Assembly (NCBI GenBank): GCA_025451235.1
Contig: JANWKT010000007.1
Location: forward strand, 124,001-188,000
Source of the DNA: Flavobacteriales bacterium
GTDB taxonomy: Bacteria; Bacteroidota; Bacteroidia; CAIKAF01
DNA length: 64,000 nucleotides
Direction: 5' to 3'
The stretch's first letter is position 1, and each line of letters begins with the position of its first letter. Shown one piece after another: positions 1 through 64,000 of the stretch. Under the pieces are notes generated by a model. That model was not told where the DNA came from. It saw only the letters and a list, made by a program, of their open reading frames with translations, and did no database searches. A program made the position numbers and the translations under genes.

Positions 1-69
1 ATTGCAGTGGGAATAAGTAATTCCTGTTCCAACCAAAATCATGAATAGTATAAGCAACCGTTTTTTCAT
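1..69 (-). CDS. N-terminus of a secreted protein, cut by the window edge
   Basis: An open frame on the minus strand starts with ATG at 69 and runs off the left edge. Its 23 visible codons begin M-K-K-R followed by a hydrophobic stretch (LLILFMILVGTGIT), which is a typical signal peptide. It is divergent from the gene starting at 115, with 45 bases between the two start codons. The mature protein lies outside the window, so no function can be given. The call rests only on the signal-peptide-like start and its sensible position. Confidence 0.5.
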   Translation of the reverse strand, partial: MKKRLLILFMILVGTGITYSHCN

Positions 70-114
70 ATATTTACGCTAGCTAGTATGGCTTTTCCAA
101 ATATAACCTAATCC

Positions 115-711
115 ATGCGATATTTAATCACCTTTCTGCTAAGTTTTTTTACCGTTTGTGGAAGTTTTACTTCTGCTCTAACTGCTCAGAAAGACCATCT
201 GAAAGTATACTTCGACTGGAATGATACCCTTCCCCCCTTTTTTATTAAAACTCAAAATGAATCTAACGACAGTCTACAATTTGAATTTACTATCCAAACG
301 GTTGGCGTTTTGAAATCAAGAAACCCCATTTTCTACCTTCCTGATTCTGGTTCTTACTCTGTTTTTGTAAAAGCATTTGATAAAAAAGGGGATCTGGTAG
401 CAGAAGAACTGCGTTTTTTGAAAACGGACCTGAAGGATACCCTCCTATTCTATTCCCCCAATTACTATGGGGGCTGCGGAGGTGGAGATATCATGGAAGT
501 AAAGATCCTTGGTGAATTTACCGATTTCCATTTAATGGTCTTCAATCGTTGGGGACAAATATTGTTTGAATCATGGGACTACCAAAAACAATGGAACTTT
601 AGGACCGAACCCATTCATTCATCACAGGAGAATTATGTGTACAAGGTTGATTTTACAAGCTATACTGGCAAGCACCATGAAGTGATAGGGCATTTTACCG
701 TGGTCCAATAA
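115..711 (+). CDS. Secreted protein with CHU_C-like (T9SS type B) C-terminal domain
   Basis: 198 aa. Residues 1-24 form a signal peptide ending in ALTA. The middle (about 25-115) looks like a small beta-rich or PKD-like domain (YSVFVKAFDKKGD). The C-terminal part carries VFNRWGQILFES with NRWG at residues 144-147, then W, then a Y-K-V-D strand, which resembles the gliding-motility-associated C-terminal domain used as a T9SS type B sorting signal. The usual SPNGDG motif is absent; a G-G-C-G-G-G segment stands nearby instead, so the domain is degenerate or a relative. If it works as in the family, the protein is exported by T9SS. No specific function is recognised. Confidence 0.7.
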   Translation: MRYLITFLLSFFTVCGSFTSALTAQKDHLKVYFDWNDTLPPFFIKTQNESNDSLQFEFTIQTVGVLKSRNPIFYLPDSGSYSVFVKAFDKKGDLVAEELRFLKTDLKDTLLFYSPNYYGGCGGGDIMEVKILGEFTDFHLMVFNRWGQILFESWDYQKQWNFRTEPIHSSQENYVYKVDFTSYTGKHHEVIGHFTVVQ

Positions 712-772
712 TATTTGGCATAGTTTTTATATATTTATTCCTTCAGTTTTCACACCTTAATTTCTTTTTGAT

Positions 773-2779
773 ATGAAACGGAACTCAATATTTCTACCCT
801 TTATCTTATTGTTATTAATTACATCCCCTTTGTTTTCGCAAGCACCAGCCTGGGAAGCTATACTGGGAGGTACCATCAACTGGCAACGCATCACTCCCTA
901 TGGTACGCTGATCGTTTCTACTTCCGAAGGGATCAAAGGTGTTGACCCTCAGAATGGGAGCATCTTGTGGACCACTAAACCCTCTCTGGGAGCTGCTCCT
1001 GAAACCTCTTTTAAAATGATCGACAATACTCCTTTCTTTAGTGTACAGTCTGGAGATGGCAGCAATGAGGATTTTTGCATTATAGAATCATTCGATGGTG
1101 CACAGGTATTTTCTTCGATCGATGCGGGCTTACAAAAAGTGAATTCAAGGTATTTTCTTCACCTATCGGGGACCATACTAGTATTAGGTTCCGAATTCGG
1201 TTCAAAATCCCCGCAGGTATATATGATTGACATGGCCACTGGTAAAAGGATCTGGGACAAACGAGCTGATTTTGGGATCGTAACTGCCTGTAAAGATTTG
1301 GGGAAGAATGAATGTATCGTAACAACAGGATTTTTTATCATTAAAATGAACGTAAGGACCGGTGAGGAGATCTGGAAGAAAGCCATTGATCCGAAGTACG
1401 ATAACATGTCGGGCTTGATGGAATTATTTGATAAAGGGTCGGCCGAATTTTTAAATCCCGATCAGATCACTGCCGCAATCTTAACTACACCTTTAAGTCC
1501 AAATGGAGTATATGTAACCGTTCAGGCAACCAATAAAAAACAGGTAACCGATTCTCAAGGCAAAGTAACCACCCAGGTTACGATTGAAAGACATTATATG
1601 GGTTTTGAGATCAATGATGGATCCGCTCTTTGGCCGGCTTTAAAAACAATGCCGGGGCCTGTAGGACTGCTTTATGCTGGACAGGAAGGTTTAGTGGTGG
1701 CTGTTGGTGAATATCCGAAGAATGTGCCCAACCTTGTCCAAACATCTGGAATGGATGTACATTGTTTTGATTATGAAACAGGCGAGGGGAAATGGGGCAA
1801 AAAAGGAAACGGGATCAATATCCGCGGTGGGGTGCTCAGGACCATTGCTCCGATGGATGATGGATTGTTATTGGTTTCGGGCAGGGATAATAATTTTACT
1901 GATATGGTAGATCCAGGCACAGGCACATCGGTGGTTGATAAGGAGGTGAAGGTAAATGGTCAGGTAGAATATGTGAGCAAAATCGGGGCAGGTATTTTAT
2001 ACGCAACCAACGAGGAAGTGAACATAGTTAACTTTAATGAGGGAAAAAAGGTGTTGGAAAAATCCTTCAAGGCCAATTCCCAACTTATGATTGAAACGGC
2101 TGACGAGATCATTGTATTTAATTTAAAGGATAAGATCTTATACAAAGTGGATGCATCAAGTGGTGCAGCCTCTCCGCTCTCTGCTGAAATTGAATGGGAA
2201 GGAAAAGACATGGCAACTAAACTTGAAAAAAGACCTGAAGGATATTTGATATCCGGCGACCAGAATATGGTATTGGTTGATGATGGAGGGTCGGTTATCT
2301 ACAACAAATATTTCCCGGCACCGGTAGATAATGGTTGGAAGAAAGCTTTGTATTGGGCGAATGCTATTTTTTCTGCTTATGCTTCCTTGGTCTATTCAGC
2401 CAACGCCGGATTATATGGGGCCGTTTCCCAAAACATTAAGGTAGCTACCGTGGGTGATAAGATGGCCAAAGATATTACCAAGAAAATTGCAGATGCATAC
2501 GGAGATGCATCCAAAAGCAGCTTCAAATACTCGGTAAAAATGGTAGAAAAAGCACTTCAACGTTACAATGCTACGCAGCAGTCCAACGATTTTACTTTTA
2601 TCCTTACAACTGTTGATAAAAAAACGGCACAACTTATTCGGGTGCATAAAAAATCCGGTGAGATTGTGAATACCATTCCACTTGACAAAGACAAAACTCC
2701 TATGTATGAGTTGGATGGATTAGACAACCGGGTTTTTTACAAGTCTGCTTCAAATAAGATAGAAGGTTATCAATATTAG
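773..2779 (+). CDS. Secreted PQQ-type beta-propeller (BamB-like) protein
   Basis: 668 aa with a signal peptide at about 1-22 (LLLLITSPLFSQ). Residues 25-510 hold repeated blades of the PQQ-enzyme type, seen as G-S-I-L-W, G-K-R-I-W-D, G-E-E-I-W-K and G-E-G-K-W-G segments at regular spacing, as in BamB-like propellers. After about residue 520 comes a 30-residue hydrophobic, Ala/Tyr-rich stretch (ALYWANAIFSAYASLVYSAN), then a mixed domain ending in further propeller-like strands. No lipobox is seen, so this is probably not the BamB lipoprotein itself. It stands alone, 61 bases after the previous gene, and a large inverted repeat follows it. A periplasmic or surface location is likely; the ligand is unknown. 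Confidence 0.75.
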   Translation: MKRNSIFLPFILLLLITSPLFSQAPAWEAILGGTINWQRITPYGTLIVSTSEGIKGVDPQNGSILWTTKPSLGAAPETSFKMIDNTPFFSVQSGDGSNEDFCIIESFDGAQVFSSIDAGLQKVNSRYFLHLSGTILVLGSEFGSKSPQVYMIDMATGKRIWDKRADFGIVTACKDLGKNECIVTTGFFIIKMNVRTGEEIWKKAIDPKYDNMSGLMELFDKGSAEFLNPDQITAAILTTPLSPNGVYVTVQATNKKQVTDSQGKVTTQVTIERHYMGFEINDGSALWPALKTMPGPVGLLYAGQEGLVVAVGEYPKNVPNLVQTSGMDVHCFDYETGEGKWGKKGNGINIRGGVLRTIAPMDDGLLLVSGRDNNFTDMVDPGTGTSVVDKEVKVNGQVEYVSKIGAGILYATNEEVNIVNFNEGKKVLEKSFKANSQLMIETADEIIVFNLKDKILYKVDASSGAASPLSAEIEWEGKDMATKLEKRPEGYLISGDQNMVLVDDGGSVIYNKYFPAPVDNGWKKALYWANAIFSAYASLVYSANAGLYGAVSQNIKVATVGDKMAKDITKKIADAYGDASKSSFKYSVKMVEKALQRYNATQQSNDFTFILTTVDKKTAQLIRVHKKSGEIVNTIPLDKDKTPMYELDGLDNRVFYKSASNKIEGYQY

Positions 2780-2792
2780 ATAGGTGCCTCCC

Positions 2793-2885
2793 CCGAAGTA
2801 CGAATAAAACCCTACGAACCTACGAACTACGAACCGCTCCAGACAAGGTTCGCAGTTCGTAGGTTCGTCCCAATTCGTACTTCGG
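2793..2885. repeat. Large intergenic inverted repeat built from short iterated words
   Basis: The outer arms are a perfect 13-bp match: CCGAAGTACGAAT at 2793-2805 against 2873-2885. The inner arms at 2814-2835 and 2847-2868 pair over 22 bp with one mismatch. The inner arms are themselves made of iterated ACGAAC/TACGAAC words. A further copy of the outer word (CGTACTTCGATGTAA) follows at about 2897-2911. The element lies between two plus-strand genes and could fold into a long hairpin. It has no T-run, so it is more like a REP or MITE-type element than a simple terminator. Confidence 0.75.
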
Positions 2886-2928
2886 TGTAAACAAATCGTA
2901 CTTCGATGTAATAATATATATTCAACAC

Positions 2929-3465
2929 ATGTCTCAACAACAGGACCTCATCCATATTCTTTTACAAGGTCAGTCCAGAAATACGGTAGATGAAACCCTT
3001 ATTTGGGCAGGTGACAATCCATCCAAATTTAAAATACTGGTAGAGATCATATCAGGTAATCTGGACCAGCCTATACGCGACAGGGCTTCCTGGGCATTGA
3101 GTTATATTGCGGTTGACCATCCTGAATTACTCAAATACCATTGGGACACTTTTACAAAATTATTATTGAATAAAAACACGTCGAGTCCTATCAAACGCAA
3201 CTTGGTGAGATTTATGCAGGAAGTGATCATACCGGCAAAATACCATGGTCAAATTACCACGCGTTGTTTTGAATTGGTGAATGATAACCAGGAAGATATA
3301 GCGATCAGGGCCTTTGCACTCACCGTATTGGCCAATATGGTTGATCTCTATCCGGAGCTGGCCAATGAGTTGAAAAACAGCATTGAAGAACTGATGCCAT
3401 ACGCAAGTGCAGGATTAAAGAACAGGGCGGGAAAATTGCTACAAAAACTTGAAAAGAAATGGTAA
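2929..3465 (+). CDS. HEAT/ARM-like repeat protein, cytoplasmic
   Basis: 178 aa without signal peptide or membrane segment. The sequence is a run of amphipathic helices in pairs (NLDQPIRDRASWALSYIAVD, DIAIRAFALTVLANMVD, LKNRAGKLLQKLEKKW), the pattern of HEAT or armadillo repeats, which usually serve as protein-binding scaffolds. Its last codons overlap the next gene by 7 bases (GAAATGGTAA), so the two are probably translated together. No specific partner is recognised. Confidence 0.65.
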   Translation: MSQQQDLIHILLQGQSRNTVDETLIWAGDNPSKFKILVEIISGNLDQPIRDRASWALSYIAVDHPELLKYHWDTFTKLLLNKNTSSPIKRNLVRFMQEVIIPAKYHGQITTRCFELVNDNQEDIAIRAFALTVLANMVDLYPELANELKNSIEELMPYASAGLKNRAGKLLQKLEKKW

Positions 3466-4154
3466 ATTGGTTCATTGAATCACCCTGTATGTTGAATGTT
3501 GAACAAGCAGCTAAAGAAAGTTTGCTAAAATACTATGCAACTAAAAAATATCCTCATCAACCCAAAATTGATATAGACAATATTCGGGTGCAGGTGGAGA
3601 ATTTTGAATGGAGTACGGCAGCTTATAGAATAGATCTTTTCTTCCTTCATCAGCGACCATCTTTTATTCCTTATCATCAAAACTTCTGGATGGCACATCA
3701 ACTGTTTATGAAAAAAGACGGGGTGGTGATCAAGCATGAACAGGTTTACACTTCCTGGGCGGTACATTCCGACCCTGAATTGAGAGATGAAAAAAAATCC
3801 AAGCATGAATTGGTGGGTTTCTTTCCAGGAAATTATTATTTCAAAAAAGAGTTGGATTTCATCGACCAGGTATTGAGATCCAAAAAAACGGTGATCAAAG
3901 GAAAAACAGGGATTTTCTTTACTCCCGAAATACAGTTGGAGTTTAAAAATGGGATAGCTGACCTGGAAAAATCAGAAGCATCTATCGTCCAGCAAGCAGA
4001 TGGCTATACCATTCATCTAGAGGCTGAAAAGTACCATAACAAAGAACAAACACTCATTGGCCTGCATATGCACAATATGCAATTTAAAATATTCAATAAC
4101 CAGGATATCTCTCAGGTCACCACTTACCAGCGACCTATGTATGGACTTTGTTAA
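3459..4154 (+). CDS. Hypothetical cytoplasmic protein coupled to the HEAT-like gene
   Basis: 231 aa from the ATG that overlaps the previous stop region; a second in-frame ATG at 3489 (MLNVEQAAKE) is an alternative start. No signal peptide, no membrane helix and no motif I recognise. It is a mixed alpha/beta soluble protein with several histidines towards the C-terminus (LIGLHMHNMQFKIF). The overlap with the upstream HEAT-like gene suggests one transcript and perhaps a physical partnership, which is inference only. Confidence 0.6.
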   Translation: MVNWFIESPCMLNVEQAAKESLLKYYATKKYPHQPKIDIDNIRVQVENFEWSTAAYRIDLFFLHQRPSFIPYHQNFWMAHQLFMKKDGVVIKHEQVYTSWAVHSDPELRDEKKSKHELVGFFPGNYYFKKELDFIDQVLRSKKTVIKGKTGIFFTPEIQLEFKNGIADLEKSEASIVQQADGYTIHLEAEKYHNKEQTLIGLHMHNMQFKIFNNQDISQVTTYQRPMYGLC

Positions 4155-4380
4155 AAGACATTTTTTGAGGGTTATCAGATCCGGAACGATATACATTTTA
4201 TCAAAACCATCGTAAAATCAACGCTTATCGCCTGATTATTTATTGAACCATCATTCTTTTGAGGTGTATCAACATTATACTAAACGAAATTCAGCCATCG
4301 TTTAGCTACACGTTATGAGAAAATCCAATTTATAAACCCGGTCCGCACGGAGGACCCGGGCAGACCACAAAAAAACGAAT
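4155..4380. other. Leader region of the VWA lipoprotein gene with two hairpins
   Basis: This 226-base gap holds no credible gene. It contains an 8-bp perfect inverted repeat, CTAAACGA at 4280-4287 and TCGTTTAG at 4298-4305. Close to the start codon is a GC-rich hairpin at 4337-4360: CCCGG then TCC pairs with GGA then CCGGG, with one bulged C and a 7-base loop. The second hairpin ends 20 bases before the ATG at 4381 and may affect initiation. Confidence 0.45.
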
Positions 4381-5988
4381 ATGAAGCAACGATCCAAGTA
4401 CCTATGCCTGGTATTAACAGCCGCATTTATTGTGGGATGTGCAGGTAAAATCGAAAAGAAAAGTGAAGAAAACGAAAAGATCCAGCAAGTTCAAAATCAA
4501 CAAATCGCGCCACAGAGCCCCCCACAAACCGTTAATGATAACAAACAAGCCAAGCTTAAAACAGAAGGTGTGGTAATGTATAATTGTGTGGTGGCAGATG
4601 CCTGCATGAGCAGCACGGGTTATTACACCCAAGAGCCTCAACTATATTCTGGTGATCAATATATGGAATATGAGGAAAACCAGTTTTTAATAGTAAAAGA
4701 TGCAGCTCTATCCACATTCGCAATTGATGCAGATGGTGGAGCCTATTCAAATATGAGACGGTTTCTATATTTGGGACAAACGCCTCCCAAGGAATCAGTG
4801 AGAATAGAGGAATATATTAACTATTTTACTTTTGATTATCCTGAGCCTTCAAATGGAGAAACTGTATCACTCAATTCCGAAATCTCCTCGTGCCCATGGA
4901 ACACCAACCATCATTTGATGAGGATAGGGATCAAAGGGATGTCCATCCCTGAATCGCAGACGGTGAATTCAAACTTTGTGTTTTTAATAGATGTTTCAGG
5001 TTCGATGGATGACCCTAATAAACTGGAACTGTTAAAATCAGGATTCAACCTAATGGTGGATGGATTGAAAAAAACAGATAAAGTGGCCATTGTTACCTAT
5101 GCCGGTGAAGCCGGTGTTTTATTGGAATCAACCAGTGGAAGTGAAAAGAAAAAAATCAAAGAAGCTATTGATAAATTAGGGGCAGGTGGATCAACCGCCG
5201 GTGCCGCAGGTATTATAACCGCCTATGAAATTGCGTTGAAAAACTTTATTAAGAATGGGAATAACCGTGTTATTCTGGGAACGGATGGCGATTTTAATGT
5301 TGGTACTTCTTCAACAGATGAGCTCATTAAGCTTATTGAAGAAAAAAGAGAAAGTGGTGTTTACCTTACCACCCTGGGTGTTGGAACAGGCAACCTAAAT
5401 GAACATATGATGGAACAATTGGCCGATAAAGGAAATGGCAATTACGAATACATTGACAATGCCCGCCAGATCGAGAAAATCTTTGTAGAGGAAAAATCGA
5501 AATTTTATACGGTAGCCAAAGACTGTAAGATACAGGTGAAATTCAATCCTGAACTGGTACAATCTTATAGGTTGATCGGATATGAGAACCGTGCCTTAAA
5601 TAACGAGGACTTTGAGGATGATAAAAAAGATGCCGGTGAGATTGGCGCCTCCCAAACAATAACAGCCTTATATGAAGTAGAATTAAAAACAACTGAGCCA
5701 AATGCTCCGTATGCCAATCTTGATTTCAGGTATAAATATCCAGGCGATGTAAGAAGCAGGTTGATCAGCCATCCTATACAATACAAACCGGTGAGTATTT
5801 TCAAATCTACAGAAAACATGAGGTTTTCTGCTGCATTAGCTGGATTTGGTTTGATTGTAAAGGAATCTAAGTACAAAGGCAGGATCGATAAAAAAATGGT
5901 GCTTGACCTGGCCAATAGTGCACATAGCTTCGACCCTCATGGATATAGGGCGGAGTTTATTTCACTCTTGCAGTTGGTGAGTATTTAA
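4381..5988 (+). CDS. VWA-domain lipoprotein, YfbK family
   Basis: 535 aa. A lipoprotein signal ends at IVGC (Cys20), followed by a charged, Gln/Lys-rich linker. Residues about 110-190 match the region N-terminal to the VWA domain in YfbK-like proteins (FAIDADGGAYSNMRRFL, YINYFTFDYP). The VWA domain has a complete metal-ion-dependent adhesion site: DVSGS at 204-208, Thr272 in GGST, and Asp302 in GTDGD. The C-terminal 150 residues correspond to the DUF3520 type (AFGL/GFGLIVKES, RAEFISLLQL). Members are surface or periplasmic proteins with unclear roles, likely metal-dependent protein binding. It is a single gene with a structured leader. Confidence 0.88.
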   Translation: MKQRSKYLCLVLTAAFIVGCAGKIEKKSEENEKIQQVQNQQIAPQSPPQTVNDNKQAKLKTEGVVMYNCVVADACMSSTGYYTQEPQLYSGDQYMEYEENQFLIVKDAALSTFAIDADGGAYSNMRRFLYLGQTPPKESVRIEEYINYFTFDYPEPSNGETVSLNSEISSCPWNTNHHLMRIGIKGMSIPESQTVNSNFVFLIDVSGSMDDPNKLELLKSGFNLMVDGLKKTDKVAIVTYAGEAGVLLESTSGSEKKKIKEAIDKLGAGGSTAGAAGIITAYEIALKNFIKNGNNRVILGTDGDFNVGTSSTDELIKLIEEKRESGVYLTTLGVGTGNLNEHMMEQLADKGNGNYEYIDNARQIEKIFVEEKSKFYTVAKDCKIQVKFNPELVQSYRLIGYENRALNNEDFEDDKKDAGEIGASQTITALYEVELKTTEPNAPYANLDFRYKYPGDVRSRLISHPIQYKPVSIFKSTENMRFSAALAGFGLIVKESKYKGRIDKKMVLDLANSAHSFDPHGYRAEFISLLQLVSI

Positions 5989-6049
5989 GCTGATTGTTAA
6001 AGTTCATAAAAATCCACAAAAAAAATACGGCCTAGAAAAAGGCTGAAGG

Positions 6050-6107
6050 AACAATATTATTTTCGGGTACTCATTCAATAAATGATGTGTACCCGAAAAA
6101 TATTGTT
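6050..6107. promoter_or_regulatory. Inverted repeat spanning the translation start of the PD40 gene
   Basis: The left arm at 6050-6070 (AACAATATTATTTTCGGGTA plus C) pairs with the right arm at 6089-6107 (GTACCCGAAAAATATTGTT), with two extra bases in the left arm. The loop carries a nested TCATT/AATGA pair and the ATGATG start at 6082. In mRNA the start codon would sit in or beside a long stem, so translation could depend on its opening. The inverted repeat is visible; the regulatory role is inference. Confidence 0.5.
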
Positions 6108-7032
6108 GATCTCCTCGCTGATTATATACAGCCTTCATATTGCTGCACAGAATACAAGTATGAAGGTAGAACCTTTTATGCCCGAACTCATCGCCAGCCA
6201 TCCCAACGTGAGGGATCTTTGCTATACCGATGATGAGATCTATTTCACGATACAAAGCTATCAGGAGGAATTTTCTTCCATTGTATTCTTGAAAAAGGAA
6301 AAAGGTAAATGGGCTAACCCGCAGATCGCTTCTTTCTCGGGTAAATATTACGACCTGGAACCTTTTATGAGCAACGATGGCCTGCGCTTATATTTTGCAT
6401 CCAATCGACCTACCGATTCATTGAGCACAGAGGTGAAAGATTTTGATATTTGGTATGTGGAAAGGACCACATTAAACGGAAACTGGTCAAAGCCTAAAAA
6501 TATAGGTGAACCTGTTAATACCAAATACAATGAATTCTTCCCTTCGCTGGCCAATAATATGAATCTTTACTATACAAGTGATCGATCGGATTCAAAGGGA
6601 AAAGATGATATTTTTTTATGCTCTTATTTAAACGGATCCTATCAATATCCAATATCATTAAGTGATTCTATCAATACCGGGGGGTATGAATTCAACGCAT
6701 TTATTGCTCCAGACGAATCCTATATTATTTATACCGGGTATAATAGGAAAACAGGTTATGGAAGTGGCGATCTATACATTAGTTATCATGATGGAAAAGG
6801 AAATTGGACAGGCTCCAAAAACCTGGGCCTTGAAATCAATTCTGATAAAATGGACTACTGTCCATTTGTGGATATAAAAAACAACATCCTTTATTTTACC
6901 AGCAAACGAAGCAAAGTGAAACGATCCTTCGACAAGGCGCAGACCATGTACGAACTCCAAAAAGAATTTAACCAGTATGAAAACGGTTTAAGCCGGATAT
7001 ATCAGGTCCCGATCAAAAGGCTGCTCCACTAG
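6082..7032 (+). CDS. Secreted PD40 (WD40-like) beta-propeller protein
   Basis: 316 aa with signal peptide 1-22 (ILLISSLIIYSLHIAAQ). Repeated PD40/TolB-like blades are marked by YFASNRP at 104, YYTSDRS at 163 and YFTSKRS at 271, together with G-x-D-I/L-Y strands (DIWYVE, DIFLCS, DLYISY). In this phylum such propellers are often joined to OmpA or Por-type domains, but here the protein is only the propeller. The start lies inside an inverted repeat (6050-6107). It follows the VWA gene by 93 bases without a clear terminator, so co-transcription is possible. Confidence 0.8.
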   Translation: MMCTRKILLISSLIIYSLHIAAQNTSMKVEPFMPELIASHPNVRDLCYTDDEIYFTIQSYQEEFSSIVFLKKEKGKWANPQIASFSGKYYDLEPFMSNDGLRLYFASNRPTDSLSTEVKDFDIWYVERTTLNGNWSKPKNIGEPVNTKYNEFFPSLANNMNLYYTSDRSDSKGKDDIFLCSYLNGSYQYPISLSDSINTGGYEFNAFIAPDESYIIYTGYNRKTGYGSGDLYISYHDGKGNWTGSKNLGLEINSDKMDYCPFVDIKNNILYFTSKRSKVKRSFDKAQTMYELQKEFNQYENGLSRIYQVPIKRLLH

Positions 7033-7127
7033 TTTTTATTAGCAATGATGTAAGTATAGGCCATGCAATAACAAAAGAATATTTGTATTTTGTGGCTTCA
7101 ACTGCTTAGCTATATCAAAAATTATCC

Positions 7128-7493
7128 ATGGACCTGGAAACCTGCATGAAATACTTAAATTTCGTGGCTGGAGAAGCCGATCGCTACTTAAAAGGAGGAA
7201 TGATCAGGGATGAATATGTGGTTTCTTTAACCAACGACCTGGATAATTTTAAGCTAAAATCAAAAACCAGTGATCTACCTGATTGGATAAAAGTCGAGAT
7301 CTCACGATTGGATTTCGATTATAATTTTAGAAAGGTAAATGCAGGGTTTTGGTTGCTGATCATGGCCTTTTTAACCATAGGTCTTTCCGCATTATTTATC
7401 TATAGTGCCAATCAATCAAAAAGAAAAAAATTATTGGAAAACATCCGTAATCAAACCAGCTCTTTGCTCATAAAAATAAAGATGAGTGCCTGA
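7128..7493 (+). CDS. Small protein with one membrane helix, unknown function
   Basis: 121 aa. A soluble, charged N-terminal 70 residues is followed by one strongly hydrophobic helix (FWLLIMAFLTIGLSALFIYS, about 73-93) and a Lys-rich tail (KRKKLLENIRNQ). No signal peptide, so the N-terminus is probably cytoplasmic or the helix acts as an anchor. It ends directly against the stop of the convergent MORN/trypsin gene. I do not recognise a family. Confidence 0.6.
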   Translation: MDLETCMKYLNFVAGEADRYLKGGMIRDEYVVSLTNDLDNFKLKSKTSDLPDWIKVEISRLDFDYNFRKVNAGFWLLIMAFLTIGLSALFIYSANQSKRKKLLENIRNQTSSLLIKIKMSA

Positions 7494-7517
7494 TCATCGC
7501 ACTTTGATCAATGGCAC
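7486..7517. terminator. Hairpin at the junction of two convergent genes
   Basis: GTGCC-TGATCA at 7486-7496 pairs with TGATCA (7505-7510) then GGCAC (7513-7517), with a 2-base bulge and an 8-base loop. The stops of the plus gene (7493) and the minus gene (7494) both lie inside it. There is no T-run on either side, so it may insulate convergent transcripts rather than act as a classical terminator. Confidence 0.45.
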
Positions 7518-9368
7518 ATATTGCTTGAGAATGCTTACCTGGTCTGCAGGTGATTTTCCGACCAACATGGATTTTTTGCCCACATGTATTTCAGAAGGAA
7601 GCATTTGTAAAAGATTGATAATATAATTTGCCTTTACAGCAAAAGCTACATTATCGGCATTCACCAATTTTGAATTCACCACTCCAATCACATTCCCATC
7701 CAGATCGAACAAAGGTCCACCACTATTGCCAGGCTGTACCGGAACACTTATCTGATAGGCCAGTAATTCCCCTTTAAACCCACTTCTGGCATTGATGGTA
7801 CCCTCGGTGAACTTGAGCTCGTTGCCCAATGTGCTCATGGCATAGGGATATCCCAACGCATAAACATTTGATCCAACGGAAGCAAGATTGGTTTGAAGGA
7901 TAAATGGAATGTATTCATATTTTTTAAAGGTGGAATCCGTTACCTTCAATACGGCCAGGTCCGATTTTTCATCTGTTATCATTACCTCACAACGATAGGA
8001 GATCCAGCTTCCATCCCTGATCACATCCGCTTCAATTTCTGTTGCATCATCCACTACGTGATAATTGGTAACGATATACCCTTCCGTACTTACCATAAAT
8101 CCTGAGCCGGAAGATCTCCATGGCTTTTCAATTTCTTTTGAATCAATATCGGCTGAAACAAAAGGCGAATTGATCTCTGTTTTGATATTTAGCTCCGATA
8201 CCTGAATGGCCTCTTTGTCGTCCACAAAAAATCCCAGGTAATCACCCTGTAGATCAGTAGCTGCTCTTTTATAGATCACTGTGTTTTTACCGAGGTATTT
8301 TAAGGTATCCTTATAATGTGAAACCGAAATTTCGTAGAGGTCAGCTGAATTTCCTCCCTTTGATTTATATCCAAAATTATAGTTATAGTTACTCGAGGTA
8401 ATAGAACCTTCAGTAACTATATTCTTTTCACCCGCTATTATGGAACCGATTTGGTAATTACCCTGTGGATCTATAATAAAGAACTCATAATTTTTGGCAT
8501 CCCTATAAGCAAAAACAAGTCCACTTTTCTTTTTTGATTTTTTGTTCTTATGCACAAGGTCCAAGTCAATGCGGAAGAATTTAGCATAATCAAGCGCCTT
8601 AAAATATATTTTACAACCTCCTTTGGGGCCTGCTTTTACCAAAAGCCCTTGTTTTTCATTGAGATGCGTGCTAAAACCCATACTGTCTTTTTTCTCATTG
8701 AATCCTTTTACATCCGCATACGAATCTAATCTATAATCAGAACCTGAAGAATAATAGGATTTATCATCATCTCCCAGGATAGATGCCATCGTATAATCGT
8801 AATACCACTTCTTTTTAAAGGTCGACGGTATCTTGAATTTATACATATCCTGGCTCGTACATTCTCCGTATTTATTACAATAGATAGATTGGGTACCTAC
8901 CACATATCCATCATCCAGTACGGCATAGTTTTTCAGCAATCCATTGTCGTACCATTGCAAAAAGAGTCCATCAACAATACCCATCCGGTAGGTAAACTGG
9001 TATTTCAGGTTGCCGTTGTCGTACCAGCCACTGGTAGGACCATTGATGGTGCCATTTTGGTAATAGGCTGTTTTTTTCTTTTTACCATTGGGATAGAACC
9101 AGGTACACTGCCCCTGGTAACTATTATCTTCGGGATTGTTTTTATTATAATTAAAAAACTGTCCTTCCCATTCGGGCTCTCCATTCACATAAAATTGCTT
9201 CACCATGCCAGATGGTTTGCCTGCATTGTCATAATTGATCACCCTATAATAAATAGCTACTGATGAATCACATTGCTTGCGATCCTTTCCTAGGAATTCT
9301 TTAGTGGTTTTTTGGGCAAAAGCAATAGAGCAGAGAGAGAAAATGCACAACAAGTATATCTTTTTCAT
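7494..9368 (-). CDS. Secreted MORN-repeat / trypsin-like serine protease fusion
   Basis: 624 aa from the ATG at 9368 (a TTG two codons upstream is a poorer start), with signal peptide 1-18 (LLCIFSLCSIAFAQ). Residues about 50-165 hold YwqK/MORN-type repeats (WFYPNGKKKK, WYDNGNLKYQF, QWYDNGLLKNY). A central beta-sandwich-like region (about 200-400, with FRIDLDL, GLVFAYRDAKNYEFFII) resembles LamG/DUF1080-type jelly rolls. The C-terminal 210 residues are an HtrA-like trypsin domain with an intact triad: His437 in TNYHVV, Asp470 in SDLAVL and Ser549 in GNSGGP. No PDZ domain follows. It probably acts in the periplasm or at the surface; the MORN repeats may bind ligand or membrane. This domain order is unusual. 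Confidence 0.85.
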   Translation of the reverse strand: MKKIYLLCIFSLCSIAFAQKTTKEFLGKDRKQCDSSVAIYYRVINYDNAGKPSGMVKQFYVNGEPEWEGQFFNYNKNNPEDNSYQGQCTWFYPNGKKKKTAYYQNGTINGPTSGWYDNGNLKYQFTYRMGIVDGLFLQWYDNGLLKNYAVLDDGYVVGTQSIYCNKYGECTSQDMYKFKIPSTFKKKWYYDYTMASILGDDDKSYYSSGSDYRLDSYADVKGFNEKKDSMGFSTHLNEKQGLLVKAGPKGGCKIYFKALDYAKFFRIDLDLVHKNKKSKKKSGLVFAYRDAKNYEFFIIDPQGNYQIGSIIAGEKNIVTEGSITSSNYNYNFGYKSKGGNSADLYEISVSHYKDTLKYLGKNTVIYKRAATDLQGDYLGFFVDDKEAIQVSELNIKTEINSPFVSADIDSKEIEKPWRSSGSGFMVSTEGYIVTNYHVVDDATEIEADVIRDGSWISYRCEVMITDEKSDLAVLKVTDSTFKKYEYIPFILQTNLASVGSNVYALGYPYAMSTLGNELKFTEGTINARSGFKGELLAYQISVPVQPGNSGGPLFDLDGNVIGVVNSKLVNADNVAFAVKANYIINLLQMLPSEIHVGKKSMLVGKSPADQVSILKQYVPLIKVR

Positions 9369-9505
9369 AATCAATAACGCTGAAAATTACATGTATTCAA
9401 CGCTGCAAAGTATGAAATGGTACATTAATAAATAAAAAAAAACGTTAGAAAATGATGGTTTTTTAGGAATGATATAACTACCGTTTGCTACCCAACTGCT
9501 CGTAT

Positions 9506-9530
9506 GGTGGAGTGCTTTGCAGCTCCTACC
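9506..9530. repeat. Intergenic hairpin between the E1 gene and the protease gene
   Basis: GGTGGAGTGC at 9506-9515 pairs with GCA-CTCC-ACC at 9519-9530, with a TTT loop and two single-base bulges. It lies in the 217-base gap downstream of the E1 dehydrogenase and upstream of the protease gene, both on the minus strand. It could terminate the E1 transcript, but it lacks a long T-run, so it may be a REP-like element. Confidence 0.4.
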
Positions 9531-9585
9531 CTCCTGGCAACCATCTGCAGTAGTAGTAAAATGGAGTATCGAACTTAAACGGGGT

Positions 9586-11682
9586 TTAATATGCCAGCAG
9601 CTTTGTAATGGCCATTCCTACCTTTTCCGCATTAGGCAGCAAGGTATGTTCCAACGTAGAATTTAATGGAATGGCAGGTGTAGTGCCGCTACCCAAAGAT
9701 TGAACCGGAGCATCCAGATGCTCAAAACATTGTTGTTGAATTCTACCACTCAGGGCCTCGGCAAAACTATTCTTCAATACTTCCTCCGTGAGTACCAAGC
9801 ATTTATTATGTTTTTTCACCGAATCGTAAATGGCTTCTTCGTCAATTGGATTTAAGGTCCTAAGATCCAGTACTTCTACCCTACCTGGAAACTTTTTAGC
9901 CGCATTTTTTGCCCAATAAACTCCCATTCCATAAGTAATGATCGTGCAAGTATTTCCTTTTTTAATTTCATCCTCATTCGCTTGCAATGCAATCCTCGCT
10001 TTGCCAAACGGAATGATATAGTTTTCATCAGGTTCGATGGTCTTAGCCTCTTCCGTTCCTTTTAGTTTACTCCAATACAATCCCTTATGTTCAAATATAA
10101 CCACCGGATTGGGATCGTAATAGGCTGCTTTTAAAAGTCCTTTCAGGTCTGCCCCCGTGCTTGGATACGCTACCTTTACTCCGTGGATATTAAGCACCAC
10201 CGATTCCACACTGCTGCTATGATAAGGGCCTCCGCTTCCATAAGCACCAATAGGTACACGCAGGATCATACTCACCGGGTATTTCCCGTTGCTTAAATAA
10301 TTACTCCTGCTTACCTCGGTAAATAATTGGTTCAAACCTGGCCATATATAATCGGCAAATTGCACTTCGACAATGGGTTTTAAACCTACAGCACTCATTC
10401 CCACTGTGCTGCCTACTATAAACGCCTCCTGAATGGGTGTATTAAATACCCGATCATCACCAAACTGACCTGCCAATGTTGCTGCTTCTCTAAATACACC
10501 ACCCAATCTACGACCTACATCTTGTCCATAAAACAAACATTCCAAATGGGTCGACATGAGTTCGCGAATGGCAAACAATGCACTATCGACCATAACGGTT
10601 GGTTGTTTGCCCACAGGTTCTCTTTCCCCCTTCTCCATCAATATAGGTGTTGGCGCAAATATATTTGTCATGAGGTCTTCCGGATGTGGATCCTCTGCTG
10701 CTATGGCTTTTTGGTAATCGGATTCCACCTCTTCAATAGCATTTTTGCTAATGGTGTCCAGTTCAGCCTCCGTAAAACCAATTTTACGCAAGTGATCCTT
10801 CAATTTAGGATATGGATCTCTTTTGGCCTGGCTTTCCAAGTCGTGCCTGTACCACTCCTTTCTAACCCCGCTAGTATGGTGGTTTAAGAGGGGAACTTTA
10901 GCATGGACTAAAAAAGGACGCCTTTCTGCCCGTACTTTGTTCAAAACCTGTTGAAAACTCATAAAGGATTCAACAAAATCGGTACCATCTATTTGCACCA
11001 CTTCAAGGCCCTTAAACCCCTTCGCATACTCCGAAGCATCATTCACCCTGAACTCTGACGCATGGGCAGAGATATCCCACTCATTATCTTGTATTAAATA
11101 TATGATTGGCAGCTTTTTAAGGACTGCCATTTGAAATGCTTCTGATATTTCCCCTTCGGTTATAGCGGCGTCACCCAAAGAACAAATAGCTACTGGGTAT
11201 TTTCCATCCTGATAGGTGGCCAAGCCTGTTTTTTCTTTGTATTGTAATCCCAATGCAATTCCGGTGGTAGGAATTGCCTGCATGCCAGTAGCTGAGGATT
11301 GATGAATGATCCTTGGTTTATCAGGATCATTTAACGAAGGATGACAATAATAGGTCCTACCTCCACTAAAAGGATCTGCACGTTTAGCCAATAATTGAAG
11401 CATACAATCATAGGGCTTCATGCCAATGCCTAACAAAATACTATCATCACGATAATAGGGTGAAATAAAATCCTGGGGTAAGAGCTGCAAAGATACCGCC
11501 AACTGGATCGCTTCATGTCCGCGACTTGTAGCATGCACATATTTAGACGTAACAGAGGTATTTTTCTCATAGATCTCTGCCATGGCCTTGGCTTGATTCA
11601 TCAAGCTCCATGCTTTTAAAAGAATGGCCTTTTCTACAGTGGTTGAAGGTTGGTTAATATTGATCTCTTTGATAATTGACAT
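9586..11682 (-). CDS. Thiamine-diphosphate 2-oxoacid dehydrogenase E1, fused alpha and beta subunits
   Basis: 698 aa cytoplasmic enzyme. Residues 1-345 are the E1-alpha part: RGHEAIQLA, YYRDD, then the ThDP-binding block GDAAITEGE starting at 170 and closing with QDN near 200. Residues 360-698 are the E1-beta part (GQDVGRRLGGVF, FNTPIQEAFIVG, VEVQFADYIWPG, YGSGGPYHSS). The fusion form is common in Bacteroidota and is usually named 2-oxoisovalerate dehydrogenase. It decarboxylates branched-chain or other 2-oxoacids and passes the acyl group to an E2 lipoyl enzyme, which is not in the window. A -7-like TACATTTG lies upstream (minus strand, 11707-11714). A second, diverged fusion lies at 32088-34487. 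Confidence 0.9.
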   Translation of the reverse strand: MSIIKEININQPSTTVEKAILLKAWSLMNQAKAMAEIYEKNTSVTSKYVHATSRGHEAIQLAVSLQLLPQDFISPYYRDDSILLGIGMKPYDCMLQLLAKRADPFSGGRTYYCHPSLNDPDKPRIIHQSSATGMQAIPTTGIALGLQYKEKTGLATYQDGKYPVAICSLGDAAITEGEISEAFQMAVLKKLPIIYLIQDNEWDISAHASEFRVNDASEYAKGFKGLEVVQIDGTDFVESFMSFQQVLNKVRAERRPFLVHAKVPLLNHHTSGVRKEWYRHDLESQAKRDPYPKLKDHLRKIGFTEAELDTISKNAIEEVESDYQKAIAAEDPHPEDLMTNIFAPTPILMEKGEREPVGKQPTVMVDSALFAIRELMSTHLECLFYGQDVGRRLGGVFREAATLAGQFGDDRVFNTPIQEAFIVGSTVGMSAVGLKPIVEVQFADYIWPGLNQLFTEVSRSNYLSNGKYPVSMILRVPIGAYGSGGPYHSSSVESVVLNIHGVKVAYPSTGADLKGLLKAAYYDPNPVVIFEHKGLYWSKLKGTEEAKTIEPDENYIIPFGKARIALQANEDEIKKGNTCTIITYGMGVYWAKNAAKKFPGRVEVLDLRTLNPIDEEAIYDSVKKHNKCLVLTEEVLKNSFAEALSGRIQQQCFEHLDAPVQSLGSGTTPAIPLNSTLEHTLLPNAEKVGMAITKLLAY

Positions 11683-11995
11683 TTCTATAACTCAATTCAA
11701 TTGTTGCAAATGTAATGGAATAAAGGTAAATATAATCATAGCTTAATATCCACGATTGATGGCTCACAAAGGATGGCTTATATAGGTTGGATGGTTCGAA
11801 TATTAGACCATTTAATCCGTAAGCCAATATTTCTGAACCCAAATTAAAGTACTTATTATAAGATATTTAAGTTTAAATATTTTGTAGGTTTTACACAAAC
11901 CATATAATTCTACACGTAATATATTTGGATTTGAGGCTATCAGGGATTCAGAACTGGATTTACCTTTGACTTAAACTTAAAAACACAACAACATT
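11683..11995. other. Divergent intergenic region between the E1 gene and the lipoprotein array
   Basis: 313 bases, very AT-rich, with no credible gene. On the minus strand TACATTTG (11707-11714) fits the Bacteroidota -7 motif TAnnTTTG for the E1 gene. On the plus strand TACCTTTG at 11961-11968 fits the same motif for the first lipoprotein of the array, 27 bases before its ATG. I see no -33 TTTG at the ideal distance for either. Confidence 0.5.
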
Positions 11996-12388
11996 ATGCA
12001 AAAAAGAACATTAGTAATCGTTGCCGCTATCGCGGTTTTATTAGCATCCTGCTCACCAGCACAAGTTGCTTCAGGCACATTCACCGGAAGTTATTCTGCA
12101 TCTGGAGTTCCAAGTACAAGTGGAACTGCAACCGTTACGGTAAGTGAAAATGGAGCCAATGCAGTAAATATTGTAGCTTCTTCATCTGGTAATCCCGACA
12201 TTACAGCCAACAATGTTGCTGTTACCAAAATTGCCATCCCTGGAATTACTCAGGTATCTTTTAGCCTGGGAGGTGATGTGGATGTTGACGGCTATGTAGT
12301 AGAAACAGCAGGTATCAAAACCATTTCCGTTTCAATCGACAACAATATAGATACAACTTATATTTCATTCTCCGGAACTAAGTTATAA
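11996..12388 (+). CDS. Small lipoprotein, array copy 1
   Basis: 130 aa. Lipobox LLASC places the lipidated Cys at residue 19, as in four other members of this array. The mature part is a Ser/Thr/Gly/Asn-rich, all-beta-looking domain of about 110 residues. Its family marks are GTFTGSYSASGVPSTSG near the N-terminus, ENGANAVNI, then SSGNPDITANNV, and the ending SFSGTKL. Copies 2 and 5 share the SxGNPD block, so these three form a subgroup. Being lipidated, it sits in the inner or outer membrane; surface exposure cannot be judged. No database family comes to mind. Two terminators follow it. Confidence 0.8.
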   Translation: MQKRTLVIVAAIAVLLASCSPAQVASGTFTGSYSASGVPSTSGTATVTVSENGANAVNIVASSSGNPDITANNVAVTKIAIPGITQVSFSLGGDVDVDGYVVETAGIKTISVSIDNNIDTTYISFSGTKL

Positions 12389-12414
12389 TCCCCGTTTAAG
12401 ACACTCATTCAAGC

Positions 12415-12456
12415 AAAAGGATCTTCCGATCGGTCATTGGCCTGGGAGGTCCTTTT
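12415..12456 (+). terminator. Rho-independent terminator after array copy 1
   Basis: A 13-bp stem, AAAAGGATCTTCC at 12415-12427 against GGGAGGTCCTTTT at 12444-12456, with two G-U pairs and a 16-base loop, ends in a T-run. Confidence 0.75.
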
Positions 12457-12486
12457 CTCAACTCTGTAAACAAACACCTAGTGTGG

Positions 12487-12532
12487 GACCAAACATTTCG
12501 GGCTGGGAGGCCGTGTGTTTGGTCTTTTTTTC
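12487..12532 (+). terminator. Second terminator in the gap after array copy 1
   Basis: GACCAAACA at 12487-12495 pairs perfectly with TGTTTGGTC at 12516-12524 and runs into a stretch of T. The loop shares the word GGCTGGGAGG with the loop of the terminator just upstream, which may reflect a local duplication. There is no gene between the two terminators. Confidence 0.75.
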
Positions 12533-12602
12533 CCGTTCTTTAAAATAAAAAAAGAGCATACCATATTTTTTCTGATATTTGTGAAACACAATCAACTAAC
12601 TC

Positions 12603-12989
12603 ATGAAAAAGCTCTTGATCATTACTTCAGCCCTGGCCCTTGGTTTTTTAGCGGCATGTACTCCTGCTCAATCTGTATCCGGAACGTATACCGGAACTTA
12701 TAGCGGTTCAGGAATGCCTGTTAACTCAGGAAACGCCACGGTTGTTATTTCGGAAAATGGTGCAAACAATGTACATATGGTAATACAATCAAGTGGGAAC
12801 CCGGATTATACTGCTAGTAACGTAACGGTTGTAAGGACCAGCATTTTTGGTATTACTTACTATAGTTTTAACCTGAATAATTATCCGTGGACCGTAAATG
12901 GTGATTGGTTCGAAACAAGTAGGGAACTGGACTTTACACTCACAAATGATACTTCGTTCTTTAATATTCATTTTACAGGAATAAAATAA
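12603..12989 (+). CDS. Small lipoprotein, array copy 2
   Basis: 128 aa with lipobox FLAAC (Cys19). It is clearly homologous to copy 1: GTYTGTYSGSGMPVNSG, ENGANNVHM, SSGNPDYTASNV and the ending HFTGIK. It starts 70 bases after the second terminator, so it has its own promoter. No terminator is obvious between this gene and copy 3, which has separate promoter-like motifs. Function unknown; the fold is probably a small beta-barrel or sandwich, judged only from the alternating polar/hydrophobic pattern. Confidence 0.8.
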   Translation: MKKLLIITSALALGFLAACTPAQSVSGTYTGTYSGSGMPVNSGNATVVISENGANNVHMVIQSSGNPDYTASNVTVVRTSIFGITYYSFNLNNYPWTVNGDWFETSRELDFTLTNDTSFFNIHFTGIK

Positions 12990-12999
12990 CAGAGGATCG

Positions 13000-13030
13000 G
13001 TTGATTCTCACATTTTAAATGCTAAATTTG
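13000..13030 (+). promoter_or_regulatory. Promoter of array copy 3
   Basis: GTTG at 13000-13003, 19 bases, then TAAATTTG at 13023-13030, a full match to the Bacteroidota -7 motif TAnnTTTG with one change in the -33 TTTG. A second TAAATTTG lies at 13035-13042. The gene starts at 13061. Confidence 0.6.
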
Positions 13031-13060
13031 CGATTAAATTTGAACTCAAAACAATTATTT

Positions 13061-13450
13061 ATGAAAAAAATTACAGCCTTTTTTATTGCAGCAGGGATTC
13101 TTTTTATGGTATCCTGCGAAACTGCCAGTATGAAATCAGAAGGTAATTATAGTGGTACCTATACTTACCAATCTAACAATACCCCTGGGACTGCCAATGT
13201 GATCAAAGCCACTGATAATACCGTGAATCTGACAGTTAGTGTTCCTAGCATCAGTATTAACTCAACTGCCAGTGCCGTTAACGTTGCCATAAGTGGTGAC
13301 AATGTTACCTTCAGCTTTACCGGTACAGGAACTGCTGATGGAACGATTACTGCCTTGAGTGGAACACTTACTGGAAGTACTTTGACTTTCTCTTCTACTA
13401 TTTACTATTTTGGATTTCCAGTTGGTTTCGCATTTACCGGAACTAAGTAG
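13061..13450 (+). CDS. Small lipoprotein, array copy 3
   Basis: 129 aa from the ATG at 13061, where MKKITAFF opens a lipoprotein signal ending FMVSC (Cys19). The upstream ATG at 13019 is rejected because it lies within the promoter motifs and spoils the signal peptide. The mature domain keeps GNYSGTYTY near the start and AFTGTK at the end, but lacks the SxGNPD block of copies 1, 2 and 5. It groups more with copy 4, sharing a GTADGTITALSGTLTG-type strand near the C-terminus. A strong terminator follows. Confidence 0.8.
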   Translation: MKKITAFFIAAGILFMVSCETASMKSEGNYSGTYTYQSNNTPGTANVIKATDNTVNLTVSVPSISINSTASAVNVAISGDNVTFSFTGTGTADGTITALSGTLTGSTLTFSSTIYYFGFPVGFAFTGTK

Positions 13451-13477
13451 TAATAAATACCCAATATTTGAATAATA

Positions 13478-13512
13478 AATAAGCAGTGCCAACCAGCACT
13501 GCTTATTTTATT
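13478..13512 (+). terminator. Terminator after array copy 3
   Basis: AATAAGCAGTGC at 13478-13489 pairs perfectly over 12 bp with GCACTGCTTATT at 13496-13507, with a 6-base loop, followed by T-rich sequence. The A-rich left side means it could also stop transcription from the other strand. Confidence 0.85.
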
Positions 13513-13560
13513 TGAAGTAAAAATCAATATATTTGTATAAATCTGTTTAAACATAATACT

Positions 13561-13947
13561 ATGAAAAAAATACAATTGTTTTTAATTGCAGGGTTTCTAT
13601 TGGTCCTGGCCTCTTGTGCAAAACCATCTGAAAAAGCGGCAGGGACTTATAATGGAACAGCTACCGTTAATAGCACCAATTATGCCGGTACATGTACCGT
13701 AACTGCGAATGGTGATAATATGGTGAACATGACCATGACAGCCAACAGCGTTACCTATAGTGTAAATGGTGTTTCTGCTTCTCTTTCCAATGATGTGGTT
13801 ACATTTAGCTATACTTCTTCCTCCACTACTTCAGGTGATATTGTTGCTGTAAGCGGAAATGTAACAGGAAATACCATTACCCTTGCTATTACCATCATGT
13901 TATCAAACCCTACTACTTATCCCGTTTCATTTTCGGGCACCAAGTAG
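13561..13947 (+). CDS. Small lipoprotein, array copy 4
   Basis: 128 aa with lipobox LASC at Cys19 (MKKIQLFLIAG start, almost the same signal peptide as copy 5). The mature part opens AAGTYNGTATVNSTNYAGT, is very rich in Thr, Ser, Asn and Val, has a GDIVAVSGNVTGN strand matching copy 3, and ends SFSGTK. Upstream, TATATTTG at 13528-13535 matches the -7 motif, although no -33 element is at the right distance. A terminator follows the gene, so it is an independent unit. Confidence 0.8.
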   Translation: MKKIQLFLIAGFLLVLASCAKPSEKAAGTYNGTATVNSTNYAGTCTVTANGDNMVNMTMTANSVTYSVNGVSASLSNDVVTFSYTSSSTTSGDIVAVSGNVTGNTITLAITIMLSNPTTYPVSFSGTK

Positions 13948-13970
13948 TCCATACTTTTATAACTATAAGT

Positions 13971-14002
13971 AAAACAGCCCTTTTCAGGGCTGTTTTTTTT
14001 TT
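13971..14002 (+). terminator. Terminator after array copy 4
   Basis: AAAACAGCCC at 13971-13980 pairs perfectly over 10 bp with GGGCTGTTTT at 13987-13996, with a 6-base loop, followed by a further run of T. Confidence 0.9.
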
Positions 14003-14043
14003 AGGCATAGAACTTGTATATTGGTTGGGCTAAATGTAAAACT

Positions 14044-14433
14044 ATGAAGAGAATCCAATTGTTTTTATTGGCCGGGATCGTTGTGTTCATGGCCTCTTGC
14101 CAAACTGTGGCAGAAAAAGTATCCGGTAATTATTCTGGCACCTACAGTGCAAACGGAGTTCCAGTAACTTCTGGTAGTGGAACCCTTACCCTTACCCCGG
14201 ATGGAGATAAAAGGGTGGATATGGTGTTTGTATCTGCCGGAAACCCTGATATTACTATTCAGGACGTAGATATCACCGATATTTTCGGCCAGTATATCTT
14301 CAATCTGGACAATGACCAGGGTGGAACCATCGATGTAGACGGAACCATAGCCAGTGGCTTTGTGTTAGCTCTTAGCTATGACAATAGCGTTTCAGGTGTT
14401 TCGCTATCTCTGGCCGGGTTTGGAAAACAATAG
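14044..14433 (+). CDS. Small lipoprotein, array copy 5
   Basis: 129 aa from the ATG at 14044 (MKRIQLFLLAG), lipobox FMASC with Cys19. Family blocks are GNYSGTYSANGVPVTSG, PDGDKRVDM and SAGNPDITIQDV; the C-terminus is SLAGFGKQ instead of the usual F-S/T-G-T-K. It is closest to copies 1 and 2 in the mature domain but to copy 4 in the signal peptide, which suggests recombination between copies. No T-run terminator is seen directly after it. Confidence 0.8.
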   Translation: MKRIQLFLLAGIVVFMASCQTVAEKVSGNYSGTYSANGVPVTSGSGTLTLTPDGDKRVDMVFVSAGNPDITIQDVDITDIFGQYIFNLDNDQGGTIDVDGTIASGFVLALSYDNSVSGVSLSLAGFGKQ

Positions 14434-14533
14434 TCCTGCCTATTAGTAAATCAGGTTTATTATTGCATCCGTCTTGCATTATTGACAAGATGTTTGGATA
14501 TTTGCTACCGTTAAAATCAAAATCATGAACCGA

Positions 14534-14558
14534 GCCGCCTCGGCTAAGCCGAGATGGC
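14534..14558. repeat. GC-rich hairpin upstream of the cyclophilin gene
   Basis: GCCGCCTCGGC (14534-14544) pairs with GCCGAGATGGC (14548-14558) around a TAA loop: 11 positions with one mismatch and one G-U pair. It is much richer in G+C than its surroundings and ends 33 bases before the start codon at 14591. It could be a REP-like element or a leader structure. Confidence 0.5.
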
Positions 14559-14590
14559 GAGCTCACGAATACATTTAAAAAAAATAAACT

Positions 14591-15352
14591 ATGAGTAACA
14601 AAATAAGCTTTTTATTCTTTGCCTTTCTATTATCTGCCGGAATTTCATTTGCCCAAGCAGTGGATGAAAAGAAATTGGAAGATGGAATTTACGCCAAAAT
14701 ATATACAGCCAAAGGTAATATCCTGATCAAGCTGCATTATGATAAATGCCCAATGACGGTTGCCAACTTTGTTGGACTGGCCGAAGGTAAAATGCCGAAC
14801 GCCGAAAAACCATTGGGAACACCTTATTATGATGGTATCAAGTTCCACAGGGTAATCAGCAAAGCAAACGGAGATAAGCAGGATTTTATGATACAGGGTG
14901 GAGATCCGAAAGGTACAGGATCAGGCGGACCTGGCTATGCTTTCAAAGATGAATTCAGTCCGGACCTGAAGCATGAAAAAGGCACTTTATCCATGGCCAA
15001 TGCCGGTCCTTCTACCAACGGAAGCCAGTTCTTTATTACCATTGTTGAAACATCCTGGCTCAATAATAAACATACGGTTTTCGGTAAAGTCATTTCAGGC
15101 CAGAATATTGTTGACAGTACCACTCAAGGTACGGTAATGACGAAGGTAGAGATCATTCGTAAAGGCAAGGAAGCAAAAGCCTTTGATGCAGTAGAAACCT
15201 TTAAGAAATTAAGCGGGGTTACTTTGCCTACCCCTCCTGCAGGCACTACTACTAAAAAAGCAAAATCTAAAGGACCCAGTAAAAAGGAATCCGAAAAAGT
15301 GGATGACTTGGAGGAAGACAAGGAGATTGATAAGTCACAACCCACAAAATAA
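14591..15352 (+). CDS. Secreted peptidyl-prolyl cis-trans isomerase, cyclophilin type
   Basis: 253 aa. Signal peptide 1-21 ([16 protein letters not shown]). Residues about 35-200 are a cyclophilin domain: [58 protein letters not shown]. The key FHRV Arg and the SQFFI block are present, so it should isomerise Xaa-Pro bonds in exported proteins. The last 45 residues are a Pro/Lys/Glu-rich tail ([16 protein letters not shown]). It stands in a single-gene unit closed by a strong terminator. Confidence 0.93.
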
Positions 15353-15360
15353 TGTTGATC

Positions 15361-15381
15361 AGGGCCTTCGGGCCCTTTTTT
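15361..15381. terminator. Terminator shared by the cyclophilin and wbqC genes
   Basis: AGGGCC-TTCG-GGCCCT at 15361-15376 is a perfect 6-bp stem with a stable TTCG loop followed by T6 for the plus strand. It adjoins the end of the convergent minus-strand gene at 15380. Confidence 0.9.
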
Positions 15382-15958
15382 ATTGAAGATAGGGCAATGA
15401 TTCAGGTCCCTTATTAAACAAGAGGTCTATTACCGAAAGTCCTGGAACAAATCCCATTTTATGACTAAAGACCTGCTTGTATTCTTTCTGTAGTATTTCG
15501 TTAGAAACAAGAAGACGGTAATCATTCGAAAACCCTTTTTCCACATATTCCATGGAATAGTTTAATTGAACAGGCATATCCAGTTGCTGAATGATCCAAT
15601 CCAGCAAATACTTATTGTACTCATGTAACAACGGTTCCTTCCTGCAAAACAATTCTTCAAATCCCTCCTGATAATGTTCGTAGTAGGGTGAATTCATATA
15701 AGATGACCGGATGGCCCTTAGTCCTTTTGTTTGCCAGTCTTCGGAATAACTGATCTCCATTGATCCAACAGTTCTACTATCTGATTTGCGCAAGGGTATG
15801 ATCAGGGGTAATTGGCCATTAGAGGAGAGAATGATCCCTCGGTTTCTCTGCGTTTGTTTAATAAAATGCTCCCCCAGATCTATCACTGGTTCTGTAGAAT
15901 GGATGAGTAGTTGGAACCATTGAATGCCTGGTATGAAGGCGGTGCCAAAAACATCCAT
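15380..15958 (-). CDS. WbqC-like family protein
   Basis: 192 aa cytoplasmic protein. It shows the WbqC-like pattern: an N-terminal GTAFIPGIQWFQLLIHS, then EHFIKQTQRNRGIIL, then PLIIPLRK and a KGLRAIRSSYMNSPYYEHY block. The family is linked to polysaccharide or surface-structure biosynthesis but its reaction is not firmly known. Its ATG overlaps the lepB stop by one base (TAATG), so the two are translationally coupled; this lepB-wbqC pairing recurs in Bacteroidota. Confidence 0.88.
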   Translation of the reverse strand: MDVFGTAFIPGIQWFQLLIHSTEPVIDLGEHFIKQTQRNRGIILSSNGQLPLIIPLRKSDSRTVGSMEISYSEDWQTKGLRAIRSSYMNSPYYEHYQEGFEELFCRKEPLLHEYNKYLLDWIIQQLDMPVQLNYSMEYVEKGFSNDYRLLVSNEILQKEYKQVFSHKMGFVPGLSVIDLLFNKGPESLPYLQ

Positions 15959-17613
15959 TAATTCACTATTTTAAAGAATCTATTCCAACGTATGTTATTG
16001 GGGAATTTTTTAACCCCGGTTGTATTTGTGCTGGCCACCACGATGAGTGCTTTTCCTACGATATGATCATGCGGTACAAAACCCCAGAAACGACTATCCG
16101 CCGATCCATGCCGGTTATCTCCCATCATAAAATAATAATGTTGCTGAAAAGTATAAGAGGTCGCTACTTTACCATCAATCAAAGCCTGTCCACCTTTCCA
16201 AACCGCTTGATGGCCTTCATAGGCCTCAATAACACGCTTATATAGGATGAAGTTGATCTCATTTAATTCAACGGTCCAACCCTTTTTTGGAATGGTTAAC
16301 GGTCCAAAATTATCTTTATTCCAGGGTACTTTTGGATGGTTTGGATATACCGCGTATGACCAAACTTTAGGCGAATCTATATCGAGGGTAACCGATTGCA
16401 CATAAGAATATGACTTTACTTTGTTCAATTGCTCATCGGTTAATTTAAAATAATGAGGTGTTTGGGCCAGCATAGTGGTAGTTTGTGGACTCACAATTTC
16501 GCTTGCCCTCAACCTGCCCAAGGAATCAACATCCTGCCAGGTCATATCTTCCGGAGAAACATTCATATTCCATAACTTCAATAAACTATTTTGGTTGACG
16601 TTATCTTTAAAAATAATTTTATAGGTCTTACTGGATTTTTTCGGCTTTACCTGTAGTTGATCGTTGATGTACAAATCACCCAACCTTACTTCGAGCAAGT
16701 CTCCCGGCAACCCGACACATCTTTTAATATAATTATTTCGCTTATCCACCGGATGGCAAACGATCGGCATTTCAGCCAATACACTCTTCCTGGCAATGGC
16801 CGTATAAAAATCCCAAGAATGTTTCTTCTGGTCTTTATAGTACATGGCCGATGCTTCCTGGGCTACGATCACATAATAGTTATGAGCATGTAGTTGCAGG
16901 TTTTGTATGGTGGTATCATTGGCTGGGAAATTAAACACCACGATCTCATTATGATCGATGCTTTCTAAGGCCGGAAGTTTGATCAAGGGCAATTTCCATG
17001 CATTGGAATAAGATTTTGCAAAAGGCCAGATGGGGCCTGGCAAATCGTAAAAATTATTATGAGTAAAGGGAAAAGTTAAAGGAGTTTGCGGTAACTTCAA
17101 CCCGTAGTTGACTTTGGTAACTAATAGAAAATCGCCAACCATCAGGTCATCTTCCATAGAGGAAGTGGGGATCTGGTAAGGTTCCACCACATAACCTTTG
17201 ATAAAGGTGGCCGCAATAACAGCAAAAACAAAAGCTTCACCCCATTCCCTGGCCACAGATTTTTTCCTTACTGGTCTTTTATCCTTCGGTACAAATACAG
17301 TATTTTTATCGTGGGCTATTTTAACGAAAAAATAGGGAAAGAATACCACTGCGCTAAACAGCTCCTTGGAGGTATATTTACCAAATGCACGGGCCAGGTT
17401 ATAACAAATGCAGCCGAACATCACCAGGTTGATCCCAGGCATCAATAAAAAGAAGATCCACCACCATGGTTTTTTGCATATTTTCTTTTGAACGATCCAG
17501 GCATTGTAAATGGGGACCAAAGCAGCCCACCCAGGCTGACCTGCTTTTATAAATAATTTATAAAGGGCATAATGAAATGGGATCAGCAGGGCTAGGTAAA
17601 TCCATGGGAACAT
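15958..17613 (-). CDS. lepB: Signal peptidase I, long Bacteroidota form
   Basis: 551 aa, much longer than the E. coli enzyme (324). Residues 1-100 form an N-terminal membrane domain of DUF5684 type (FIKAGQPGWAALVPIYNAW, then hydrophobic helices). The catalytic Ser152 lies in IPTSSMEDDL and the general base Lys297 in YIKRCVGLPGD; the GDNRHGSADSRFWGFVP block near the C-terminus completes the S26 domain. A large insertion lies between boxes, as is usual in this phylum. It cleaves signal peptides of Sec-exported proteins at the inner membrane, including many in this window. Confidence 0.95.
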   Translation of the reverse strand: MFPWIYLALLIPFHYALYKLFIKAGQPGWAALVPIYNAWIVQKKICKKPWWWIFFLLMPGINLVMFGCICYNLARAFGKYTSKELFSAVVFFPYFFVKIAHDKNTVFVPKDKRPVRKKSVAREWGEAFVFAVIAATFIKGYVVEPYQIPTSSMEDDLMVGDFLLVTKVNYGLKLPQTPLTFPFTHNNFYDLPGPIWPFAKSYSNAWKLPLIKLPALESIDHNEIVVFNFPANDTTIQNLQLHAHNYYVIVAQEASAMYYKDQKKHSWDFYTAIARKSVLAEMPIVCHPVDKRNNYIKRCVGLPGDLLEVRLGDLYINDQLQVKPKKSSKTYKIIFKDNVNQNSLLKLWNMNVSPEDMTWQDVDSLGRLRASEIVSPQTTTMLAQTPHYFKLTDEQLNKVKSYSYVQSVTLDIDSPKVWSYAVYPNHPKVPWNKDNFGPLTIPKKGWTVELNEINFILYKRVIEAYEGHQAVWKGGQALIDGKVATSYTFQQHYYFMMGDNRHGSADSRFWGFVPHDHIVGKALIVVASTNTTGVKKFPNNIRWNRFFKIVN

Positions 17614-17637
17614 ATATTCTCTAATTTTCTATGGGTA

Positions 17638-17668
17638 CAAATCTACATTTTTACAGATTGGTAACAAC
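17638..17668 (-). promoter_or_regulatory. Promoter of lepB-wbqC
   Basis: On the minus strand GTTG (17668-17665), 19 bases, then TAGATTTG (17645-17638), a full match to the TAnnTTTG -7 motif. The lepB ATG is at 17613, about 25 bases downstream. The -33 box is GTTG instead of TTTG. Confidence 0.6.
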
Positions 17669-17731
17669 GTCGCCAAGCCTTAATTATTTAAACTTATTCA
17701 ATATAAAGTATTAATTTACTTTAAATTGACG

Positions 17732-17838
17732 TATTTTTGCAGAATAGTGATTGGGAATTGGGGGGATGTCCCGATAGCTGTCGGGAGGGAAAACTAATAT
17801 CTTCTTCCCGGTCACCAGTTACTAATCACAAATTACGA
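17732..17838 (+). promoter_or_regulatory. Promoter -7 box and structured leader of the SIS-domain gene
   Basis: TATTTTTG at 17732-17739 matches the -7 motif; the TTG inside it is therefore unlikely to be a start codon. The leader that follows holds a near-perfect 18-bp palindrome at 17769-17786 (TCCCGA, AGCT centre, TCGGGA) and an imperfect repeat of GTGATTGGGAATTGG (17748-17762) in inverted form near 17815-17830. These words look like REP elements common in Bacteroidota intergenic DNA. Confidence 0.5.
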
Positions 17839-18444
17839 ATGCTCATGTCAACATTTAAATCCTATATAGATCTTTTAAAGACAACACTTGATCAATTGGA
17901 TCCGGATCAGGTTGAAAAAGCCATCCAGGCATTTCTGCGGGTACATGATCAACAGGGTACTATCTATATTTTTGGAAATGGGGGCAGCGGCGCCAGTGCA
18001 AGTCATGCTACCGGTGATTTTTTGAAAGGTGCCAGTTTTGGCTTAGATAAACGGTTCAAGGTGATCTGCCTCAATGATAATATTCCTGCATTAATGGCAA
18101 TTGCCAATGATATTTCATGGGATGCCATCTTTGTGGAACAACTGAAAAATTTTCTGCAACCCAACGACCTGGTAATAGGCATTAGTGGCAGTGGAAATAG
18201 TAAAAATGTGGTTTCTGCCATGGAATACGCCCAGTTAAAAGGGGTTCAAACTATTGCTTTTTGCGGTTTTCGGGGGGGAAAGATCAAAGAAATAGCGGAT
18301 ATCGACATTCATTCTAAAGCCATGGATATGGAGATTGCCGAAGATGTACATATGATTGTTTTTAATATTATCAAGAAGGAAATGATCGCCCGTTTACATA
18401 CCTCCAATTCAATGGGGGGACAATACGATGAAAGGGTTAAATAA
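17839..18444 (+). CDS. SIS-domain phosphosugar isomerase, GmhA-like
   Basis: 201 aa from the ATG at 17839 (MLMSTFKSYID; the ATG at 17845 is an equal alternative). Upstream in-frame sequence is rejected because it overlaps the promoter and a palindrome. The SIS domain shows FGNGGSGASASHATGDF and ISGSGNSKNVVSA, with the conserved D-x-x-K and IAEDVHMIV motifs of sedoheptulose-7-phosphate isomerases. The family makes heptose phosphates for lipopolysaccharide or other surface glycans. No other heptose gene is nearby, so substrate identity is uncertain. Confidence 0.85.
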   Translation: MLMSTFKSYIDLLKTTLDQLDPDQVEKAIQAFLRVHDQQGTIYIFGNGGSGASASHATGDFLKGASFGLDKRFKVICLNDNIPALMAIANDISWDAIFVEQLKNFLQPNDLVIGISGSGNSKNVVSAMEYAQLKGVQTIAFCGFRGGKIKEIADIDIHSKAMDMEIAEDVHMIVFNIIKKEMIARLHTSNSMGGQYDERVK

Positions 18445-18530
18445 AAGCTTTTATAGCTATACGAGCTAGGTCATATACCCTTTGCAGCATTGACCATTAC
18501 CAAATCGTATAAAATTTACATCTTTGCACT

Positions 18531-19199
18531 ATGAAATTATTTTCATCCATCCTCATCATTCTTATTCTTACACTGTCTGCTTGCGATCAGAAAAAAAAAA
18601 TAGATCCGCGGCTTGATGATTCTCTTTACGAACGGCTTGATAAAGGTTTTTATAAAGGAAAAAAAGATGGAAAGCTATATATTAAAACCGGGCCGGTAAA
18701 AGATACGTTGGCCAAAGAGCCTAAAATGATCTATTTTTATAAGGAGGTCCCTCCTGTTGATATCCCAAGCTATACCCGGCTTTCACATGCAGGCTACTTC
18801 GCTAAAGATAAAAATCATGTATATATATGGGAAACCACCAGTAAGGATGGCGAAAGCATTACCCCCTTAAATGGAGCAGACCCGGCCACCTTTACCACCA
18901 TCGCTTATAGATGGGGAAAGGACACCAATGCGGTATACTATCAATCCAATCGCCTGCAAGGACTCAATCCGGCTGAATTGGAGCCGGTATGTGCAGATGT
19001 AATGGACAGCTCGATGATCTATATAGATTTTATCAGAGACAACGATCAGCTGTTTTACCGCCAACAAGAGATCAAACTGGCTGAAGGTCTTGATATCACT
19101 AAAATATTCTGCAAATTTGACCTGATGGGCAATTCTTTCCTTGCCTATGGTGAAAACCTATATGTAGTCCGCAACAATACCATGGTTTTATACGAATAA
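18531..19199 (+). CDS. DKNYY-family lipoprotein
   Basis: 222 aa with lipobox LSAC (Cys18). Residues 85-200 carry DKNYY-type repeats in which a Lys-Asp pair precedes an aromatic strand (YFAKDKNHVYIW, RWGKDTNAVYYQ, FIRDNDQLFYRQ). These repeats are of unknown function and occur in many bacterial envelope proteins. It is a single gene; the next gene starts 93 bases later after its own promoter-like TATATTTG (19257-19264). Confidence 0.75.
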   Translation: MKLFSSILIILILTLSACDQKKKIDPRLDDSLYERLDKGFYKGKKDGKLYIKTGPVKDTLAKEPKMIYFYKEVPPVDIPSYTRLSHAGYFAKDKNHVYIWETTSKDGESITPLNGADPATFTTIAYRWGKDTNAVYYQSNRLQGLNPAELEPVCADVMDSSMIYIDFIRDNDQLFYRQQEIKLAEGLDITKIFCKFDLMGNSFLAYGENLYVVRNNTMVLYE

Positions 19200-19292
19200 G
19201 CCTGTTTTTTCTGATAAACAGATGAATTTGTAATGCCATAAATAAAAATAGTCTTATATATTTGTACAATCGAAAGTTTAAAAGAGCATCTC

Positions 19293-19505
19293 ATGAAAAA
19301 ATTGATTGTACCTGTAATGATCACCGCCATCGCTGCGTTTGTATTTACAACTTCATCCTGTGACAATAAAGTTTGTATCAAATGCACCAAGATCGGAGAT
19401 CCTACTGATATACAGGAATACTGCAGTACTGACCAGTATAACAGGAATGATTTTATTGTAGAGCAAACTCATGATGACTACAATTGCGCTGAAGTAGAAG
19501 AATAA
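19293..19505 (+). CDS. Tiny cysteine-containing lipoprotein
   Basis: 70 aa. The signal peptide ends TTSSC (Cys23). The mature part has Cys in the pattern C-x4-C-x2-C (CDNKVCIKC), then EYC and a C-terminal NCAEVEE. The free cysteines could bind metal or form disulfides. It resembles the small lipoprotein at 35779-36018 in layout (C-I-x-C-T near the start, a Cys close to the end). The next gene follows after 6 bases, so the two form an operon. No known function. Confidence 0.65.
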   Translation: MKKLIVPVMITAIAAFVFTTSSCDNKVCIKCTKIGDPTDIQEYCSTDQYNRNDFIVEQTHDDYNCAEVEE

Positions 19506-19511
19506 TTAAAT

Positions 19512-19916
19512 ATGAAAATACTATCAACAGGCAGCCTGATCATTCTCTGGGTTGCCTGTTTTTTTTATAGCTGTGATAGCTCCTCCCCTGCTCCGACAGA
19601 AACCAATCCTCCCGTCATCCAATTGGATTATCCTGATAGCAACGGACTCATCATCAACGGGGATACGATCAGCTTTGTAGGTTCCGTTACAGACGACACC
19701 AAATTGCATAGTATGCTGATCACCATCCAAGGGATGCAAAGTCAACTGTACTATACCTATAACCCCAACGTAGATGGCCTCTCCAGCTTTAATTTCAATA
19801 CTCCCTGGCTGGTAAATGGTATTCCCTATGATACTACAGGCTACCTTGACATGATCGTTACCGATCAAAGCGGCAATTATGCCACAGAGCATTGGTTTAT
19901 GAGATTGAGAGATTAA
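19512..19916 (+). CDS. Small lipoprotein, DUF4625-like
   Basis: 134 aa with a lipoprotein signal ending FYSC (Cys21). The mature domain is a single Ig-like sandwich: NPPVIQLDYPDSNGLIINGD, then ISFVGSVTDDTKLHSMLITI and a closing DMIVTDQSGNYATEHWF. This is the pattern of DUF4625-type lipoproteins in Bacteroidota, whose role is unknown. It sits 6 bases after the previous tiny lipoprotein gene and is probably co-transcribed with it. Confidence 0.65.
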   Translation: MKILSTGSLIILWVACFFYSCDSSSPAPTETNPPVIQLDYPDSNGLIINGDTISFVGSVTDDTKLHSMLITIQGMQSQLYYTYNPNVDGLSSFNFNTPWLVNGIPYDTTGYLDMIVTDQSGNYATEHWFMRLRD

Positions 19917-19975
19917 TCCTAAAAATCGGCCACTAACTGGAGCTAAATATTATTTTTGCAGGGTAATTAGGTTGT

Positions 19976-21061
19976 ATGTCAAAATTTCACCACTTGAAGG
20001 TAAGCGACGTTCGTCGTGAGACAAATGATACAGTCTCTATTGCTTTTAGCATTCCTGAGGAAGAAAAAAACGACTTTATATTCAAAGCTGGCCAATATGT
20101 TACCATTAAAGCTATGATTGATGGGGAGGACATAAGAAGAAGCTATTCCATTTGCGCAAGCCCCCTGGAGCAGGAACTAAGAGTAGCGGTAAAAAAAGTG
20201 GCCAAAGGTAAATTCTCTGAATGGGCTAATAAAAATTTAAAACCCGGTATTACGCTGGAGGTAATGCCCCCCATGGGCCATTTTACACCCGATATCAAGC
20301 CCTCTAACAAAAAATCATATCTCTGCATAGCAGCTGGAAGTGGTATCACTCCTGTAGTTTCTATTATTAAAACTGTTCTGGCCACGGAGCCAGGCAGTGA
20401 TATTACCCTCATTTATGGAAATAAAGGAAATGCCACCATCATTTTCAAAGAGGAGTTAGAAGCCTTAAAAAATATGTACCTGGAGAGATTCACATTGTTA
20501 CATGTGTTCTCTAAAGAACAAGTAGAAACACCCGTTTTGAACGGAAGGATCAGTGGAAAAAAATGTGCCGAACTTTGCCAAGTATTGATCGATCTGGAAA
20601 GCATGGACGAAGTGTATATCTGCGGTCCGAACGATATGATCGATTCGGTAAAAGAATGGTTGATCGAATCCGGATTCAAATCCGATAAGGTCTATTTCGA
20701 GTTGTTCGGAACCCCTCTGCCCACCAGTGGATTATCGGAAGTAAAAAAGGCGGAGATCGTTAAAAAATTTGCCGGTGATTTTAGCCAGGTTACCGTTATA
20801 CTTGATGGAAAAGAAACCAGTTTCGAACTGGCCACCGATGGTGAAACTATCCTGGATGCGGCTACACGTCATGGAGCAGATGCACCTTATGCATGTAAAG
20901 GAGCCGTTTGTTGTACCTGCCGGGCGCAGCTGATGGAAGGCGAAGTGGCTATGGAACTCAATTATTCACTTACCGAAACAGAGGTGGCCAATGGTTTTAT
21001 TCTTACCTGCCAATCACATCCAACCACCGAAAAGGTGGTGGTGAATTTCGATGTGTCTTAA
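19976..21061 (+). CDS. paaE: Ferredoxin-NADP reductase/2Fe-2S protein, PaaE-type
   Basis: 361 aa cytoplasmic flavoprotein. Residues 1-100 bind FAD (RRSYSICASP), 110-230 bind NAD(P)H (AAGSGITPVVSI, YICGPNDMID), and 265-361 are a plant-type ferredoxin domain with Cys307, Cys312, Cys315 and Cys345 as cluster ligands. Order and length match the reductase subunit of phenylacetyl-CoA epoxidase. PaaABC are not adjacent, but paaZ and an enoyl-CoA hydratase lie 20 kb away. A TATTTTTG -7 box lies at 19951-19958. The related role of a generic oxygenase reductase cannot be excluded. Confidence 0.85.
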   Translation: MSKFHHLKVSDVRRETNDTVSIAFSIPEEEKNDFIFKAGQYVTIKAMIDGEDIRRSYSICASPLEQELRVAVKKVAKGKFSEWANKNLKPGITLEVMPPMGHFTPDIKPSNKKSYLCIAAGSGITPVVSIIKTVLATEPGSDITLIYGNKGNATIIFKEELEALKNMYLERFTLLHVFSKEQVETPVLNGRISGKKCAELCQVLIDLESMDEVYICGPNDMIDSVKEWLIESGFKSDKVYFELFGTPLPTSGLSEVKKAEIVKKFAGDFSQVTVILDGKETSFELATDGETILDAATRHGADAPYACKGAVCCTCRAQLMEGEVAMELNYSLTETEVANGFILTCQSHPTTEKVVVNFDVS

Positions 21062-22467
21062 TTCTTAACGAACTTATATGCCTCGCAGGAATTTTTTCGG
21101 TAGATCCTTACCAGATACATTCCGATTGGCCAATGTTGTATATCCATAGAATATTTACTGTGGGTAGTTTCAGCCGTCGTCATCACCCTTCCATGAATAT
21201 CTAATACCTCCAGTTTTCCTAAAGATTCTGTGGACAAACCGGATTGAATAGTTACAAAGTCGCTAACCGGGTTTGGATAGATAATTATACTCGAAAAGAG
21301 AGGATACTCTTGTAGTCCTGCCGTACTGTTCACCATTACAGAGTCCATATAGGTGCAACCCAGGCTATCGGTAATGGTTACATAATACATCCCTGTTGGT
21401 ATTCCGTTAATAGTAGAAGTAACGCCACTATTCGACCATAGATAAGTATAGGGTGGAGTTCCTCCTGAAGGAGTTGCAGTGGCAGATCCATCGTTGCAAC
21501 CTAAGCAGGTTTCACTGTTCGATGACATGGAAGCACTTATTGCTCCAGGTTCCGTAATAATAATGGTTTCCATTAAGCTGGTGCAATTATTTGAATCTGT
21601 TACCAACAATCCATAGCTCCCTGCAGGGAGATTACCAATGGTTGCAGTGGTATCACCATTGCTCCAGGTATAGGTATAAGGGGCAGTTCCCAAAGAAATA
21701 GTTGGAGTGGCCGTTCCCATAGAGTCTCCAAAACAAGAATTATTGGTTCCTGTGATGGTATCAATTACTGGGCTATTAGGATTACCAATACCAACCATAG
21801 CAGAATCAGCGCATCCATAGTTATCAGTTACATTCACCTGATAGGTTCCTGCAGGCAAATTAATGACGGTATCATTGGCTGAGGGTGGGGCAGAATTCCA
21901 TAAATAGGTCAATGGAGATGCACCACCGGTTACAGTTGCCCAAACCGATCCATCCGAAATACCACAACCGGCATTCGTAGAATTCGTGGTGATGTTCATG
22001 CCTCCGCCTATTTTTAACCGATAGCCAATTACCGTAGCCGTCTGAGTAACAGTTCCAAAAGTCCCATTATATATCTGAATAGTAGTTTGAATGGTGAGAG
22101 GATATACACCCACCTGGGCTAAACCTGGGGTACCCGTTACAATAGCACAACCGCTGCCTCCACCAGGAAAAGTACAATTTATAGGATTGCAGGCATACGA
22201 AAAACCGGCAGGTAGGCCCACCACATTATCAATTCTTATAAAATTAACCGTAAATAGGAATCCGGCAATCACTGTATCAGGTGGAGGATTTATGGTAAAT
22301 GTTTGGGCATAAGGAATACCTACGCAGGCAGGAGCCATGTTTGTAGTCGTATCCGGTACAATTCCGGTTCCTGTAAATCCGGGATCTGGTGTGCACTGGG
22401 CCCTGAGGCCAATAGTTGAAAAGGTAAAGAACATTAAAAGGAACCATAAACTAAATCTCTGTTTCAT
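21058..22467 (-). CDS. T9SS-secreted protein with SprB repeats
   Basis: 469 aa. Signal peptide 1-23. After an N-terminal beta domain, three SprB-type repeats follow (about 165-240, 240-315, 315-385), each with a D-G-S/T-A pattern, PLTYLWN/PYTYTWS/PYTYLWS, LPAGTYQVNVTD or similar, and a Cys near the end. The last 75 residues are a T9SS type A sorting domain (YPNPVSDFV ... GMYLVRIYR ... KFVKN). The repeats are named after SprB, a surface adhesin of gliding bacteria. The stop overlaps the convergent paaE stop by 4 bases. Confidence 0.9.
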   Translation of the reverse strand: MKQRFSLWFLLMFFTFSTIGLRAQCTPDPGFTGTGIVPDTTTNMAPACVGIPYAQTFTINPPPDTVIAGFLFTVNFIRIDNVVGLPAGFSYACNPINCTFPGGGSGCAIVTGTPGLAQVGVYPLTIQTTIQIYNGTFGTVTQTATVIGYRLKIGGGMNITTNSTNAGCGISDGSVWATVTGGASPLTYLWNSAPPSANDTVINLPAGTYQVNVTDNYGCADSAMVGIGNPNSPVIDTITGTNNSCFGDSMGTATPTISLGTAPYTYTWSNGDTTATIGNLPAGSYGLLVTDSNNCTSLMETIIITEPGAISASMSSNSETCLGCNDGSATATPSGGTPPYTYLWSNSGVTSTINGIPTGMYYVTITDSLGCTYMDSVMVNSTAGLQEYPLFSSIIIYPNPVSDFVTIQSGLSTESLGKLEVLDIHGRVMTTAETTHSKYSMDIQHWPIGMYLVRIYRKNSCEAYKFVKN

Positions 22468-22632
22468 ACATTTGGGCTTAATGAAAGATAAATATAGAAA
22501 AATATTTTGAACCCTTGAAATAACCTAAAACAGGGTTATGAACCCACCAAGTGCATAAATAACACAACTCCTCTCCATTCGATTGGATAAAATTTCTTTT
22601 CTTAGTTTCCGTTTTTATGTTTTACCATTCAC

Positions 22633-23244
22633 ATGATGAAAAGAGAACTGATGATCGCATTCTTCTGCCTTTCACTTTTAGCCTGTGGCAAGAAAAAGGA
22701 AGAGGATGGAAGTACTAAAAATCAACATACCATTGAAGCAAAAGATGCCACCATCGACCAGCTCTCTGTGATGCTGGAGAAAGAGCCTGGAAATGCCGAG
22801 TTTTTGTACTACCGGGGATTACGTTATATGGATCAGGAGGATTATACACAGGCAATGGATGATTTTAATCGATCACTTGAAATAGATAGCTCCAACGCGG
22901 TTACCTGGTTCAATAGAGGGGTTGCTAAATTCTCTCTGGACGATTTTGGGGGCGCATTGTCGGATTATAATAAGGCCATTGCATTGAAACCAGGCTATGC
23001 AGATGCCTACTATAATCGTGGTGTGCTTTTTGATACCAAGGAAGACTATGAAGCTGCCAGTAAAGATTATTCAAAGGTGATAGAACTAAATCCGAATAAT
23101 GTGGATGCAATTTACTACCGGGGTGTGGATTATCTTGTGTTAAAAAAAATGGACATGGCTTGCGAGGATTTTAAAAAAACTGCGGACATGGGATATGAGG
23201 ACGGTAAAAAGGCGTATCAGCAATATTGTATAGGCAAAAAATGA
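22633..23244 (+). CDS. TPR lipoprotein
   Basis: 203 aa with lipobox LLAC (Cys18). Residues 50-195 hold about four tetratricopeptide repeats (YYRGLRYMDQEDYTQAMDDF, WFNRGVAKFSLDDFGGALSD, YYNRGVLFDTKEDYEAASKD, YYRGVDYLVLKKMDMACEDF). It probably serves as a scaffold at the membrane. Its TGA overlaps the ATG of the following leucine-rich-repeat gene (ATGA at 23241-23244), so the two are translationally coupled. Confidence 0.88.
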   Translation: MMKRELMIAFFCLSLLACGKKKEEDGSTKNQHTIEAKDATIDQLSVMLEKEPGNAEFLYYRGLRYMDQEDYTQAMDDFNRSLEIDSSNAVTWFNRGVAKFSLDDFGGALSDYNKAIALKPGYADAYYNRGVLFDTKEDYEAASKDYSKVIELNPNNVDAIYYRGVDYLVLKKMDMACEDFKKTADMGYEDGKKAYQQYCIGKK

Positions 23245-24191
23245 TCATGAATCAATTGAAATATATTTCTTTTCTCTTCGTGTATTTTTTTACCGTGGGT
23301 GCATCTGCACAAGTGAAGTTCGATAGCGATGATCCCTATTGGATCAGCAACAATGGATTGGCACAAGTAACTATCTATGAAAGCTATAAAGATGCGTTGA
23401 AGGATGTAAAAAATGCGTATAAGCTAAGCAGTATTAACGAAGCTATTGGTAAAAATGCTCCTAAGCTAAGCAAGCTGATCAACCTGCAGCTGTTGAACCT
23501 TGAAAACAACGGACTTATTACCATTCCGGCTGATTGGGCTTTGCTGGCCAATATGTATATCATGGTTTCCAAGAAGAATGCTATTCAATACCTGGATCCT
23601 TATTTTATTGCCAATACCAACCTCCTCTATCTTGAACTCTGCGATACCAAGTTGGACTCATTGCCCAGGGAAATTCAATTGCTGAACCGTCTTGAATTAT
23701 TAAGGGTGATTAACAACACCTCGGACACATTGCGCATTTCGGATAGTATCAAGCGAATTGTGAACCTGAAGGAAATTGTAATTGCAGATGCTAATTTGTA
23801 TAACTTCCCCTCGTTTATATGCAGGAGCAGAAAGATAGAATCCGTTACCCTGATCAATTGTAAGATAGATTCAATACCCGAAGAAGTGCAATGGATGGAA
23901 AACCTGAAAGTACTGAACCTACAGGGAAACAATATCAAAGAAGTTCCTTCCTGGATGAAAAACTGCAAGAAGTTGGAAGTATTGGTATTAAAAAATAACA
24001 AGATCGATAATTTCAGTGAATGGCTGGCGGTTATGCCCAGTTTAGAATTCCTGGATATATCCGATAACCAGATCACGCTTCCTGACCTGGACGTTTTGCG
24101 AATTATTTTCAAAACAAAAAAGGCAGTAGTATACAGCGATTATGAAAAATTGCTGAAAGAAAGATACGGAGAGCAAAAACTAAAAAACTAA
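23241..24191 (+). CDS. Secreted leucine-rich-repeat protein
   Basis: 316 aa from the ATG at 23241 that overlaps the previous stop. Signal peptide at about 1-24 (FLFVYFFTVGASAQ). About eight leucine-rich repeats follow (LQLLNLENNGLITIPADW, LLYLELCDTKLDSLPREIQ, LKVLNLQGNNIKEVPSWM, LEFLDISDNQITLPDLD), with the variable spacing of the bacterial LPx type. Such repeats bind proteins; in a secreted protein this suggests surface or periplasmic recognition. The C-terminus has no T9SS signal. Confidence 0.88.
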   Translation: MIMNQLKYISFLFVYFFTVGASAQVKFDSDDPYWISNNGLAQVTIYESYKDALKDVKNAYKLSSINEAIGKNAPKLSKLINLQLLNLENNGLITIPADWALLANMYIMVSKKNAIQYLDPYFIANTNLLYLELCDTKLDSLPREIQLLNRLELLRVINNTSDTLRISDSIKRIVNLKEIVIADANLYNFPSFICRSRKIESVTLINCKIDSIPEEVQWMENLKVLNLQGNNIKEVPSWMKNCKKLEVLVLKNNKIDNFSEWLAVMPSLEFLDISDNQITLPDLDVLRIIFKTKKAVVYSDYEKLLKERYGEQKLKN

Positions 24192-24204
24192 TAGCCACTC
24201 TGTC

Positions 24205-24918
24205 ATGGGACCGTCAAAAACCTTCCTGTTTTTTATATTAGGTCTTGTCTTTTTAACTGATTTACATGCAAGCAAAAGACCGGTGATCTACGTGGCTTCC
24301 TTATCGGGGCTTTCTTTCAGGGCAGAACCAAAGGTAAGCAGCGACAGGATCATGTTATTGCCTTATGGAACCAAGATCACCAATTATCATACAACTGAAT
24401 TTGACACAGTAATTGATGGATATCAGGGTTCCTGGTTAAGAGTAGCGCTGAATGGAAAGGATGGATATATTTTCAGCGGGTACACCTTACCTGTTATTCC
24501 ACCCACTGCAGCCACCAAATCCATTTCACATTTCCTGGTCGAGAACCTTGGAGAGCCCATCAGCCGGGATTCTTTTATGCGAAATGAAGGTGATATTCTG
24601 AAAACAACACTTTACAAAAAATCCGTGATGTACCAGGAATCAGAGGATTATATAACAGAATATTCGATCATCAATCTCAATCTTACTGTTCAGGAAGCTT
24701 ATTTATTGTTTTATTTACTAGGGGAGCACATAAAAAACCTGCTATTCTTTGAAAAAAATATTCTTCCGGCGGCCTACCCTTCCATTAAATATAAAAGCGA
24801 ATATTTTTCAGTTACCGCCAGGGAGTATGATCATTTTGAATATGGGAATGGATGCCTCACTTTTAAAATCGTACGCTTGCATTCCGGCGTAGTCATTACT
24901 TGGTGGGCCTGCCCCTGA
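24205..24918 (+). CDS. Secreted SH3b-domain protein
   Basis: 237 aa with signal peptide 1-22. Residues 28-95 form a bacterial SH3 domain (VASLSGLSFRAEPKVSSDRI, LPYGTKI, GSWLRVALNGKDGYIFSGY). The rest has no motif I recognise; it may be a second alpha/beta domain. SH3b domains often bind peptidoglycan. It lies 13 bases after the LRR gene and probably ends a three-gene operon (TPR, LRR, SH3). Confidence 0.8.
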   Translation: MGPSKTFLFFILGLVFLTDLHASKRPVIYVASLSGLSFRAEPKVSSDRIMLLPYGTKITNYHTTEFDTVIDGYQGSWLRVALNGKDGYIFSGYTLPVIPPTAATKSISHFLVENLGEPISRDSFMRNEGDILKTTLYKKSVMYQESEDYITEYSIINLNLTVQEAYLLFYLLGEHIKNLLFFEKNILPAAYPSIKYKSEYFSVTAREYDHFEYGNGCLTFKIVRLHSGVVITWWACP

Positions 24919-24935
24919 TGATGGTTCCGACCAAC

Positions 24936-24964
24936 AAAAAAGCCCTCTTGTTCAGAAGGCTTTT
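24936..24964. terminator. Terminator between the SH3 gene and rpmB
   Basis: AAAAGCC (24938-24944) pairs with GGCTTTT (24958-24964) around a 13-base loop, flanked by A- and T-runs, so it can serve both convergent units. Confidence 0.65.
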
Positions 24965-24991
24965 CAATATAATTAAGCAAAACAGAATTTA

Positions 24992-25228
24992 TTAGTCCAA
25001 ATAGCCTTTAATAGCTGCTCTTTTGATCGCTTTTTCCAAACCTATTTTGTTGATCGTTTTCATTCCTCTTGGCGTAACTTTTAAGGTCACCCAAATTTTT
25101 TCCTCTTCCCAGTAAAAACGCTTTTTCTGTAAATTCGGATTGAATATCCTTTTGGTTTTGATATTAGAGTGAGATACTTTATTACCAACCATCCTGCGTG
25201 TTCCTGTAATCTGACAAATCTTAGACAT
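24992..25228 (-). CDS. rpmB: 50S ribosomal protein L28
   Basis: 78 aa, full length for L28. The start [16 protein letters not shown], then [17 protein letters not shown] and the basic C-terminal [19 protein letters not shown] are diagnostic. L28 binds 23S rRNA in the large subunit. It stands alone rather than with rpmG. A promoter is visible upstream. Confidence 0.97.
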
Positions 25229-25247
25229 AACTATAATTTATGGAGGG

Positions 25248-25279
25248 CAAAAGTAGGGAATCAGCCCGAACTTTCCAAC
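25248..25279 (-). promoter_or_regulatory. Promoter of rpmB
   Basis: On the minus strand GTTG (25279-25276), 20 bases, then TACTTTTG (25255-25248), matching the Bacteroidota TAnnTTTG -7 motif. The rpmB ATG is 20 bases further on. Confidence 0.6.
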
Positions 25280-25384
25280 TATCCATCCGGATTTTTTAAC
25301 ATTCCGGTGTTAAATCGAAGAAACCTGCTCGAATATACAGTCATGATCGCTGTTCGCTAGCCCTTATTCACCGCGGATAACGGT

Positions 25385-26254
25385 TCATCCATGTTCAGCA
25401 GGAAAAGTATCGGCCGTGAGGGCCATGCTTGCCATGAAAGCATCTTCATTAATAGGCAGGGCTATATTCTTCTCCTTAAAGAAGCCCAATAGGTTTTCGG
25501 TGGGTAAATTACCTGTAAGGCTATCTTTGGCCATCGGACAGCCGCCATATCCCTTGAGGGCTGCGTCAAATTTACGGCAACCAGCATTATAGGCCGCGTC
25601 AATGTTGTTTTTCCAGTTAGTAGGGGTAGTATGGAAATGTGCCCCGAATTCAACTTCAGGAAAATTGGGAATTACATATGAAAACAAATAGTCGATATTT
25701 TCCGGATTCGCTTCACCAATGGTATCGCTCAACGCAATTTTTCGAATGCCAATCCAGGCAAGTTTTTCTACCCACTCTCCTACTACCTCAGTACTCCATG
25801 GATCATCATAGGGATTTCCAAAGGCCATGGATATATAGATCACCAGGTCCTTTTTACTCCTGTCCGCAATTTCCTTGATCTCTCCAATACGGGTAACCGT
25901 TTCGGCCATATCCGAATTAATGTTTCTCTTAAGAAATGTGGGTGAAACGGAAAAAGGAAATCCCAATATGCCTATCTGCTCAAAAGCTTCGGCCCTTTCA
26001 GCCCCTTTTTGGTTCCCAATAATAGAGAGTAATTTCGTATTTGTATTAGTGAGGTCAAGTCTTTGCACCACTTCATCCGTATCAGCCATCTGAGGCATCA
26101 CCTTTGGACTTACAAAACTGCCAAAATCCAATACATCAAATCCCACCTTCAACAGGCTGTTCATATACTTTACCTTTTTATCGGTGGGTATGAACTCCGA
26201 TATGCCTTGCATAGCATCACGTGGGCATTCGGTAATGATGATTTTGTTTGACAT
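25385..26254 (-). CDS. Hydroxymethylglutaryl-CoA lyase
   Basis: 289 aa cytoplasmic TIM-barrel enzyme of the HMGL-like family. The N-terminal strand ITECPRDAMQG has the metal-binding/catalytic Arg-Asp pair; GAHFHTT supplies metal-ligand histidines; and the signature GYGGCPMAKDSLTGNLPTE contains the catalytic Cys and the GN-x-x-T/P-E end. The reaction splits HMG-CoA into acetyl-CoA and acetoacetate, the last step of leucine degradation. The gene follows pyrD after 21 bases on the same strand, so the two may share a transcript. Confidence 0.9.
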   Translation of the reverse strand: MSNKIIITECPRDAMQGISEFIPTDKKVKYMNSLLKVGFDVLDFGSFVSPKVMPQMADTDEVVQRLDLTNTNTKLLSIIGNQKGAERAEAFEQIGILGFPFSVSPTFLKRNINSDMAETVTRIGEIKEIADRSKKDLVIYISMAFGNPYDDPWSTEVVGEWVEKLAWIGIRKIALSDTIGEANPENIDYLFSYVIPNFPEVEFGAHFHTTPTNWKNNIDAAYNAGCRKFDAALKGYGGCPMAKDSLTGNLPTENLLGFFKEKNIALPINEDAFMASMALTADTFPAEHG

Positions 26255-26275
26255 ACCTTCAGGTGCCGAAAATAA

Positions 26276-27313
26276 CTATTTTTTTTGACCGCGGATAGCC
26301 CTGATACATTCTTTCACAAGACCTGGCCCTCTGTAAATAAAACCTGTATACAACTGGACCAGAGATGCTCCAGCATCTATTTTTTCTATCGCATCCTTTG
26401 CACTCATTACTCCTCCTGAAGCAATGATAGGGATCTTACCCCCTGTTTCCTTACTCAGAAAGTGGATCACCTCCGTGCTTTTTTTGGTGAGTGGTTTACC
26501 GCTAATACCTCCTGGTCCGAGTCTTTCGAGTTGCTTTTTCTTTAGTAGGAGATTGTTACGTTCAATGGTAGTATTGGTCGCTATAATTCCACTGAGTTGA
26601 GTGTTGAAGGCGATCTCTGCAATATCTGCCAATTGGCCTGCTTCCAGATCTGGGGCTATTTTTACCAATAATGGTTTAGGCTTACCTAAAGATTGGTTGA
26701 GTTTCTGAAGCTCAAGGAGGATTTCCGTCAAAGGACCTTTTTCCTGAAGCTCTCTTAAGCCCGGAGTATTGGGGCTGCTTACATTCACCACAAAATAATC
26801 TACCCCGTCATACAGTTCCTTCATGCAGTATGCATAATCATCCAATGCTTTTTCGTTCGGGGTAAGCTTATTCTTGCCAATGTTACCACCTATGATGAGA
26901 TCTATTCTTTTCCGGTCTTTCAATTGATCCATAGCTGCATGTGCACCCTGGTTATTAAAACCCATCCTATTCAACAGAGCTTTATCTTCCACCAAACGAA
27001 ACAGACGTGGTGGGTCATTTCCTGGTTGTGCTTTGGGAGTGATGGTCCCTACTTCAATATGACCGAATCCAAAATTGCCAAACTCCTCATAGATTACTGC
27101 ATCCTTGTCAAATCCGGCAGCCAATCCTATCCGGTTTTTAAATTTTAATCCAAACACTTCAACAGCATCATTGGGAGTGGAAATATCATAAATGGCCTGG
27201 CTTAATTCATTTACTCCAGGTATTCTGCAAAGATCACGGTACGTATTAAAACTAACGTAATGCGCCGCCTCAGGCGACATAGAAAATAAAATAGGTTTGA
27301 TCAGTGCGTACAT
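26276..27313 (-). CDS. pyrD: Dihydroorotate dehydrogenase (quinone), class 2
   Basis: 345 aa, the length of class 2 enzymes. The N-terminal helix (MYALIKPILFSMSPEAAHY) is the membrane-associating part. FMN-barrel motifs are GLAAGFDKDA, GHIEVGTITP, NVSSPNTPGLRELQ with the catalytic Ser, IIATNTTIER, GGISGKPL and PIIASGGV. It oxidises dihydroorotate to orotate in pyrimidine synthesis and passes electrons to the quinone pool. Confidence 0.97.
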   Translation of the reverse strand: MYALIKPILFSMSPEAAHYVSFNTYRDLCRIPGVNELSQAIYDISTPNDAVEVFGLKFKNRIGLAAGFDKDAVIYEEFGNFGFGHIEVGTITPKAQPGNDPPRLFRLVEDKALLNRMGFNNQGAHAAMDQLKDRKRIDLIIGGNIGKNKLTPNEKALDDYAYCMKELYDGVDYFVVNVSSPNTPGLRELQEKGPLTEILLELQKLNQSLGKPKPLLVKIAPDLEAGQLADIAEIAFNTQLSGIIATNTTIERNNLLLKKKQLERLGPGGISGKPLTKKSTEVIHFLSKETGGKIPIIASGGVMSAKDAIEKIDAGASLVQLYTGFIYRGPGLVKECIRAIRGQKK

Positions 27314-27408
27314 GATATCTGAAAATCAAGTGCAAGATAATTACTTATTTAGTATTTAAGAATGCATGGTTATTATTTGTATGTTTGAATAAGAGAATAT
27401 CCAATGAT

Positions 27409-28941
27409 ATGAAGCTGTATTCCATTTTACTCATTTCTTTTTCCCTTTTGTTTGCACAAAATAGTTTTGCTGCCATACGATATGTGACCGAATCTGGTGC
27501 AGGCAGCATGGATGGCAGTAGCTGGACCAATGCATATCCCGGAACCTCCTTACAAATTGCTATTGATGCATCCATTGCAGGTGATGAGGTTTGGGTGGCT
27601 TGCGGAACTTATAAACCAACCACTGGAACAAATAGAACCATTGCTTTTTCTATGAAAAATTCCGTAAACATATATGGTAGTTTTCTAGGAACCGAAACCA
27701 GTTTAACAGAAAGAACATTTACCTGCGGTCCTTGTTCCATTTTAAGTGGTGAGATTGGAATCGCAGGAAATACAGACAATAGTTATAAAGTGATCCGTAA
27801 CCAGGGCTTAAACTTAACAGCACTCCTGGATGGATTTGTGATCAGAGATGGACATGACGACAGGCCCGCTACCCTTACTGAGGGATTAGGAGGAGGTATT
27901 TGCAATGTAGGCAGCGGAGCCGGTGGCATTTGCAGTCCTACCATCAGGAATTGTGTTATTACCAATAACAGGGCTGAATTTGGCGCAGGGATCTTCAACG
28001 ATGGCTATGGAGGAGGAAACGCAAGTCCATCTATTCTTCATTGCATCATTATTAATAATACCGCCACTGGTGGTGGGGGTGGTATTGATAATTTTGGTTT
28101 AAGCGGAAATGCAAGTCCGGAAATCATTAATTGCGTAATTACCCATAATACAGCAACAGATGCTGCAGGTGGCATGTATTGCTGGGGAGGTAGCGGTGGA
28201 TCTGCAAGTCCTCTGATCCTTCATTCAGTAATAGCAAATAACACCGTTACTTCGGGTTTTGGAGGTGGTATTATCGCAGATAGATCAAATAACGGCGCAG
28301 GTGGCGGGGGTGGATCTGGAAATGTTACCATCGTGGTTATCAACTGCATTATTCGTGGAAATAGCGCAAATACGGGTCCTCAATTCTATACCTACGAGTC
28401 GGCAGTATTCATGGGAACCTATTCCAATATAGATACTGTGGGACAATTCGCTCCACATATAAGCCAGGGTACAAACACAGGCAATATAAACGCAGATCCA
28501 TTATTTATAAACAGTGCATCACCGATAGGCCTTGATAATTGCTGGATGACCAACGATGATGGCTATCAATTGCAAGCCTTTTCACCATGCATCAATACTG
28601 GAGATAGTACTGGAGTAACCGGACTTGACTTAGCTTTCAATGATCGCATCGTAGGATCGAATATTGACATGGGTGCTTATGAATATGATGCGGGTTCGAT
28701 GAGTTTTCAAATGGAACAAGAGGATCCACTCCATATATTTCCCAATCCGGTATCCGATATAGTCAACATCACTTCTTCTCCAAATGATGAAGTGATCATT
28801 CTTAATTCCATGGGACAGATCGTTGAAAAAATAAATATCCTTTTAGTATCTACCACCATTTCGCTTATCCATCTGGATCCAGGTTTTTATTATTTGCATT
28901 TCCGGAATTCGGATCACATACAAAAGATGATTAAGTATTAA
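27409..28941 (+). CDS. T9SS-secreted beta-helix protein
   Basis: 510 aa from the ATG at 27409, where MKLYSILLISFSLLFAQ opens a signal peptide; the in-frame TTG upstream is rejected. Residues 30-400 form a right-handed parallel beta-helix of polymorphic-outer-membrane-protein type, with recurring NCVITNNRAEFGAGIFN, HCIIINNTATGGGGGI and HSVIANNTVTSGFGGGI turns. This is followed by a choice-of-anchor type end (DMGAYEYD) and a T9SS type A sorting domain of about 70 residues (FPNPVSDIVNI ... FYYLHFRN). Likely a surface adhesin or polysaccharide-binding protein. Confidence 0.88.
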   Translation: MKLYSILLISFSLLFAQNSFAAIRYVTESGAGSMDGSSWTNAYPGTSLQIAIDASIAGDEVWVACGTYKPTTGTNRTIAFSMKNSVNIYGSFLGTETSLTERTFTCGPCSILSGEIGIAGNTDNSYKVIRNQGLNLTALLDGFVIRDGHDDRPATLTEGLGGGICNVGSGAGGICSPTIRNCVITNNRAEFGAGIFNDGYGGGNASPSILHCIIINNTATGGGGGIDNFGLSGNASPEIINCVITHNTATDAAGGMYCWGGSGGSASPLILHSVIANNTVTSGFGGGIIADRSNNGAGGGGGSGNVTIVVINCIIRGNSANTGPQFYTYESAVFMGTYSNIDTVGQFAPHISQGTNTGNINADPLFINSASPIGLDNCWMTNDDGYQLQAFSPCINTGDSTGVTGLDLAFNDRIVGSNIDMGAYEYDAGSMSFQMEQEDPLHIFPNPVSDIVNITSSPNDEVIILNSMGQIVEKINILLVSTTISLIHLDPGFYYLHFRNSDHIQKMIKY

Positions 28942-29053
28942 TGGAAATTCCATCATCTGGTTTCAAGTAAAAAACTTATTGAACGGTTTGGGTATCTATC
29001 CTGTTTTATTTATTTTGCATCGCCTATATCACTCAGTTTTACCTTTAGTTTTT

Positions 29054-29524
29054 ATGGAAAATAAAGATCCCCTCATTCCACCTCCATTTGACCCCGTACC
29101 ACCCACTCCACCCGATCTCATTCAGCCCCCTCCTTTTGATTCCCCTCCTCCTTTTGAACCTGTTGGAGAAGTAGAAAGACCTCCAGAAAGGGGTGGATGC
29201 CTCACAGCTTTCCTCATCTTGATGATCATCGCCAATGCAGGAACCATATTGATGTACCTCGCCATGGGTGAAAAAATGATGAGGTCGGCCCATTTACCTT
29301 ATTATACTCCTTATATCATGTCCTTTTTTGGAGTGATGAACCTGATCTTTACCGGATTGACATATAATTGGAAAAAAGCAGGTGTGATCGGCATTGTGGT
29401 GATGGCAGTTATCACACTTCTGGTCAACCTATATCTCGGTGTAGGTCCAACTTCATTTTTAGGATTGATAGGAGTAATTATTTTAATTGCTTTGATACAA
29501 CCCAAATGGAATGAGTTCAAATAA
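29054..29524 (+). CDS. Proline-rich membrane protein with four helices
   Basis: 156 aa from the ATG at 29054 (MENKDPLIPPPFDPVPP). An upstream in-frame TTG would add an unlikely extension. Residues 1-50 are very Pro-rich (PPTPPDLIQPPPFDSPPPF) and cytoplasmic or extended; four hydrophobic helices follow (AFLILMIIANAGTILMYLAM, IMSFFGVMNLIFTGLTY, GIVVMAVITLLVNLYLG, LGLIGVIILIALI). It has no known domain. The next gene starts at the base after its stop codon. Confidence 0.65.
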   Translation: MENKDPLIPPPFDPVPPTPPDLIQPPPFDSPPPFEPVGEVERPPERGGCLTAFLILMIIANAGTILMYLAMGEKMMRSAHLPYYTPYIMSFFGVMNLIFTGLTYNWKKAGVIGIVVMAVITLLVNLYLGVGPTSFLGLIGVIILIALIQPKWNEFK

Positions 29525-29878
29525 ATGAAAAAGATCTATCGAATATTGATCGCCACTTTGGTGGCTGTGGCTACCTCATTTCTGGTATTAGTTATAGGAC
29601 TTTTATTATTCAACGCTGAGTTGCCAAGATTAGCAGCCATTTTATTCATTACATCCTGGGGAGTCACTTATTCAGCGATTAAAAAAACTAAAAAAGAATT
29701 GGATAAAAAAAAGACGGTCCCCTCCGAAATATTACATGAAAATGGAGTTGTAAAAGAAAAAGGAAAGGTAATGTATGGAAAAAGAGAGGGTGAATGGGAT
29801 GTATTCAATACCGAAGGAGAATATATCCGCACGGATGTGTATGAGGATGGTGATTTTCGCTATACAAAAGGCGCATAG
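29525..29878 (+). CDS. Small membrane protein with a MORN-like C-terminal motif
   Basis: 117 aa. Two N-terminal hydrophobic helices (LIATLVAVATSFLVLVIGLL, LAAILFITSWGVTYSA) are followed by a Lys-rich linker and a single YwqK/MORN-like unit (KVMYGKREGEWDVFNTEGEY). Its ATG follows the previous TAA directly (TAAATG), so the pair is translated together. No function is known. Confidence 0.6.
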   Translation: MKKIYRILIATLVAVATSFLVLVIGLLLFNAELPRLAAILFITSWGVTYSAIKKTKKELDKKKTVPSEILHENGVVKEKGKVMYGKREGEWDVFNTEGEYIRTDVYEDGDFRYTKGA

Positions 29879-29915
29879 AAGATGGTCGTGCCATTTCTTT
29901 CATTCCTAATACTCG

Positions 29916-30719
29916 TTATTGAACAGTAAATGTTTTTTTGATCGAAGTTCCTACCAGATCTTCGTTCATGTAAAATACTTGTTTTTCTTGTTGATTGATC
30001 AAAGCCCTGATACCAATTTCAGGCAAGGCAGTTTCTGCCACATCCGTTTTTTCAATGGATAGTTCAACGATGTTCTCTCCTTTTTTTACACCTCCCATGA
30101 GTACACCACTCCTACTTTTGTTTTGGACCGTTTCCTGGAAAATACCATTCACCGTTACCGAAACGGTATATCCGTAACAGGTAATATCTATATTGGCAAT
30201 ATAATCCACTTTTTCTATAATAGGTGGCATGGGTTTTACCACACCACTTGGTCTGAATTCAGCCAGGTCAAGGAAGGAATAATCTTTGTTATTCAGGTTG
30301 ATCATAAAATCCTTGGCATCTCTCATTTTTAGCCCATCCAATTTATACTTGCCATTTTCAAGCTCCATACAAAGGGTGATGATGATCGATTCACTATTTC
30401 CTTCGGTGTACAAATAATAAGCATTGGAGGTAGGCCCATTGGTTTTATAGGTCATGTATTTGAAGTATTTAAAATCAAGCATGGATAAACTGAGTTGATC
30501 TATCACATCACCCGGATACACAATCCCAAAAGAAAGGGCATCATTTTTTATGCTGATAAAGCTGCCTTTGGTCATAACAGCTTGAATACCTTCAATGCTG
30601 TTCTCCTTCACTGCTGCTGAAAAATCCTGGTAAAGTTGATGGGCATCATCGGGCAATTTCTGGGCCTCGCTGTTCATTGATAGGAGCAGGCATAGGAATA
30701 ATAATATATTTTTCTTCAT
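29916..30719 (-). CDS. Secreted protein of unknown function
   Basis: 267 aa from the ATG at 30719 (MKKNILLFLCLLLSMNSEAQ, a signal peptide). The upstream in-frame TTG at 30794 is rejected. The N-terminal half resembles a small alpha/beta domain (DDAHQLYQDFSAAVKENSIE); the C-terminal half is beta-rich (GYTVSVTVNGIFQ, VKKGENIVELSIEKTD). No family is recognised. It is a single gene convergent with the small membrane gene pair. Confidence 0.65.
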   Translation of the reverse strand: MKKNILLFLCLLLSMNSEAQKLPDDAHQLYQDFSAAVKENSIEGIQAVMTKGSFISIKNDALSFGIVYPGDVIDQLSLSMLDFKYFKYMTYKTNGPTSNAYYLYTEGNSESIIITLCMELENGKYKLDGLKMRDAKDFMINLNNKDYSFLDLAEFRPSGVVKPMPPIIEKVDYIANIDITCYGYTVSVTVNGIFQETVQNKSRSGVLMGGVKKGENIVELSIEKTDVAETALPEIGIRALINQQEKQVFYMNEDLVGTSIKKTFTVQ

Positions 30720-30868
30720 GCGGATACTGTTAAAAGGCCATTTAATAGAGTACTGCACTAAAATAATACTTATTGTGTACAATATTTTAAACAATCTTAA
30801 AGTTATCTATACAACTACTTTCTAAAACCACTTGTCTATGAGCTTAGCTATACCTAATTTTTGTTTGT

Positions 30869-31498
30869 ATGAACCGAATATTATTAGGGCTGAGTTTATG
30901 GATTATCCCATTCACTCTATTTAGTCAGAAAGATACCGTATCCGGCAAACCGGGTAGGATCCAAATGGGAATAAGAGGTACTACCAGCTTATTTTCGCAT
31001 GATAATGGTGCACCTGGATTTGGGGGTGGCGGACATTTCCGCATCCTTGTTCACGAACGTATCAATACCGAATGGTTTGCAGATGTGATATTTACAGATA
31101 TATCAGGCCTCGCCAACCGTCAAGACTATCATATAGGATGGTCGGTGATGTTCTATATTTTAAAGCCGAAGAACTTTACCCGCAAATTCTTGCCTTACGT
31201 GGTAGCGGGGCATTGTTTTGACTGGACCAATATTTATGTTCCGGTAAGGGATGAAAATAGAGGCCGTTTTAGCTCTGCTGTTCAAATGGGAGCCGGATTA
31301 CATTATAATATCACCCCGCGCTGGGATATTTCATTAACCACTCAATATATGTTACACCTGGGGGGAGAGCTCCATACCCATGTAGAAAACGGCGAGGTGG
31401 AAGTGGAAGAGCATGAAGGGACCAGCTGGGAAGGACATATGCTGGTATCATTAAGTATTAACTATAAAATTGCGCAGTTATGGAAAAGAAAAAAATAA
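30869..31498 (+). CDS. Outer-membrane beta-barrel-like protein (first of a pair)
   Basis: 209 aa with signal peptide at about 1-20 (LSLWIIPFTLFSQ). The mature part alternates hydrophobic and polar residues with aromatic girdles and short turns (RINTEWFADVIFTD, FLPYVVAGHCFDWTN, WDISLTTQYMLHLGG), typical of an eight- to ten-strand outer-membrane barrel. A His/Glu-rich loop (HTHVENGEVEVEEHEG) sits near the C-terminus. The next gene overlaps its end by 19 bases. Confidence 0.7.
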   Translation: MNRILLGLSLWIIPFTLFSQKDTVSGKPGRIQMGIRGTTSLFSHDNGAPGFGGGGHFRILVHERINTEWFADVIFTDISGLANRQDYHIGWSVMFYILKPKNFTRKFLPYVVAGHCFDWTNIYVPVRDENRGRFSSAVQMGAGLHYNITPRWDISLTTQYMLHLGGELHTHVENGEVEVEEHEGTSWEGHMLVSLSINYKIAQLWKRKK

Positions 31499-32070
31499 TC
31501 ACTGTATTGCTCTGTTGCTTTTTAAGCACTCAGTTATTTGCGCAAAAAGACTCTGTGATCAAAAAAGGAATGATCAGGGCACATGGTAATTTATCCGGAG
31601 GATATTTGTTCCAATCTAAAAAATTTGCTTCTTATATTTCTGCGAATGCAGAATACTATATCAACGAAGGTTTTTCGGTGGTTGGAGAGACCTGGTTCTC
31701 CTTCAATATTGCGAAGCAAAATGAGCTGGGATTGTGTAAGAACTTTTCCACTTTTGCCGGTCTCAATTACCATTTTGTCCGCAAATCACGCTGGGATCCA
31801 TATATAGGTTTTAGCGCAGGTGCAGGATTGGTGACCATTAACCACTTTCAGGATACTTTGATACGGGAATCACCGGTCCAGTTCTCTCCTTTGGTAGGTG
31901 TTACAGCCGGATTAAACTATTATATAGGGTCTATTTTTCATTTCTTTTTTCAATGTAAATTTGTGGCAGGCGGAAGCAATTCATCTTTGTATGGAAGAAC
32001 ATACCTGGAAGAAATTAAATTGAGTGGAGGGCTCGGATGGAATTTTACACCTAAAAAGAAGAAAAAATAA
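31480..32070 (+). CDS. Outer-membrane beta-barrel-like protein (second of a pair)
   Basis: 196 aa with signal peptide 1-21 (VLLCCFLSTQLFAQ). The strand pattern (FASYISANAEYYINEGFSV, WDPYIGFSAGAGLVTI, FSPLVGVTAGLNYYIG, LSGGLGWNF) is of the OmpW/porin-like beta-barrel kind. It starts inside the end of the previous barrel gene, so the two are coupled and may form a hetero-pair. A hairpin containing its stop codon ends the unit. Confidence 0.7.
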   Translation: MEKKKIITVLLCCFLSTQLFAQKDSVIKKGMIRAHGNLSGGYLFQSKKFASYISANAEYYINEGFSVVGETWFSFNIAKQNELGLCKNFSTFAGLNYHFVRKSRWDPYIGFSAGAGLVTINHFQDTLIRESPVQFSPLVGVTAGLNYYIGSIFHFFFQCKFVAGGSNSSLYGRTYLEEIKLSGGLGWNFTPKKKKK

Positions 32071-32092
32071 TTGTTGTTGTCCAACAATTATT
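32066..32092. terminator. Bidirectional terminator between convergent genes, containing both stops
   Basis: AATAATTGTTG at 32066-32076 pairs perfectly over 11 bp with CAACAATTATT at 32082-32092, loop TTGTC. The plus-strand stop (32068-32070) lies in the left arm and the minus-strand stop (32088-32090) in the right arm. Confidence 0.7.
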
Positions 32093-34487
32093 TTAACGGA
32101 GGATACGATTCGGGATTTACTTCCGTCATCATTTTATATACCGTTTCAACCATATCTTCTACCGATGGTTTGCTGAAATAATCTCCATCAGATGCATAGG
32201 CTGGTCGGTGGTCTTTGCCACTCAATGCTTTAGGGGCCACATCCAAATAACGGAAAGCACCTTGTTTATCTATTACCTGCTGGATCATAAATCCGGTAGC
32301 GCCTCCTTCTGCATCTTCATCAATAAACAATACCTTATTGGTCCTTTCAATCGAGCGGCCGATCACTCCATTCAGGTCGAAAGGTAACAATGTCTGCACA
32401 TCGATCACCTCTGCGGATATGCCGATTTGTGATAGTCTTTCCGCCGCTTCCAATACCAGGTAAACGGTTGAACCGTAAGACACCAAAGTAATATCGCTTC
32501 CTTCACGCAATACTTCAGGTACGCCCAATGCCACTGTATATTCGCCTATATTGGCAGGATATTTTTCTTTTTTTCTATAACCATTCAATACTTCAATCAC
32601 CAAGGCTGCATCGTCACTTTTCAATAAAGTATTGTACATCCCTGCTGCCTGGGTCATATTACGAGGAACACATACATACATTCCTCTAATGGCATTGATG
32701 ATCATTCCCATGGGTGATCCACTATGCCATATCCCTTCAAGTCGGTGGCCACGTGTGCTGATAATTACCGGAGCTTTTTGCTGGCCTTTGGTCCTATAAC
32801 TTAGGGTGGCCAGGTCATCACTCAGGGTTTGTATACAATATAATAAATAATCCAGGTATTGAATTTCGGCATGAGGACGCAATCCACGCATCGCCATTCC
32901 AATTCCCTGGCCAGCAATGGTAGATTCGCGGATACCCGTATCAAAAACCCGTCCATCACCATATTTGGATTGGAGACCTTCAAAGGTTTGATTCACTCCA
33001 CCAATCCCACCCACATCTTCTCCAAAAGCAATAAAACGGGGATCACGTGCCAATACTTTATCATAAAAATCCCTAAGGATAATTCTTCCATCTACCTCTT
33101 CTTCATTTGCATATTCAGGATCTACTACAGGAACCTTTAAAGCTGAAAAAGGTGATTCACTATAGAGATGTGCCGTGTATCGGTCATGGTTAATTTCATC
33201 CTGTTTACTCAACCAGGCACCTAACCTGGTTCTAGCTTCTCCTTGTAAATATCTTGCTGCTACCAATGCTCTTCTTCCAACCGAGATCACATCACGACGC
33301 ATGGGTTCTGCCATGTTTTTTAATTCGCTGTTGAATTCAGTTAAGCCTAATTCCAATAAAATAGCATTTAATTCCGACATTTCAGACTTGATCTGTGTCT
33401 GAAAACTTTCCCATGCAGCTTTTTTACCATTCTTGGATTTATCACGGGCAATTTTTTCTACTTCATCTAATTCCTCCGGTCCGGCAATTCCTCTTTTTTC
33501 GATCCATTGACGAAACTGGCGAATACAATCATATTTTTCTTCCCATTGTAATCTCTTTTTGCTTTTATACCTTTCATGACTCCCGCTGGTACTATGCCCT
33601 TGTGGCTGGGTACATTCCTCCACGTGAATAATTACCGGTATATGTTCCTGGCGACAGGTAGCGATGGCTTTCTGATAGGTTTCGATCAATTCTACATAAT
33701 CCCATGCTTTCGCTTTGAATATAAGTATACCTGGGCCATTTTCATCTTTGGCAAAACCACGAAGCGCTTCGCTAATACTTCCTTTTACGGTTTGGTGTTC
33801 TTTAGGCACACTGATCCCATATCCATCATCCCATATAGACAACGCAAGAGGAACTTGCAGTACAGCAGCGGCATTCATGGTTTCCCAAAAAACCCCTTCA
33901 CTGGTACTTGCATCCCCTATTGTTCCGAAAGCCACTTCATTTCCATTATTGCTGAATTGAGTAAAACCTTTCAATTCTTTATTGTTTCTATAGGCCTTAC
34001 TTGCATAGGCAAGTCCTAATAATCTGGCCATTTGCCCGGCGGTAGGGCTTATATCGGCACTTGAATTTTTTTGATTTACCTGGTTAAGCCAGTTTCCATG
34101 GGCATCTACCCATTTGGTAGCATAATGGCCGTTCATGCAACGTCCACCGGTCATGGGCTCCTCATTCAGATCGGCATGTGCATAGAGTTGAGCAAAGAAT
34201 TGCTGAACGGTCATCAATCCTTCGGCTATCATAAAAGTTTGATCCCGGTAATAACCACTTCTCCAATCGCCTTCTTTAAAAACTTTGGCCATGGCAATCT
34301 GAGCAAGTTCTTTTCCATCTCCGAAGATCCCGAACTTAGCTTTGCCGGTAAGTACTTCTCTGCGTCCAATTAAACTGGCTTCTCTGCTTTCAACAGCAAT
34401 GGCATAGTCGTTTAAAACATCGTTTTTAAACTGGTCAAATGAGATCCTGGCTGTGTCGAGCGGCGAGGTGGTTAAAATATCTTCCAT
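32088..34487 (-). CDS. 2-oxoacid dehydrogenase E1, fused alpha/beta, second paralogue
   Basis: 799 aa from the ATG at 34487 (MEDILTTSPLD). The alpha part (to about 390) has GYYRDQTFMIAEG, MTGGRCMNGHYATKW, and the ThDP block GTIGDASTSEG with Asp192, followed by IWDDGYGIS. A helical spacer (about 300-440) is longer than in the 698-residue paralogue. The beta part (about 465-799) has FGEDVGGIGGVNQTF, FDTGIRESTIAGQG, EIQYLDYL and DVQTLLPFD. It is probably a cytoplasmic E1 of a 2-oxoacid dehydrogenase complex, but substrate cannot be told. E2 and E3 genes are not in the window. Confidence 0.9.
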   Translation of the reverse strand: MEDILTTSPLDTARISFDQFKNDVLNDYAIAVESREASLIGRREVLTGKAKFGIFGDGKELAQIAMAKVFKEGDWRSGYYRDQTFMIAEGLMTVQQFFAQLYAHADLNEEPMTGGRCMNGHYATKWVDAHGNWLNQVNQKNSSADISPTAGQMARLLGLAYASKAYRNNKELKGFTQFSNNGNEVAFGTIGDASTSEGVFWETMNAAAVLQVPLALSIWDDGYGISVPKEHQTVKGSISEALRGFAKDENGPGILIFKAKAWDYVELIETYQKAIATCRQEHIPVIIHVEECTQPQGHSTSGSHERYKSKKRLQWEEKYDCIRQFRQWIEKRGIAGPEELDEVEKIARDKSKNGKKAAWESFQTQIKSEMSELNAILLELGLTEFNSELKNMAEPMRRDVISVGRRALVAARYLQGEARTRLGAWLSKQDEINHDRYTAHLYSESPFSALKVPVVDPEYANEEEVDGRIILRDFYDKVLARDPRFIAFGEDVGGIGGVNQTFEGLQSKYGDGRVFDTGIRESTIAGQGIGMAMRGLRPHAEIQYLDYLLYCIQTLSDDLATLSYRTKGQQKAPVIISTRGHRLEGIWHSGSPMGMIINAIRGMYVCVPRNMTQAAGMYNTLLKSDDAALVIEVLNGYRKKEKYPANIGEYTVALGVPEVLREGSDITLVSYGSTVYLVLEAAERLSQIGISAEVIDVQTLLPFDLNGVIGRSIERTNKVLFIDEDAEGGATGFMIQQVIDKQGAFRYLDVAPKALSGKDHRPAYASDGDYFSKPSVEDMVETVYKMMTEVNPESYPPLK

Positions 34488-34542
34488 AATCAATAAAAAT
34501 CTAAGTGAACAAAAATATAAAATTGGGCCGGACTAGAAAATA

Positions 34543-34917
34543 TTATTCCAGTTTGCATTCGGTCATGTATTCCCGCTTCTTTCGGGTATACGTATCGTTC
34601 ATCAGGTCATTCCCGTCAATGTAGAGGATCTCAAACTTATCCTTTGCCATCAAGGTCAGCCGTATGATGGTTGGCTGGGCTTTTGAATAATCCACATGGG
34701 CCACCAGGCTGTTCCCATCCCATTTAATGTTTGAAACAGGCGGTGTCTTGCCATCACTGCAAATGAAAATCTGTGGTTCAGTCTTGTCCAGTTTGATGGA
34801 GATTCTTTGCTGTGTTAGGTTCGAAGTCCAGAAACCTCCAAATTCTGAAGTGGATATTTGGCCTCTGATAGCCACCAAAATGCTCAAACTAAATATAAAA
34901 GCAAGGGTACTTTTCAT
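34543..34917 (-). CDS. Small secreted protein of unknown function
   Basis: 124 aa with signal peptide 1-19 (LAFIFSLSILVAIRGQ). The mature part is a compact beta-rich domain (FGGFWTSNLTQQRISIKLD, PQIFICSDG, IRLTLMAKDKFEILYIDG). It has two Cys residues. No motif is recognised. It lies upstream of the E1 gene on the same strand, with 55 bases between. Confidence 0.6.
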   Translation of the reverse strand: MKSTLAFIFSLSILVAIRGQISTSEFGGFWTSNLTQQRISIKLDKTEPQIFICSDGKTPPVSNIKWDGNSLVAHVDYSKAQPTIIRLTLMAKDKFEILYIDGNDLMNDTYTRKKREYMTECKLE

Positions 34918-34979
34918 TTTAAATGATTCGAAAATAAATATACGAAAAAACCGCTGCCCACCAATTTAGTTCTAAAGAT

Positions 34980-35028
34980 CCGGGTTAACCTGGGTATCCA
35001 TCATGAAAAGTTAGCGTTTATTGCATAA
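34980..35028 (+). promoter_or_regulatory. GGTTAACC palindrome and spaced TTGCA box, copy 1
   Basis: CCGGGTTAACC at 34980-34990 contains the perfect palindrome GGTTAACC. After exactly 30 bases comes TTGCATAAAAA, 10 bases before the lipoprotein start at 35036. The same arrangement with the same spacing recurs at 35452-35503, so it is probably a shared promoter or operator. Confidence 0.55.
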
Positions 35029-35035
35029 AAAAATC

Positions 35036-35386
35036 ATGAAGAAAACCCTATTTGCCATCAGCCTCCTCAGCTTGATGGGCTGTGAGCCCCATAATACCAA
35101 TTGGTTTGGATCACAAGTTCAAGCCAGGATATATTGCGATTCCTGCCATATCAGTATTCATAACACCTACTATACCGGATCAGGAAACCTGAGTGATCAG
35201 GGTAGTACTATGTCGGGAAACATCAATGATTCGATCGTTTTTCTCATGAACCGGTATGAAGGAGTAAGTTGTATCAAAATAACCGAGTTCACTAACTTAG
35301 GTAATGATAGTGCCATGGTTTGGATCATAGAAGGAAATGACACCCTGGGTGTGGAGATCAATGGCACAAGTGGACAATGCTATTAA
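35036..35386 (+). CDS. Small lipoprotein, unknown function
   Basis: 116 aa from the ATG at 35036, giving a lipoprotein signal MKKTLFAISLLSLMGC (Cys16). The mature part has two further cysteines near its start (YCDSCHISIHN, a C-x-x-C pair), one in SCIKI, and ends in QCY. It is small, beta-like and Asn/Ser-rich. It shares its upstream motif with the next gene. No family is recognised. Confidence 0.6.
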   Translation: MKKTLFAISLLSLMGCEPHNTNWFGSQVQARIYCDSCHISIHNTYYTGSGNLSDQGSTMSGNINDSIVFLMNRYEGVSCIKITEFTNLGNDSAMVWIIEGNDTLGVEINGTSGQCY

Positions 35387-35451
35387 ACCCGCAAATTCGG
35401 AAGTAGAGATCTGCAAAAAAACTTCCATCAACGTATTCAAGCTTTAAATCT

Positions 35452-35503
35452 CCGGGTTAACCCTAATAACTCAACTCGAAACTATACGTTTCTTGCAGAA
35501 AAA
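35452..35503 (+). promoter_or_regulatory. GGTTAACC palindrome and spaced TTGCA box, copy 2
   Basis: CCGGGTTAACC at 35452-35462, then exactly 30 bases to TTGCAGAAAAA (35493-35503), the same layout as at 34980-35031. The start codon at 35514 lies 10 bases after the A-run. Confidence 0.55.
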
Positions 35504-35513
35504 AATAAACCTG

Positions 35514-35705
35514 ATGCGAATCTTATACCTATACCTTTTCCTGATCGTCCTAACCGTTGGATGTAAAAACCAGCAAGTGAGCCCTTATGGTTTTTGGTCC
35601 AACAAAAAAAATCAATTTAACCCAGGTTCTGTGGATAAGGTTCCTGCCAGGTATAACCATCCCGTTGCTTTCTACGAGGGTAGATATATCTATGTGAAGC
35701 AGTAA
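35514..35705 (+). CDS. Very small lipoprotein, unknown function
   Basis: 63 aa from the ATG at 35514 (MRILYLYLFLIVLTVGC; Cys17). The mature 46 residues are hydrophilic and basic, with YGFWSNKKNQFNPGS and a C-terminal YIYVKQ. Because it is so short, it is supported mainly by its good lipobox and by the upstream motif it shares with the previous gene. It might be a remnant of a longer protein. Confidence 0.5.
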   Translation: MRILYLYLFLIVLTVGCKNQQVSPYGFWSNKKNQFNPGSVDKVPARYNHPVAFYEGRYIYVKQ

Positions 35706-35778
35706 AAAATGGGAAGGCCTCATTTAACATGGACCATGCAGCGTTTTTCCTAAAACCTTGTCTTCTTAAAAAAGAATC

Positions 35779-36018
35779 ATGAAGAAACTAGGATGGATAC
35801 TCAGCGCGGCACTATTCATTGGCTTAACTGCCTGCAACAATCATCAAGAGGATAAACAAGATTGTATATACTGTACAGGCTGCTTTAACTCATGGGACGA
35901 GTGTGAAGATAGTTACCGGCCAAGCGGCGAAAACCCAATGAACTGGGAAGAATACAGTACTTATATGATCGAGAATCCTTCTGGAGCCACCTGGCAGTGT
36001 GAAAGGGTAGCTCAATAG
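35779..36018 (+). CDS. Small cysteine-rich lipoprotein
   Basis: 79 aa, lipobox GLTAC (Cys19). The mature part has C-x2-C-x2-C (DCIYCTGC), then CED and a C-terminal Cys (WQCERVAQ), so six cysteines in all with the lipidated one. It resembles the 70-residue lipoprotein at 19293. It may bind metal or be disulfide-bonded. No known function. Confidence 0.6.
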   Translation: MKKLGWILSAALFIGLTACNNHQEDKQDCIYCTGCFNSWDECEDSYRPSGENPMNWEEYSTYMIENPSGATWQCERVAQ

Positions 36019-36029
36019 CCATTCGTATA

Positions 36030-36803
36030 TTAGTGGGTCCAATAAGTATCTAACAAAAGGTCGTAGTATTTCCAACCCACCCGTTCTCTTTTAGGATAGA
36101 GGTTAAAAACATCAAATAACTTCTTATTGCATGTAACATAGACCAGGTAATGATAGGTTAAATTGGTGGATCCAAACAGGGTCTGTACATCCGTAATTTC
36201 AAAAAGCTCATGAGGATAAGCAGATGATATCTCCTTCTGCAATTCTGCCCGGATCAATTCAGTATCATAAGAAGTATGTTCATAAGGGAAACTGAATTCT
36301 CCTTCAAATTTTTGCCATGGGGGTTGATCCATCATCAATAGATTGGTATCCCTCGAAACCAGTTTTAAATAATCAAGTGCTTCATTCCTCGAATCAAAGA
36401 TGATCCTTCGATGGGAAGTATTTTGTAACCGATTGAAATCTAAAAAGCTTATAAAAGCATGCGATCCCTTCAGCGAAGTAATGGATTTGCAATTGGTGCT
36501 TACGGAGAACTGTTCCAATATATTTCCATACCTGCATATGCTGATGCTGTAATCTTCAAAACAGGCACAACGATATGACGCTGCTTCTTTTTCAACCACC
36601 AATTGAACCTTATACTCGTTTAAAACTGCTATATCATTGGTATAATAACTGAAAAAGAATTCCCGTTTAGAGGGGTGGTTCGAGGAAACGATCACCAGAG
36701 AATATCCTCCTTCACTAAAGTCGTATTTGTCTAATAAGCTGTTTTGAGCATAGACCAAGCAACAAAAACAACCGCCCATCAATAACATAATCCCTTTTAC
36801 CAT
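36030..36803 (-). CDS. Secreted protein of unknown function
   Basis: 257 aa with a signal peptide at about 1-20 (GIMLLMGGCFCCLVYAQ). The mature part is mixed alpha/beta with no motif I recognise; two Cys lie close together (YRCACFEDY). A C-terminal strand-rich half (STNLTYHYLVYVTCNKKLFD) is possible. It is convergent with the small lipoprotein gene before it. Confidence 0.6.
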   Translation of the reverse strand: MVKGIMLLMGGCFCCLVYAQNSLLDKYDFSEGGYSLVIVSSNHPSKREFFFSYYTNDIAVLNEYKVQLVVEKEAASYRCACFEDYSISICRYGNILEQFSVSTNCKSITSLKGSHAFISFLDFNRLQNTSHRRIIFDSRNEALDYLKLVSRDTNLLMMDQPPWQKFEGEFSFPYEHTSYDTELIRAELQKEISSAYPHELFEITDVQTLFGSTNLTYHYLVYVTCNKKLFDVFNLYPKRERVGWKYYDLLLDTYWTH

Positions 36804-36880
36804 ATCCTTATCAAATAGTTACCTATTCAAATACATCTAGAAACATGAATCGTTCATACCTATAAATAGGTATATGTAAA

Positions 36881-37456
36881 TTAAAAATGATATTGGAACC
36901 GATAAGGCAATTGGGCATCTTCTCCGGCATAATCCACCCCTACCCTGGGTCCGATACGGATATTTTTCTTGACCACTTTTATCTGGCGGTCTTCAATCCA
37001 GATCTTAGTACCCAAAAGATCGGTTTTATTAAGACTGGTATGTAATCCAAGGCAGGTAGAAACATTGCCGGGTCCGATCCCAGCATTTTTCTTTAAATTA
37101 CTAATCTTTTTGCGCTTCAATATCTCGGTTAACCCATCTAAGGGCTCTATTCCTCGGATCAGCACTGCATGTGGGATCTCTTTATCATTGGTTACCACAT
37201 TAAATAAATGATGGATCCCATAGCATAAGTAAATATAAGATATACCACCCGGTGCATACATGGTTTCGGTTCTGTTGGTTCTACGGCCACCATAGGCATG
37301 TGATGCTTTATCAACTACTCCATTGTACGCTTCTGTTTCACAGATAATGCCTGAGGTTAGCTTTCCATGTAGCTTTGTAACCAATACTTTGCCAATAAGG
37401 TCTTTGGCAACAGTAATCACATTGTCCTGCAAATAATATTCCCGTGCAAGTTTCAT
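36881..37456 (-). CDS. 3-methyladenine (alkyladenine) DNA glycosylase, AAG/MPG family
   Basis: 191 aa from the ATG at 37456 (MKLAREYYLQ). This ATG overlaps the TAA of the upstream gene by one base; a longer frame to 37564 is rejected. Family signatures are GKVLVTKL, ICETEAYNG with the catalytic Glu, DKASHAYGG, RTETMYAPGG, YIYLCYGIH, AVLIRGIEP and IGPGNVSTCLG. It removes alkylated and deaminated purines from DNA in base-excision repair. It is coupled to a small membrane protein gene. Confidence 0.92.
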   Translation of the reverse strand: MKLAREYYLQDNVITVAKDLIGKVLVTKLHGKLTSGIICETEAYNGVVDKASHAYGGRRTNRTETMYAPGGISYIYLCYGIHHLFNVVTNDKEIPHAVLIRGIEPLDGLTEILKRKKISNLKKNAGIGPGNVSTCLGLHTSLNKTDLLGTKIWIEDRQIKVVKKNIRIGPRVGVDYAGEDAQLPYRFQYHF

Positions 37457-37914
37457 TAGGCTGGTCGGATCACAATTACGATGAGGATAATTACCCTGGC
37501 CAGCCAGAAGAGGGTTCTCAGCAAATTCCATAATTTTAGTTCCTTCAACACTTTTTCTTCCCAATGCTTCAGCAGTTTTTTTAGCAGGGGTTTAATGCAA
37601 TAAAAGGTGATCAAATGAATGAGCAGCAGGATAATAATAGAAGATAAGTAAACAAAGAATGAATTCTGTCTTTCAGCAGTCATTTTTCCGGTAGCAAAAA
37701 AAGTGGCTGCTAATACTACCGAAGTAAAAATTTCAAGGCTGTAGATGGGGAAGGTGAGCAATGTAAGTTTCATCTTTTGCTGCTCGTAATAAATGGGGTA
37801 TTGATAAGGTCCAATATATCTTAATAAGGGGAAATGCAAGGCCTGCAACACCAAACAAATGCCAAGGCTAAAAAAGGTAGACAGGATATGGACTATAAAA
37901 ATTACATTTACCAT
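37456..37914 (-). CDS. Membrane protein with four helices
   Basis: 152 aa. Four hydrophobic helices are visible (VIFIVHILSTFFSLGICLV, LTLLTFPIYSLEIFTSVVLA, FFVYLSSIIILLLIHLI, LFWLARVIILIVIVI). No domain I can name. It is the first gene of a two-gene unit with the DNA glycosylase, joined by a one-base overlap. Confidence 0.65.
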   Translation of the reverse strand: MVNVIFIVHILSTFFSLGICLVLQALHFPLLRYIGPYQYPIYYEQQKMKLTLLTFPIYSLEIFTSVVLAATFFATGKMTAERQNSFFVYLSSIIILLLIHLITFYCIKPLLKKLLKHWEEKVLKELKLWNLLRTLFWLARVIILIVIVIRPA

Positions 37915-38008
37915 GGTATTTAAATATTATTCAAAAAAACATAAAACTTTCGGATTGTATAGTATATTTGGACTTGAAAATTACATTATATAACCAAATA
38001 ACTATTTT

Positions 38009-38209
38009 ATGGGAAAAGGAGATAAAAAATCCAAAAGAGGAAAGATCAGTATGGGTAGCTCAGGAGTGAGCAGGCCACGTAAGAAAAAGAAAAAATTAGT
38101 TGCTCCAAAGGCTACGGCAACCAAAGCCAAAGCAGCAGCCAAAGAAAAGACCAAAAAAGCACCGGCAGCTAAAAAGCCTAAAAAAGAAAAGGAAGCTCCT
38201 TCAGAATAA
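38009..38209 (+). CDS. 30S ribosomal protein THX, with a Lys/Ala-rich tail
   Basis: 66 aa. The first 30 residues, MGKGDKKSKRGKISMGSSGV followed by SRPRKKKK, match the THX family of small-subunit proteins in Bacteroidota. The remaining 36 residues are a low-complexity Lys/Ala/Pro tail (KAKAAAKEKTKKAPAAKKPK), reminiscent of histone H1-like tails. TATATTTG at 37963-37970 fits the -7 motif, 38 bases before the ATG. A strong terminator follows. Confidence 0.85.
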   Translation: MGKGDKKSKRGKISMGSSGVSRPRKKKKKLVAPKATATKAKAAAKEKTKKAPAAKKPKKEKEAPSE

Positions 38210-38210
38210 C

Positions 38211-38242
38211 AAAAAACCCTGATCCAATGATCGGGGTTTTTT
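38211..38242. terminator. Bidirectional terminator between THX and pdxH
   Basis: AAAAAACCC-T-GATC at 38211-38224 pairs with GATC-G-GGGTTTTTT at 38229-38242 around a CAAT loop, with T-runs on both strands. Confidence 0.85.
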
Positions 38243-38885
38243 ATGGGCCTAATCTTTCAATTGCCCAGGCATCTTTTTCGAGCCTGTACCTGATCCTGTC
38301 ATGCAGTCTCCCGGCACGTCCTTGCCAGAATTCGATCATAGAAGCCTTCACAATATAGCCTCCCCAAAAAGGAGGTCTTTCAATTTCAATCTGGTCCTTC
38401 CATTTCATTTCCGTTTCTCTCCATAATGCCTCCAGTTCGGCCCTTGAGCCCACCACTTTACTTTGGGGCGATGCCCATGCGGATAACTGGTTTTCACGCG
38501 GCCTGCTGGCATAGTATTCATTCGACTCTACCTGCGATATTTTTTCAGCAATCCCTTCTATCCTTACCTGCCTTTCCAACTCTACCCAAAAGAAGTTAAG
38601 TGCCACCATCGATTGGTGTTCAATTTCGTGCCCTTTATCGCTTTCATAATTGGTATAAAATACGAAGCCTTTGCTGCTAACATCCCTCAATAATACAATT
38701 CGGCTATGCGGATGGTTATTTTTATCAACCGTACTTAATACCATTGCATTGGGTTCATTTACCTCAGCATTGGCAGCATCTACCATCCATTTTTCAAATT
38801 GTACTATTCCATCTTTGTCCACATCTTTTTCATCCATTCCCATCATCGAATAATCTTTGCGAAGCTTGTTCAGGTAATCCTTCAT
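38241..38885 (-). CDS. pdxH: Pyridoxamine/pyridoxine 5'-phosphate oxidase
   Basis: 214 aa, standard length. FMN-binding and substrate motifs are visible: SRIVLLRDVSSKGFVFYTNY, ALNFFWVELERQVRIEG, YYASRPRENQLSAWASPQS and the C-terminal EFWQGRAGRLHDRIRY. The enzyme makes pyridoxal phosphate with oxygen as acceptor. It is a single gene whose end adjoins the shared terminator. Confidence 0.96.
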   Translation of the reverse strand: MKDYLNKLRKDYSMMGMDEKDVDKDGIVQFEKWMVDAANAEVNEPNAMVLSTVDKNNHPHSRIVLLRDVSSKGFVFYTNYESDKGHEIEHQSMVALNFFWVELERQVRIEGIAEKISQVESNEYYASRPRENQLSAWASPQSKVVGSRAELEALWRETEMKWKDQIEIERPPFWGGYIVKASMIEFWQGRAGRLHDRIRYRLEKDAWAIERLGP

Positions 38886-39220
38886 AATTTATCTTCTATG
38901 TTTACAAAGTACATAAAATATGAGGTGATTTGCAATCCAGTATTCAATATTTATTGGGCCGCCAGGGTGTGCTCTGCACTAATCCTCGTCCTGGCTGCAA
39001 GCAGGGCTAGCACCTGCATGTTATTCCTCCGTCATAAATGCAGGCCCAAGCCCTGCTAAGCGCCAAGCCTGCGGGTAAGTGCTGCCGCCCACCGGCGGAT
39101 CTGTGATATATTGATTTACCGTCACATAACCCATCTTCCTTCAAAAATGAGCATGGTTCACCCAAAATGCATAACTCAAGCAAAACCGGTACGTTAATTT
39201 CAACATAAACTATAACTACT
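38886..39220. other. Intergenic region with GC-rich inverted repeats
   Basis: 335 bases without a credible gene. The part from about 38955 to 39110 is clearly richer in G+C than its neighbours. It holds an imperfect inverted repeat: GCAGGGCT...CCTGCA (about 39000-39020) against TGCAGG...AGCCCTGC (about 39039-39057), matching at 15 of 18 positions, and a smaller CCGCC-CAC-CGGCGG near 39090. These look like REP-type elements. The rest, next to the start at 39221, is AT-rich and probably carries the promoter. Confidence 0.5.
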
Positions 39221-40411
39221 ATGATGAAAAAAGTTTTTTCAGTTTTTACGCTGGGTATATTGGCAGTGGCTGTCAATGCACAATCAGAAAGCTCCCCATT
39301 GTCTAATCCATTGGCGGGCACCTCCACCTACGATTATAATTTAAATGTGGGTGATAGCTGCATTGTAATCGACAATGGAATGGCTCTTAAATCCATGAAG
39401 ATACATGAGAAGAAAAATGGAATGTACAAGGTGGCTGTGTTCAATATTACAGACTGGGAAATCCGGAATCAACCCAGCAGTGTAAAGTGGTATAAGTCCA
39501 ATTCTGTTTATCCATATTATAGTACAACCGACTTTGGCAATAAAACCAAACCGTATAAGAACACGGTGGCCTCTTTGCTTAATTGCTTGTCACAATCAAA
39601 AAACATACCTATAAGTAGCTTAACAGGATCCAATAACTGGCCTACCTATTATATAAAAGACGACAATGAATACAATACCATGAAGGCCGACCTGGACAAT
39701 TGCAGAAAGGTGCTGTCGGGATTTAAAAATCTGCCCAATACATTTATGGGTTACGAAAACAATCCTGCCATTTGGGTAGCAGTATTAAATGATGCCCAAA
39801 CCTACCTCGATTGTTTAAAAGCAGTTCCAAATCCTGATATGACAAGAAATGTTAACAGGATCTTAGGAGAAATTGAGGGAGCCAAAACAACAGCTAATAG
39901 CTTTACCGGAGGAACAGAAGGACTCTACAACTGCAGCGGTTGTCATGAATATATGTTCTGCGCAGTATCGGCTAGTCAGAGAAAAGATTGGTTCGAACGG
40001 ATGAATGGACTTCATCTGGATGAGGAATCCATTAAAAAGCTCAATTCAGCATTGGATGATTTGAAAACAGTATGTGCTTCCAAATTATCACTGGTAAAGA
40101 TCCCCGATTGGCATTTTAAATATTCCGCTTCCGGTTTGGAAACAGTGATGAAAAATCACCTGAAAAATTCGTCGGCTTTAACCATCCATAAAACAGGCTC
40201 GTCTGATGCTGATTGGGTAATAGAAAAAAATTCCTTAGGCGTTATTTTGTATAGATATAAACGAACCTATATGTGGATCAGGAATCCTTCCAACGATCAC
40301 CCATACTGTAAAAGTCTCACCTATGTCATCAAACAGGAATATGCAGGTGGTGGCAACTATGGGGCCTCTGTGGTTAGTGAATATTACGAACAATTATGCG
40401 GGTGCCCTTAA
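39221..40411 (+). CDS. Secreted protein of unknown function with a CXXCH motif
   Basis: 396 aa with signal peptide at about 1-20 (VFTLGILAVAVNAQS). The middle is largely helical (DLDNCRKVLSGFKNLP, NVNRILGEIEGAKT). Cys238 and Cys241 with His242 form NCSGCHE, a sequence that fits the c-type haem attachment motif, followed by another Cys in YMFCA. The C-terminus ends in LCGCP. A haem role is only a possibility; a structural or metal-binding role is as likely. No family is recognised. Confidence 0.65.
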   Translation: MMKKVFSVFTLGILAVAVNAQSESSPLSNPLAGTSTYDYNLNVGDSCIVIDNGMALKSMKIHEKKNGMYKVAVFNITDWEIRNQPSSVKWYKSNSVYPYYSTTDFGNKTKPYKNTVASLLNCLSQSKNIPISSLTGSNNWPTYYIKDDNEYNTMKADLDNCRKVLSGFKNLPNTFMGYENNPAIWVAVLNDAQTYLDCLKAVPNPDMTRNVNRILGEIEGAKTTANSFTGGTEGLYNCSGCHEYMFCAVSASQRKDWFERMNGLHLDEESIKKLNSALDDLKTVCASKLSLVKIPDWHFKYSASGLETVMKNHLKNSSALTIHKTGSSDADWVIEKNSLGVILYRYKRTYMWIRNPSNDHPYCKSLTYVIKQEYAGGGNYGASVVSEYYEQLCGCP

Positions 40412-40434
40412 CCTGGTTTTACGTTTCATAAATG

Positions 40435-40468
40435 AAAGGGGATGCTGGCTTGGCATCCCTTTTTTTTA
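40435..40468 (+). terminator. Terminator after the CXXCH protein gene
   Basis: GGGATGC (40439-40445) pairs with GCATCCC (40453-40459), a perfect 7-bp stem with a 7-base loop, followed by T8. Confidence 0.85.
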
Positions 40469-40514
40469 TACTAAAAAACCCAGATCTTCGTTTTTAGTAC
40501 AGAACAACAAGAAT

Positions 40515-40895
40515 ATGAAAACCAACATTTTCCTTATTACGCTGTTGGCTGCCGCATTGTGCAGCTGCCAGCAAGAAGATTATGCCCCTAAGTTAGCAGG
40601 AACCTATTCAGGTACCTATTCTTCTCCAACAGATACTTTTACCGGGAATCTTTACATTTCCACCATCTCAAAAAACAAAGTGAAAGTTACCTTATTAACC
40701 GACTCCGGTTTTGCCACTGTAACCTCTAGCAATGTTTTAGTGGATGATGACGGTCCAGATCAATACAGTTTTATGGATATAAATGGAGAGATCTATCATG
40801 TGCTTGGAAGGTATAACCACAAAGACAACTTGATTGAACTTAGTGGCTTCTATAATACAATGCCATCCACAAATTTTGAAGGATCAAAACAATAA
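40515..40895 (+). CDS. Small lipoprotein, dispersed sixth member of the 11996-14433 family
   Basis: 126 aa from the ATG at 40515, lipobox ALCSC (Cys18). The start of the mature domain, KLAGTYSGTYSSPTDTFTG, matches the GxYxGTYS block of the array copies, and the end FEGSKQ matches their F-S-G-T-K ending. The middle has diverged and lacks the SxGNPD block. Upstream in-frame sequence is rejected because it crosses a terminator and the previous gene. Its stop adjoins the convergent gene at 40896 with no gap. Confidence 0.75.
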   Translation: MKTNIFLITLLAAALCSCQQEDYAPKLAGTYSGTYSSPTDTFTGNLYISTISKNKVKVTLLTDSGFATVTSSNVLVDDDGPDQYSFMDINGEIYHVLGRYNHKDNLIELSGFYNTMPSTNFEGSKQ

Positions 40896-41393
40896 TTAAT
40901 TCTTGTTGGAGGTGATCTGAATTCTTTTAACAGTATCGGTTTCATAATGGCCGCCCAGGTCCTCATCATCACCTGGATGGCTCCAGAACTCCACTGAGAT
41001 TCCAAATTTTTTGAACTGCCACATTTTATCGTAATAGTCTGCTTTGGGTATTCCCGATTCAGCTGGCTCTCCCCATAGTCTCACTACTTTCGGATAAGTA
41101 TCCCCTATTTTAATTCCGTAGATTTCTCCATCAAAATGCAATGCTCCTTTGAACCAGGTAAAAACAATACCTGTTACTTTTTTTCCGTCAGCAGAGATGT
41201 AAACAATCATTCCCTTACTAAAATAGCTGGCAAAATTATCTCCTGATTTATCGGGAGATCCCATGGAAGCTTTTTTTGCTGCCCAATCATCTCCTATCTT
41301 TACCGGAGCCGTATAGGATAATTTTTTATCGTTGGGAAAGGTGGTTTTGCAGGATACCAAAACCAACAGAATGACAGGGATTATTTTTTTCAT
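40896..41393 (-). CDS. Lipoprotein of unknown function
   Basis: 165 aa with lipobox LVSC (Cys15). The mature part has repeated Gly/Asp/Lys-rich strands (GKKVTGIVFTWFKGALHFDG, YGIKIGDTYPKVVRLWGEP, KKFGISVEFWSHPGDD), reminiscent of small SmpA/OmlA-like folds in which G-x-T/S-x-x-x-V precedes a hydrophobic helix. This resemblance is weak. It is convergent with the lipoprotein gene ending at 40895. Confidence 0.6.
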   Translation of the reverse strand: MKKIIPVILLVLVSCKTTFPNDKKLSYTAPVKIGDDWAAKKASMGSPDKSGDNFASYFSKGMIVYISADGKKVTGIVFTWFKGALHFDGEIYGIKIGDTYPKVVRLWGEPAESGIPKADYYDKMWQFKKFGISVEFWSHPGDDEDLGGHYETDTVKRIQITSNKN

Positions 41394-41421
41394 CTACTAT
41401 CTTAATTTGTGCTGCAAGTAG

Positions 41422-41441
41422 CGACGGGCAATTGCCCGTCG
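41422..41441. repeat. Perfect 20-bp palindrome
   Basis: CGACGGGCAATTGCCCGTCG reads the same on both strands. It lies 14 bases downstream of the end of the enoyl-CoA hydratase gene and 28 bases upstream of the lipoprotein start, both on the minus strand. It could form a hairpin and stop transcription from the hydratase gene, but no T-run follows. Confidence 0.65.
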
Positions 41442-41455
41442 TTACCGGCAGAAAA

Positions 41456-42226
41456 TTATTTATTTTTAAAGCTATTAATAAAGTTCTTCGAAAAATCACT
41501 CAGGATCAATCGTCCGCTAATTTCAGCGCGATGTTCTAAAAATTCGTCCCAATTCTCTGTTCCCTTCCACAAAACCCTTTTCAATTCTGTCATGGCCTCA
41601 ATGCTTGATTTGGATAACGTATCAGCCAGCTTATCTATTGTAGTATCCATTTGAATTTCATCCACACATACCTCCATAAACATGCCACAATTTTTAGCCC
41701 ACTCGGCATCACGCCATTCTGCAGCATTGATGGATAATGAACTAAAGGCTGAAGTTCCAATTTTTCTTAATACCGCAGGGCCCACCACAAAAGGCCCAAT
41801 ACCCACAGCCAACTCACTTAGTTTTACCGATGCTGCTGCAGTAGCAACACAATAATCCACTGCACAAGCCAATCCAACCCCACCCCCTACTGCTTTACCC
41901 TGTACCCTGCCAACAACGAACTTATTCACTTTACGAATGGCATTGATCACCCTGGCAAAACCCATAAAGAATTCTTTTGCGGTATCAAAATCATGGAGCG
42001 ATAACAGTTCATCAAAAGAAGCTCCAGCACAAAAAGCTCCTGCTCCTTCACTGCGGATAATGATCACCTTTACCTGGGGATCGTCACCCATTTTATAAAT
42101 AGATGCTTCAAATTCCTTTAATACTTTACTGGGTAATGAATTGCTTTTGGGATGATGAAATAATATAGTACCTATTCCATTTTTTATTTCAGTTTTTATC
42201 CCACCCTGTGTAATAACTTCCGACAT
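41456..42226 (-). CDS. Enoyl-CoA hydratase/isomerase family protein
   Basis: 256 aa crotonase-fold enzyme. Oxyanion-hole segments are AFCAGASFDEL (about 65) and GKAVGGGVGLACAVDY (about 110); the Glu in KLSELAVGIGPFV (about 141) is at the position of a catalytic acid. The second catalytic Glu of hydratases is not obvious, so an isomerase role is possible. It follows paaZ by 75 bases on the same strand. In phenylacetate degradation PaaF/PaaG crotonase enzymes act with PaaZ, and this gene is a candidate for such a role. Confidence 0.85.
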   Translation of the reverse strand: MSEVITQGGIKTEIKNGIGTILFHHPKSNSLPSKVLKEFEASIYKMGDDPQVKVIIIRSEGAGAFCAGASFDELLSLHDFDTAKEFFMGFARVINAIRKVNKFVVGRVQGKAVGGGVGLACAVDYCVATAAASVKLSELAVGIGPFVVGPAVLRKIGTSAFSSLSINAAEWRDAEWAKNCGMFMEVCVDEIQMDTTIDKLADTLSKSSIEAMTELKRVLWKGTENWDEFLEHRAEISGRLILSDFSKNFINSFKNK

Positions 42227-42301
42227 ATTATATATTCAAATTAAATCTGTATTCACAAAACTACAAGAAACCCTGGACCATGATAAAGATTAATCCGTAA
42301 A

Positions 42302-44401
42302 TTAATTCTTTCGTTGAACCATGGTCAATATGGTTCCCAAAGCCACCACTTCATCCGTTTCATCGATGATCTCCACGAGCCATTTTACGATCCCTTTGTC
42401 TATATCATCTCCTCTCTTCAGGTCTTCAGGTTTCTCTACCACTCTTTTATCGTTGGGTAATTTTTCTTTGCAGCTGAACCTAACATATACTTCACTGCCC
42501 GGATAAGTAGGTTTTGTAAATCGTAACTCATCGATCCCATAATTCAGCAATACCGGGTTTTTTTCATAGCTATCAACAAATAAGCCGGCTGCCAAACTCA
42601 CCATAAAATAACCATGAGCCACTTGCCTTTCAAACATAGTACCGTTAAAATCGGTGTCCTTCATATGTGCATAAAAATGATCCCCGCTTAGATCCGCAAA
42701 TTGATCGATATCCTCGGAGGTGATCAATCTTTTTTCAGTGATAAGCTGGTCGCCTATATTCAATTCTTCAAAATATTTTTTAAATGGATGTTTACCAGGA
42801 TCTTTGCCTTTGGCATTCGGCTGGTATACATTGGTAATTTCAGTGATAGTGGTGGGAGACCCCTGCAAAGCGGTACGTTGCAAATAATGTTTTACTCCTC
42901 TTAAACCTCCCATTTCTTCACCCCCTCCTGCCCTGCCCGGACCTCCGTGTACCAGTAATGGTAAAGGAGAGCCGTGGCCTGTGCTTTCCTTGGCACATTC
43001 ATTATTCAACACCAATATCCGGCCGTGATGGGTGGCTGCCCCTATTACATATTGTCGAGCTTGTTTATAATCAGCAGTCACAATGGTAGTGCATAAACTT
43101 CCTTTACCCAATTTACTTAATGCCACCGCATCCTCTAGATTTTTATAGGGCATAATGGTGCTTACTGGACCAAACGCTTCCACTTCATGCACTTCTTTTA
43201 CTGCAAACGGGTTATTATTCATCAACAATACCGGAGACATAAAAGATCCCTTGGTTACGTCCGCATCTACCAGCTCAACGCTGTCGAGGCTACCATAGAT
43301 CATTTGAGAACTGGCCAATAATTTTTGCACTTGCTCCTTTACTTCTTTGCGTTGGGTTTCACCAGCAAGGCTGCCCATTCTCACTTTTTCGTTCAGTGGA
43401 TTGCCGATCACTGTTTGCGAAAGGGCGGAGGCAATAGCCTGGTGCATGTCTTCCATCTTATTCTCTGGAACGAATATTCTTCGGATACCAGTACAACGTT
43501 GCCCGGCTTTCAGGGTCATTTCCCTTCTCACTTCCTTCACAAAAATATCCCATTCGGGCATACCAGGTTCTACATCTTTTCCCAATACAATACAGTTCAA
43601 TGAATCCGCCTCCATATTAAATGGAACCGATTCACTCAATAGATGCGGGTTTGACTTGAGCATCAAACCTGTGGATGCAGAACCGGTAAAGGTAACCACA
43701 TCCTGAGAGTTCACATGATCCAGAAGATCACCTGCGCTGCCACAAATTAATTGTAAAGATCCTTCGGGCAAAATTTTAGAAGCGATGATCTCTTTAACAA
43801 CTGCTTCGGTTAAATACGAAGTTACCGTAGCCGGCTTTACGATACATGGCATTCCAGCCAAAAGATTGACTGCAATTTTCTCCAACATTCCCCAAACCGG
43901 GAAATTGAAAGCGTTGATATGAATAGCAACCCCTTCTTTAGGAACCAGGATATGCGTTCCCATAAAAGTATTGTTCTTACTGAAATTATGACTTTCACCA
44001 TCGATACAAAAAGTTTCATCCGGAAATTTCCTTCTCAGCGAAGCATTGGCAAAAAGATTCCCGATCCCCCCTTCGATATCCACCCAGCTATCCGCTTTGG
44101 TTGCTCCGGTTTGATAACTGATCTGATAAAATAACGCTAAATGTTGCCTTAGATAAAGAGCCAGTGCTTTCAGCATATTACCCCTTGCATGGAAAGTCAT
44201 TTTGCGTAAAGCTGGATTACCTACCTTCCGCCCATATTCCATCATGGCTTTAAAGTCAAGGCCAGTAGATGCGGTGGTCGCCACCGGAGATCCGTCTACG
44301 GCATTATACAAAACCTGGCCATCACCTGTACCTTCCATCCACTCCCCAAGCGCATAGTTCTTGAGTTTCTTTATGCCTGTTTTAGTTGTTGTTGCACTCA
44401 T
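42302..44401 (-). CDS. paaZ: Bifunctional PaaZ: oxepin-CoA hydrolase and aldehyde dehydrogenase
   Basis: 699 aa. Residues 1-525 are an aldehyde dehydrogenase domain with catalytic Cys303 (AGQRCTGIRR) and Glu264 (NMEADSLN); the loop GHGSPLPLLVHGGPGRAGGG is typical of PaaZ. Residues 545-695 are a MaoC-like hot-dog domain (ITSEDIDQFADLSGDHFYAH, VAHGYFMVSLAAGL) with the Asp/His hydratase dyad. The enzyme opens the oxepin-CoA ring and oxidises the resulting aldehyde in aerobic phenylacetate breakdown. It heads a two-gene unit with an enoyl-CoA hydratase; a PaaE-type reductase is 21 kb away. Confidence 0.95.
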   Translation of the reverse strand: MSATTTKTGIKKLKNYALGEWMEGTGDGQVLYNAVDGSPVATTASTGLDFKAMMEYGRKVGNPALRKMTFHARGNMLKALALYLRQHLALFYQISYQTGATKADSWVDIEGGIGNLFANASLRRKFPDETFCIDGESHNFSKNNTFMGTHILVPKEGVAIHINAFNFPVWGMLEKIAVNLLAGMPCIVKPATVTSYLTEAVVKEIIASKILPEGSLQLICGSAGDLLDHVNSQDVVTFTGSASTGLMLKSNPHLLSESVPFNMEADSLNCIVLGKDVEPGMPEWDIFVKEVRREMTLKAGQRCTGIRRIFVPENKMEDMHQAIASALSQTVIGNPLNEKVRMGSLAGETQRKEVKEQVQKLLASSQMIYGSLDSVELVDADVTKGSFMSPVLLMNNNPFAVKEVHEVEAFGPVSTIMPYKNLEDAVALSKLGKGSLCTTIVTADYKQARQYVIGAATHHGRILVLNNECAKESTGHGSPLPLLVHGGPGRAGGGEEMGGLRGVKHYLQRTALQGSPTTITEITNVYQPNAKGKDPGKHPFKKYFEELNIGDQLITEKRLITSEDIDQFADLSGDHFYAHMKDTDFNGTMFERQVAHGYFMVSLAAGLFVDSYEKNPVLLNYGIDELRFTKPTYPGSEVYVRFSCKEKLPNDKRVVEKPEDLKRGDDIDKGIVKWLVEIIDETDEVVALGTILTMVQRKN

Positions 44402-44466
44402 ATCTTCTTCTTATTGGGCTCTAAGCTACATATAAGCATGTTTTTTGCAAAATAACCGACTGGATT

Positions 44467-44496
44467 TTTGTAAAACCCTTTTCAATAGTATTTTTG
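44467..44496 (+). promoter_or_regulatory. Promoter of the two-helix membrane protein gene
   Basis: TTTG at 44467-44470, 18 bases, then TATTTTTG at 44489-44496. Both boxes match the Bacteroidota consensus exactly, with a spacer one base short of the usual 19-21. This makes the TTG/ATG near 44494-44497 unlikely starts and favours the ATG at 44515. Confidence 0.65.
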
Positions 44497-44514
44497 ATGG
44501 CAATAGCTCATACT

Positions 44515-45201
44515 ATGTACCGCAAACTGGATATTTATAAAACCATTGAGACCATCGATAGGCTGAAGCTCCGGATCGAAGACCGGTTTCCGGATTCGGG
44601 CTTATCCAAAGTTTGTGGGGAGCTGAATGATATAGCTAAACAAAGTTCAAAGACCATTCATTTTATTTCGAAACCCATTTATTGGTTAAGGATCGGTTTT
44701 GGAGTATTGATCCTTTCAGGATTAGGTACATTGATCTATTCATTCTCACGGCTGGAAATTTCATTGGAGAAAATTGAATTGGTGGACCTCGTGCAGGCTG
44801 CAGAAGCATCCGTAAACGACATTATATTTATTGGAGCTGCCATTTATTTTTTATTCAGAACAGAAACCCTATTAAAGCGAAAAAGAGCGTTGACCGCTCT
44901 GCATGAGTTGAGGACCATAGCCCATGTAATTGATATGCATCAGCTCACCAAAGATCCTAAAAGTCTTAATTCGAGAGGTACTGAAAATTCGCCCAAAAGA
45001 GATATGGCCAACTATGAATTATCACGATACCTTGATTATTGCAGTGAAATGCTTTCTTTAACCAGCAAAGTGGCGGCCTTGTATGCGAATGATTACAATG
45101 ATGAGGTAGTATTAAACACTATTAATGAAATTGAAGAACTTACCACCAGCCTGAGTGGCAAGGTATGGCAGAAGATCATGATCCTTAAGTCGGAAAATTA
45201 A
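44515..45201 (+). CDS. Membrane protein with two helices and helical ends
   Basis: 228 aa from the ATG at 44515 (MYRKLDIYKTIETIDRLKL), chosen because the promoter -7 box covers earlier starts. Two hydrophobic helices (WLRIGFGVLILSGLGTLIYS and IIFIGAAIYFLFR, about 60-120) separate helical cytoplasmic regions. No domain name can be given. It may be co-transcribed with the next gene. Confidence 0.65.
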   Translation: MYRKLDIYKTIETIDRLKLRIEDRFPDSGLSKVCGELNDIAKQSSKTIHFISKPIYWLRIGFGVLILSGLGTLIYSFSRLEISLEKIELVDLVQAAEASVNDIIFIGAAIYFLFRTETLLKRKRALTALHELRTIAHVIDMHQLTKDPKSLNSRGTENSPKRDMANYELSRYLDYCSEMLSLTSKVAALYANDYNDEVVLNTINEIEELTTSLSGKVWQKIMILKSEN

Positions 45202-45317
45202 AATTGAAAATACCCATCAAGGATTTTGACAATATATATTTTGTATCTTTCCTGAAATTTATGAACCTTACAACCTAAACATTCTCTTTATATTCTTCAT
45301 TCGTTAAGACAGATGTT

Positions 45318-47714
45318 ATGTCGGGTGATCCAGAAAAAATAAATAAGTTATTAAACGAGCTAGCCGACCTTCAAGGAAAGCTGGAAGATTTCCAGAAGGA
45401 GATCCTGGCGCTTCGTAAGGAGTTATACGAATTAAAGGCTTCTACTGTTAGCCCAGGCATAAAAGAAACGTTCAATCCACCCCCATTTATCCCTGCCGCA
45501 GAAACAAAGAAGCCTGAGATTCAACTTAAGAAAACCGAGGAGGTGAAGCCACCTGTGGTTCAGCAAAAAACTGTGCCACCACCTTCACCACCTAAGCCCC
45601 CAAAAGCCAAGTCGAATATCGAAAAATTTATTGGCGAGAACCTGCTGAATAAAATAGGCATTGCCATTACCATTATTGGTGTAGGTATTGGTGCTAAGTA
45701 CGCCATTGATCATCAACTGATCAGTCCATTGGCCAGGATCATCATTGGATATGTTATAGGATTTATTCTGGCCGGTTTCGGATTCAGGTTAAAAAAGAAA
45801 TACACAAATTTTAGCGCCGTACTGGTAAGTGGTTCCATTTCCATTATGTATTTCATCACTTATTTCGCTCGAAGCTTATATGCCCTGATGCCTTTAGAAG
45901 CCGCATTCGGACTCATGGTATTCCTTACGGTGATCGCCGTTGGCCTGGCTATTTATTATAACCGGCAGGTAATTGCCCATATAGGTTTGGTAGGGGCTTA
46001 TGGAGTACCTTTCTTGCTGGGTGATAATTCAGGAAATGTGCTGATCCTTTTCTCGTATACGGCTATCATTAATATCGGTATTTTGGTTATTTCCTTTGTC
46101 AAATATTGGAAACCATTGGTTTATTCTTCGTTTGGACTTACATGGCTTATGTTCGGCGGATGGTATATCACCAAATATACTTCTTATGTTTATTTTGATA
46201 TTGCACTTATTTTCGTTGCTATTTATTTCGTCCTATTCTACATATCCATTCTTGCATTTAAATTAATTAAAAAAGAAAAAACAGGGGTAGACGATGGTAT
46301 ACTGATCGTGCTCAACTCATTTTTGTTTTTCGGGATTGGTTTCAACGCCACGTGGGACCACTGGAATACCTATCCTGTATTGAGCAGGAATTCTTTAACC
46401 GCTTTTACCGTTTCAAACGGGCTCATTCATTTCCTTGTAGCCGGTATTGTGCTTTTAGCCAAAAACCGGAATAAAACCCTGCTCTATATTCTGCAAACCC
46501 TGGCCATTATTTTTATTACCATTTCTATTCCAGTTTATTTCAAGGGCACCTGGATATGGATGTTATGGTCATGTGAGGCCGCTTTATTGTTTGCCATTGG
46601 GCGATTCCGCAAATCCTCTTTCTACGAAGTGATTTCCTGGCCTGTGATCCTTACCGCTTTTATTGGATGTGTTGCTCAATGGTTGATGGTATACAGATTT
46701 TATTTCCGTCATGAAAGCATGGAAGCCTTGGTTCCTGTACTGAATATAAATTTTATGAATGGATTGTTATGTATAGCTTGTTTTAGCTTTATTGCCATCC
46801 TCAATAAAAGTAAAAAATGGGTTTCCAATTTCATCACTGAAAAGTCTGTGTACGATGCCGTTAATTTTTGTTTACCGGTAATAGTTATTGCTACCATCTA
46901 TTATACTTTCAGGGTGGAAATGGCCATTTATTTTGAACAATTGTATGATAACTCGGCCACCAAGGTTTTTCCGGAGGGCCTGGAGTCATATACGTCCGAT
47001 AAGAATTATGATTATAAAAGATTCAAAATGATATGGATCATTAATTATTCTCTGCTCTTTTCAACCATTGTATCCTTTATCAATATGTACCGGATCAAAA
47101 GCAGGATCACAGCCTTTATTGGTATGAGCATGAGCCTGGTGGTTATTTTCATGTTCCTTACCCAGGGTTTGTATCAACTGGCGGCATTAAGAGATAGTTA
47201 TGTGGTAAGTTCATTGTCTGAGTTCTATCATCGGGGTCCTATCAATATTGGCATTCGATATATTAGCCTGGCATTGGTAGGATTGATGCTAGGTACTTTA
47301 TATGTATATACCCGGAGAGATTTTATCAAGGTCAATTTAAAAATTGCTTTTGAGTTTTGTTTTCATACCATCGTTCTTTGGATCTTAAGCAGCGAGATCA
47401 TCTATTGGATGAATGGATTTACTACTTGGCAATCCTATAAACTGGGATTGAGTATTCTCTGGGGGGTGTATTCACTTATACTCATCGCCTTGGGTATTGC
47501 AAAAAAGAAACTATACCTGCGTATCACCGCCATTGTGCTTTTTGCCATTACGTTGCTCAAACTTTTTGCATATGATATTGCCGACCTTGACACGATCTCC
47601 AAAACCATTATGTTCATAGCGCTCGGATTATTGTTGTTGGTGATCTCTTTCCTTTATATCAAATACAAGCATATTATTTTTGAGGACAAGGAAAAAGAAG
47701 AGAACAAGCCATAA
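45318..47714 (+). CDS. DUF2339 membrane protein
   Basis: 798 aa. Residues 5-40 form a coiled coil (LLNELADLQGKLEDFQKEIL), 50-95 a Pro/Lys-rich linker (PPPSPPKPPKAKSN), and from about 100 onwards lie some 20 or more hydrophobic helices. The first block after the linker, FIGENLLNKIGIAITIIGVG, then VSGSISIMYFITYFAR and GAYGVPFLLGD, is diagnostic of DUF2339. The family is widespread, its function unknown. A possible terminator follows at 47720-47752. Confidence 0.88.
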   Translation: MSGDPEKINKLLNELADLQGKLEDFQKEILALRKELYELKASTVSPGIKETFNPPPFIPAAETKKPEIQLKKTEEVKPPVVQQKTVPPPSPPKPPKAKSNIEKFIGENLLNKIGIAITIIGVGIGAKYAIDHQLISPLARIIIGYVIGFILAGFGFRLKKKYTNFSAVLVSGSISIMYFITYFARSLYALMPLEAAFGLMVFLTVIAVGLAIYYNRQVIAHIGLVGAYGVPFLLGDNSGNVLILFSYTAIINIGILVISFVKYWKPLVYSSFGLTWLMFGGWYITKYTSYVYFDIALIFVAIYFVLFYISILAFKLIKKEKTGVDDGILIVLNSFLFFGIGFNATWDHWNTYPVLSRNSLTAFTVSNGLIHFLVAGIVLLAKNRNKTLLYILQTLAIIFITISIPVYFKGTWIWMLWSCEAALLFAIGRFRKSSFYEVISWPVILTAFIGCVAQWLMVYRFYFRHESMEALVPVLNINFMNGLLCIACFSFIAILNKSKKWVSNFITEKSVYDAVNFCLPVIVIATIYYTFRVEMAIYFEQLYDNSATKVFPEGLESYTSDKNYDYKRFKMIWIINYSLLFSTIVSFINMYRIKSRITAFIGMSMSLVVIFMFLTQGLYQLAALRDSYVVSSLSEFYHRGPINIGIRYISLALVGLMLGTLYVYTRRDFIKVNLKIAFEFCFHTIVLWILSSEIIYWMNGFTTWQSYKLGLSILWGVYSLILIALGIAKKKLYLRITAIVLFAITLLKLFAYDIADLDTISKTIMFIALGLLLLVISFLYIKYKHIIFEDKEKEENKP

Positions 47715-47719
47715 AAGGG

Positions 47720-47752
47720 AAAAAGGGATAAGCATTACACCTACCCCTTTTT
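47720..47752 (+). terminator. Possible terminator after the DUF2339 gene
   Basis: AAAAAGGG (47720-47727) can pair with CCCTTTTT (47745-47752) around a 17-base loop. The stem is short and the loop long, so this is a modest call. It also lies downstream of the convergent gldM gene. Confidence 0.45.
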
Positions 47753-47773
47753 CTATCATGAACATATGGTGCC

Positions 47774-49432
47774 TCATCTAATGTCCCAGGCAAAATGTGC
47801 CGTTCTTGTACCCCCAGGGACTGTCATTTTGATGTTATCAAAATAAACTTTGGATCCGGGTCTCAGTGCCTTCATTCTTGCATGGTATTTTTGTGGAATT
47901 TGATTTCCAGTTATACCATTTTCTCCAAAAGATCCGTCCGCTGATTTCACGTAAAAATCAAACTGAGTAATGATCGGATAAATATTAAAGTCGAAATTCT
48001 CCATATAGGGAATTAATGGTTGAGTAGTTTCAGAAGCAGGAACCTTACTTCCATCGACCGTTCTTCCCCATTTTACTTCCGGGGTTGGAACCTTCTTTAC
48101 CCTGAACTCATATCTTCCCATTTGCTTTAATGTCCCATCTTCCATTCTGGCGGAAACATTAATATAGCCTTTTCCACTTTGCTGAGTTGGGGTTGCGCTA
48201 TATTTACCATTAGATCCGGATAAGGTGCATCCGGTAGCACTTACACTAATATTGTTGGGCGCAACCCCTGGTACCGAAATAGATACTGGGTTTGGTAATC
48301 CAAAATAAAATACGTTCATCATATCTGGTGATACCGTGGCAGATGGCGGTGCTACATTATAAGTGGTACTAAATGGTAGTGTCTTTATATTTCCGGAAGG
48401 GTCTTTCATTTGCAAGGTGCCTGCAAAGGTTTTTTCACCTGCTCCACTTACCGGAAAAGAAACTTTGCCTACACCGTCAACGAATTGATCATTCTCCAGT
48501 TTGGTACCTCCGCTTACAGCCATCGTAGCCGGATCAACTGCTGATCCATACGTGATGGTAGGTATGTTGCTACCGTTGGTTGAATAGGCCGCTAAAAACA
48601 CATCCGCTTCAAAATTTGAACCACTTGTTACAAAGTTTGATTTTGGGATCACCGCTACCTTGATCTTATCGAACTTGAAGGCATTTCTGGAGATCTCTTC
48701 CCAAAGAAAACTAAGCATATCCCCTTCTGCTCCCCTCACAAAGTTTTCCCACTTGGTCAGTTCGGTCAACGCAGCCGATTGCGGTAAATGGTAAAAATAT
48801 TGCATCTCCCAGGTAGGATATTTTTTGTTGTCTTGGGGATCATTGGTAAGAAGGATCGCCAATTTTTTCTCAACATCCGTTCGGATGGCTTCTCTTTTAC
48901 CTTGGTAAACGGAGTCGGCCAATACCTTATCGGCTACGGCAAGACATTTTTCCCTGAAAGTAATGAGCTTTTTCTTCAATTCATTCGCTCTTCCAGTAGT
49001 TCCAGGAGCTTTATCGGTTCCAAAAAAACGGGTGGGACCATCATAGTCATCCTTCCGGCTTACTTTCATTGGATTCAGTACAAAATCCTTGGCTTTGGTT
49101 TCATCTACATTGTCAACTTCCTTTACCATATCCACTTTCATTTGCTCGATCTCATTGGTAAGCTCATCCGCTATACCTTTAACATACAATGCCTGCTCAT
49201 TTAGAAAAACCAATCTTTTGTTGGTGGGATCAACCAACATCTGAGTTGAGAAATCGTTGACGATACCACCGTTTTTATTTTCCAGACTTTCTTTTTGTTG
49301 CAATAATCCCATATTGATCACTACAAAGGCATCCAGCACTTCTTTAGATACATTAATTGCCAGCATTGCCGTAAGCACCAGATACATCATATTGATCATC
49401 TTTTGCCTTGCATTTAATTTTCCACCTGCCAT
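47774..49432 (-). CDS. gldM: GldM-like T9SS motor protein, outside the usual gldKLMN cluster
   Basis: 552 aa. The N-terminus MAGGKLNARQKMINMMYLVL followed by TAMLAINVSKEVLDAF is the conserved GldM/PorM start, with a single transmembrane helix at about 15-33. The rest is periplasmic: a helical region (about 40-230), then three or four Ig-like beta domains (VAVIPKSNFVTSGSNFEADV, PPSATVSPDMMNVFYFG, GKGYINVSARMEDGT). GldM works with GldL as the proton-driven motor of T9SS. No gldL is found upstream nor gldN downstream, so this is either a second, orphan copy or a relocated one. Confidence 0.92.
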   Translation of the reverse strand: MAGGKLNARQKMINMMYLVLTAMLAINVSKEVLDAFVVINMGLLQQKESLENKNGGIVNDFSTQMLVDPTNKRLVFLNEQALYVKGIADELTNEIEQMKVDMVKEVDNVDETKAKDFVLNPMKVSRKDDYDGPTRFFGTDKAPGTTGRANELKKKLITFREKCLAVADKVLADSVYQGKREAIRTDVEKKLAILLTNDPQDNKKYPTWEMQYFYHLPQSAALTELTKWENFVRGAEGDMLSFLWEEISRNAFKFDKIKVAVIPKSNFVTSGSNFEADVFLAAYSTNGSNIPTITYGSAVDPATMAVSGGTKLENDQFVDGVGKVSFPVSGAGEKTFAGTLQMKDPSGNIKTLPFSTTYNVAPPSATVSPDMMNVFYFGLPNPVSISVPGVAPNNISVSATGCTLSGSNGKYSATPTQQSGKGYINVSARMEDGTLKQMGRYEFRVKKVPTPEVKWGRTVDGSKVPASETTQPLIPYMENFDFNIYPIITQFDFYVKSADGSFGENGITGNQIPQKYHARMKALRPGSKVYFDNIKMTVPGGTRTAHFAWDIR

Positions 49433-49731
49433 TTTTTCCTAGTTTAAGGGGTTAATACTTTTTTATAAAAAAGGACATTAAAGGCAGGGAGCAAACAACT
49501 ACCATCAGTAAATTCACCAATACTTATGGTGATCCACCACCCTGCTTCCAATATCCATGATAAAAAAGTTGCAACTTCTAGGAGGTATAATACCAGGTTC
49601 TTAAAAAAGATACAAAGACCCCAAAGATTTAATCCTTGGCCGGCAAACAGGTGAGTTGGTGAAAACATGACGAAAATCATTTTTATCGGTTTAGGTAATT
49701 CAGACCTTGCGCTCCATCTTATCTAAACCTT
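49433..49731. other. Intergenic region between gldM and the sensor kinase gene
   Basis: 299 bases between divergent genes. Near the gldM start is a purine-rich AGGAAAAAATG context. A minus-strand frame at 49444-49680 is hydrophobic but looks unlike GldL and lacks features of a real gene. I see no terminator or clear full promoter. Confidence 0.4.
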
Positions 49732-51873
49732 ATGTTAACGTCGCTCATTATCAATGCCCGAAAATCAGATCAAATTCATACAAATATTCTGGAATCAACG
49801 GATCAGGGAATTTATGTGGTACAACTTAGAAATGAGGAAAAGGATAAATGGAGGCTCTGTTATCTTAACCAGAACATGCGAAACATGTTTGGTATTGGTG
49901 AGCAGGAATTAGAAAAAGGTTTAAAAGGTTTGCTGAAGCTAGTACACCCGGATGATAAGAAAAAATGGATGGATACCTACCATCAATTATTCAAAAATAA
50001 AAAATCAATTCAACGATCCTATAGGCTTATACAACCCGTAACAGGAAAAATGATATATATAGATGAATCCATAAAACTGAGAGAAAAAAATGACGAAATT
50101 GAATTATATCATTATATATCCGACATATCTACGGAAAAAACCCTTACCGCCTTGCTCCAAAGCACCAACGAAGAACTTAAAAACCTAGGGCAGATCAACA
50201 AGGCCATTATTGAGAATAAAAGTCTCCATGAGATCGGTAAAATATTTTTGGATACAATTGGACCACCATTTTCCATTGTATCAAGTAGATTATACACTTT
50301 AAACCAATCCAATCATGAATTGACTACCGTTTGCGAAAATTTCGAAAAAGGCATATTCTCTAAAATTGAAAAAAGGATCGGTGTAAAAGCTGCGAGTATC
50401 ATACCCAAATTAACAGAAAGTAATTATCTTTTTCAGCTTATACAGAAGCGGGAAACCATCATAACCACCGACGAAAAGGAAATTATCAAAATTGTGGATG
50501 CACATGCAGATTCGGCCATTATAAAACCTTTTGTTAAGTGGGCTGTGAAATTGACCAAGCTAAAGACTTTTGCCATTATTCCTCTCTGCGCTGGGAATAA
50601 AATTGTTGGATTGGTTACCTTAGCCTCCACCCAAAAATTCAGCGATCAGGACATCGAATCTATTCATAGATATACAGAGCATATAGCAGGAGGATTGATA
50701 AAAAAAATATTAGAACAAGATATAAAAACCGCAGAAAAAAAACTGGCTTCCAACCAGCAATTACTACTCACCTCTGAGGAAATGGGCAAAATCGGTAGCT
50801 GGGAGGTAAATTTTGTGGATATGGAGGATTGGAGCAAAAATACCACCCTATGGTCCGACGAATCGTACCGTATTTTTGGCTATGAACCGCAAAGTGTTGA
50901 GGTAAGCTATCCCTTTTTTTTAGAACATGTTCATCCGGAAGATGTCCATTTGGTCTCAGGTAATTTTCAGGCCCTTTTTATTCCCGGCTCACAACACGAG
51001 GTTGAATACAGGATCATTTTAAAGAACGGTGATGTTAAAAATATACATGGAAAGTTCTATATCGTATTCAACGAAAAAAACAGGCCGTTAAAAATGGTTG
51101 GAATGTCTCAGGATATTACAGCGAGAAAAAAGATGGAAAAAGCATTGGAAGCCCATAACCATATATTAAAAGAAGAGGTGGAACGCCAAACGAGGGAATT
51201 GAAGATCGCTAACCAAAGCCTGGATGCATTTAATCATTCTATATCTCATGACATTAAAACTCCTCTAAGGGCCATGGACCTATATTTGGATTTGCTCAAA
51301 GAAAACATACCAGCGCAGGATGATAACCATGAGTATGTGGTCCAAATTGGAAACTGTGCTAATGAGATGAAGTTAATGATTTCAACTTTGATGGAATTGG
51401 CCAAGTTTGAAAAGATAGAACTAAAAAAAGAAACAGTCAATATGCGGTCAATGATTAATGGATGCATTCATTCGCTCATAGCTGAAACCACCAATTCAAA
51501 AGTCACTTTCAACGTTCTGCAAACTCCTGATATCAGGGCCGATGAAAACCTGGTTAAGCACATACTTGCTAACCTCATATCCAACGCCATCAAATACTCC
51601 TCGAAAAAAGAACATCCTATCATTGAAATAGCTGGATACTCGGATGGGGCTTTTACTACTTATTATATAAAAGACAATGGAGCTGGATTCGACCCAAAAC
51701 TTGCCAATAAACTCTATAAACCATTCTCCCGACTTCATAACGACAGTGAATTCGAAGGCAATGGAGCAGGATTATCCATTGCAGAACGGATCATTACCAG
51801 ACACGGAGGAACCATTTGGGCTGAAACTGAAAAGGGAAAAGGGGCCACTTTTTATTTCAAATTGCCTAACTAA
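49732..51873 (+). CDS. Soluble sensor histidine kinase, PAS-GAF-PAS-HisKA-HATPase
   Basis: 713 aa without membrane helices. PAS1 lies at about 20-135 (ILESTDQGIYVVQLRN, LVHPDDKKKWMDTYH), GAF-like domain at 165-325 (LKTFAIIPLCAGNKIVGLVT), and PAS2 with PAC at 345-465 (IGSWEVNFVD, YRIFGYEPQSVE, VHPEDVHLV). A coiled linker leads to HisKA with His506 in SHDIKTP, then the ATPase with Asn618 (NLISNAIKYS), Asp648 (DNGAGFD) and GNGAGLSIA. It should autophosphorylate in response to a cytoplasmic signal. No response regulator is adjacent. Its PAS-GAF half is paralogous to the next gene. Confidence 0.92.
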   Translation: MLTSLIINARKSDQIHTNILESTDQGIYVVQLRNEEKDKWRLCYLNQNMRNMFGIGEQELEKGLKGLLKLVHPDDKKKWMDTYHQLFKNKKSIQRSYRLIQPVTGKMIYIDESIKLREKNDEIELYHYISDISTEKTLTALLQSTNEELKNLGQINKAIIENKSLHEIGKIFLDTIGPPFSIVSSRLYTLNQSNHELTTVCENFEKGIFSKIEKRIGVKAASIIPKLTESNYLFQLIQKRETIITTDEKEIIKIVDAHADSAIIKPFVKWAVKLTKLKTFAIIPLCAGNKIVGLVTLASTQKFSDQDIESIHRYTEHIAGGLIKKILEQDIKTAEKKLASNQQLLLTSEEMGKIGSWEVNFVDMEDWSKNTTLWSDESYRIFGYEPQSVEVSYPFFLEHVHPEDVHLVSGNFQALFIPGSQHEVEYRIILKNGDVKNIHGKFYIVFNEKNRPLKMVGMSQDITARKKMEKALEAHNHILKEEVERQTRELKIANQSLDAFNHSISHDIKTPLRAMDLYLDLLKENIPAQDDNHEYVVQIGNCANEMKLMISTLMELAKFEKIELKKETVNMRSMINGCIHSLIAETTNSKVTFNVLQTPDIRADENLVKHILANLISNAIKYSSKKEHPIIEIAGYSDGAFTTYYIKDNGAGFDPKLANKLYKPFSRLHNDSEFEGNGAGLSIAERIITRHGGTIWAETEKGKGATFYFKLPN

Positions 51874-52071
51874 GTAATAGTTGTTCTGGTAATTTCGGTG
51901 TTAAACAGAATTAAAGATTAATAATAATTTAATTTCATATTGAACAAAAAATAAAGAAAAGATTAAATCATATATCTCAATAATGGCAAGGGTTATAGCT
52001 TGAGTACCTTTTCCGTTCGTCTCCGATTTAATAATAAGTTAATATTCTGGTTTCCAATTAGTAATGAAGCA

Positions 52072-52102
52072 TTTGGAATAAAAATTTTGTGGCGTACCTT
52101 TG
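52072..52102 (+). promoter_or_regulatory. Consensus promoter of the PAS-GAF gene
   Basis: TTTG at 52072-52075, exactly 19 bases, then TACCTTTG at 52095-52102. Both boxes and spacing fit the Bacteroidota primary-sigma consensus perfectly. The ATG at 52124 follows a Shine-Dalgarno-like AGAAGGAG that directly abuts the start codon. Confidence 0.75.
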
Positions 52103-52123
52103 TCATGAATTTGATAGAAGGAG

Positions 52124-53119
52124 ATGACCAACTCGGAGTTAATTTTAAGAACCTATAGAGAAATAGTAACCAAATTAGACCAACCCTATTACGTTTTAGA
52201 AGGTCTAAGCAACCATGTCGGGAATAACCAGATCCTGCATAGTAGTCCCAGCATCAGGAACATCGTTGGCTTAAGTCAGATCGAATTGGCCAGGAATTCT
52301 AAATTATTTTTCGATTCTATACATCCTGACCATCTGCAAGAATATACCGCCAGTAACCAACGTTTGTTGGAAGGAACTGCCATGGACAGGCGTACTTACC
52401 TGATAAAAAACCAGGAAACCGGAGAATTTATTCCGGTGGAAGAATTGGCTACCTCCAGGCTTAATGTCGAAAAAAATTGTTTTGAGATCTATTGCACGGT
52501 TAGAAAAGCCACTGCTCATCTGGATGCTGAAGAATCTGTTCAATTTAAAAAGTTTGCATCTGCATTAGGAAATTACTCAAATGCCAACCACGAAATAGAA
52601 AAAAGGCTTTTTGAATCTACCAGGTATTTCGTGGATACTATGGGCCAGCATTTTAAAATGAATGCAGTAAGGTTTTACGGATTCAATGAAAAAAGTAAGG
52701 AACTTTTTATACTGGCAGATATCCAGAACAAAAAATATCAAGGCCGCTTCGAAGTGGTTACTGGAGTTAAAACAAAAGGGGTGGTCCCTCAATATAGCGA
52801 GGACAGCTTCTTCTTTAATAAACTTTTGGAAAACAGGTACCAGGTATTTGATGATAAAAAGGACATCATAGAAATGCTGAAATCCCATACGGAAAATCCT
52901 CTTCTTAAGAAAATGGCTCCAACTGCCACCAAGGTATACCGACTGAAATCATTTGGATTATTACCTATTTCCTGTCCGATGGGAAGAATAGTAGGCCTCA
53001 TCACTTTTGGGTCGCCGAAGAGTTATAGTGAAGAAGGCAAAAAAGCTATTTACGAATTTACCACCACCAATACTTTTATCTTCACTCCTCTGCTCTGCGA
53101 TTTTTTTGCAGAACCCTGA
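52124..53119 (+). CDS. PAS-GAF sensory protein without output domain
   Basis: 331 aa, soluble. Residues 10-125 form a PAS domain (YYVLEGLSNHVGNNQILHSS, IHPDHLQEYTASNQRLLEG), and 145-325 a GAF-like domain (NAVRFYGFNEKSKELFIL, KSFGLLPISCPMGRIVGLIT). The GAF part aligns with the kinase encoded upstream: GVKTKGVVPQYSEDSFFFN against GVKAASIIPKLTESNYLFQ, and KSFGLLPISCPMGRIVGLIT against KTFAIIPLCAGNKIVGLVT. There is no kinase, cyclase or DNA-binding domain. It is transcribed from its own strong promoter and may modulate the kinase. Confidence 0.8.
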   Translation: MTNSELILRTYREIVTKLDQPYYVLEGLSNHVGNNQILHSSPSIRNIVGLSQIELARNSKLFFDSIHPDHLQEYTASNQRLLEGTAMDRRTYLIKNQETGEFIPVEELATSRLNVEKNCFEIYCTVRKATAHLDAEESVQFKKFASALGNYSNANHEIEKRLFESTRYFVDTMGQHFKMNAVRFYGFNEKSKELFILADIQNKKYQGRFEVVTGVKTKGVVPQYSEDSFFFNKLLENRYQVFDDKKDIIEMLKSHTENPLLKKMAPTATKVYRLKSFGLLPISCPMGRIVGLITFGSPKSYSEEGKKAIYEFTTTNTFIFTPLLCDFFAEP

Positions 53120-53203
53120 TGAAATATTTGATGCTGCGCAGTGGGGATTCTGGATTTGATATGATCCCTATGGGAACCTCAAACCTCTCAAACGCAGTCA
53201 AAC

Positions 53204-54754
53204 CTAAAAAACCGCATCTACCAATAGGTAGCAAAAAGCTGATATAAATACGGAGGAGATAATATTCAGGAAAAAACCTGCGGTAGTCATTTGATATAAT
53301 CGGATCTTCTTACTTGCATATACAATAGCATTGGGCGGTGTACCCATGGGTAACATAAATGCGCAGGTAGCTCCTAAAGTCACCGGCAAACAATAAAGCA
53401 TTGGATTTACCCCCATAGCCACGGCAATACTGCCCACCACAGGCACAAACACCGTTACAAGGGCTACATTGCTCATGAGTTCCGATAAGAAGACAGCTGC
53501 CAAAGTAAGAATGATGATCATCACCAAATGCCCACTGGATGAATAATTGTTTTTTATTTCATCTGCCACCAGTTTCATCAGGCCCGATTTATCCATGGCC
53601 ATTGCCAGGCATAATCCTCCCCCGAATAATAGTAAAATTCCCCATTTAACTTTTTTAAGGTCCTTAAATCCCATGATCATCCATGATTTTTTCGATCCGG
53701 AAGGGATAACCATCATGAGAAATGCTCCCCACATAGCTACCAGGGTATCGTCCAATTTAACCGACCATTTTTCATGGAACCATTCCCAAGTCTCGAACCT
53801 GAATATTGGCATACTGAATTTCCATTGGGTAGGTAGCCACTTGATATATTCGTCCTTGTTAATGGAATAGATAGTATTGATCAGGATGATCAACTGCTCT
53901 CTGAATATCCATAAGAGGCAAGTCTGAATGAATATAATAGCCACGATCCACTCCTGCCGGCTCATTTTACCCAGCTTATTATATTCATCCACGATCAACG
54001 ACCTCGGTATGGCCTTTTTATCCATTTTATTAGGATATAAAACATAGGTCAATAATAAATACATAATTGCCAGGATGATTACACCCATCGGAAAACAAAT
54101 GATGAACCAATCAAAAAAGCCTATGTCCATATTGAACCCTTTTTCCATCAATCCAACCAGCACCATATTCGGTGGAGTACCCACAATAGTAGTAATACCT
54201 CCTATGTTCGAAGCATAAGCGATGATGAGCATTAATACCAGGCTAAAATTCTTGATCTTCCCCTTACCCTGGTAATTGGTCTCGATCAAGGCATTTACCG
54301 AAACAGCAATGGGATACATCATCATGGTGGTAGCCGTATTACTGATCCACATGCTAATAAACGCAGTTGCTATAATAAATCCTAAAATGATCTTGTTAGG
54401 TGAGGTCCCTGTAATTTTTACAATCCCTAGGGCAATGCGTTTATGTAGGTTCCATTTCTCCAGTGCAAGTCCTAATATAAAACCGCCAAAGAAAAGAAAA
54501 ACCACTTTATCAAAATAATTGATCACCGACTGATCAAAGGTCAATACACCCGATATAGGGAAAGCAATCAATGGGATCAAAGCTACCGGTGCCAGGGGCA
54601 AAGTTTCGGTGAACCAAAGCGACAACATGAGGACCGCAATGGCCAACACAGTCTTAGAGGCTGCTGGTAATGAAAGTGGGTTTACAAAGAAGAAGAAAAC
54701 AAACAATGCAAAACCTGCCAATATGGAAACGATTACCTGCGCCGTTTTGCTCAT
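53204..54754 (-). CDS. DASS-family (SLC13) anion:sodium symporter
   Basis: 516 aa with 11-12 hydrophobic helices. The two diagnostic SNT-type hairpin motifs are present: SNTATTMMMYPIA at about 137 and SNVALVTVFVP at about 427; GTPPN occurs at about 200 and again near 485. The family imports dicarboxylates, citrate, sulfate or phosphate with sodium. It is the last gene of an operon; its ATG lies 2 bases after the preceding stop. The coupling with TMTC-like genes is unusual. Confidence 0.88.
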   Translation of the reverse strand: MSKTAQVIVSILAGFALFVFFFFVNPLSLPAASKTVLAIAVLMLSLWFTETLPLAPVALIPLIAFPISGVLTFDQSVINYFDKVVFLFFGGFILGLALEKWNLHKRIALGIVKITGTSPNKIILGFIIATAFISMWISNTATTMMMYPIAVSVNALIETNYQGKGKIKNFSLVLMLIIAYASNIGGITTIVGTPPNMVLVGLMEKGFNMDIGFFDWFIICFPMGVIILAIMYLLLTYVLYPNKMDKKAIPRSLIVDEYNKLGKMSRQEWIVAIIFIQTCLLWIFREQLIILINTIYSINKDEYIKWLPTQWKFSMPIFRFETWEWFHEKWSVKLDDTLVAMWGAFLMMVIPSGSKKSWMIMGFKDLKKVKWGILLLFGGGLCLAMAMDKSGLMKLVADEIKNNYSSSGHLVMIIILTLAAVFLSELMSNVALVTVFVPVVGSIAVAMGVNPMLYCLPVTLGATCAFMLPMGTPPNAIVYASKKIRLYQMTTAGFFLNIISSVFISAFCYLLVDAVF

Positions 54755-54756
54755 CT

Positions 54757-56811
54757 TTATTTTGCTTTCAATTGATCATCTTTTTGTTTTTGCAATACCT
54801 GGTATTGTTTATAATAACTATTTGATTTCGCTGTATCACCCAGGTTCTGGTATACCACCCCTAAATATTGATAAGCCAACGGATAGTTTTTATCACAGGC
54901 AATGGTTTGGTTACACATATCAATGGCCATGTTGAAATATTTTCTTGCCTCATCTGGTTTATTTACCTTCATATTCTCTCCGGCCAGTGTAATATAAACA
55001 GCCCCCAGGTTACATAAGGCATCCGCATAGCAAAAAGGCGACATCTCGATAGCCTTTTTAAAATTCTCCTCCGCCTCCTTATATTGGCCGGTAAAACCAT
55101 AACAGGTGCCAAAATTATTAAAGGCGATAGGATCTTTATCGTTCAATTTAAGTCTACGTTTATAATGTACAATGGCTTTTTCATAATTACCCATTCTCTG
55201 GTATATCTTTCCCAACAGACCATGCACTTCTGCAAATGGTTCGTATATCTTCAAACATTCCTGTAGTTCTTTCTCAGCCAATTCAAGCGTTACTTTTCTT
55301 TGAACATCTGTTTTTATTCTCAGAGAATCGCTATTGGTGATCATATTGGCATGGTAGTATAACATATGAACACTGTTCGGAACGGTCTTTACGTCTTCGT
55401 TGAATAAAGTGGATACATTTTTCCAGTCTTTATTCCGGTCGATCGTTTTAAAGGAGAAGAGCAGCAGTATAGGTGCCAAAACAACCCAAACAAGCGCCTT
55501 TTTCGAAAACACTTCAGCCAGGTTAGCAGGAAGGATCTTGTCAGCCTTTAATAATTTAGAGATCAGGTAAGCAATCAATATACAAAAACCCAGGGAGGGC
55601 AAGAACATGAGCCTTTCGGCCATATTGGTACCAATATAGATAAATACATTGGATATAATGGATGCCGTGATCATAAAAAAGAGGATGGCATAACTATATA
55701 CCGCTTTCTTTTTAAATCCCCTGATGGCAAAGAATAAACCAACACTGTACAGTAAAAAGGAAATCAGAAAACCACCATTTGCCGCTGATTTTACCAATGG
55801 AATGGTTTTGAAAGAATAATCACAGGAAAGTGGATGTGGAAAAATGAGGAGTTTTAAATACCTACCCATGATCTCAATGGCTGTCATTCTGCGAACTGCA
55901 TTGTCCTTAGATTCCATGATGGAATTATCCGGTATAGGAATGTCTTTGGCCTTTATTCCAACCGATCCGATCACACTGTTATGGATATATAGATAAATTC
56001 CGGTAACCGCCAGAATACAAACCGTAATGATTAAATTTTTTGATAAAGATGCTTTGGAGAAAAAATAGATGGTGATCGGTAGCAGAGCTACATAGGTAAT
56101 GGCAGATTCCTTGGTAAGCATAGCTGCAAAAAAGAAAAGAGCAGTGGGAATGATCCAATAATTTTTACCACTATCTGCATAGGATTTGGCAAACCAAAGA
56201 GAGACCAGAATAAAAAACATCGAGAGTAATTCATCTCGGCTCTTGATATTAGCCACCACCTCCGTATGTATAGGATGGAATGTAAATAACAAGGTAGCGA
56301 TCAAGGCCAGGTAATACTGGTCAGGTAAAAACCTATGTAACAATAAAAATATAAACCCACATAACAATCCATACAGAATAATATTTACCCAATGCATCAA
56401 CCTGGGTTTACCCCCTTCTTCCTTAAAATACTTTTGTCCGCCTTGCAGATCATATTCATAAGCGAACATGGCTTTTGTGAATGGACGATAAAGGTTATTT
56501 TCGGATGAATAAGAACCTTCCCTATAGCCATTTTTAAAAATAGCACCCAGAGAATCCTTTCCGGCTTCGGTCATTTTATTATCCACGATCACCGAGAAAT
56601 CATCCAGGTTAAAATCATGTTTGGCAGTGCTGGTATATAAAAGGCTTCCACAAATGGCGATCATCAAGGCAGTTACCCAAACAACAGGTCCTTTTTTAGC
56701 TTTGGCTTTGTTCGTCGAAGAAGGAGTTTTTACCTTCTCCTTTTTTTGAACAACAGGATTCTTTTTAACGGGCTGTTTGGAGTGATGAGCTGGTACCTTC
56801 TTTTTCGACAT
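54757..56811 (-). CDS. TMTC-like membrane TPR protein (paralogue 2)
   Basis: 684 aa. A Lys-rich cytoplasmic head (1-42) is followed by a multi-spanning membrane domain (about 43-470) with the GT-C-like acidic motif HDFNLDDFSVI (Asp70, Asp71) in the first loop and FHPIHTEVVANIKSRDEL, the counterpart of the HPxHTEAV segment of TMTC proteins. Residues about 490-680 hold four or five TPRs (YEKAIVHYKRRLKLNDKDPI, YKEAEENFKKAIEMSPFCYA). TMTC proteins of animals are linked to protein O-mannosylation; a glycosyltransferase role here is inference. It is a tandem duplicate of the next gene upstream. Confidence 0.85.
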   Translation of the reverse strand: MSKKKVPAHHSKQPVKKNPVVQKKEKVKTPSSTNKAKAKKGPVVWVTALMIAICGSLLYTSTAKHDFNLDDFSVIVDNKMTEAGKDSLGAIFKNGYREGSYSSENNLYRPFTKAMFAYEYDLQGGQKYFKEEGGKPRLMHWVNIILYGLLCGFIFLLLHRFLPDQYYLALIATLLFTFHPIHTEVVANIKSRDELLSMFFILVSLWFAKSYADSGKNYWIIPTALFFFAAMLTKESAITYVALLPITIYFFSKASLSKNLIITVCILAVTGIYLYIHNSVIGSVGIKAKDIPIPDNSIMESKDNAVRRMTAIEIMGRYLKLLIFPHPLSCDYSFKTIPLVKSAANGGFLISFLLYSVGLFFAIRGFKKKAVYSYAILFFMITASIISNVFIYIGTNMAERLMFLPSLGFCILIAYLISKLLKADKILPANLAEVFSKKALVWVVLAPILLLFSFKTIDRNKDWKNVSTLFNEDVKTVPNSVHMLYYHANMITNSDSLRIKTDVQRKVTLELAEKELQECLKIYEPFAEVHGLLGKIYQRMGNYEKAIVHYKRRLKLNDKDPIAFNNFGTCYGFTGQYKEAEENFKKAIEMSPFCYADALCNLGAVYITLAGENMKVNKPDEARKYFNMAIDMCNQTIACDKNYPLAYQYLGVVYQNLGDTAKSNSYYKQYQVLQKQKDDQLKAK

Positions 56812-56813
56812 GT

Positions 56814-58949
56814 TTAGTTTTTGAATTGATTGAGCCTTTCCTGTTTCTTTTGCATTAACTCGTTATATCTTTGGGTATAGGGTGCTGCCTTTGCCTGGTC
56901 TCCCAAATTAATATAGGTCATCGCCATAAATTGATTAGCGGGTATATTGTTAGGATCACAAACCAACGTTTGGTTAAACATATCAATGGCCATGCTAAAA
57001 AACTTATTGGCTTCCTGGTATTTTTGTTGGGCCCCTGCTACATTGCCTTTATCTTCTTCCATCTTCCCCTGCGACCTGGCAATATTCCCATAGGTTCCAT
57101 ACACACTACCCAAATTGGCCAAAGCATCGGCATAACAAATGGGTGTAATGTCAATGGCCTTTTTAAAGTTCACCTCTGCAGAATCGTACCGCCCCACCGC
57201 AAAATAACAGGTAGCATAATTATTAAAAGTGGTAGGGTCCTTGGCATTCAATTCAAGGGTCCGCTTATAATGTTTAATGGCCAAGTTATAGAGCTCCCCA
57301 GCCTGAACACCTTTTCTTCTGGCAGCATAATACTCCCCCATTTCTTTATATACCCTACCCAATAAACTATGACCGTTCGGGAAAGGTTCCCATAAGCTAT
57401 CAGCTTTTAATAATTCTTTTTCAGCCAATCTTAAGGTGATTATTTTTTGAGTGGAATCCTTCAATGCCAAAGAATCGGTATTGGTGATCATCCCTGCATG
57501 GTACAAAAGCATGTGCACACTGTTCGGAACTGTTTTTATATCTGCATTAAATAAGGTGGACACATTTTTCCAGTCCTGGTTACGGTCAATTGTTTTAACA
57601 GTGCCAATGATCAGCAGTGGAACTAAGATTAACCATAGAAGCGCCTTTTGGGTAAAAACGTCCTGAATGAGTTGAGGAGTGGTTTTCTCTAGCTTCAGTA
57701 ATTTTATAATAAAGAAGGCGATCAGCAAACAAAAACCAAGCGATGGAATAAAGACCAAACGTTCGGCCATATTCGTACCAATATAAATAAACAGGTTGCT
57801 AACTATTGATATGGTGATAAAATAAAAGAAAATGGCAAAGCTGGCAATGGATCTTTTTCTAAATCCCATAATGGCATATACCAGCAAACCGATATGTATC
57901 AAAAATGCAGCAATGAATCCGGGATTTGCGGCACTCTTTACCAAGGGAATGGTAGCAAATGAATAATCAGATGACAGAGGATGCGGGATGAACATTAATT
58001 TCAAATACCTACCCAATATTTCGATAGCGGTCATTTTTCTTACACCAAAATCCTTCGACTCCATGATCGAATTATCCGGAACAGGGATCAATTCCGTCAC
58101 CAATCCAATGGAGCCAATAACACTTCGATGTATGAGTAGATAAATTCCTGTAACGGCCAACATAAAAACGCTAACTGTAAGGATCTTTGGCCATTTGGCC
58201 GATGTTAAGAAGTACATCGTTATAGGAGCCAATGCCACATAAGTAATGGTCGATTCCTTCGCAAACAAAGCGAAGAAATAAATAAATATGGCCAGTATTA
58301 GATCCACGATCTTATTCTTGTCTACATAAGATTTTACGAACCACAACGAACCCAATAATAAGAACAAAGCAACAATCTCATCCCTGCTTTTAATATTGGC
58401 CACCACCTCCGTATGTATGGGATGAAAAGTAAAAAGTAAAGTGGTCACCAATGCCAAATAATACTGTCCTGGAATGAACCTGCGTAAGGTGAGGAAAATA
58501 AATCCGCAAAGCAATCCATACAAGATCACATTGATAAAATGCATCAGAAAGGGTTTCCCTCCACTCTGCTGGTAATAAGGTTTACCGCCCGAAAGATCAT
58601 ACTCAACGGTAAACATGGCTTTGGTAAGCGGACGGTATAAATTATCCTCCACTGTAAAATTTCCTTGCCTGTATCCTGTTTTAAAAACGGTGGATATGGT
58701 ATCCATCCCACCCGTGGTAATGGTATTTTCTGCGATCACCGAAAAATCATCCAGTACAAAATCGTGGTTCACTGTATTACTATACAGGAACATTCCGCAA
58801 ACAGCAATAAAAATAAAGGTAAATAAATGGAGATTGTTTTTTTTACCGGTTTTCGGTTGATGTTTAGGGGGTGTTGTATTTCCTCCCTTCTTGGCAGGTG
58901 TTTTTTTTACAGGTGGTGAGGTATTTTTTTTATAATTCTTATGAGCCAT
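56814..58949 (-). CDS. TMTC-like membrane TPR protein (paralogue 1)
   Basis: 711 aa, the first gene of the operon. The layout is the same as in its neighbour: basic head (1-38), membrane domain with NHDFVLDDFSVI (Asp67, Asp68), FHPIHTEVVANIKSRDEI, and YRPLTKAMFTVEYDLSGGK, then TPRs from about 500 to 700 (YNLAIKHYKRTLELNAKDPT, YDSAEVNFKKAIDITPICYA). It has an extra insertion in the TPR part compared with paralogue 2. Only 2 bases separate it from the next gene, so the two are translated together. The acceptor and donor are unknown. Confidence 0.85.
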   Translation of the reverse strand: MAHKNYKKNTSPPVKKTPAKKGGNTTPPKHQPKTGKKNNLHLFTFIFIAVCGMFLYSNTVNHDFVLDDFSVIAENTITTGGMDTISTVFKTGYRQGNFTVEDNLYRPLTKAMFTVEYDLSGGKPYYQQSGGKPFLMHFINVILYGLLCGFIFLTLRRFIPGQYYLALVTTLLFTFHPIHTEVVANIKSRDEIVALFLLLGSLWFVKSYVDKNKIVDLILAIFIYFFALFAKESTITYVALAPITMYFLTSAKWPKILTVSVFMLAVTGIYLLIHRSVIGSIGLVTELIPVPDNSIMESKDFGVRKMTAIEILGRYLKLMFIPHPLSSDYSFATIPLVKSAANPGFIAAFLIHIGLLVYAIMGFRKRSIASFAIFFYFITISIVSNLFIYIGTNMAERLVFIPSLGFCLLIAFFIIKLLKLEKTTPQLIQDVFTQKALLWLILVPLLIIGTVKTIDRNQDWKNVSTLFNADIKTVPNSVHMLLYHAGMITNTDSLALKDSTQKIITLRLAEKELLKADSLWEPFPNGHSLLGRVYKEMGEYYAARRKGVQAGELYNLAIKHYKRTLELNAKDPTTFNNYATCYFAVGRYDSAEVNFKKAIDITPICYADALANLGSVYGTYGNIARSQGKMEEDKGNVAGAQQKYQEANKFFSMAIDMFNQTLVCDPNNIPANQFMAMTYINLGDQAKAAPYTQRYNELMQKKQERLNQFKN

Positions 58950-59016
58950 ACGCTGCTTCTCCAGCTATAAAAATATTCATTTTTTTTATAATGAGAATAA
59001 TATTTCTCCGGGCGCC

Positions 59017-59080
59017 CCGGTAAATGGTGAAAAACCATTTACCGGCCCTATGCTCTGGGCTTCCCCGGCCTGCGCCGGGG
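59017..59080. repeat. GC-rich intergenic island with two perfect hairpins
   Basis: The first hairpin is CCGGTAAATGGT (59017-59028), loop GAAAA, ACCATTTACCGG (59034-59045), a perfect 12-bp stem. The second is CCCCGGC (59063-59069), loop CTGC, GCCGGGG (59074-59080), a perfect 7-bp stem. A further GCTGCG...CGCAGC pair lies just downstream. The block stands out from the AT-rich surroundings and sits between divergent genes. It looks like a REP/BIME-type element. Confidence 0.7.
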
Positions 59081-59189
59081 TACGGTGCTGCGTTCCACTC
59101 CGCACTTCCCCTTCGCAGCGGTGGCGCTCCATGAATGAAATTCCATACCATAAGTCTATTTAATTATATTTGTCATTCACATCTAACGT

Positions 59190-61067
59190 ATGAAAAACTT
59201 AACCTTCATCCTTACACTGGGTATTGCTTTGTCCGGAACGATCATGGCCCAAACTTCTTTATACATGCCGCTTGAATTTCAGAATGCCTATAAGAATGGT
59301 ACCCGTGAATATGATGGATCGGTTTCTCCTATTTATTGGCAGAACCATTCGGATTATAAAATAAAAGCGAAGATAGATCCTAGGAAAAAAATACTCAGCG
59401 CCTCTGCCGATATCACCTTCTATAATGAATCTCCTGACTCATTGTTTGAACTCCTGTTCCTTACCTATCCTGATTATTATAAAAGGGGGGCTGTAAAGGC
59501 CGGTTTCTTTGGCGGTACTTATGACCCAAGTCTGGAATCAAAAGGAATGATCATCGAAAAACTAACGGTTGCCGGAGTAGACATCAATTTAAAGAATGAA
59601 AACATGGCCGAGTATAATGGCACCAGCTATTGGGTATACCCTTCCACTCCAATAGCTCCACAAACAAGTGTTAGCATCCAGGTAAAATGGTATTATACAA
59701 TTCCAGGTAAAGGATTTGAACGGAGTGGTGCAATTGATCCAACTTCTATGTTCATTGCATATTGGTATCCTGAAATAGCGGTACGAGATGATATCAATTA
59801 TTGGGACGAAATTTTATACGATGCCAGTGCAGAATTTTACCACGACAATTCTAATTATGAAGTTGAAGTTGAAGTACCGAAAAATTACCTGGTATGGGCA
59901 TCCGTAGCTCCTTCGAATCCAACGGAGATCTATCCTGATTATATTATTCAAAACCTGGAAAAAGCTAAAACGAGCACTGTTGCTTTACCCATTGTATCAG
60001 AAGGAGATATTAAGAAAGGTCTTAAAATGAAATCAGGAAAATGGAAATTCTCTGCCAAAAATTTCCCTGACTTTGCTTTTGCTTTAAGTGATCATTTTGT
60101 ATGGGATGCGGCCTCCTATACCGATAGCTATGGCTATTATTTTTTAAATACCGCTTACGATCCCAAACATACCCCTTTTAAAGAGGTATTAAAAACCGAA
60201 CAGGAAGCCATTCAACTATTCCATACTGAATTTCCCCGATATGAATTCCCTTACCATCACTTTACCATCTTCAATGGGTTAGAAGGGGGTGGAATGGAAT
60301 TCCCGGGTATGGCCAACAACCAATCCGTCTCAGGTGCTGATATGGAGCGTTGGACCGGAAAAAAGATGAATGATTTTGATGCGAACTTCGGTTTAAGTCT
60401 GCATGAAATGTGCCATATGTATTTCCCCTTCCTCATGGGCATTAACGAAAAAAAATATGCCTGGATGGATGAAGGATGGGCCAGTTTCTCAGAATATTTT
60501 ATCGATGGAGAATCCATGAGTCAATATCCTGTGGCATATCTGGGTGACCAAAGCATCAGTCCCATGATGACCCCTACCTATACGCAGCCCATGGTCTCCT
60601 CCATCAATTCATATGATATGGGATCCTTTTCTTATTATTCATTGTACCATTTATTGGGAAAAGATCTTTTTAGCAAATGTCTCAAAACTTATATAGATCG
60701 TTGGAACCATAAACATCCTACCCCTTATGATTTTTTCTTCACCTTCAATGATGCATCTGGCCAAAATCTTGACTGGTTCTGGAAAAACTGGTATTTCGAT
60801 TGGGGATATCCGGATGTTGGTATTGTAGAATTTAAAAATGGACAACTTACTCTTGAGAACCTGGGAGGGAAGGCTATTGCATTTACTATTATTGTGGGTT
60901 ATAACGATGATACCGTTTCCCAGGAAACCATTAGTCCAGCTGTATGGAAATCATCCAATATATATACCCATACCCTCAAAAATCCAGAGGCTATCCAATC
61001 CATTTGGTTGAATACCATGACCGGATGCGATGCGGTGATTGAAAATAGCTATTGGAAGAGAAAATAG
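59190..61067 (+). CDS. Secreted M1-family zinc metallopeptidase
   Basis: 625 aa with signal peptide at about 1-20 (LTLGIALSGTIMAQ). The exopeptidase-type loop GGGMEFPGM and the zinc site HEMCH (His405, Glu406, His409) followed by 18 residues and Glu428 in DEGWASFSEYF are all present, so it should be an active aminopeptidase. An N-terminal beta domain and a C-terminal domain flank the catalytic part. TATATTTG at 59165-59172 fits the -7 motif, with a poor -33. It probably acts in the periplasm or outside the cell on peptides. Confidence 0.93.
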   Translation: MKNLTFILTLGIALSGTIMAQTSLYMPLEFQNAYKNGTREYDGSVSPIYWQNHSDYKIKAKIDPRKKILSASADITFYNESPDSLFELLFLTYPDYYKRGAVKAGFFGGTYDPSLESKGMIIEKLTVAGVDINLKNENMAEYNGTSYWVYPSTPIAPQTSVSIQVKWYYTIPGKGFERSGAIDPTSMFIAYWYPEIAVRDDINYWDEILYDASAEFYHDNSNYEVEVEVPKNYLVWASVAPSNPTEIYPDYIIQNLEKAKTSTVALPIVSEGDIKKGLKMKSGKWKFSAKNFPDFAFALSDHFVWDAASYTDSYGYYFLNTAYDPKHTPFKEVLKTEQEAIQLFHTEFPRYEFPYHHFTIFNGLEGGGMEFPGMANNQSVSGADMERWTGKKMNDFDANFGLSLHEMCHMYFPFLMGINEKKYAWMDEGWASFSEYFIDGESMSQYPVAYLGDQSISPMMTPTYTQPMVSSINSYDMGSFSYYSLYHLLGKDLFSKCLKTYIDRWNHKHPTPYDFFFTFNDASGQNLDWFWKNWYFDWGYPDVGIVEFKNGQLTLENLGGKAIAFTIIVGYNDDTVSQETISPAVWKSSNIYTHTLKNPEAIQSIWLNTMTGCDAVIENSYWKRK

Positions 61068-61086
61068 AGCCTGCGTTGTATCTGGA

Positions 61087-61108
61087 GATTCCTGCGAAAA
61101 CAGGAATC
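61087..61108. repeat. Small palindrome after the M1 peptidase gene
   Basis: GATTCCTG (61087-61094), loop CGAAAA, CAGGAATC (61101-61108), a perfect 8-bp stem between convergent genes. It is like the common GATTCCTG-type REP words seen in many bacterial genomes and may also insulate the two transcripts. Confidence 0.55.
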
Positions 61109-61128
61109 CCATCGTGCGAAGAACTACC

Positions 61129-61644
61129 CTACTCCACTACACCCTGCACCGTTCCCCTTTTCCCCAATTCAATCACCTTTAAATTTTCAATATTTGCTTT
61201 GTTGATCTCGAAGGTAACAATGGTCATTATTTGGTGCCAGCCATGATTTCCTGCTGCTCCTGGATTAATATGTAAATGCTCCAGTTTTTTATCGTAGATC
61301 ACTTTTAAAATATGCGAATGTCCGCAGATCACTATTTTGGGTCGGTGTTGTTTGATCAACGCCAAGGCCCTTGGATTATATTTTCCAGGATAGCCCGCAA
61401 TATGTGTAATGAACACACTCATACCTTCAGCAGCAAAGAATAAATTTTCCTGAGTCTCTTTTCTTATTTCTGCACTGTCGATATTTCCGTACACGGCTCT
61501 CAACGGCTTAAAATGGGCCAGTTCCTGGAGTAAAGAAAAAGTTCCAATGTCTCCACCATGCCATATCTCATCACAATCACCAAAATGATGTAATACCCTG
61601 GGATGTAAATATCCATGTGTATCGGAGATCAATCCTATCTTCAT
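61129..61644 (-). CDS. YfcE/MJ0936-type metallophosphoesterase
   Basis: 171 aa. All metal-binding motifs of the calcineurin-like family are present: ISDTHG (Asp8, His10), HGGDIG, YGNID, a His in FITHIAG, and GHSH with NPGAAG downstream. Small members of this type cleave phosphodiesters such as bis-pNPP or cyclic nucleotides, with unclear natural substrate. Its ATG overlaps the stop of batE (ATGA), so it forms an operon with batD and batE. Confidence 0.92.
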   Translation of the reverse strand: MKIGLISDTHGYLHPRVLHHFGDCDEIWHGGDIGTFSLLQELAHFKPLRAVYGNIDSAEIRKETQENLFFAAEGMSVFITHIAGYPGKYNPRALALIKQHRPKIVICGHSHILKVIYDKKLEHLHINPGAAGNHGWHQIMTIVTFEINKANIENLKVIELGKRGTVQGVVE

Positions 61645-62420
61645 AACTCAATTTTCTGCACATCCTGGTTCACCACCCAACCTTTCTTCTCAGAATATTG
61701 GATATAGTACATGTTGGCAGTGCTATCGGTAATTTCAACTTTGGTGCCTTGGTGCAGGTTAAAAAGAATGGTTGAATTCGGATCAGGTTGGTCAAAGACT
61801 TTGATAGATTCATCGAAGATCACCGCCTCCGCATGTAGGTATTTATAGTGATAACAATTCCTGGCCATCAATACCGAAAACCCACTCATAAAAAACCAGA
61901 GAATAGATGTCATAAATACTAGTTTCCTGAGTTTTAGATGGGGTTTTTTATAGGAAACAAATATAACTAACGGTACCAGCAACATGAAGAAAATAGATAA
62001 AAAGGCCCAGGCATCAATAGATAATGAGAACTGTACTTTCTTGATAAAGGCCAATAATCCGGTATCCTCATAAATAGATGGTTTGTCGGGTAATTTTAAA
62101 TTCAGTTGTATCAGTTGTTGTTGAGTAATCCTGTGCATGGGTTTTATGCGCAGCGCTTTTTCAAAATTAAATATGGCTTTACTAGTTTCTCCTTTAAGGG
62201 TATAAGCGGTCCCCAGGTTAAAGAAGAGTTCAAATCCAATATATCCTTCTTTCACCACTTCCTCATATTGGTCAATGGCTTTGTCCAAATCTCCTTTTTG
62301 AAGATAGGCATTTCCTTCTTCTAATGTAGCCGCATTTGCAACGACGGTTGAAAACAGGAGAAGGAATAGGCAGGATATTTTTTTTAAAGCTTGGAGCCAC
62401 CTAGGTACGTAGAGGGTCAT
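61641..62420 (-). CDS. batE: BatE-like TPR/SH3 membrane protein
   Basis: 259 aa from the ATG at 62420 (MTLYVPRWLQALKKI), giving a signal-like helix LFLLLFSTVVANA. Residues 35-110 hold two TPRs (GNAYLQKGDLDKAIDQYEEV, FNLGTAYTLKGETSKAIFNF), then come two membrane helices (AWAFLSIFFMLLVPLVIFVS, ILWFFMSGFSVLM) and a C-terminal SH3b-like domain (VIFDESIKVFDQPDPNSTIL). This matches BatE of the aerotolerance (bat) operon. The start region overlaps a short REP-like palindrome (62416-62446); a longer in-frame start at 62504 would overlap batD by 23 bases. Confidence 0.85.
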   Translation of the reverse strand: MTLYVPRWLQALKKISCLFLLLFSTVVANAATLEEGNAYLQKGDLDKAIDQYEEVVKEGYIGFELFFNLGTAYTLKGETSKAIFNFEKALRIKPMHRITQQQLIQLNLKLPDKPSIYEDTGLLAFIKKVQFSLSIDAWAFLSIFFMLLVPLVIFVSYKKPHLKLRKLVFMTSILWFFMSGFSVLMARNCYHYKYLHAEAVIFDESIKVFDQPDPNSTILFNLHQGTKVEITDSTANMYYIQYSEKKGWVVNQDVQKIEL

Positions 62421-62446
62421 ATGGTTCGACAAGCCTACCATGACCA
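62416..62446. repeat. REP-like palindrome in the batE start region
   Basis: GTCATATGGT at about 62416-62425 faces ACCATGAC at 62437-62444, around TCGACAAGCCT. Words like GGTTCGACAAGC...ACCATGAC are common dispersed repeats in many bacteria. The palindrome holds the likely batE start codon (62418-62420 on the minus strand). Confidence 0.5.
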
Positions 62447-62481
62447 AGGACCTAGTGTGTTGATGTGGTTTAAAAAAAATA

Positions 62482-64000
62482 TTATCCTTTCTTCCCCATT
62501 TCATCTATCAAATTCTTTAAATGGTTATACAAACTTTCCACATCACTCTGGGCAGCCGGTGCAAACCTGAACTGGTCCAGTTGATCCATGATCTTCAGTA
62601 CTTGGATCTTCGTATTTGGATCGGGCAACCAGTTTTGTAAGTTGGCCCTGGTGATCTCATTTTTGGTGGTTTTATATTTATCAGAGATGTATTGATAAAA
62701 TAACAGGGTCATGGCGGTCAATGCTTCCGCTGCTTGCCCTTTATCCAATATGCTCCTCACTTTTACCAGTTCTTTGTTGGCATGATCCTCGGCTTTGTTC
62801 ATCTTCTTTTCCGTATCATCGCGTTTGGTAAAGAATATTTTTTTACGGAAAAATATCATCCCTAACCCAGCAAGAAAAGGAAGGATAAGCAAAGCATAAT
62901 ACAAAGGATGGCCAAAAAACGGATCAGATCTTTTATACACTTTTTCTCCGGTAAAGATCCCTTTATTCACGATCACCGTTCCACTGGTAGTATCCACAAT
63001 CATCCCCTTGATGCTTACCTGAAAAGAATCGGACCGGATCTCTACATACTTTTTTGTTTCCACATCAAAATAACTGAAAGCAAAAGGTCCCAATTGGTAA
63101 TCTCCTTCCTTACGCGGCATGATATAATATTCAAACTCCTTTTCTCCTGTAATACCATCCTGCAATACCTGGAATTTATTTTTTACCTTAGGTTCGAAAG
63201 TCTCAAAATGGTCCGGAAGGTTCAATGGAGGTCCATCGAGAATCGGAAAGTTTCCACTTCCTGAAATAGTATATTTTACTTTGATCGGTTCGTTGGCCTT
63301 GGCCTGGGTTTTGTCGATGCTCACCGTAGTATTGTACCTGCCTATAGCATTTACAAAACTTTCTGGCTTTTTTTCTTCAGGCAGCTCTTTGATCGTAAAC
63401 ATTGCCTTATTGGTTTTCAAATCAAAAGGCATCTGCATTTCCTCTTGATAGCCTTGATTATTTTCAGGTAACCTTGTATAAACGTTGAACACCACACGGG
63501 CTGCATCATATATTACCTCACCCGTTTTAATAGGTACCAGCCATATCTTGGCTTTATTCAACCTGAAATATTTTTTTCCATTGTACCGGTCCTCCACCAG
63601 TCTATCGTCTGCTCTTCCTTTGATGTCCTGCACCCAGCCATCATTAAAAGTAGGAAGATCCACACCATTCACTTCTATATTATTGGTAAACGCATAAATA
63701 ATAAGGTCTATCGAAACACATTCACCAAGATATGCTTCCTTCTTCGATTCTTTTAATACCACTACCGCTTCTTTTCCTTCATAACCTGAGGGAAAGGGAT
63801 TCACCCCCTTAGTTACCGATATACTTAAGGGATTGCTTTTAATTTTTTTACCACCTTCGTTTACTGTCATCGAGGGAAAATCAACTTTCCCTACTTTAGT
63901 AAACATCACTGCATACACTATTTTGGTTTCGCCTTCCGTCTTTCCATTCACTGTATATGAATTCTCGAAAACATTGGGACCATTTAACACCTTCATTCCA
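62482..64000 (-). CDS. batD: BatD-like protein, N-terminus beyond the window
   Basis: At least 506 codons are visible; the frame is open to the right edge, so the signal peptide and perhaps 80-120 residues are missing. The visible part has BatD-type Ig-like domains (VLNGPNVFENSYTVNGKTEG, KIKSNPLSISVTKG, VSIDKTQAKANEPIKVKYTI, FEYYIMPRKEGDYQLGPFAF), then one membrane helix (YALLILPFLAGLGMIFF) and a helical cytoplasmic tail. BatD belongs to the bat (aerotolerance) operon with BatA/B VWA proteins, which should lie further right. It is followed by batE. Confidence 0.9.
   Translation of the reverse strand, partial: GMKVLNGPNVFENSYTVNGKTEGETKIVYAVMFTKVGKVDFPSMTVNEGGKKIKSNPLSISVTKGVNPFPSGYEGKEAVVVLKESKKEAYLGECVSIDLIIYAFTNNIEVNGVDLPTFNDGWVQDIKGRADDRLVEDRYNGKKYFRLNKAKIWLVPIKTGEVIYDAARVVFNVYTRLPENNQGYQEEMQMPFDLKTNKAMFTIKELPEEKKPESFVNAIGRYNTTVSIDKTQAKANEPIKVKYTISGSGNFPILDGPPLNLPDHFETFEPKVKNKFQVLQDGITGEKEFEYYIMPRKEGDYQLGPFAFSYFDVETKKYVEIRSDSFQVSIKGMIVDTTSGTVIVNKGIFTGEKVYKRSDPFFGHPLYYALLILPFLAGLGMIFFRKKIFFTKRDDTEKKMNKAEDHANKELVKVRSILDKGQAAEALTAMTLLFYQYISDKYKTTKNEITRANLQNWLPDPNTKIQVLKIMDQLDQFRFAPAAQSDVESLYNHLKNLIDEMGKKG

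Follow-up and report, generated by a model that had tools for sequence, protein, structure and literature searches.

The window analysed here, a stretch of 64,000 nucleotides from the genome of a Flavobacteriales bacterium, contains a row of five small lipoprotein genes (11996-14433, + strand), which raises the question of what these proteins are and why several of them lie side by side. They had originally been predicted to be recent tandem duplicates, carrying a domain that could not be assigned to a family and possibly under selection for variation at the cell surface.

The array and its two subtypes

The row consists of five head-to-tail open reading frames of 128-130 residues, located where the original prediction had placed them. 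A further copy lies elsewhere in the window.

11996..12388, + strand: copy 1, 130 aa lipoprotein with Cys19, predicted calycin-like barrel (AlphaFold2 pLDDT 89.2, eight strands)
12603..12989, + strand: copy 2, 128 aa lipoprotein
13061..13450, + strand: copy 3, 129 aa lipoprotein starting at ATG 13061; the frame is open, with another in-frame ATG, from 13019
13561..13947, + strand: copy 4, 128 aa lipoprotein (AlphaFold2 pLDDT 89.1, eight strands; top PDB match 3rwx)
14044..14433, + strand: copy 5, 129 aa lipoprotein starting at ATG 14044; the frame is open, with a TTG, from 14014
40515..40895, + strand: sixth, divergent copy, 126 aa, outside the array

Each array protein has a signal peptide ending in [LVIM]-[AVS]-[ASG]-C, with the lipobox at residues 16-19 reading LASC, LAAC, MVSC, LASC and MASC in copies 1 to 5; matches to the LPAM_1 model are below its cut-off. 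The mature domain starts with G-x-[YF]-x-G-[ST]-[YA] in all five and ends with F-[ST]-G-x-K in copies 1-4. Copies 1, 2 and 5 share the block S-[SA]-G-N-P-D, while copies 3 and 4 have a distinct C-terminal strand in common. These mature-domain features, together with Cys19, had all been described beforehand and were all confirmed in the sequence.

Local alignment scores of the mature domains were compared with those of 200 shuffles. The pairs with high z scores were 1-2 (29), 1-5 (24), 2-5 (24) and 3-4 (16). Scores across these groups were weaker: 8.2 for 4-5, 7.7 for 1-4, 4.7 for 1-3 and only 1.9 for 2-3, the weakest pair. Profiles of the groups 1/2/5 and 3/4 nevertheless match each other (hhalign 93%, score 42), and taken with the z scores this puts the likeness within the array beyond chance. 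The copies are thus tandem paralogues, as proposed, and form two subtypes of one barrel.

The array is surrounded by housekeeping genes, and neither this nor any other neighbourhood read points to a ligand. At 7494-9374 on the - strand, 2.6 kb from copy 1, lies the gene for a secreted protein of 626 aa that has a Trypsin_2 domain and matches MORN repeats weakly.

Relationship to the PF13944 calycin-like family

Scans of the five array proteins against Pfam and NCBIfam gave only sub-threshold and mutually inconsistent matches, and a PDB profile search by sequence with the array family gave nothing usable. None of the five reaches the gathering cut-off of PF13944 (30 bits); the best PF13944 score among the paralogues, 21.7 bits (E 2.7e-4), belongs to a copy on another contig (C8). 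In a search of 395 genomes of the class, the top match outside the family was a lipoprotein with two domains, identified by Pfam as a PF13944 protein (E 1.9e-30). The Pfam model of PF13944 found nothing in relatives or in control genomes, which makes its absence there uninformative, and PF13944 members were collected from a Bacteroidales genus instead.

The signal peptide was excluded as the cause of the match by comparing 21 mature domains of the array family with 20 PF13944 domains. The two profiles aligned over 97 columns (hhalign 96.0%, E 4.2e-9, score 52). With mature parts only, hhalign gave 96.0-96.5% and scores of 52-56, which indicates homology over the whole domain, as against 14 for reversed profiles and 14.7 for the best of 60 column shuffles. 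The array alone gave 94.5% against PF13944, and the dispersed copies alone 95.3%. Lipocalin_4 (PF13648), a family of common Bacteroidota lipocalin-like lipoproteins that are also small, lipid-anchored barrels, was considered as the parent family and rejected: a comparison of the array profile with same-class Lipocalin_4 members found no similarity (hhalign probability 0.15%, score 10).

AlphaFold2 was used to predict structures of copies 1 and 4, using only proteins of the window and of one other genome of the same genus (the congener). The predictions were confident, eight-stranded barrels in both cases. The first Foldseek match of the copy 4 model is 3rwx (E 2.6e-4, TM 0.68, probability 1.00), which had independently been found by sequence as the PDB relative of PF13944 proteins; copy 4 is therefore predicted to form a 3rwx-like eight-stranded barrel. 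The copy 1 model matched generic small barrels (lipocalins, fatty-acid-binding proteins and nitrobindins), none below E 1e-3, and 3rwx is absent from its top 50 matches. These generic antiparallel β-barrels, with Foldseek probability up to 1.00, have only the fold in common with the array, since E exceeds 1e-3, TM is about 0.3-0.5, and no sequence motif of those families was found.

Taken together, the sequence profiles and the models give good support to the array family being a divergent subfamily, remotely homologous to the Bacteroidota calycin-like barrel PF13944, and this supplies the family to which the domain could not be matched earlier. The solved example of PF13944 is BF2706 of Bacteroides fragilis (PDB 3rwx), which like the array proteins belongs to a secreted Bacteroidota lipoprotein setting. 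Both families have a start of the form [IVA]-[AS]-x-T-Y-x-G, a central V-x-V strand, a G-T-V hairpin and a terminal F-x-G. They differ in that the array proteins have one domain of about 105 residues, whereas 3rwx has two; in that many of the collected PF13944 proteins have a CSDDD(D)/CGDDD N-terminus, which is missing from the array copies; and in that the array family has expanded, in tandem and by dispersal, to 13 copies, and scores below the Pfam cut-off. Literature searches found no functional study of PF13944 or BF2706. With no established role found for PF13944, the original prediction is not overturned by a family of established role.

The Thr/Ser/Asn-rich character of the sequences, noted originally, is explained by the outward-facing residues of a soluble barrel. 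The copy 1 model served to define the strands, and of the two alternating faces of each strand the more hydrophobic was picked. This face is rich in V/L/I/Y/F/G and more conserved (mean KD +0.80, entropy 1.91), while the opposite face is rich in T/S/N/D and more variable (mean KD -0.76, entropy 2.48); because the face was picked by hydrophobicity, only the difference in entropy is informative.

Extent, age and selection

A family profile search of the source genome (4.28 Mb) found 13 copies with E <= 2.4e-11. Five are in the array, one is at 40515-40895 of the window, and the other seven are on other contigs: two each on C34, C24 and C32, and one on C8. The congener (n=1, 77% complete) has at least nine matches. 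One of its nine matches is cut by a contig end and one has an in-frame TAG; the latter (L059 6059-6373) encodes a barrel lipoprotein interrupted near the C-terminal third, and is either a pseudogene or an assembly error. One strong match was found in another genus (g4), in one genome. The remaining 13 genomes of the taxonomic family gave no match at E <= 1e-4; the order-level sample consists of the same 16 genomes as the family-level one. Beyond these, the 395 genomes of the class gave only weak matches, several of which span just the signal-peptide half. A search for related loci with a tighter family alignment returned only JANWKQ010000002.1 ('Flavobacteriales bacterium CRAIB_MAG97'), the public version of the congener contig that carries the array. 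The five-gene row is thus a slice of a 13-copy lipoprotein family that is nearly confined to one genus among the genomes searched. The expansion is modest and ordinary in kind, and is not a new system.

An array occupies the corresponding position in the congener, where it precedes the same genes as in the window (peptidylprolyl isomerase, WbqC-like, signal peptidase I and SIS). Its make-up is A-1-4-5, compared to 1-2-3-4-5 in the source genome, so that the check on copy number proposed with the original prediction did reveal a difference; the congener contig starts 287 bases before A, and further copies may therefore be missing there. The correspondence, with positions in congener locus L057, is as follows.

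Copy 1: orthologue at 945-1343
Copy 2: syntenic place without an orthologue
Copy 3: syntenic place without an orthologue
Copy 4: orthologue at 1505-1891
Copy 5: orthologue at 2014-2382

A tree groups copies 1, 4 and 5 with these orthologues, with support of 95/94, 96/94 and 100/99. Identity is 60-68% between orthologues, 39-49% between the within-array paralogues tested, and 60-88% for flanking genes. Since the orthologues are one-to-one and syntenic, and the paralogues have diverged further than the orthologues, the comparison shows copies 1, 4 and 5 to predate the split of the two species. Copies 2 and 3 were either gained in the source genome or lost in the congener.

Recent tandem duplication, as first suggested, is therefore unsupported, the synonymous sites also being saturated. 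Nor was dN/dS elevated. The Nei-Gojobori method gave about 0.19 for copy 1 and 0.23 for copy 4 against their orthologues, values that are rough because dS is above 1; for copy 5 and three of the four flanking genes it could not be calculated at all. In the calculable pairs, copies 1 and 4, dN/dS is well below 1 and gives no sign of diversifying selection, and the divergence of the array copies is about that of the flanking genes.

Transcription, orientation and possible functions

Strong intrinsic terminators were found after three of the copies, and a candidate promoter element before one of them.

12485..12530, + strand: terminator after copy 1, hairpin of -22.1 kcal/mol followed by a U run (z -3.0)
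13478..13507, + strand: terminator after copy 3, hairpin with a perfectly paired 12-bp stem, followed by a U run (-16.8 kcal/mol, z -6.7)
13971..13996, + strand: terminator after copy 4, hairpin and U run (-15.7 kcal/mol, z -5.7)
13528..13535, + strand: TATATTTG, weak candidate for a -7 element of the Bacteroidota type, 25 nt before copy 4

These terminators rule out a single operon and indicate that the row forms several transcription units. There is only a weak hairpin after copy 2, so copies 2 and 3 may be cotranscribed. Candidate -7 elements similar to that before copy 4 occur at 11961 before copy 1, and at 13023 and 13035 before copy 3. The exact sequence TANNTTTG occurs 37 times on the + strand of the window, five of them in the 2.9 kb that include the array, and its presence upstream of copies 1, 3 and 4 weakly suggests that these may have promoters of their own. 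A sigma-70-type promoter scan gave no more matches than in shuffles, and Bacteroidota-type promoter scores were within background, except for the exact TANNTTTG elements.

Bacteroidota lipoproteins destined for the cell surface carry an export signal just after the Cys, of the type K-(D/E)2, Q-A-(D/E)2 or S-D-D-D-like, with at least two acidic residues (PMC5080379). Positions +2 to +6 of array copies 1-5 read SPAQV, TPAQS, ETASM, AKPSE and QTVAE, with 0-1 acidic residues, so the motif is absent from the array, although it may not be the motif used by this lineage. A SusD-like_3 (PF14322) protein, a possible yardstick for the signal, was not found in the source genome, which is 98% complete. 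Three dispersed copies (that at 40515 of the window and both on C32) have two acidic residues in this region. The array proteins are presumably located at the outer membrane, where they would most likely face the periplasm, their orientation being uncertain.

This bears on the suggestion that they are surface-exposed, variable lipoproteins, an antigen-like or phage-receptor-like repertoire selected for variation. The family is present in few genomes, its array differs in make-up between the two congeners, the variable parts are the outer strand face and loops, and the acidic residues of the three dispersed copies resemble surface-export signals. Set against this are the scarcity of acidic residues after the Cys in the array copies, the dN/dS of about 0.2 for copies 1 and 4, the similar divergence of the neighbouring genes, and the age of the paralogues. 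The selection for surface variation that was originally envisaged is accordingly not borne out, and we regard a repertoire of this kind as unlikely.

We rate it just as unlikely that the proteins inhibit envelope proteases by blocking their active sites with a small barrel, as staphostatins do, with tandem paralogues matching different proteases. Staphostatins offer a precedent: their fold is lipocalin-like, and in Bacteroides fragilis the genes for staphostatin-like proteins (116-138 aa) adjoin protease genes (PMC2873492). The Trypsin_2 protein 2.6 kb from copy 1 could be seen in the same light. However, in the source-genome neighbourhoods that were read, none of the copies has a recognisable protease gene as its direct neighbour, and the Pfam and NCBIfam scans gave no match to an inhibitor family.

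Least probable of the three is an accessory role in TonB-dependent uptake, for example of haem, which would follow the appearance of PF13944 proteins in Hmu-type loci (a calycin-like gene is present in Porphyromonas hmu loci; PMC12106395), but neither a TonB receptor nor HmuY was recognised near the array or in the other neighbourhoods read in the source genome. In the Bacteroidales genus sampled, a PF13944 gene adjoins an HmuY gene near a TonB-dependent receptor at two loci (L079 and L094), which suggests that it contributes to haem uptake in those bacteria, whereas most PF13944 genes of that genus adjoin glutamate synthase/NlpC-type genes instead.

On balance we favour the reading that the array belongs to a genus-level expansion of PF13944-type barrel lipoproteins, which would be periplasm-facing, for the most part separately transcribed, and act as a binding module. 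The signal peptide of each precursor would be cut by signal peptidase II at the lipobox Cys, giving a mature protein with a short linker and one eight-stranded up-and-down β-barrel of about 105 residues, tethered by its lipid to the outer membrane. The conserved alternate V/I/L/F/Y/G residues would form the barrel core, and the variable Thr/Ser/Asn/Asp residues the outer face. We infer that the barrel may bind a ligand or partner: it would either hold a small hydrophobic ligand, or dock a protein or envelope partner by its variable outer face. A filled core without a pocket is also conceivable. The paralogues would divide up ligands or conditions between them.

The only functional hint found comes from C34, where two barrel copies lie interspersed among members of a second family, membrane proteins confined to the genus, an adjacency that is kept in the congener. 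This second paralogous family of lipoproteins (L009 3696-7694 in the source genome; L059 4308-5926, on C36, in the congener) carries the motif K-R-R-Y-R-P-G-Y-H at the N-terminus and, at the C-terminal end, hydrophobic segments resembling membrane helices. The DNA encoding the motif occurs four times in the source genome, three times in the congener, and in 0/14 other genomes of the taxonomic family. A more ambitious proposal, which we consider rather improbable, is that some 13 periplasm-facing, separately transcribed single-barrel lipoproteins of the genus would each serve a different small hydrophobic ligand or envelope partner, as a bacterial counterpart of the lipocalin/odorant-binding-protein repertoire.

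A row of paralogues therefore need not imply recent duplication or surface antigen variation. A previously unrecognised lipoprotein family, nearly restricted to one genus, can now be placed in the calycin-like fold, and its 13 natural variants of a compact barrel of about 105 residues provide material for learning what a common, uncharacterised Bacteroidota domain binds.

Follow-up and report, generated by a model that had tools for sequence, protein, structure and literature searches.

The animal proteins TMTC1-4 constitute family GT105 of the CAZy classification. Both the animal TMTCs and animal TMEM260, a member of GT117, are O-mannosyltransferases according to the part of PMC11292533 consulted. 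In the sections of PMC7801869 used here, human TMTCs are described as having 11 TMs and a TPR domain on the luminal side. The same sections list as putative functional residues the DD and SHKSYRP motifs of EL1, single residues in EL2 (Asp), EL3 (Lys) and EL5 (Arg), and the DW motif of EL4; the SHK that precedes YRP is taken to contact the donor phosphate. They already mention prokaryotic TMTC homologues, and the literature searched yielded no experimental work on a bacterial TMTC. For Bacteroidota, the consulted portion of a 2025 review (PMC12871550) describes a general O-glycan with a common mannose-containing core and proposes seeking homologues of eukaryotic O-mannosylation. An earlier reading of this DNA from sequence only had placed the enzymes of the general system in other families, but in the same portion of the review the transfer enzyme (OTase) is given as undiscovered. 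The gene pair described here is a real, well conserved member of an already known family.

The window, by which we mean the whole 64,000-nucleotide stretch of DNA that was analysed, carries a run of three minus-strand genes encoding two TMTC-like proteins, B and A, and a DASS-family transporter (Table 1). The gene junctions, read from the DNA, are TAA-AC-ATG and TAA-AG-ATG, both 2-base gaps, and A and B share 56% identity across 700 columns. Together with the ORFs, these data confirm the sequence-only reading of a tandem duplicated pair joined with 2-base gaps to each other and to the transporter gene. Its assignment of the third gene as a sodium/anion symporter also held (Pfam Na_sulph_symp, PF00939, E 2.3e-75; TIGR00785 dass, E 5.9e-90, over its cut-off), and the DDF and FHPIHTEVV motifs that it had singled out occur in A and B alike. 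In a sister species of the same genus (JANWKQ010000144.1, a Flavobacteriales MAG), the order is again B-A-DASS, and the PAS gene and gldM that come next in the window also follow there. The Bacteroidota promoter pattern occurred three times in the window, no more than expected by chance, with none upstream of B; sigma-70 and terminator scans were at chance level. Because of these scan results, the evidence for an operon consists of the 2-base gaps and the sister species. Rfam matched nothing between positions 52000 and 60000.

Table 1. Genes of the three-gene run and predicted active-site residues of proteins A and B (window coordinates; residue numbers count Met as 1)
Feature	Position	Strand	Basis or remark
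TMTC-like protein B (711 aa), leading gene of the run	56814..58949	-	ORF
Protein B domains: N-terminal 11-TM GT-C and C-terminal TPR			PF08409 30.0 bits, TPR families, model, GT-C structural matches
TMTC-like protein A, 684 aa, paralogue of B with identical architecture	54757..56811	-	ORF, PF08409 32.7 bits
DASS-family sodium/anion symporter, 516 aa, 2 bases downstream of A	53204..54754	-	PF00939, TIGR00785
B DD motif, D67 D68, predicted catalytic/metal site in EL1	58746..58751	-	Counterpart of TMTC1 D52/D53 by motif (PMC7801869, consulted in part)
A DD motif, D70 D71	56599..56604	-	Alignment A3 positions 69-70 without Met
B EL2 stretch HPIHTEVVANIKSRD; D190 counterpart of TMTC1 D169	58380..58424	-
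B R397, EL5 'AER', predicted contact to donor lipid-phosphate	57759..57761	-	Counterpart of TMTC1 R404 by motif (PMC7801869, consulted in part)
B K231, EL3, counterpart of TMTC1 K219	58257..58259	-

Pfam analysis revealed that both proteins lie over the curated cut-off of 27 bits for TMTC_DUF1736 (PF08409) and match several TPR families. A scan of genome contigs with protein B alone returned zero relatives; with alignment A1, the pattern EVVAN[IV]KS led to 80 loci. Of the 76 full-length ORFs at these loci, 67 entered the 70-protein alignment, which also includes A, B and the sister species' second copy. At E<=0.01, relatives in this alignment matched TMTC_DUF1736 (53/70), PMT_2 (30/70) and TPR (70/70). 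The EL1 DD motif had D at both positions in all 69 readable rows, so that loss of the Asp pair in relatives, which had been set beforehand as one of two observations speaking against a TMTC-like enzyme, did not occur. All 70 rows carried YRP in EL1, the EL2 Asp (D190 of B; D189 without Met), the EL3 Lys (K231; K230 without Met) and the EL5 Arg (R397; R396 without Met). The H, P, H, E, K and D of the EL2 stretch HPIHTEVVANIKSRD were likewise invariant (70/70); as the loci were selected by EVVAN[IV]KS, conservation of that part is by construction, and the remaining residues lie outside the pattern. In an 18-protein alignment of ORFs selected with less strict motif filtering, DD, YRP and the Asp, Lys and Arg of EL2, EL3 and EL5 were invariant and the EL4 Asp was near-invariant.

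The family thus shares with animal TMTC1-4 the DUF1736 loop, DD and YRP in EL1, and the Asp, Lys and Arg of EL2, EL3 and EL5, a correspondence to TMTC1 made by motif and loop, together with the 11-TM plan and outer or luminal C-terminal TPRs. It differs at two motifs. The EL4 DW is mostly DY (D in 70/70; second residue Y in 52 and W in 1), and the SHK columns before YRP hold H or K in only 3/70 and 1/70 rows, with none in A or B; the H/K of SHKSYRP is conserved in animal TMTCs, a feature not established as a requirement for family membership. A and B are also bacterial, and the cadherin domain acceptor class of the animal enzymes is not found in this genome. From the conserved residues, A and B are predicted to be catalytically intact bacterial TMTC members.

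Structure prediction gave confident models for B (70 sequences; mean pLDDT 93.3, pTM 0.90) and A (41 sequences; mean pLDDT 91.2, pTM 0.87). In VIA-align, residues ~32-490 of B matched yeast STT3 (8agb; Z 19.1, rmsd 4.8, 338 aligned), and B matched archaeal AglB (3waj; Z 19.0, rmsd 4.4, 332 aligned), Pmt4 (9i5l; Z 17.8, rmsd 4.2, 348 aligned), Pmt1-Pmt2 (6p25; Z 17.5, rmsd 4.5, 349 aligned), ALG12 (9s6t; Z 17.5, rmsd 5.3, 332 aligned) and PglB (3rce; Z 16.6, rmsd 4.5, 316 aligned), all at 8-12% identity and over the membrane domain. A behaved likewise (8age, Z 18.9; 9i5l, Z 18.9). Across both proteins, the matches to solved GT-C enzymes span Z 16-19 and 314-359 residues, above the Z of 13-14 at which the tool warns for helical models, and a GT-C fold was thus obtained for both in the comparison with PMT and PglB folds that the sequence-only reading had proposed. 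The second observation set beforehand against a TMTC-like enzyme, a predicted fold lacking a GT-C active-site pocket, did not occur either, judged by the overall fold. Structural matches at such identity, however, would be expected of every kind of GT-C enzyme, N-OSTs and ALG12 among them. The best 50 matches in the Foldseek ranking were only TPR and other helical-repeat proteins, so the GT-C match is taken from VIA-align. ArnT and TMTC chains were absent among the best 50 structural matches listed, which excludes nothing, and the best 60 matches of the family sequence profile against the PDB all fell on the TPR part. The C-terminal part of A and B matched the TPRs of MamA and OGT in structure and TPR families in Pfam, in keeping with the C-terminal TPR domain of TMTCs.

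The GT-C fold is shared with PMT, Pmt4 and Pmt1-Pmt2 (GT39) and with PglB, AglB and STT3 (Z 16-19 for each set). In contrast to PMT, A and B carry C-terminal TPRs and no MIR domain appears among their Pfam matches; compared with PglB, AglB and STT3, identity is ~10%, the C-terminal part is TPR, and the STT3 family is absent from the Pfam matches. A hand count from the model helices and hydropathy agrees with 11 TMs. Since the tail before TM1 holds 11 K/R and zero D/E, the N-terminus is placed inside and the C-terminus in the periplasm. The earlier proposal of a TMTC-like protein combining GT-C and TPR parts is therefore upheld, and the designation "TMTC-family GT-C glycosyltransferase" for A and B is well supported by family match, conserved catalytic residues and predicted fold.

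A tree of 79 rows united A and B with both sister-species copies in one clade (100/100), indicating that a single duplication predates the split of the two species; B grouped with its sister counterpart (98/94), the A pair was unresolved, and the sister clade of 12 rows includes single-copy loci. Same-strand tandem copies occur elsewhere, with four in a row in L068 and pairs in L070, L071, L073, L074 and L075, and the own genome encodes two further paralogues, both below the PF08409 cut-off. Among 60 related genomes, the own included, the protein B query matched 35 at E<=1e-10, and a membrane-domain profile of the TMTC-type GT-C matched 37 at E<=1e-15, with 10 to 16 matches in each of several genomes and 16 the maximum. 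In the phylum sample of 296 Bacteroidota genomes, the protein B query matched 20 (at most three candidates scored per genome) and the profile 40, 15 of them at E<=1e-60 (at most five candidates scored per genome). The profile matched just 7 of the 16 genomes of the own taxonomic family. The TMTC-like pair thus looks like a patchy accessory system in Bacteroidota.

Conservation of the DASS gene was far narrower. The survey of gene order called for by the sequence-only reading found TMTC-TMTC-DASS kept in the sister species only: a DASS homologue lay in the flanks of 1 of the 80 loci, that of the sister species. Of the 20 regions fetched, one (L069) carries a DASS gene, 35% identical, that lies next to a TMTC-like gene and is divergent from it. 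The suggested functional tie to the transporter therefore finds no support beyond the genus, and a link at genus level is weak evidence for joint function; the DASS gene is probably co-transcribed with the pair yet outside the glycosylation chemistry. A conserved partner gene was sought at the 80 loci and none was found. The most frequent neighbour cluster, acyl-CoA-synthetase-like as identified by eye, occurred at 8/80 loci, and glycan genes were not among the neighbour clusters listed, which were judged by first residues and not by profile.

We favour, with moderate confidence, the reading that A and B are intact bacterial TMTC-family enzymes working as an accessory system that adds mannose or another hexose to exported proteins. 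Of this reading, the family match and the TPR domain come from computation, as do the 11-TM GT-C fold, the conserved active-site residues and a single duplication that predates the split from the sister species. Both proteins would be inner-membrane enzymes whose catalytic loops and TPR domain project into the periplasm. The donor would be mannose or another hexose on polyprenyl-phosphate, and the acceptor Ser/Thr of exported proteins, held or presented with help of the TPR domain. The two copies probably either have different acceptors or work in parallel, and the pair would operate beside a separate, phylum-wide TMEM260-like enzyme. Judged from sequence and models, protein O-mannosylation by A and B is likely. 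Donor supply is plausible, because one GT2 protein of the genome proved related to dolichol-P-mannose synthase in the PDB comparison (5mlz, E 3.7e-31); NCBIfam, run on nine of 25 GT2 places, made no curated polyprenol-P-mannose synthase call. Searches for cadherin domains, which animal TMTCs use as acceptors, gave zero matches in the own genome at E<=0.001, and these domains were rejected as the acceptor here; 4 of the 60 relatives have matches. Provided that they are active, A and B would serve as simple bacterial models for a human enzyme family linked to disease.

Enzymes with a GT-C fold act on many acceptors, and the motif analysis leaves the acceptor unfixed, so the pair could instead act on lipid or polysaccharide, either as an ArnT-like modifier of lipid A or by attaching a side-branch sugar to O-antigen or capsule; the TPRs would then dock to an assembly complex. 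The 10 to 16 profile matches in several genomes are as expected of variable surface glycans, and ArnT is named as the closest solved homologue of animal TMTCs in the part of PMC7801869 consulted. Against such a role stand the specific TMTC_DUF1736 match, TPRs in all 70 relatives, which is the animal TMTC architecture, and the absence of recurring polysaccharide or LPS genes from the listed neighbour clusters, judged by first residues; we regard it as unlikely, though a serious contender. An obligate heterodimer of A and B like Pmt1-Pmt2, perhaps including the DASS carrier, is improbable. Same-strand tandem copies do recur and the sister species retains both, but the sister clade includes single-copy loci, DASS is missing at nearly all other loci, and both copies have complete active sites, so that neither needs the other for catalysis.

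The mannose in the common core, the undiscovered OTase (PMC12871550, as far as consulted) and the O-mannosyltransferase activity of animal TMTCs (PMC11292533, likewise) would also suit a pair that is itself the missing OTase of the general Bacteroidota system, on a glycan starting with mannose. The distribution speaks against this, however: with profile and protein-query matches in 40 and 20 of 296 genomes, against 295 for TMEM260-like proteins, and with profile matches in fewer than half of the genomes of the own taxonomic family, TMTC-type proteins occur too sporadically for a general OTase, and we consider this identification very improbable.

The TMEM260-like proteins (PF11028) are, like TMTCs, an animal GT-C O-mannosyltransferase family present in this genome, but they form a separate family with a different distribution. 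PF11028 was over its cut-off in 295 of the 296 Bacteroidota genomes, as opposed to 40 for the TMTC-type profile, and among 14 control genomes it appeared in Bacteroides ihuae only. On these counts, TMEM260-like proteins are the better candidate for the undiscovered OTase, although distribution alone proves no function. In literature on TMEM260 and bacteria, an OTase link was absent from titles and the beginnings of abstracts, and nothing was found under DUF2723. We tentatively raise a division of labour, itself rather doubtful, between bacterial versions of the two animal O-mannosylation families other than PMT, in which phylum-wide TMEM260-like enzymes would start the general O-glycan while tandem-duplicated, lineage-expanded TMTC-like enzymes would mannosylate special sets of exported proteins; the window pair would then be one dedicated accessory system. 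The contrast with TMEM260 is a stronger lead than the TMTC pair itself, and it makes TMEM260-like genes a direct, testable candidate for the missing O-glycosylation transferase. D-x-G-E followed the first hydrophobic segment at four of six TMEM260-like loci, the pattern being unmatched in L087 and L089. The own genome has two TMEM260-like copies, which match the solved TMEM260 structure 9rql at E 3.5e-12 and 9.1e-17.

The TMEM260-like family (PF11028), a GT-C family separate from the TMTC-like proteins, was present in 295 of the 296 Bacteroidota genomes in the phylum sample, and among 14 control genomes it occurred only in Bacteroides ihuae. The genome under study carries two such genes (table), and the family is a candidate source of the core O-mannosyl transferase that is still undiscovered in Bacteroidota.

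Coordinates of features in the genome under study and of one further locus.
Feature	Sequence	Position
TMEM260-like (PF11028) gene L085	G000:C1	245770-246315
TMEM260-like (PF11028) gene L086	G000:C1	254596-255156
PAS/histidine-kinase protein	window	49732-51873
PAS-like protein without kinase domain, its neighbour	window	52124-53119
GC-rich intergenic element	window	58985-59135
Four consecutive same-strand TMTC-like genes, L068 (another Bacteroidota genome)	G059:C71	2924-10628

Several genomes held 10 to 16 TMTC-type profile matches each, and four TMTC-like genes stood in tandem at L068. TMTC-like genes were also seen at two loci, L113 and L163, on contigs labelled Competibacteraceae and Thermoanaerobaculia; the tree placed their proteins within Bacteroidota clades, which may reflect either horizontal transfer or mis-binned contigs. 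At 8 of the 80 TMTC-like loci (L097 and seven similar), a gene judged by eye to be acyl-CoA-synthetase-like lay immediately upstream on the same strand.

In the sister species, the counterpart of the kinase-less PAS-like gene and gldM still adjoin the TMTC-DASS run. The GC-rich element, which contains a palindromic stretch, separates protein B from a divergent M1-peptidase gene; it had no match in an Rfam search of window positions 52000-60000, and partial matches to it were found at two further places in its own genome.
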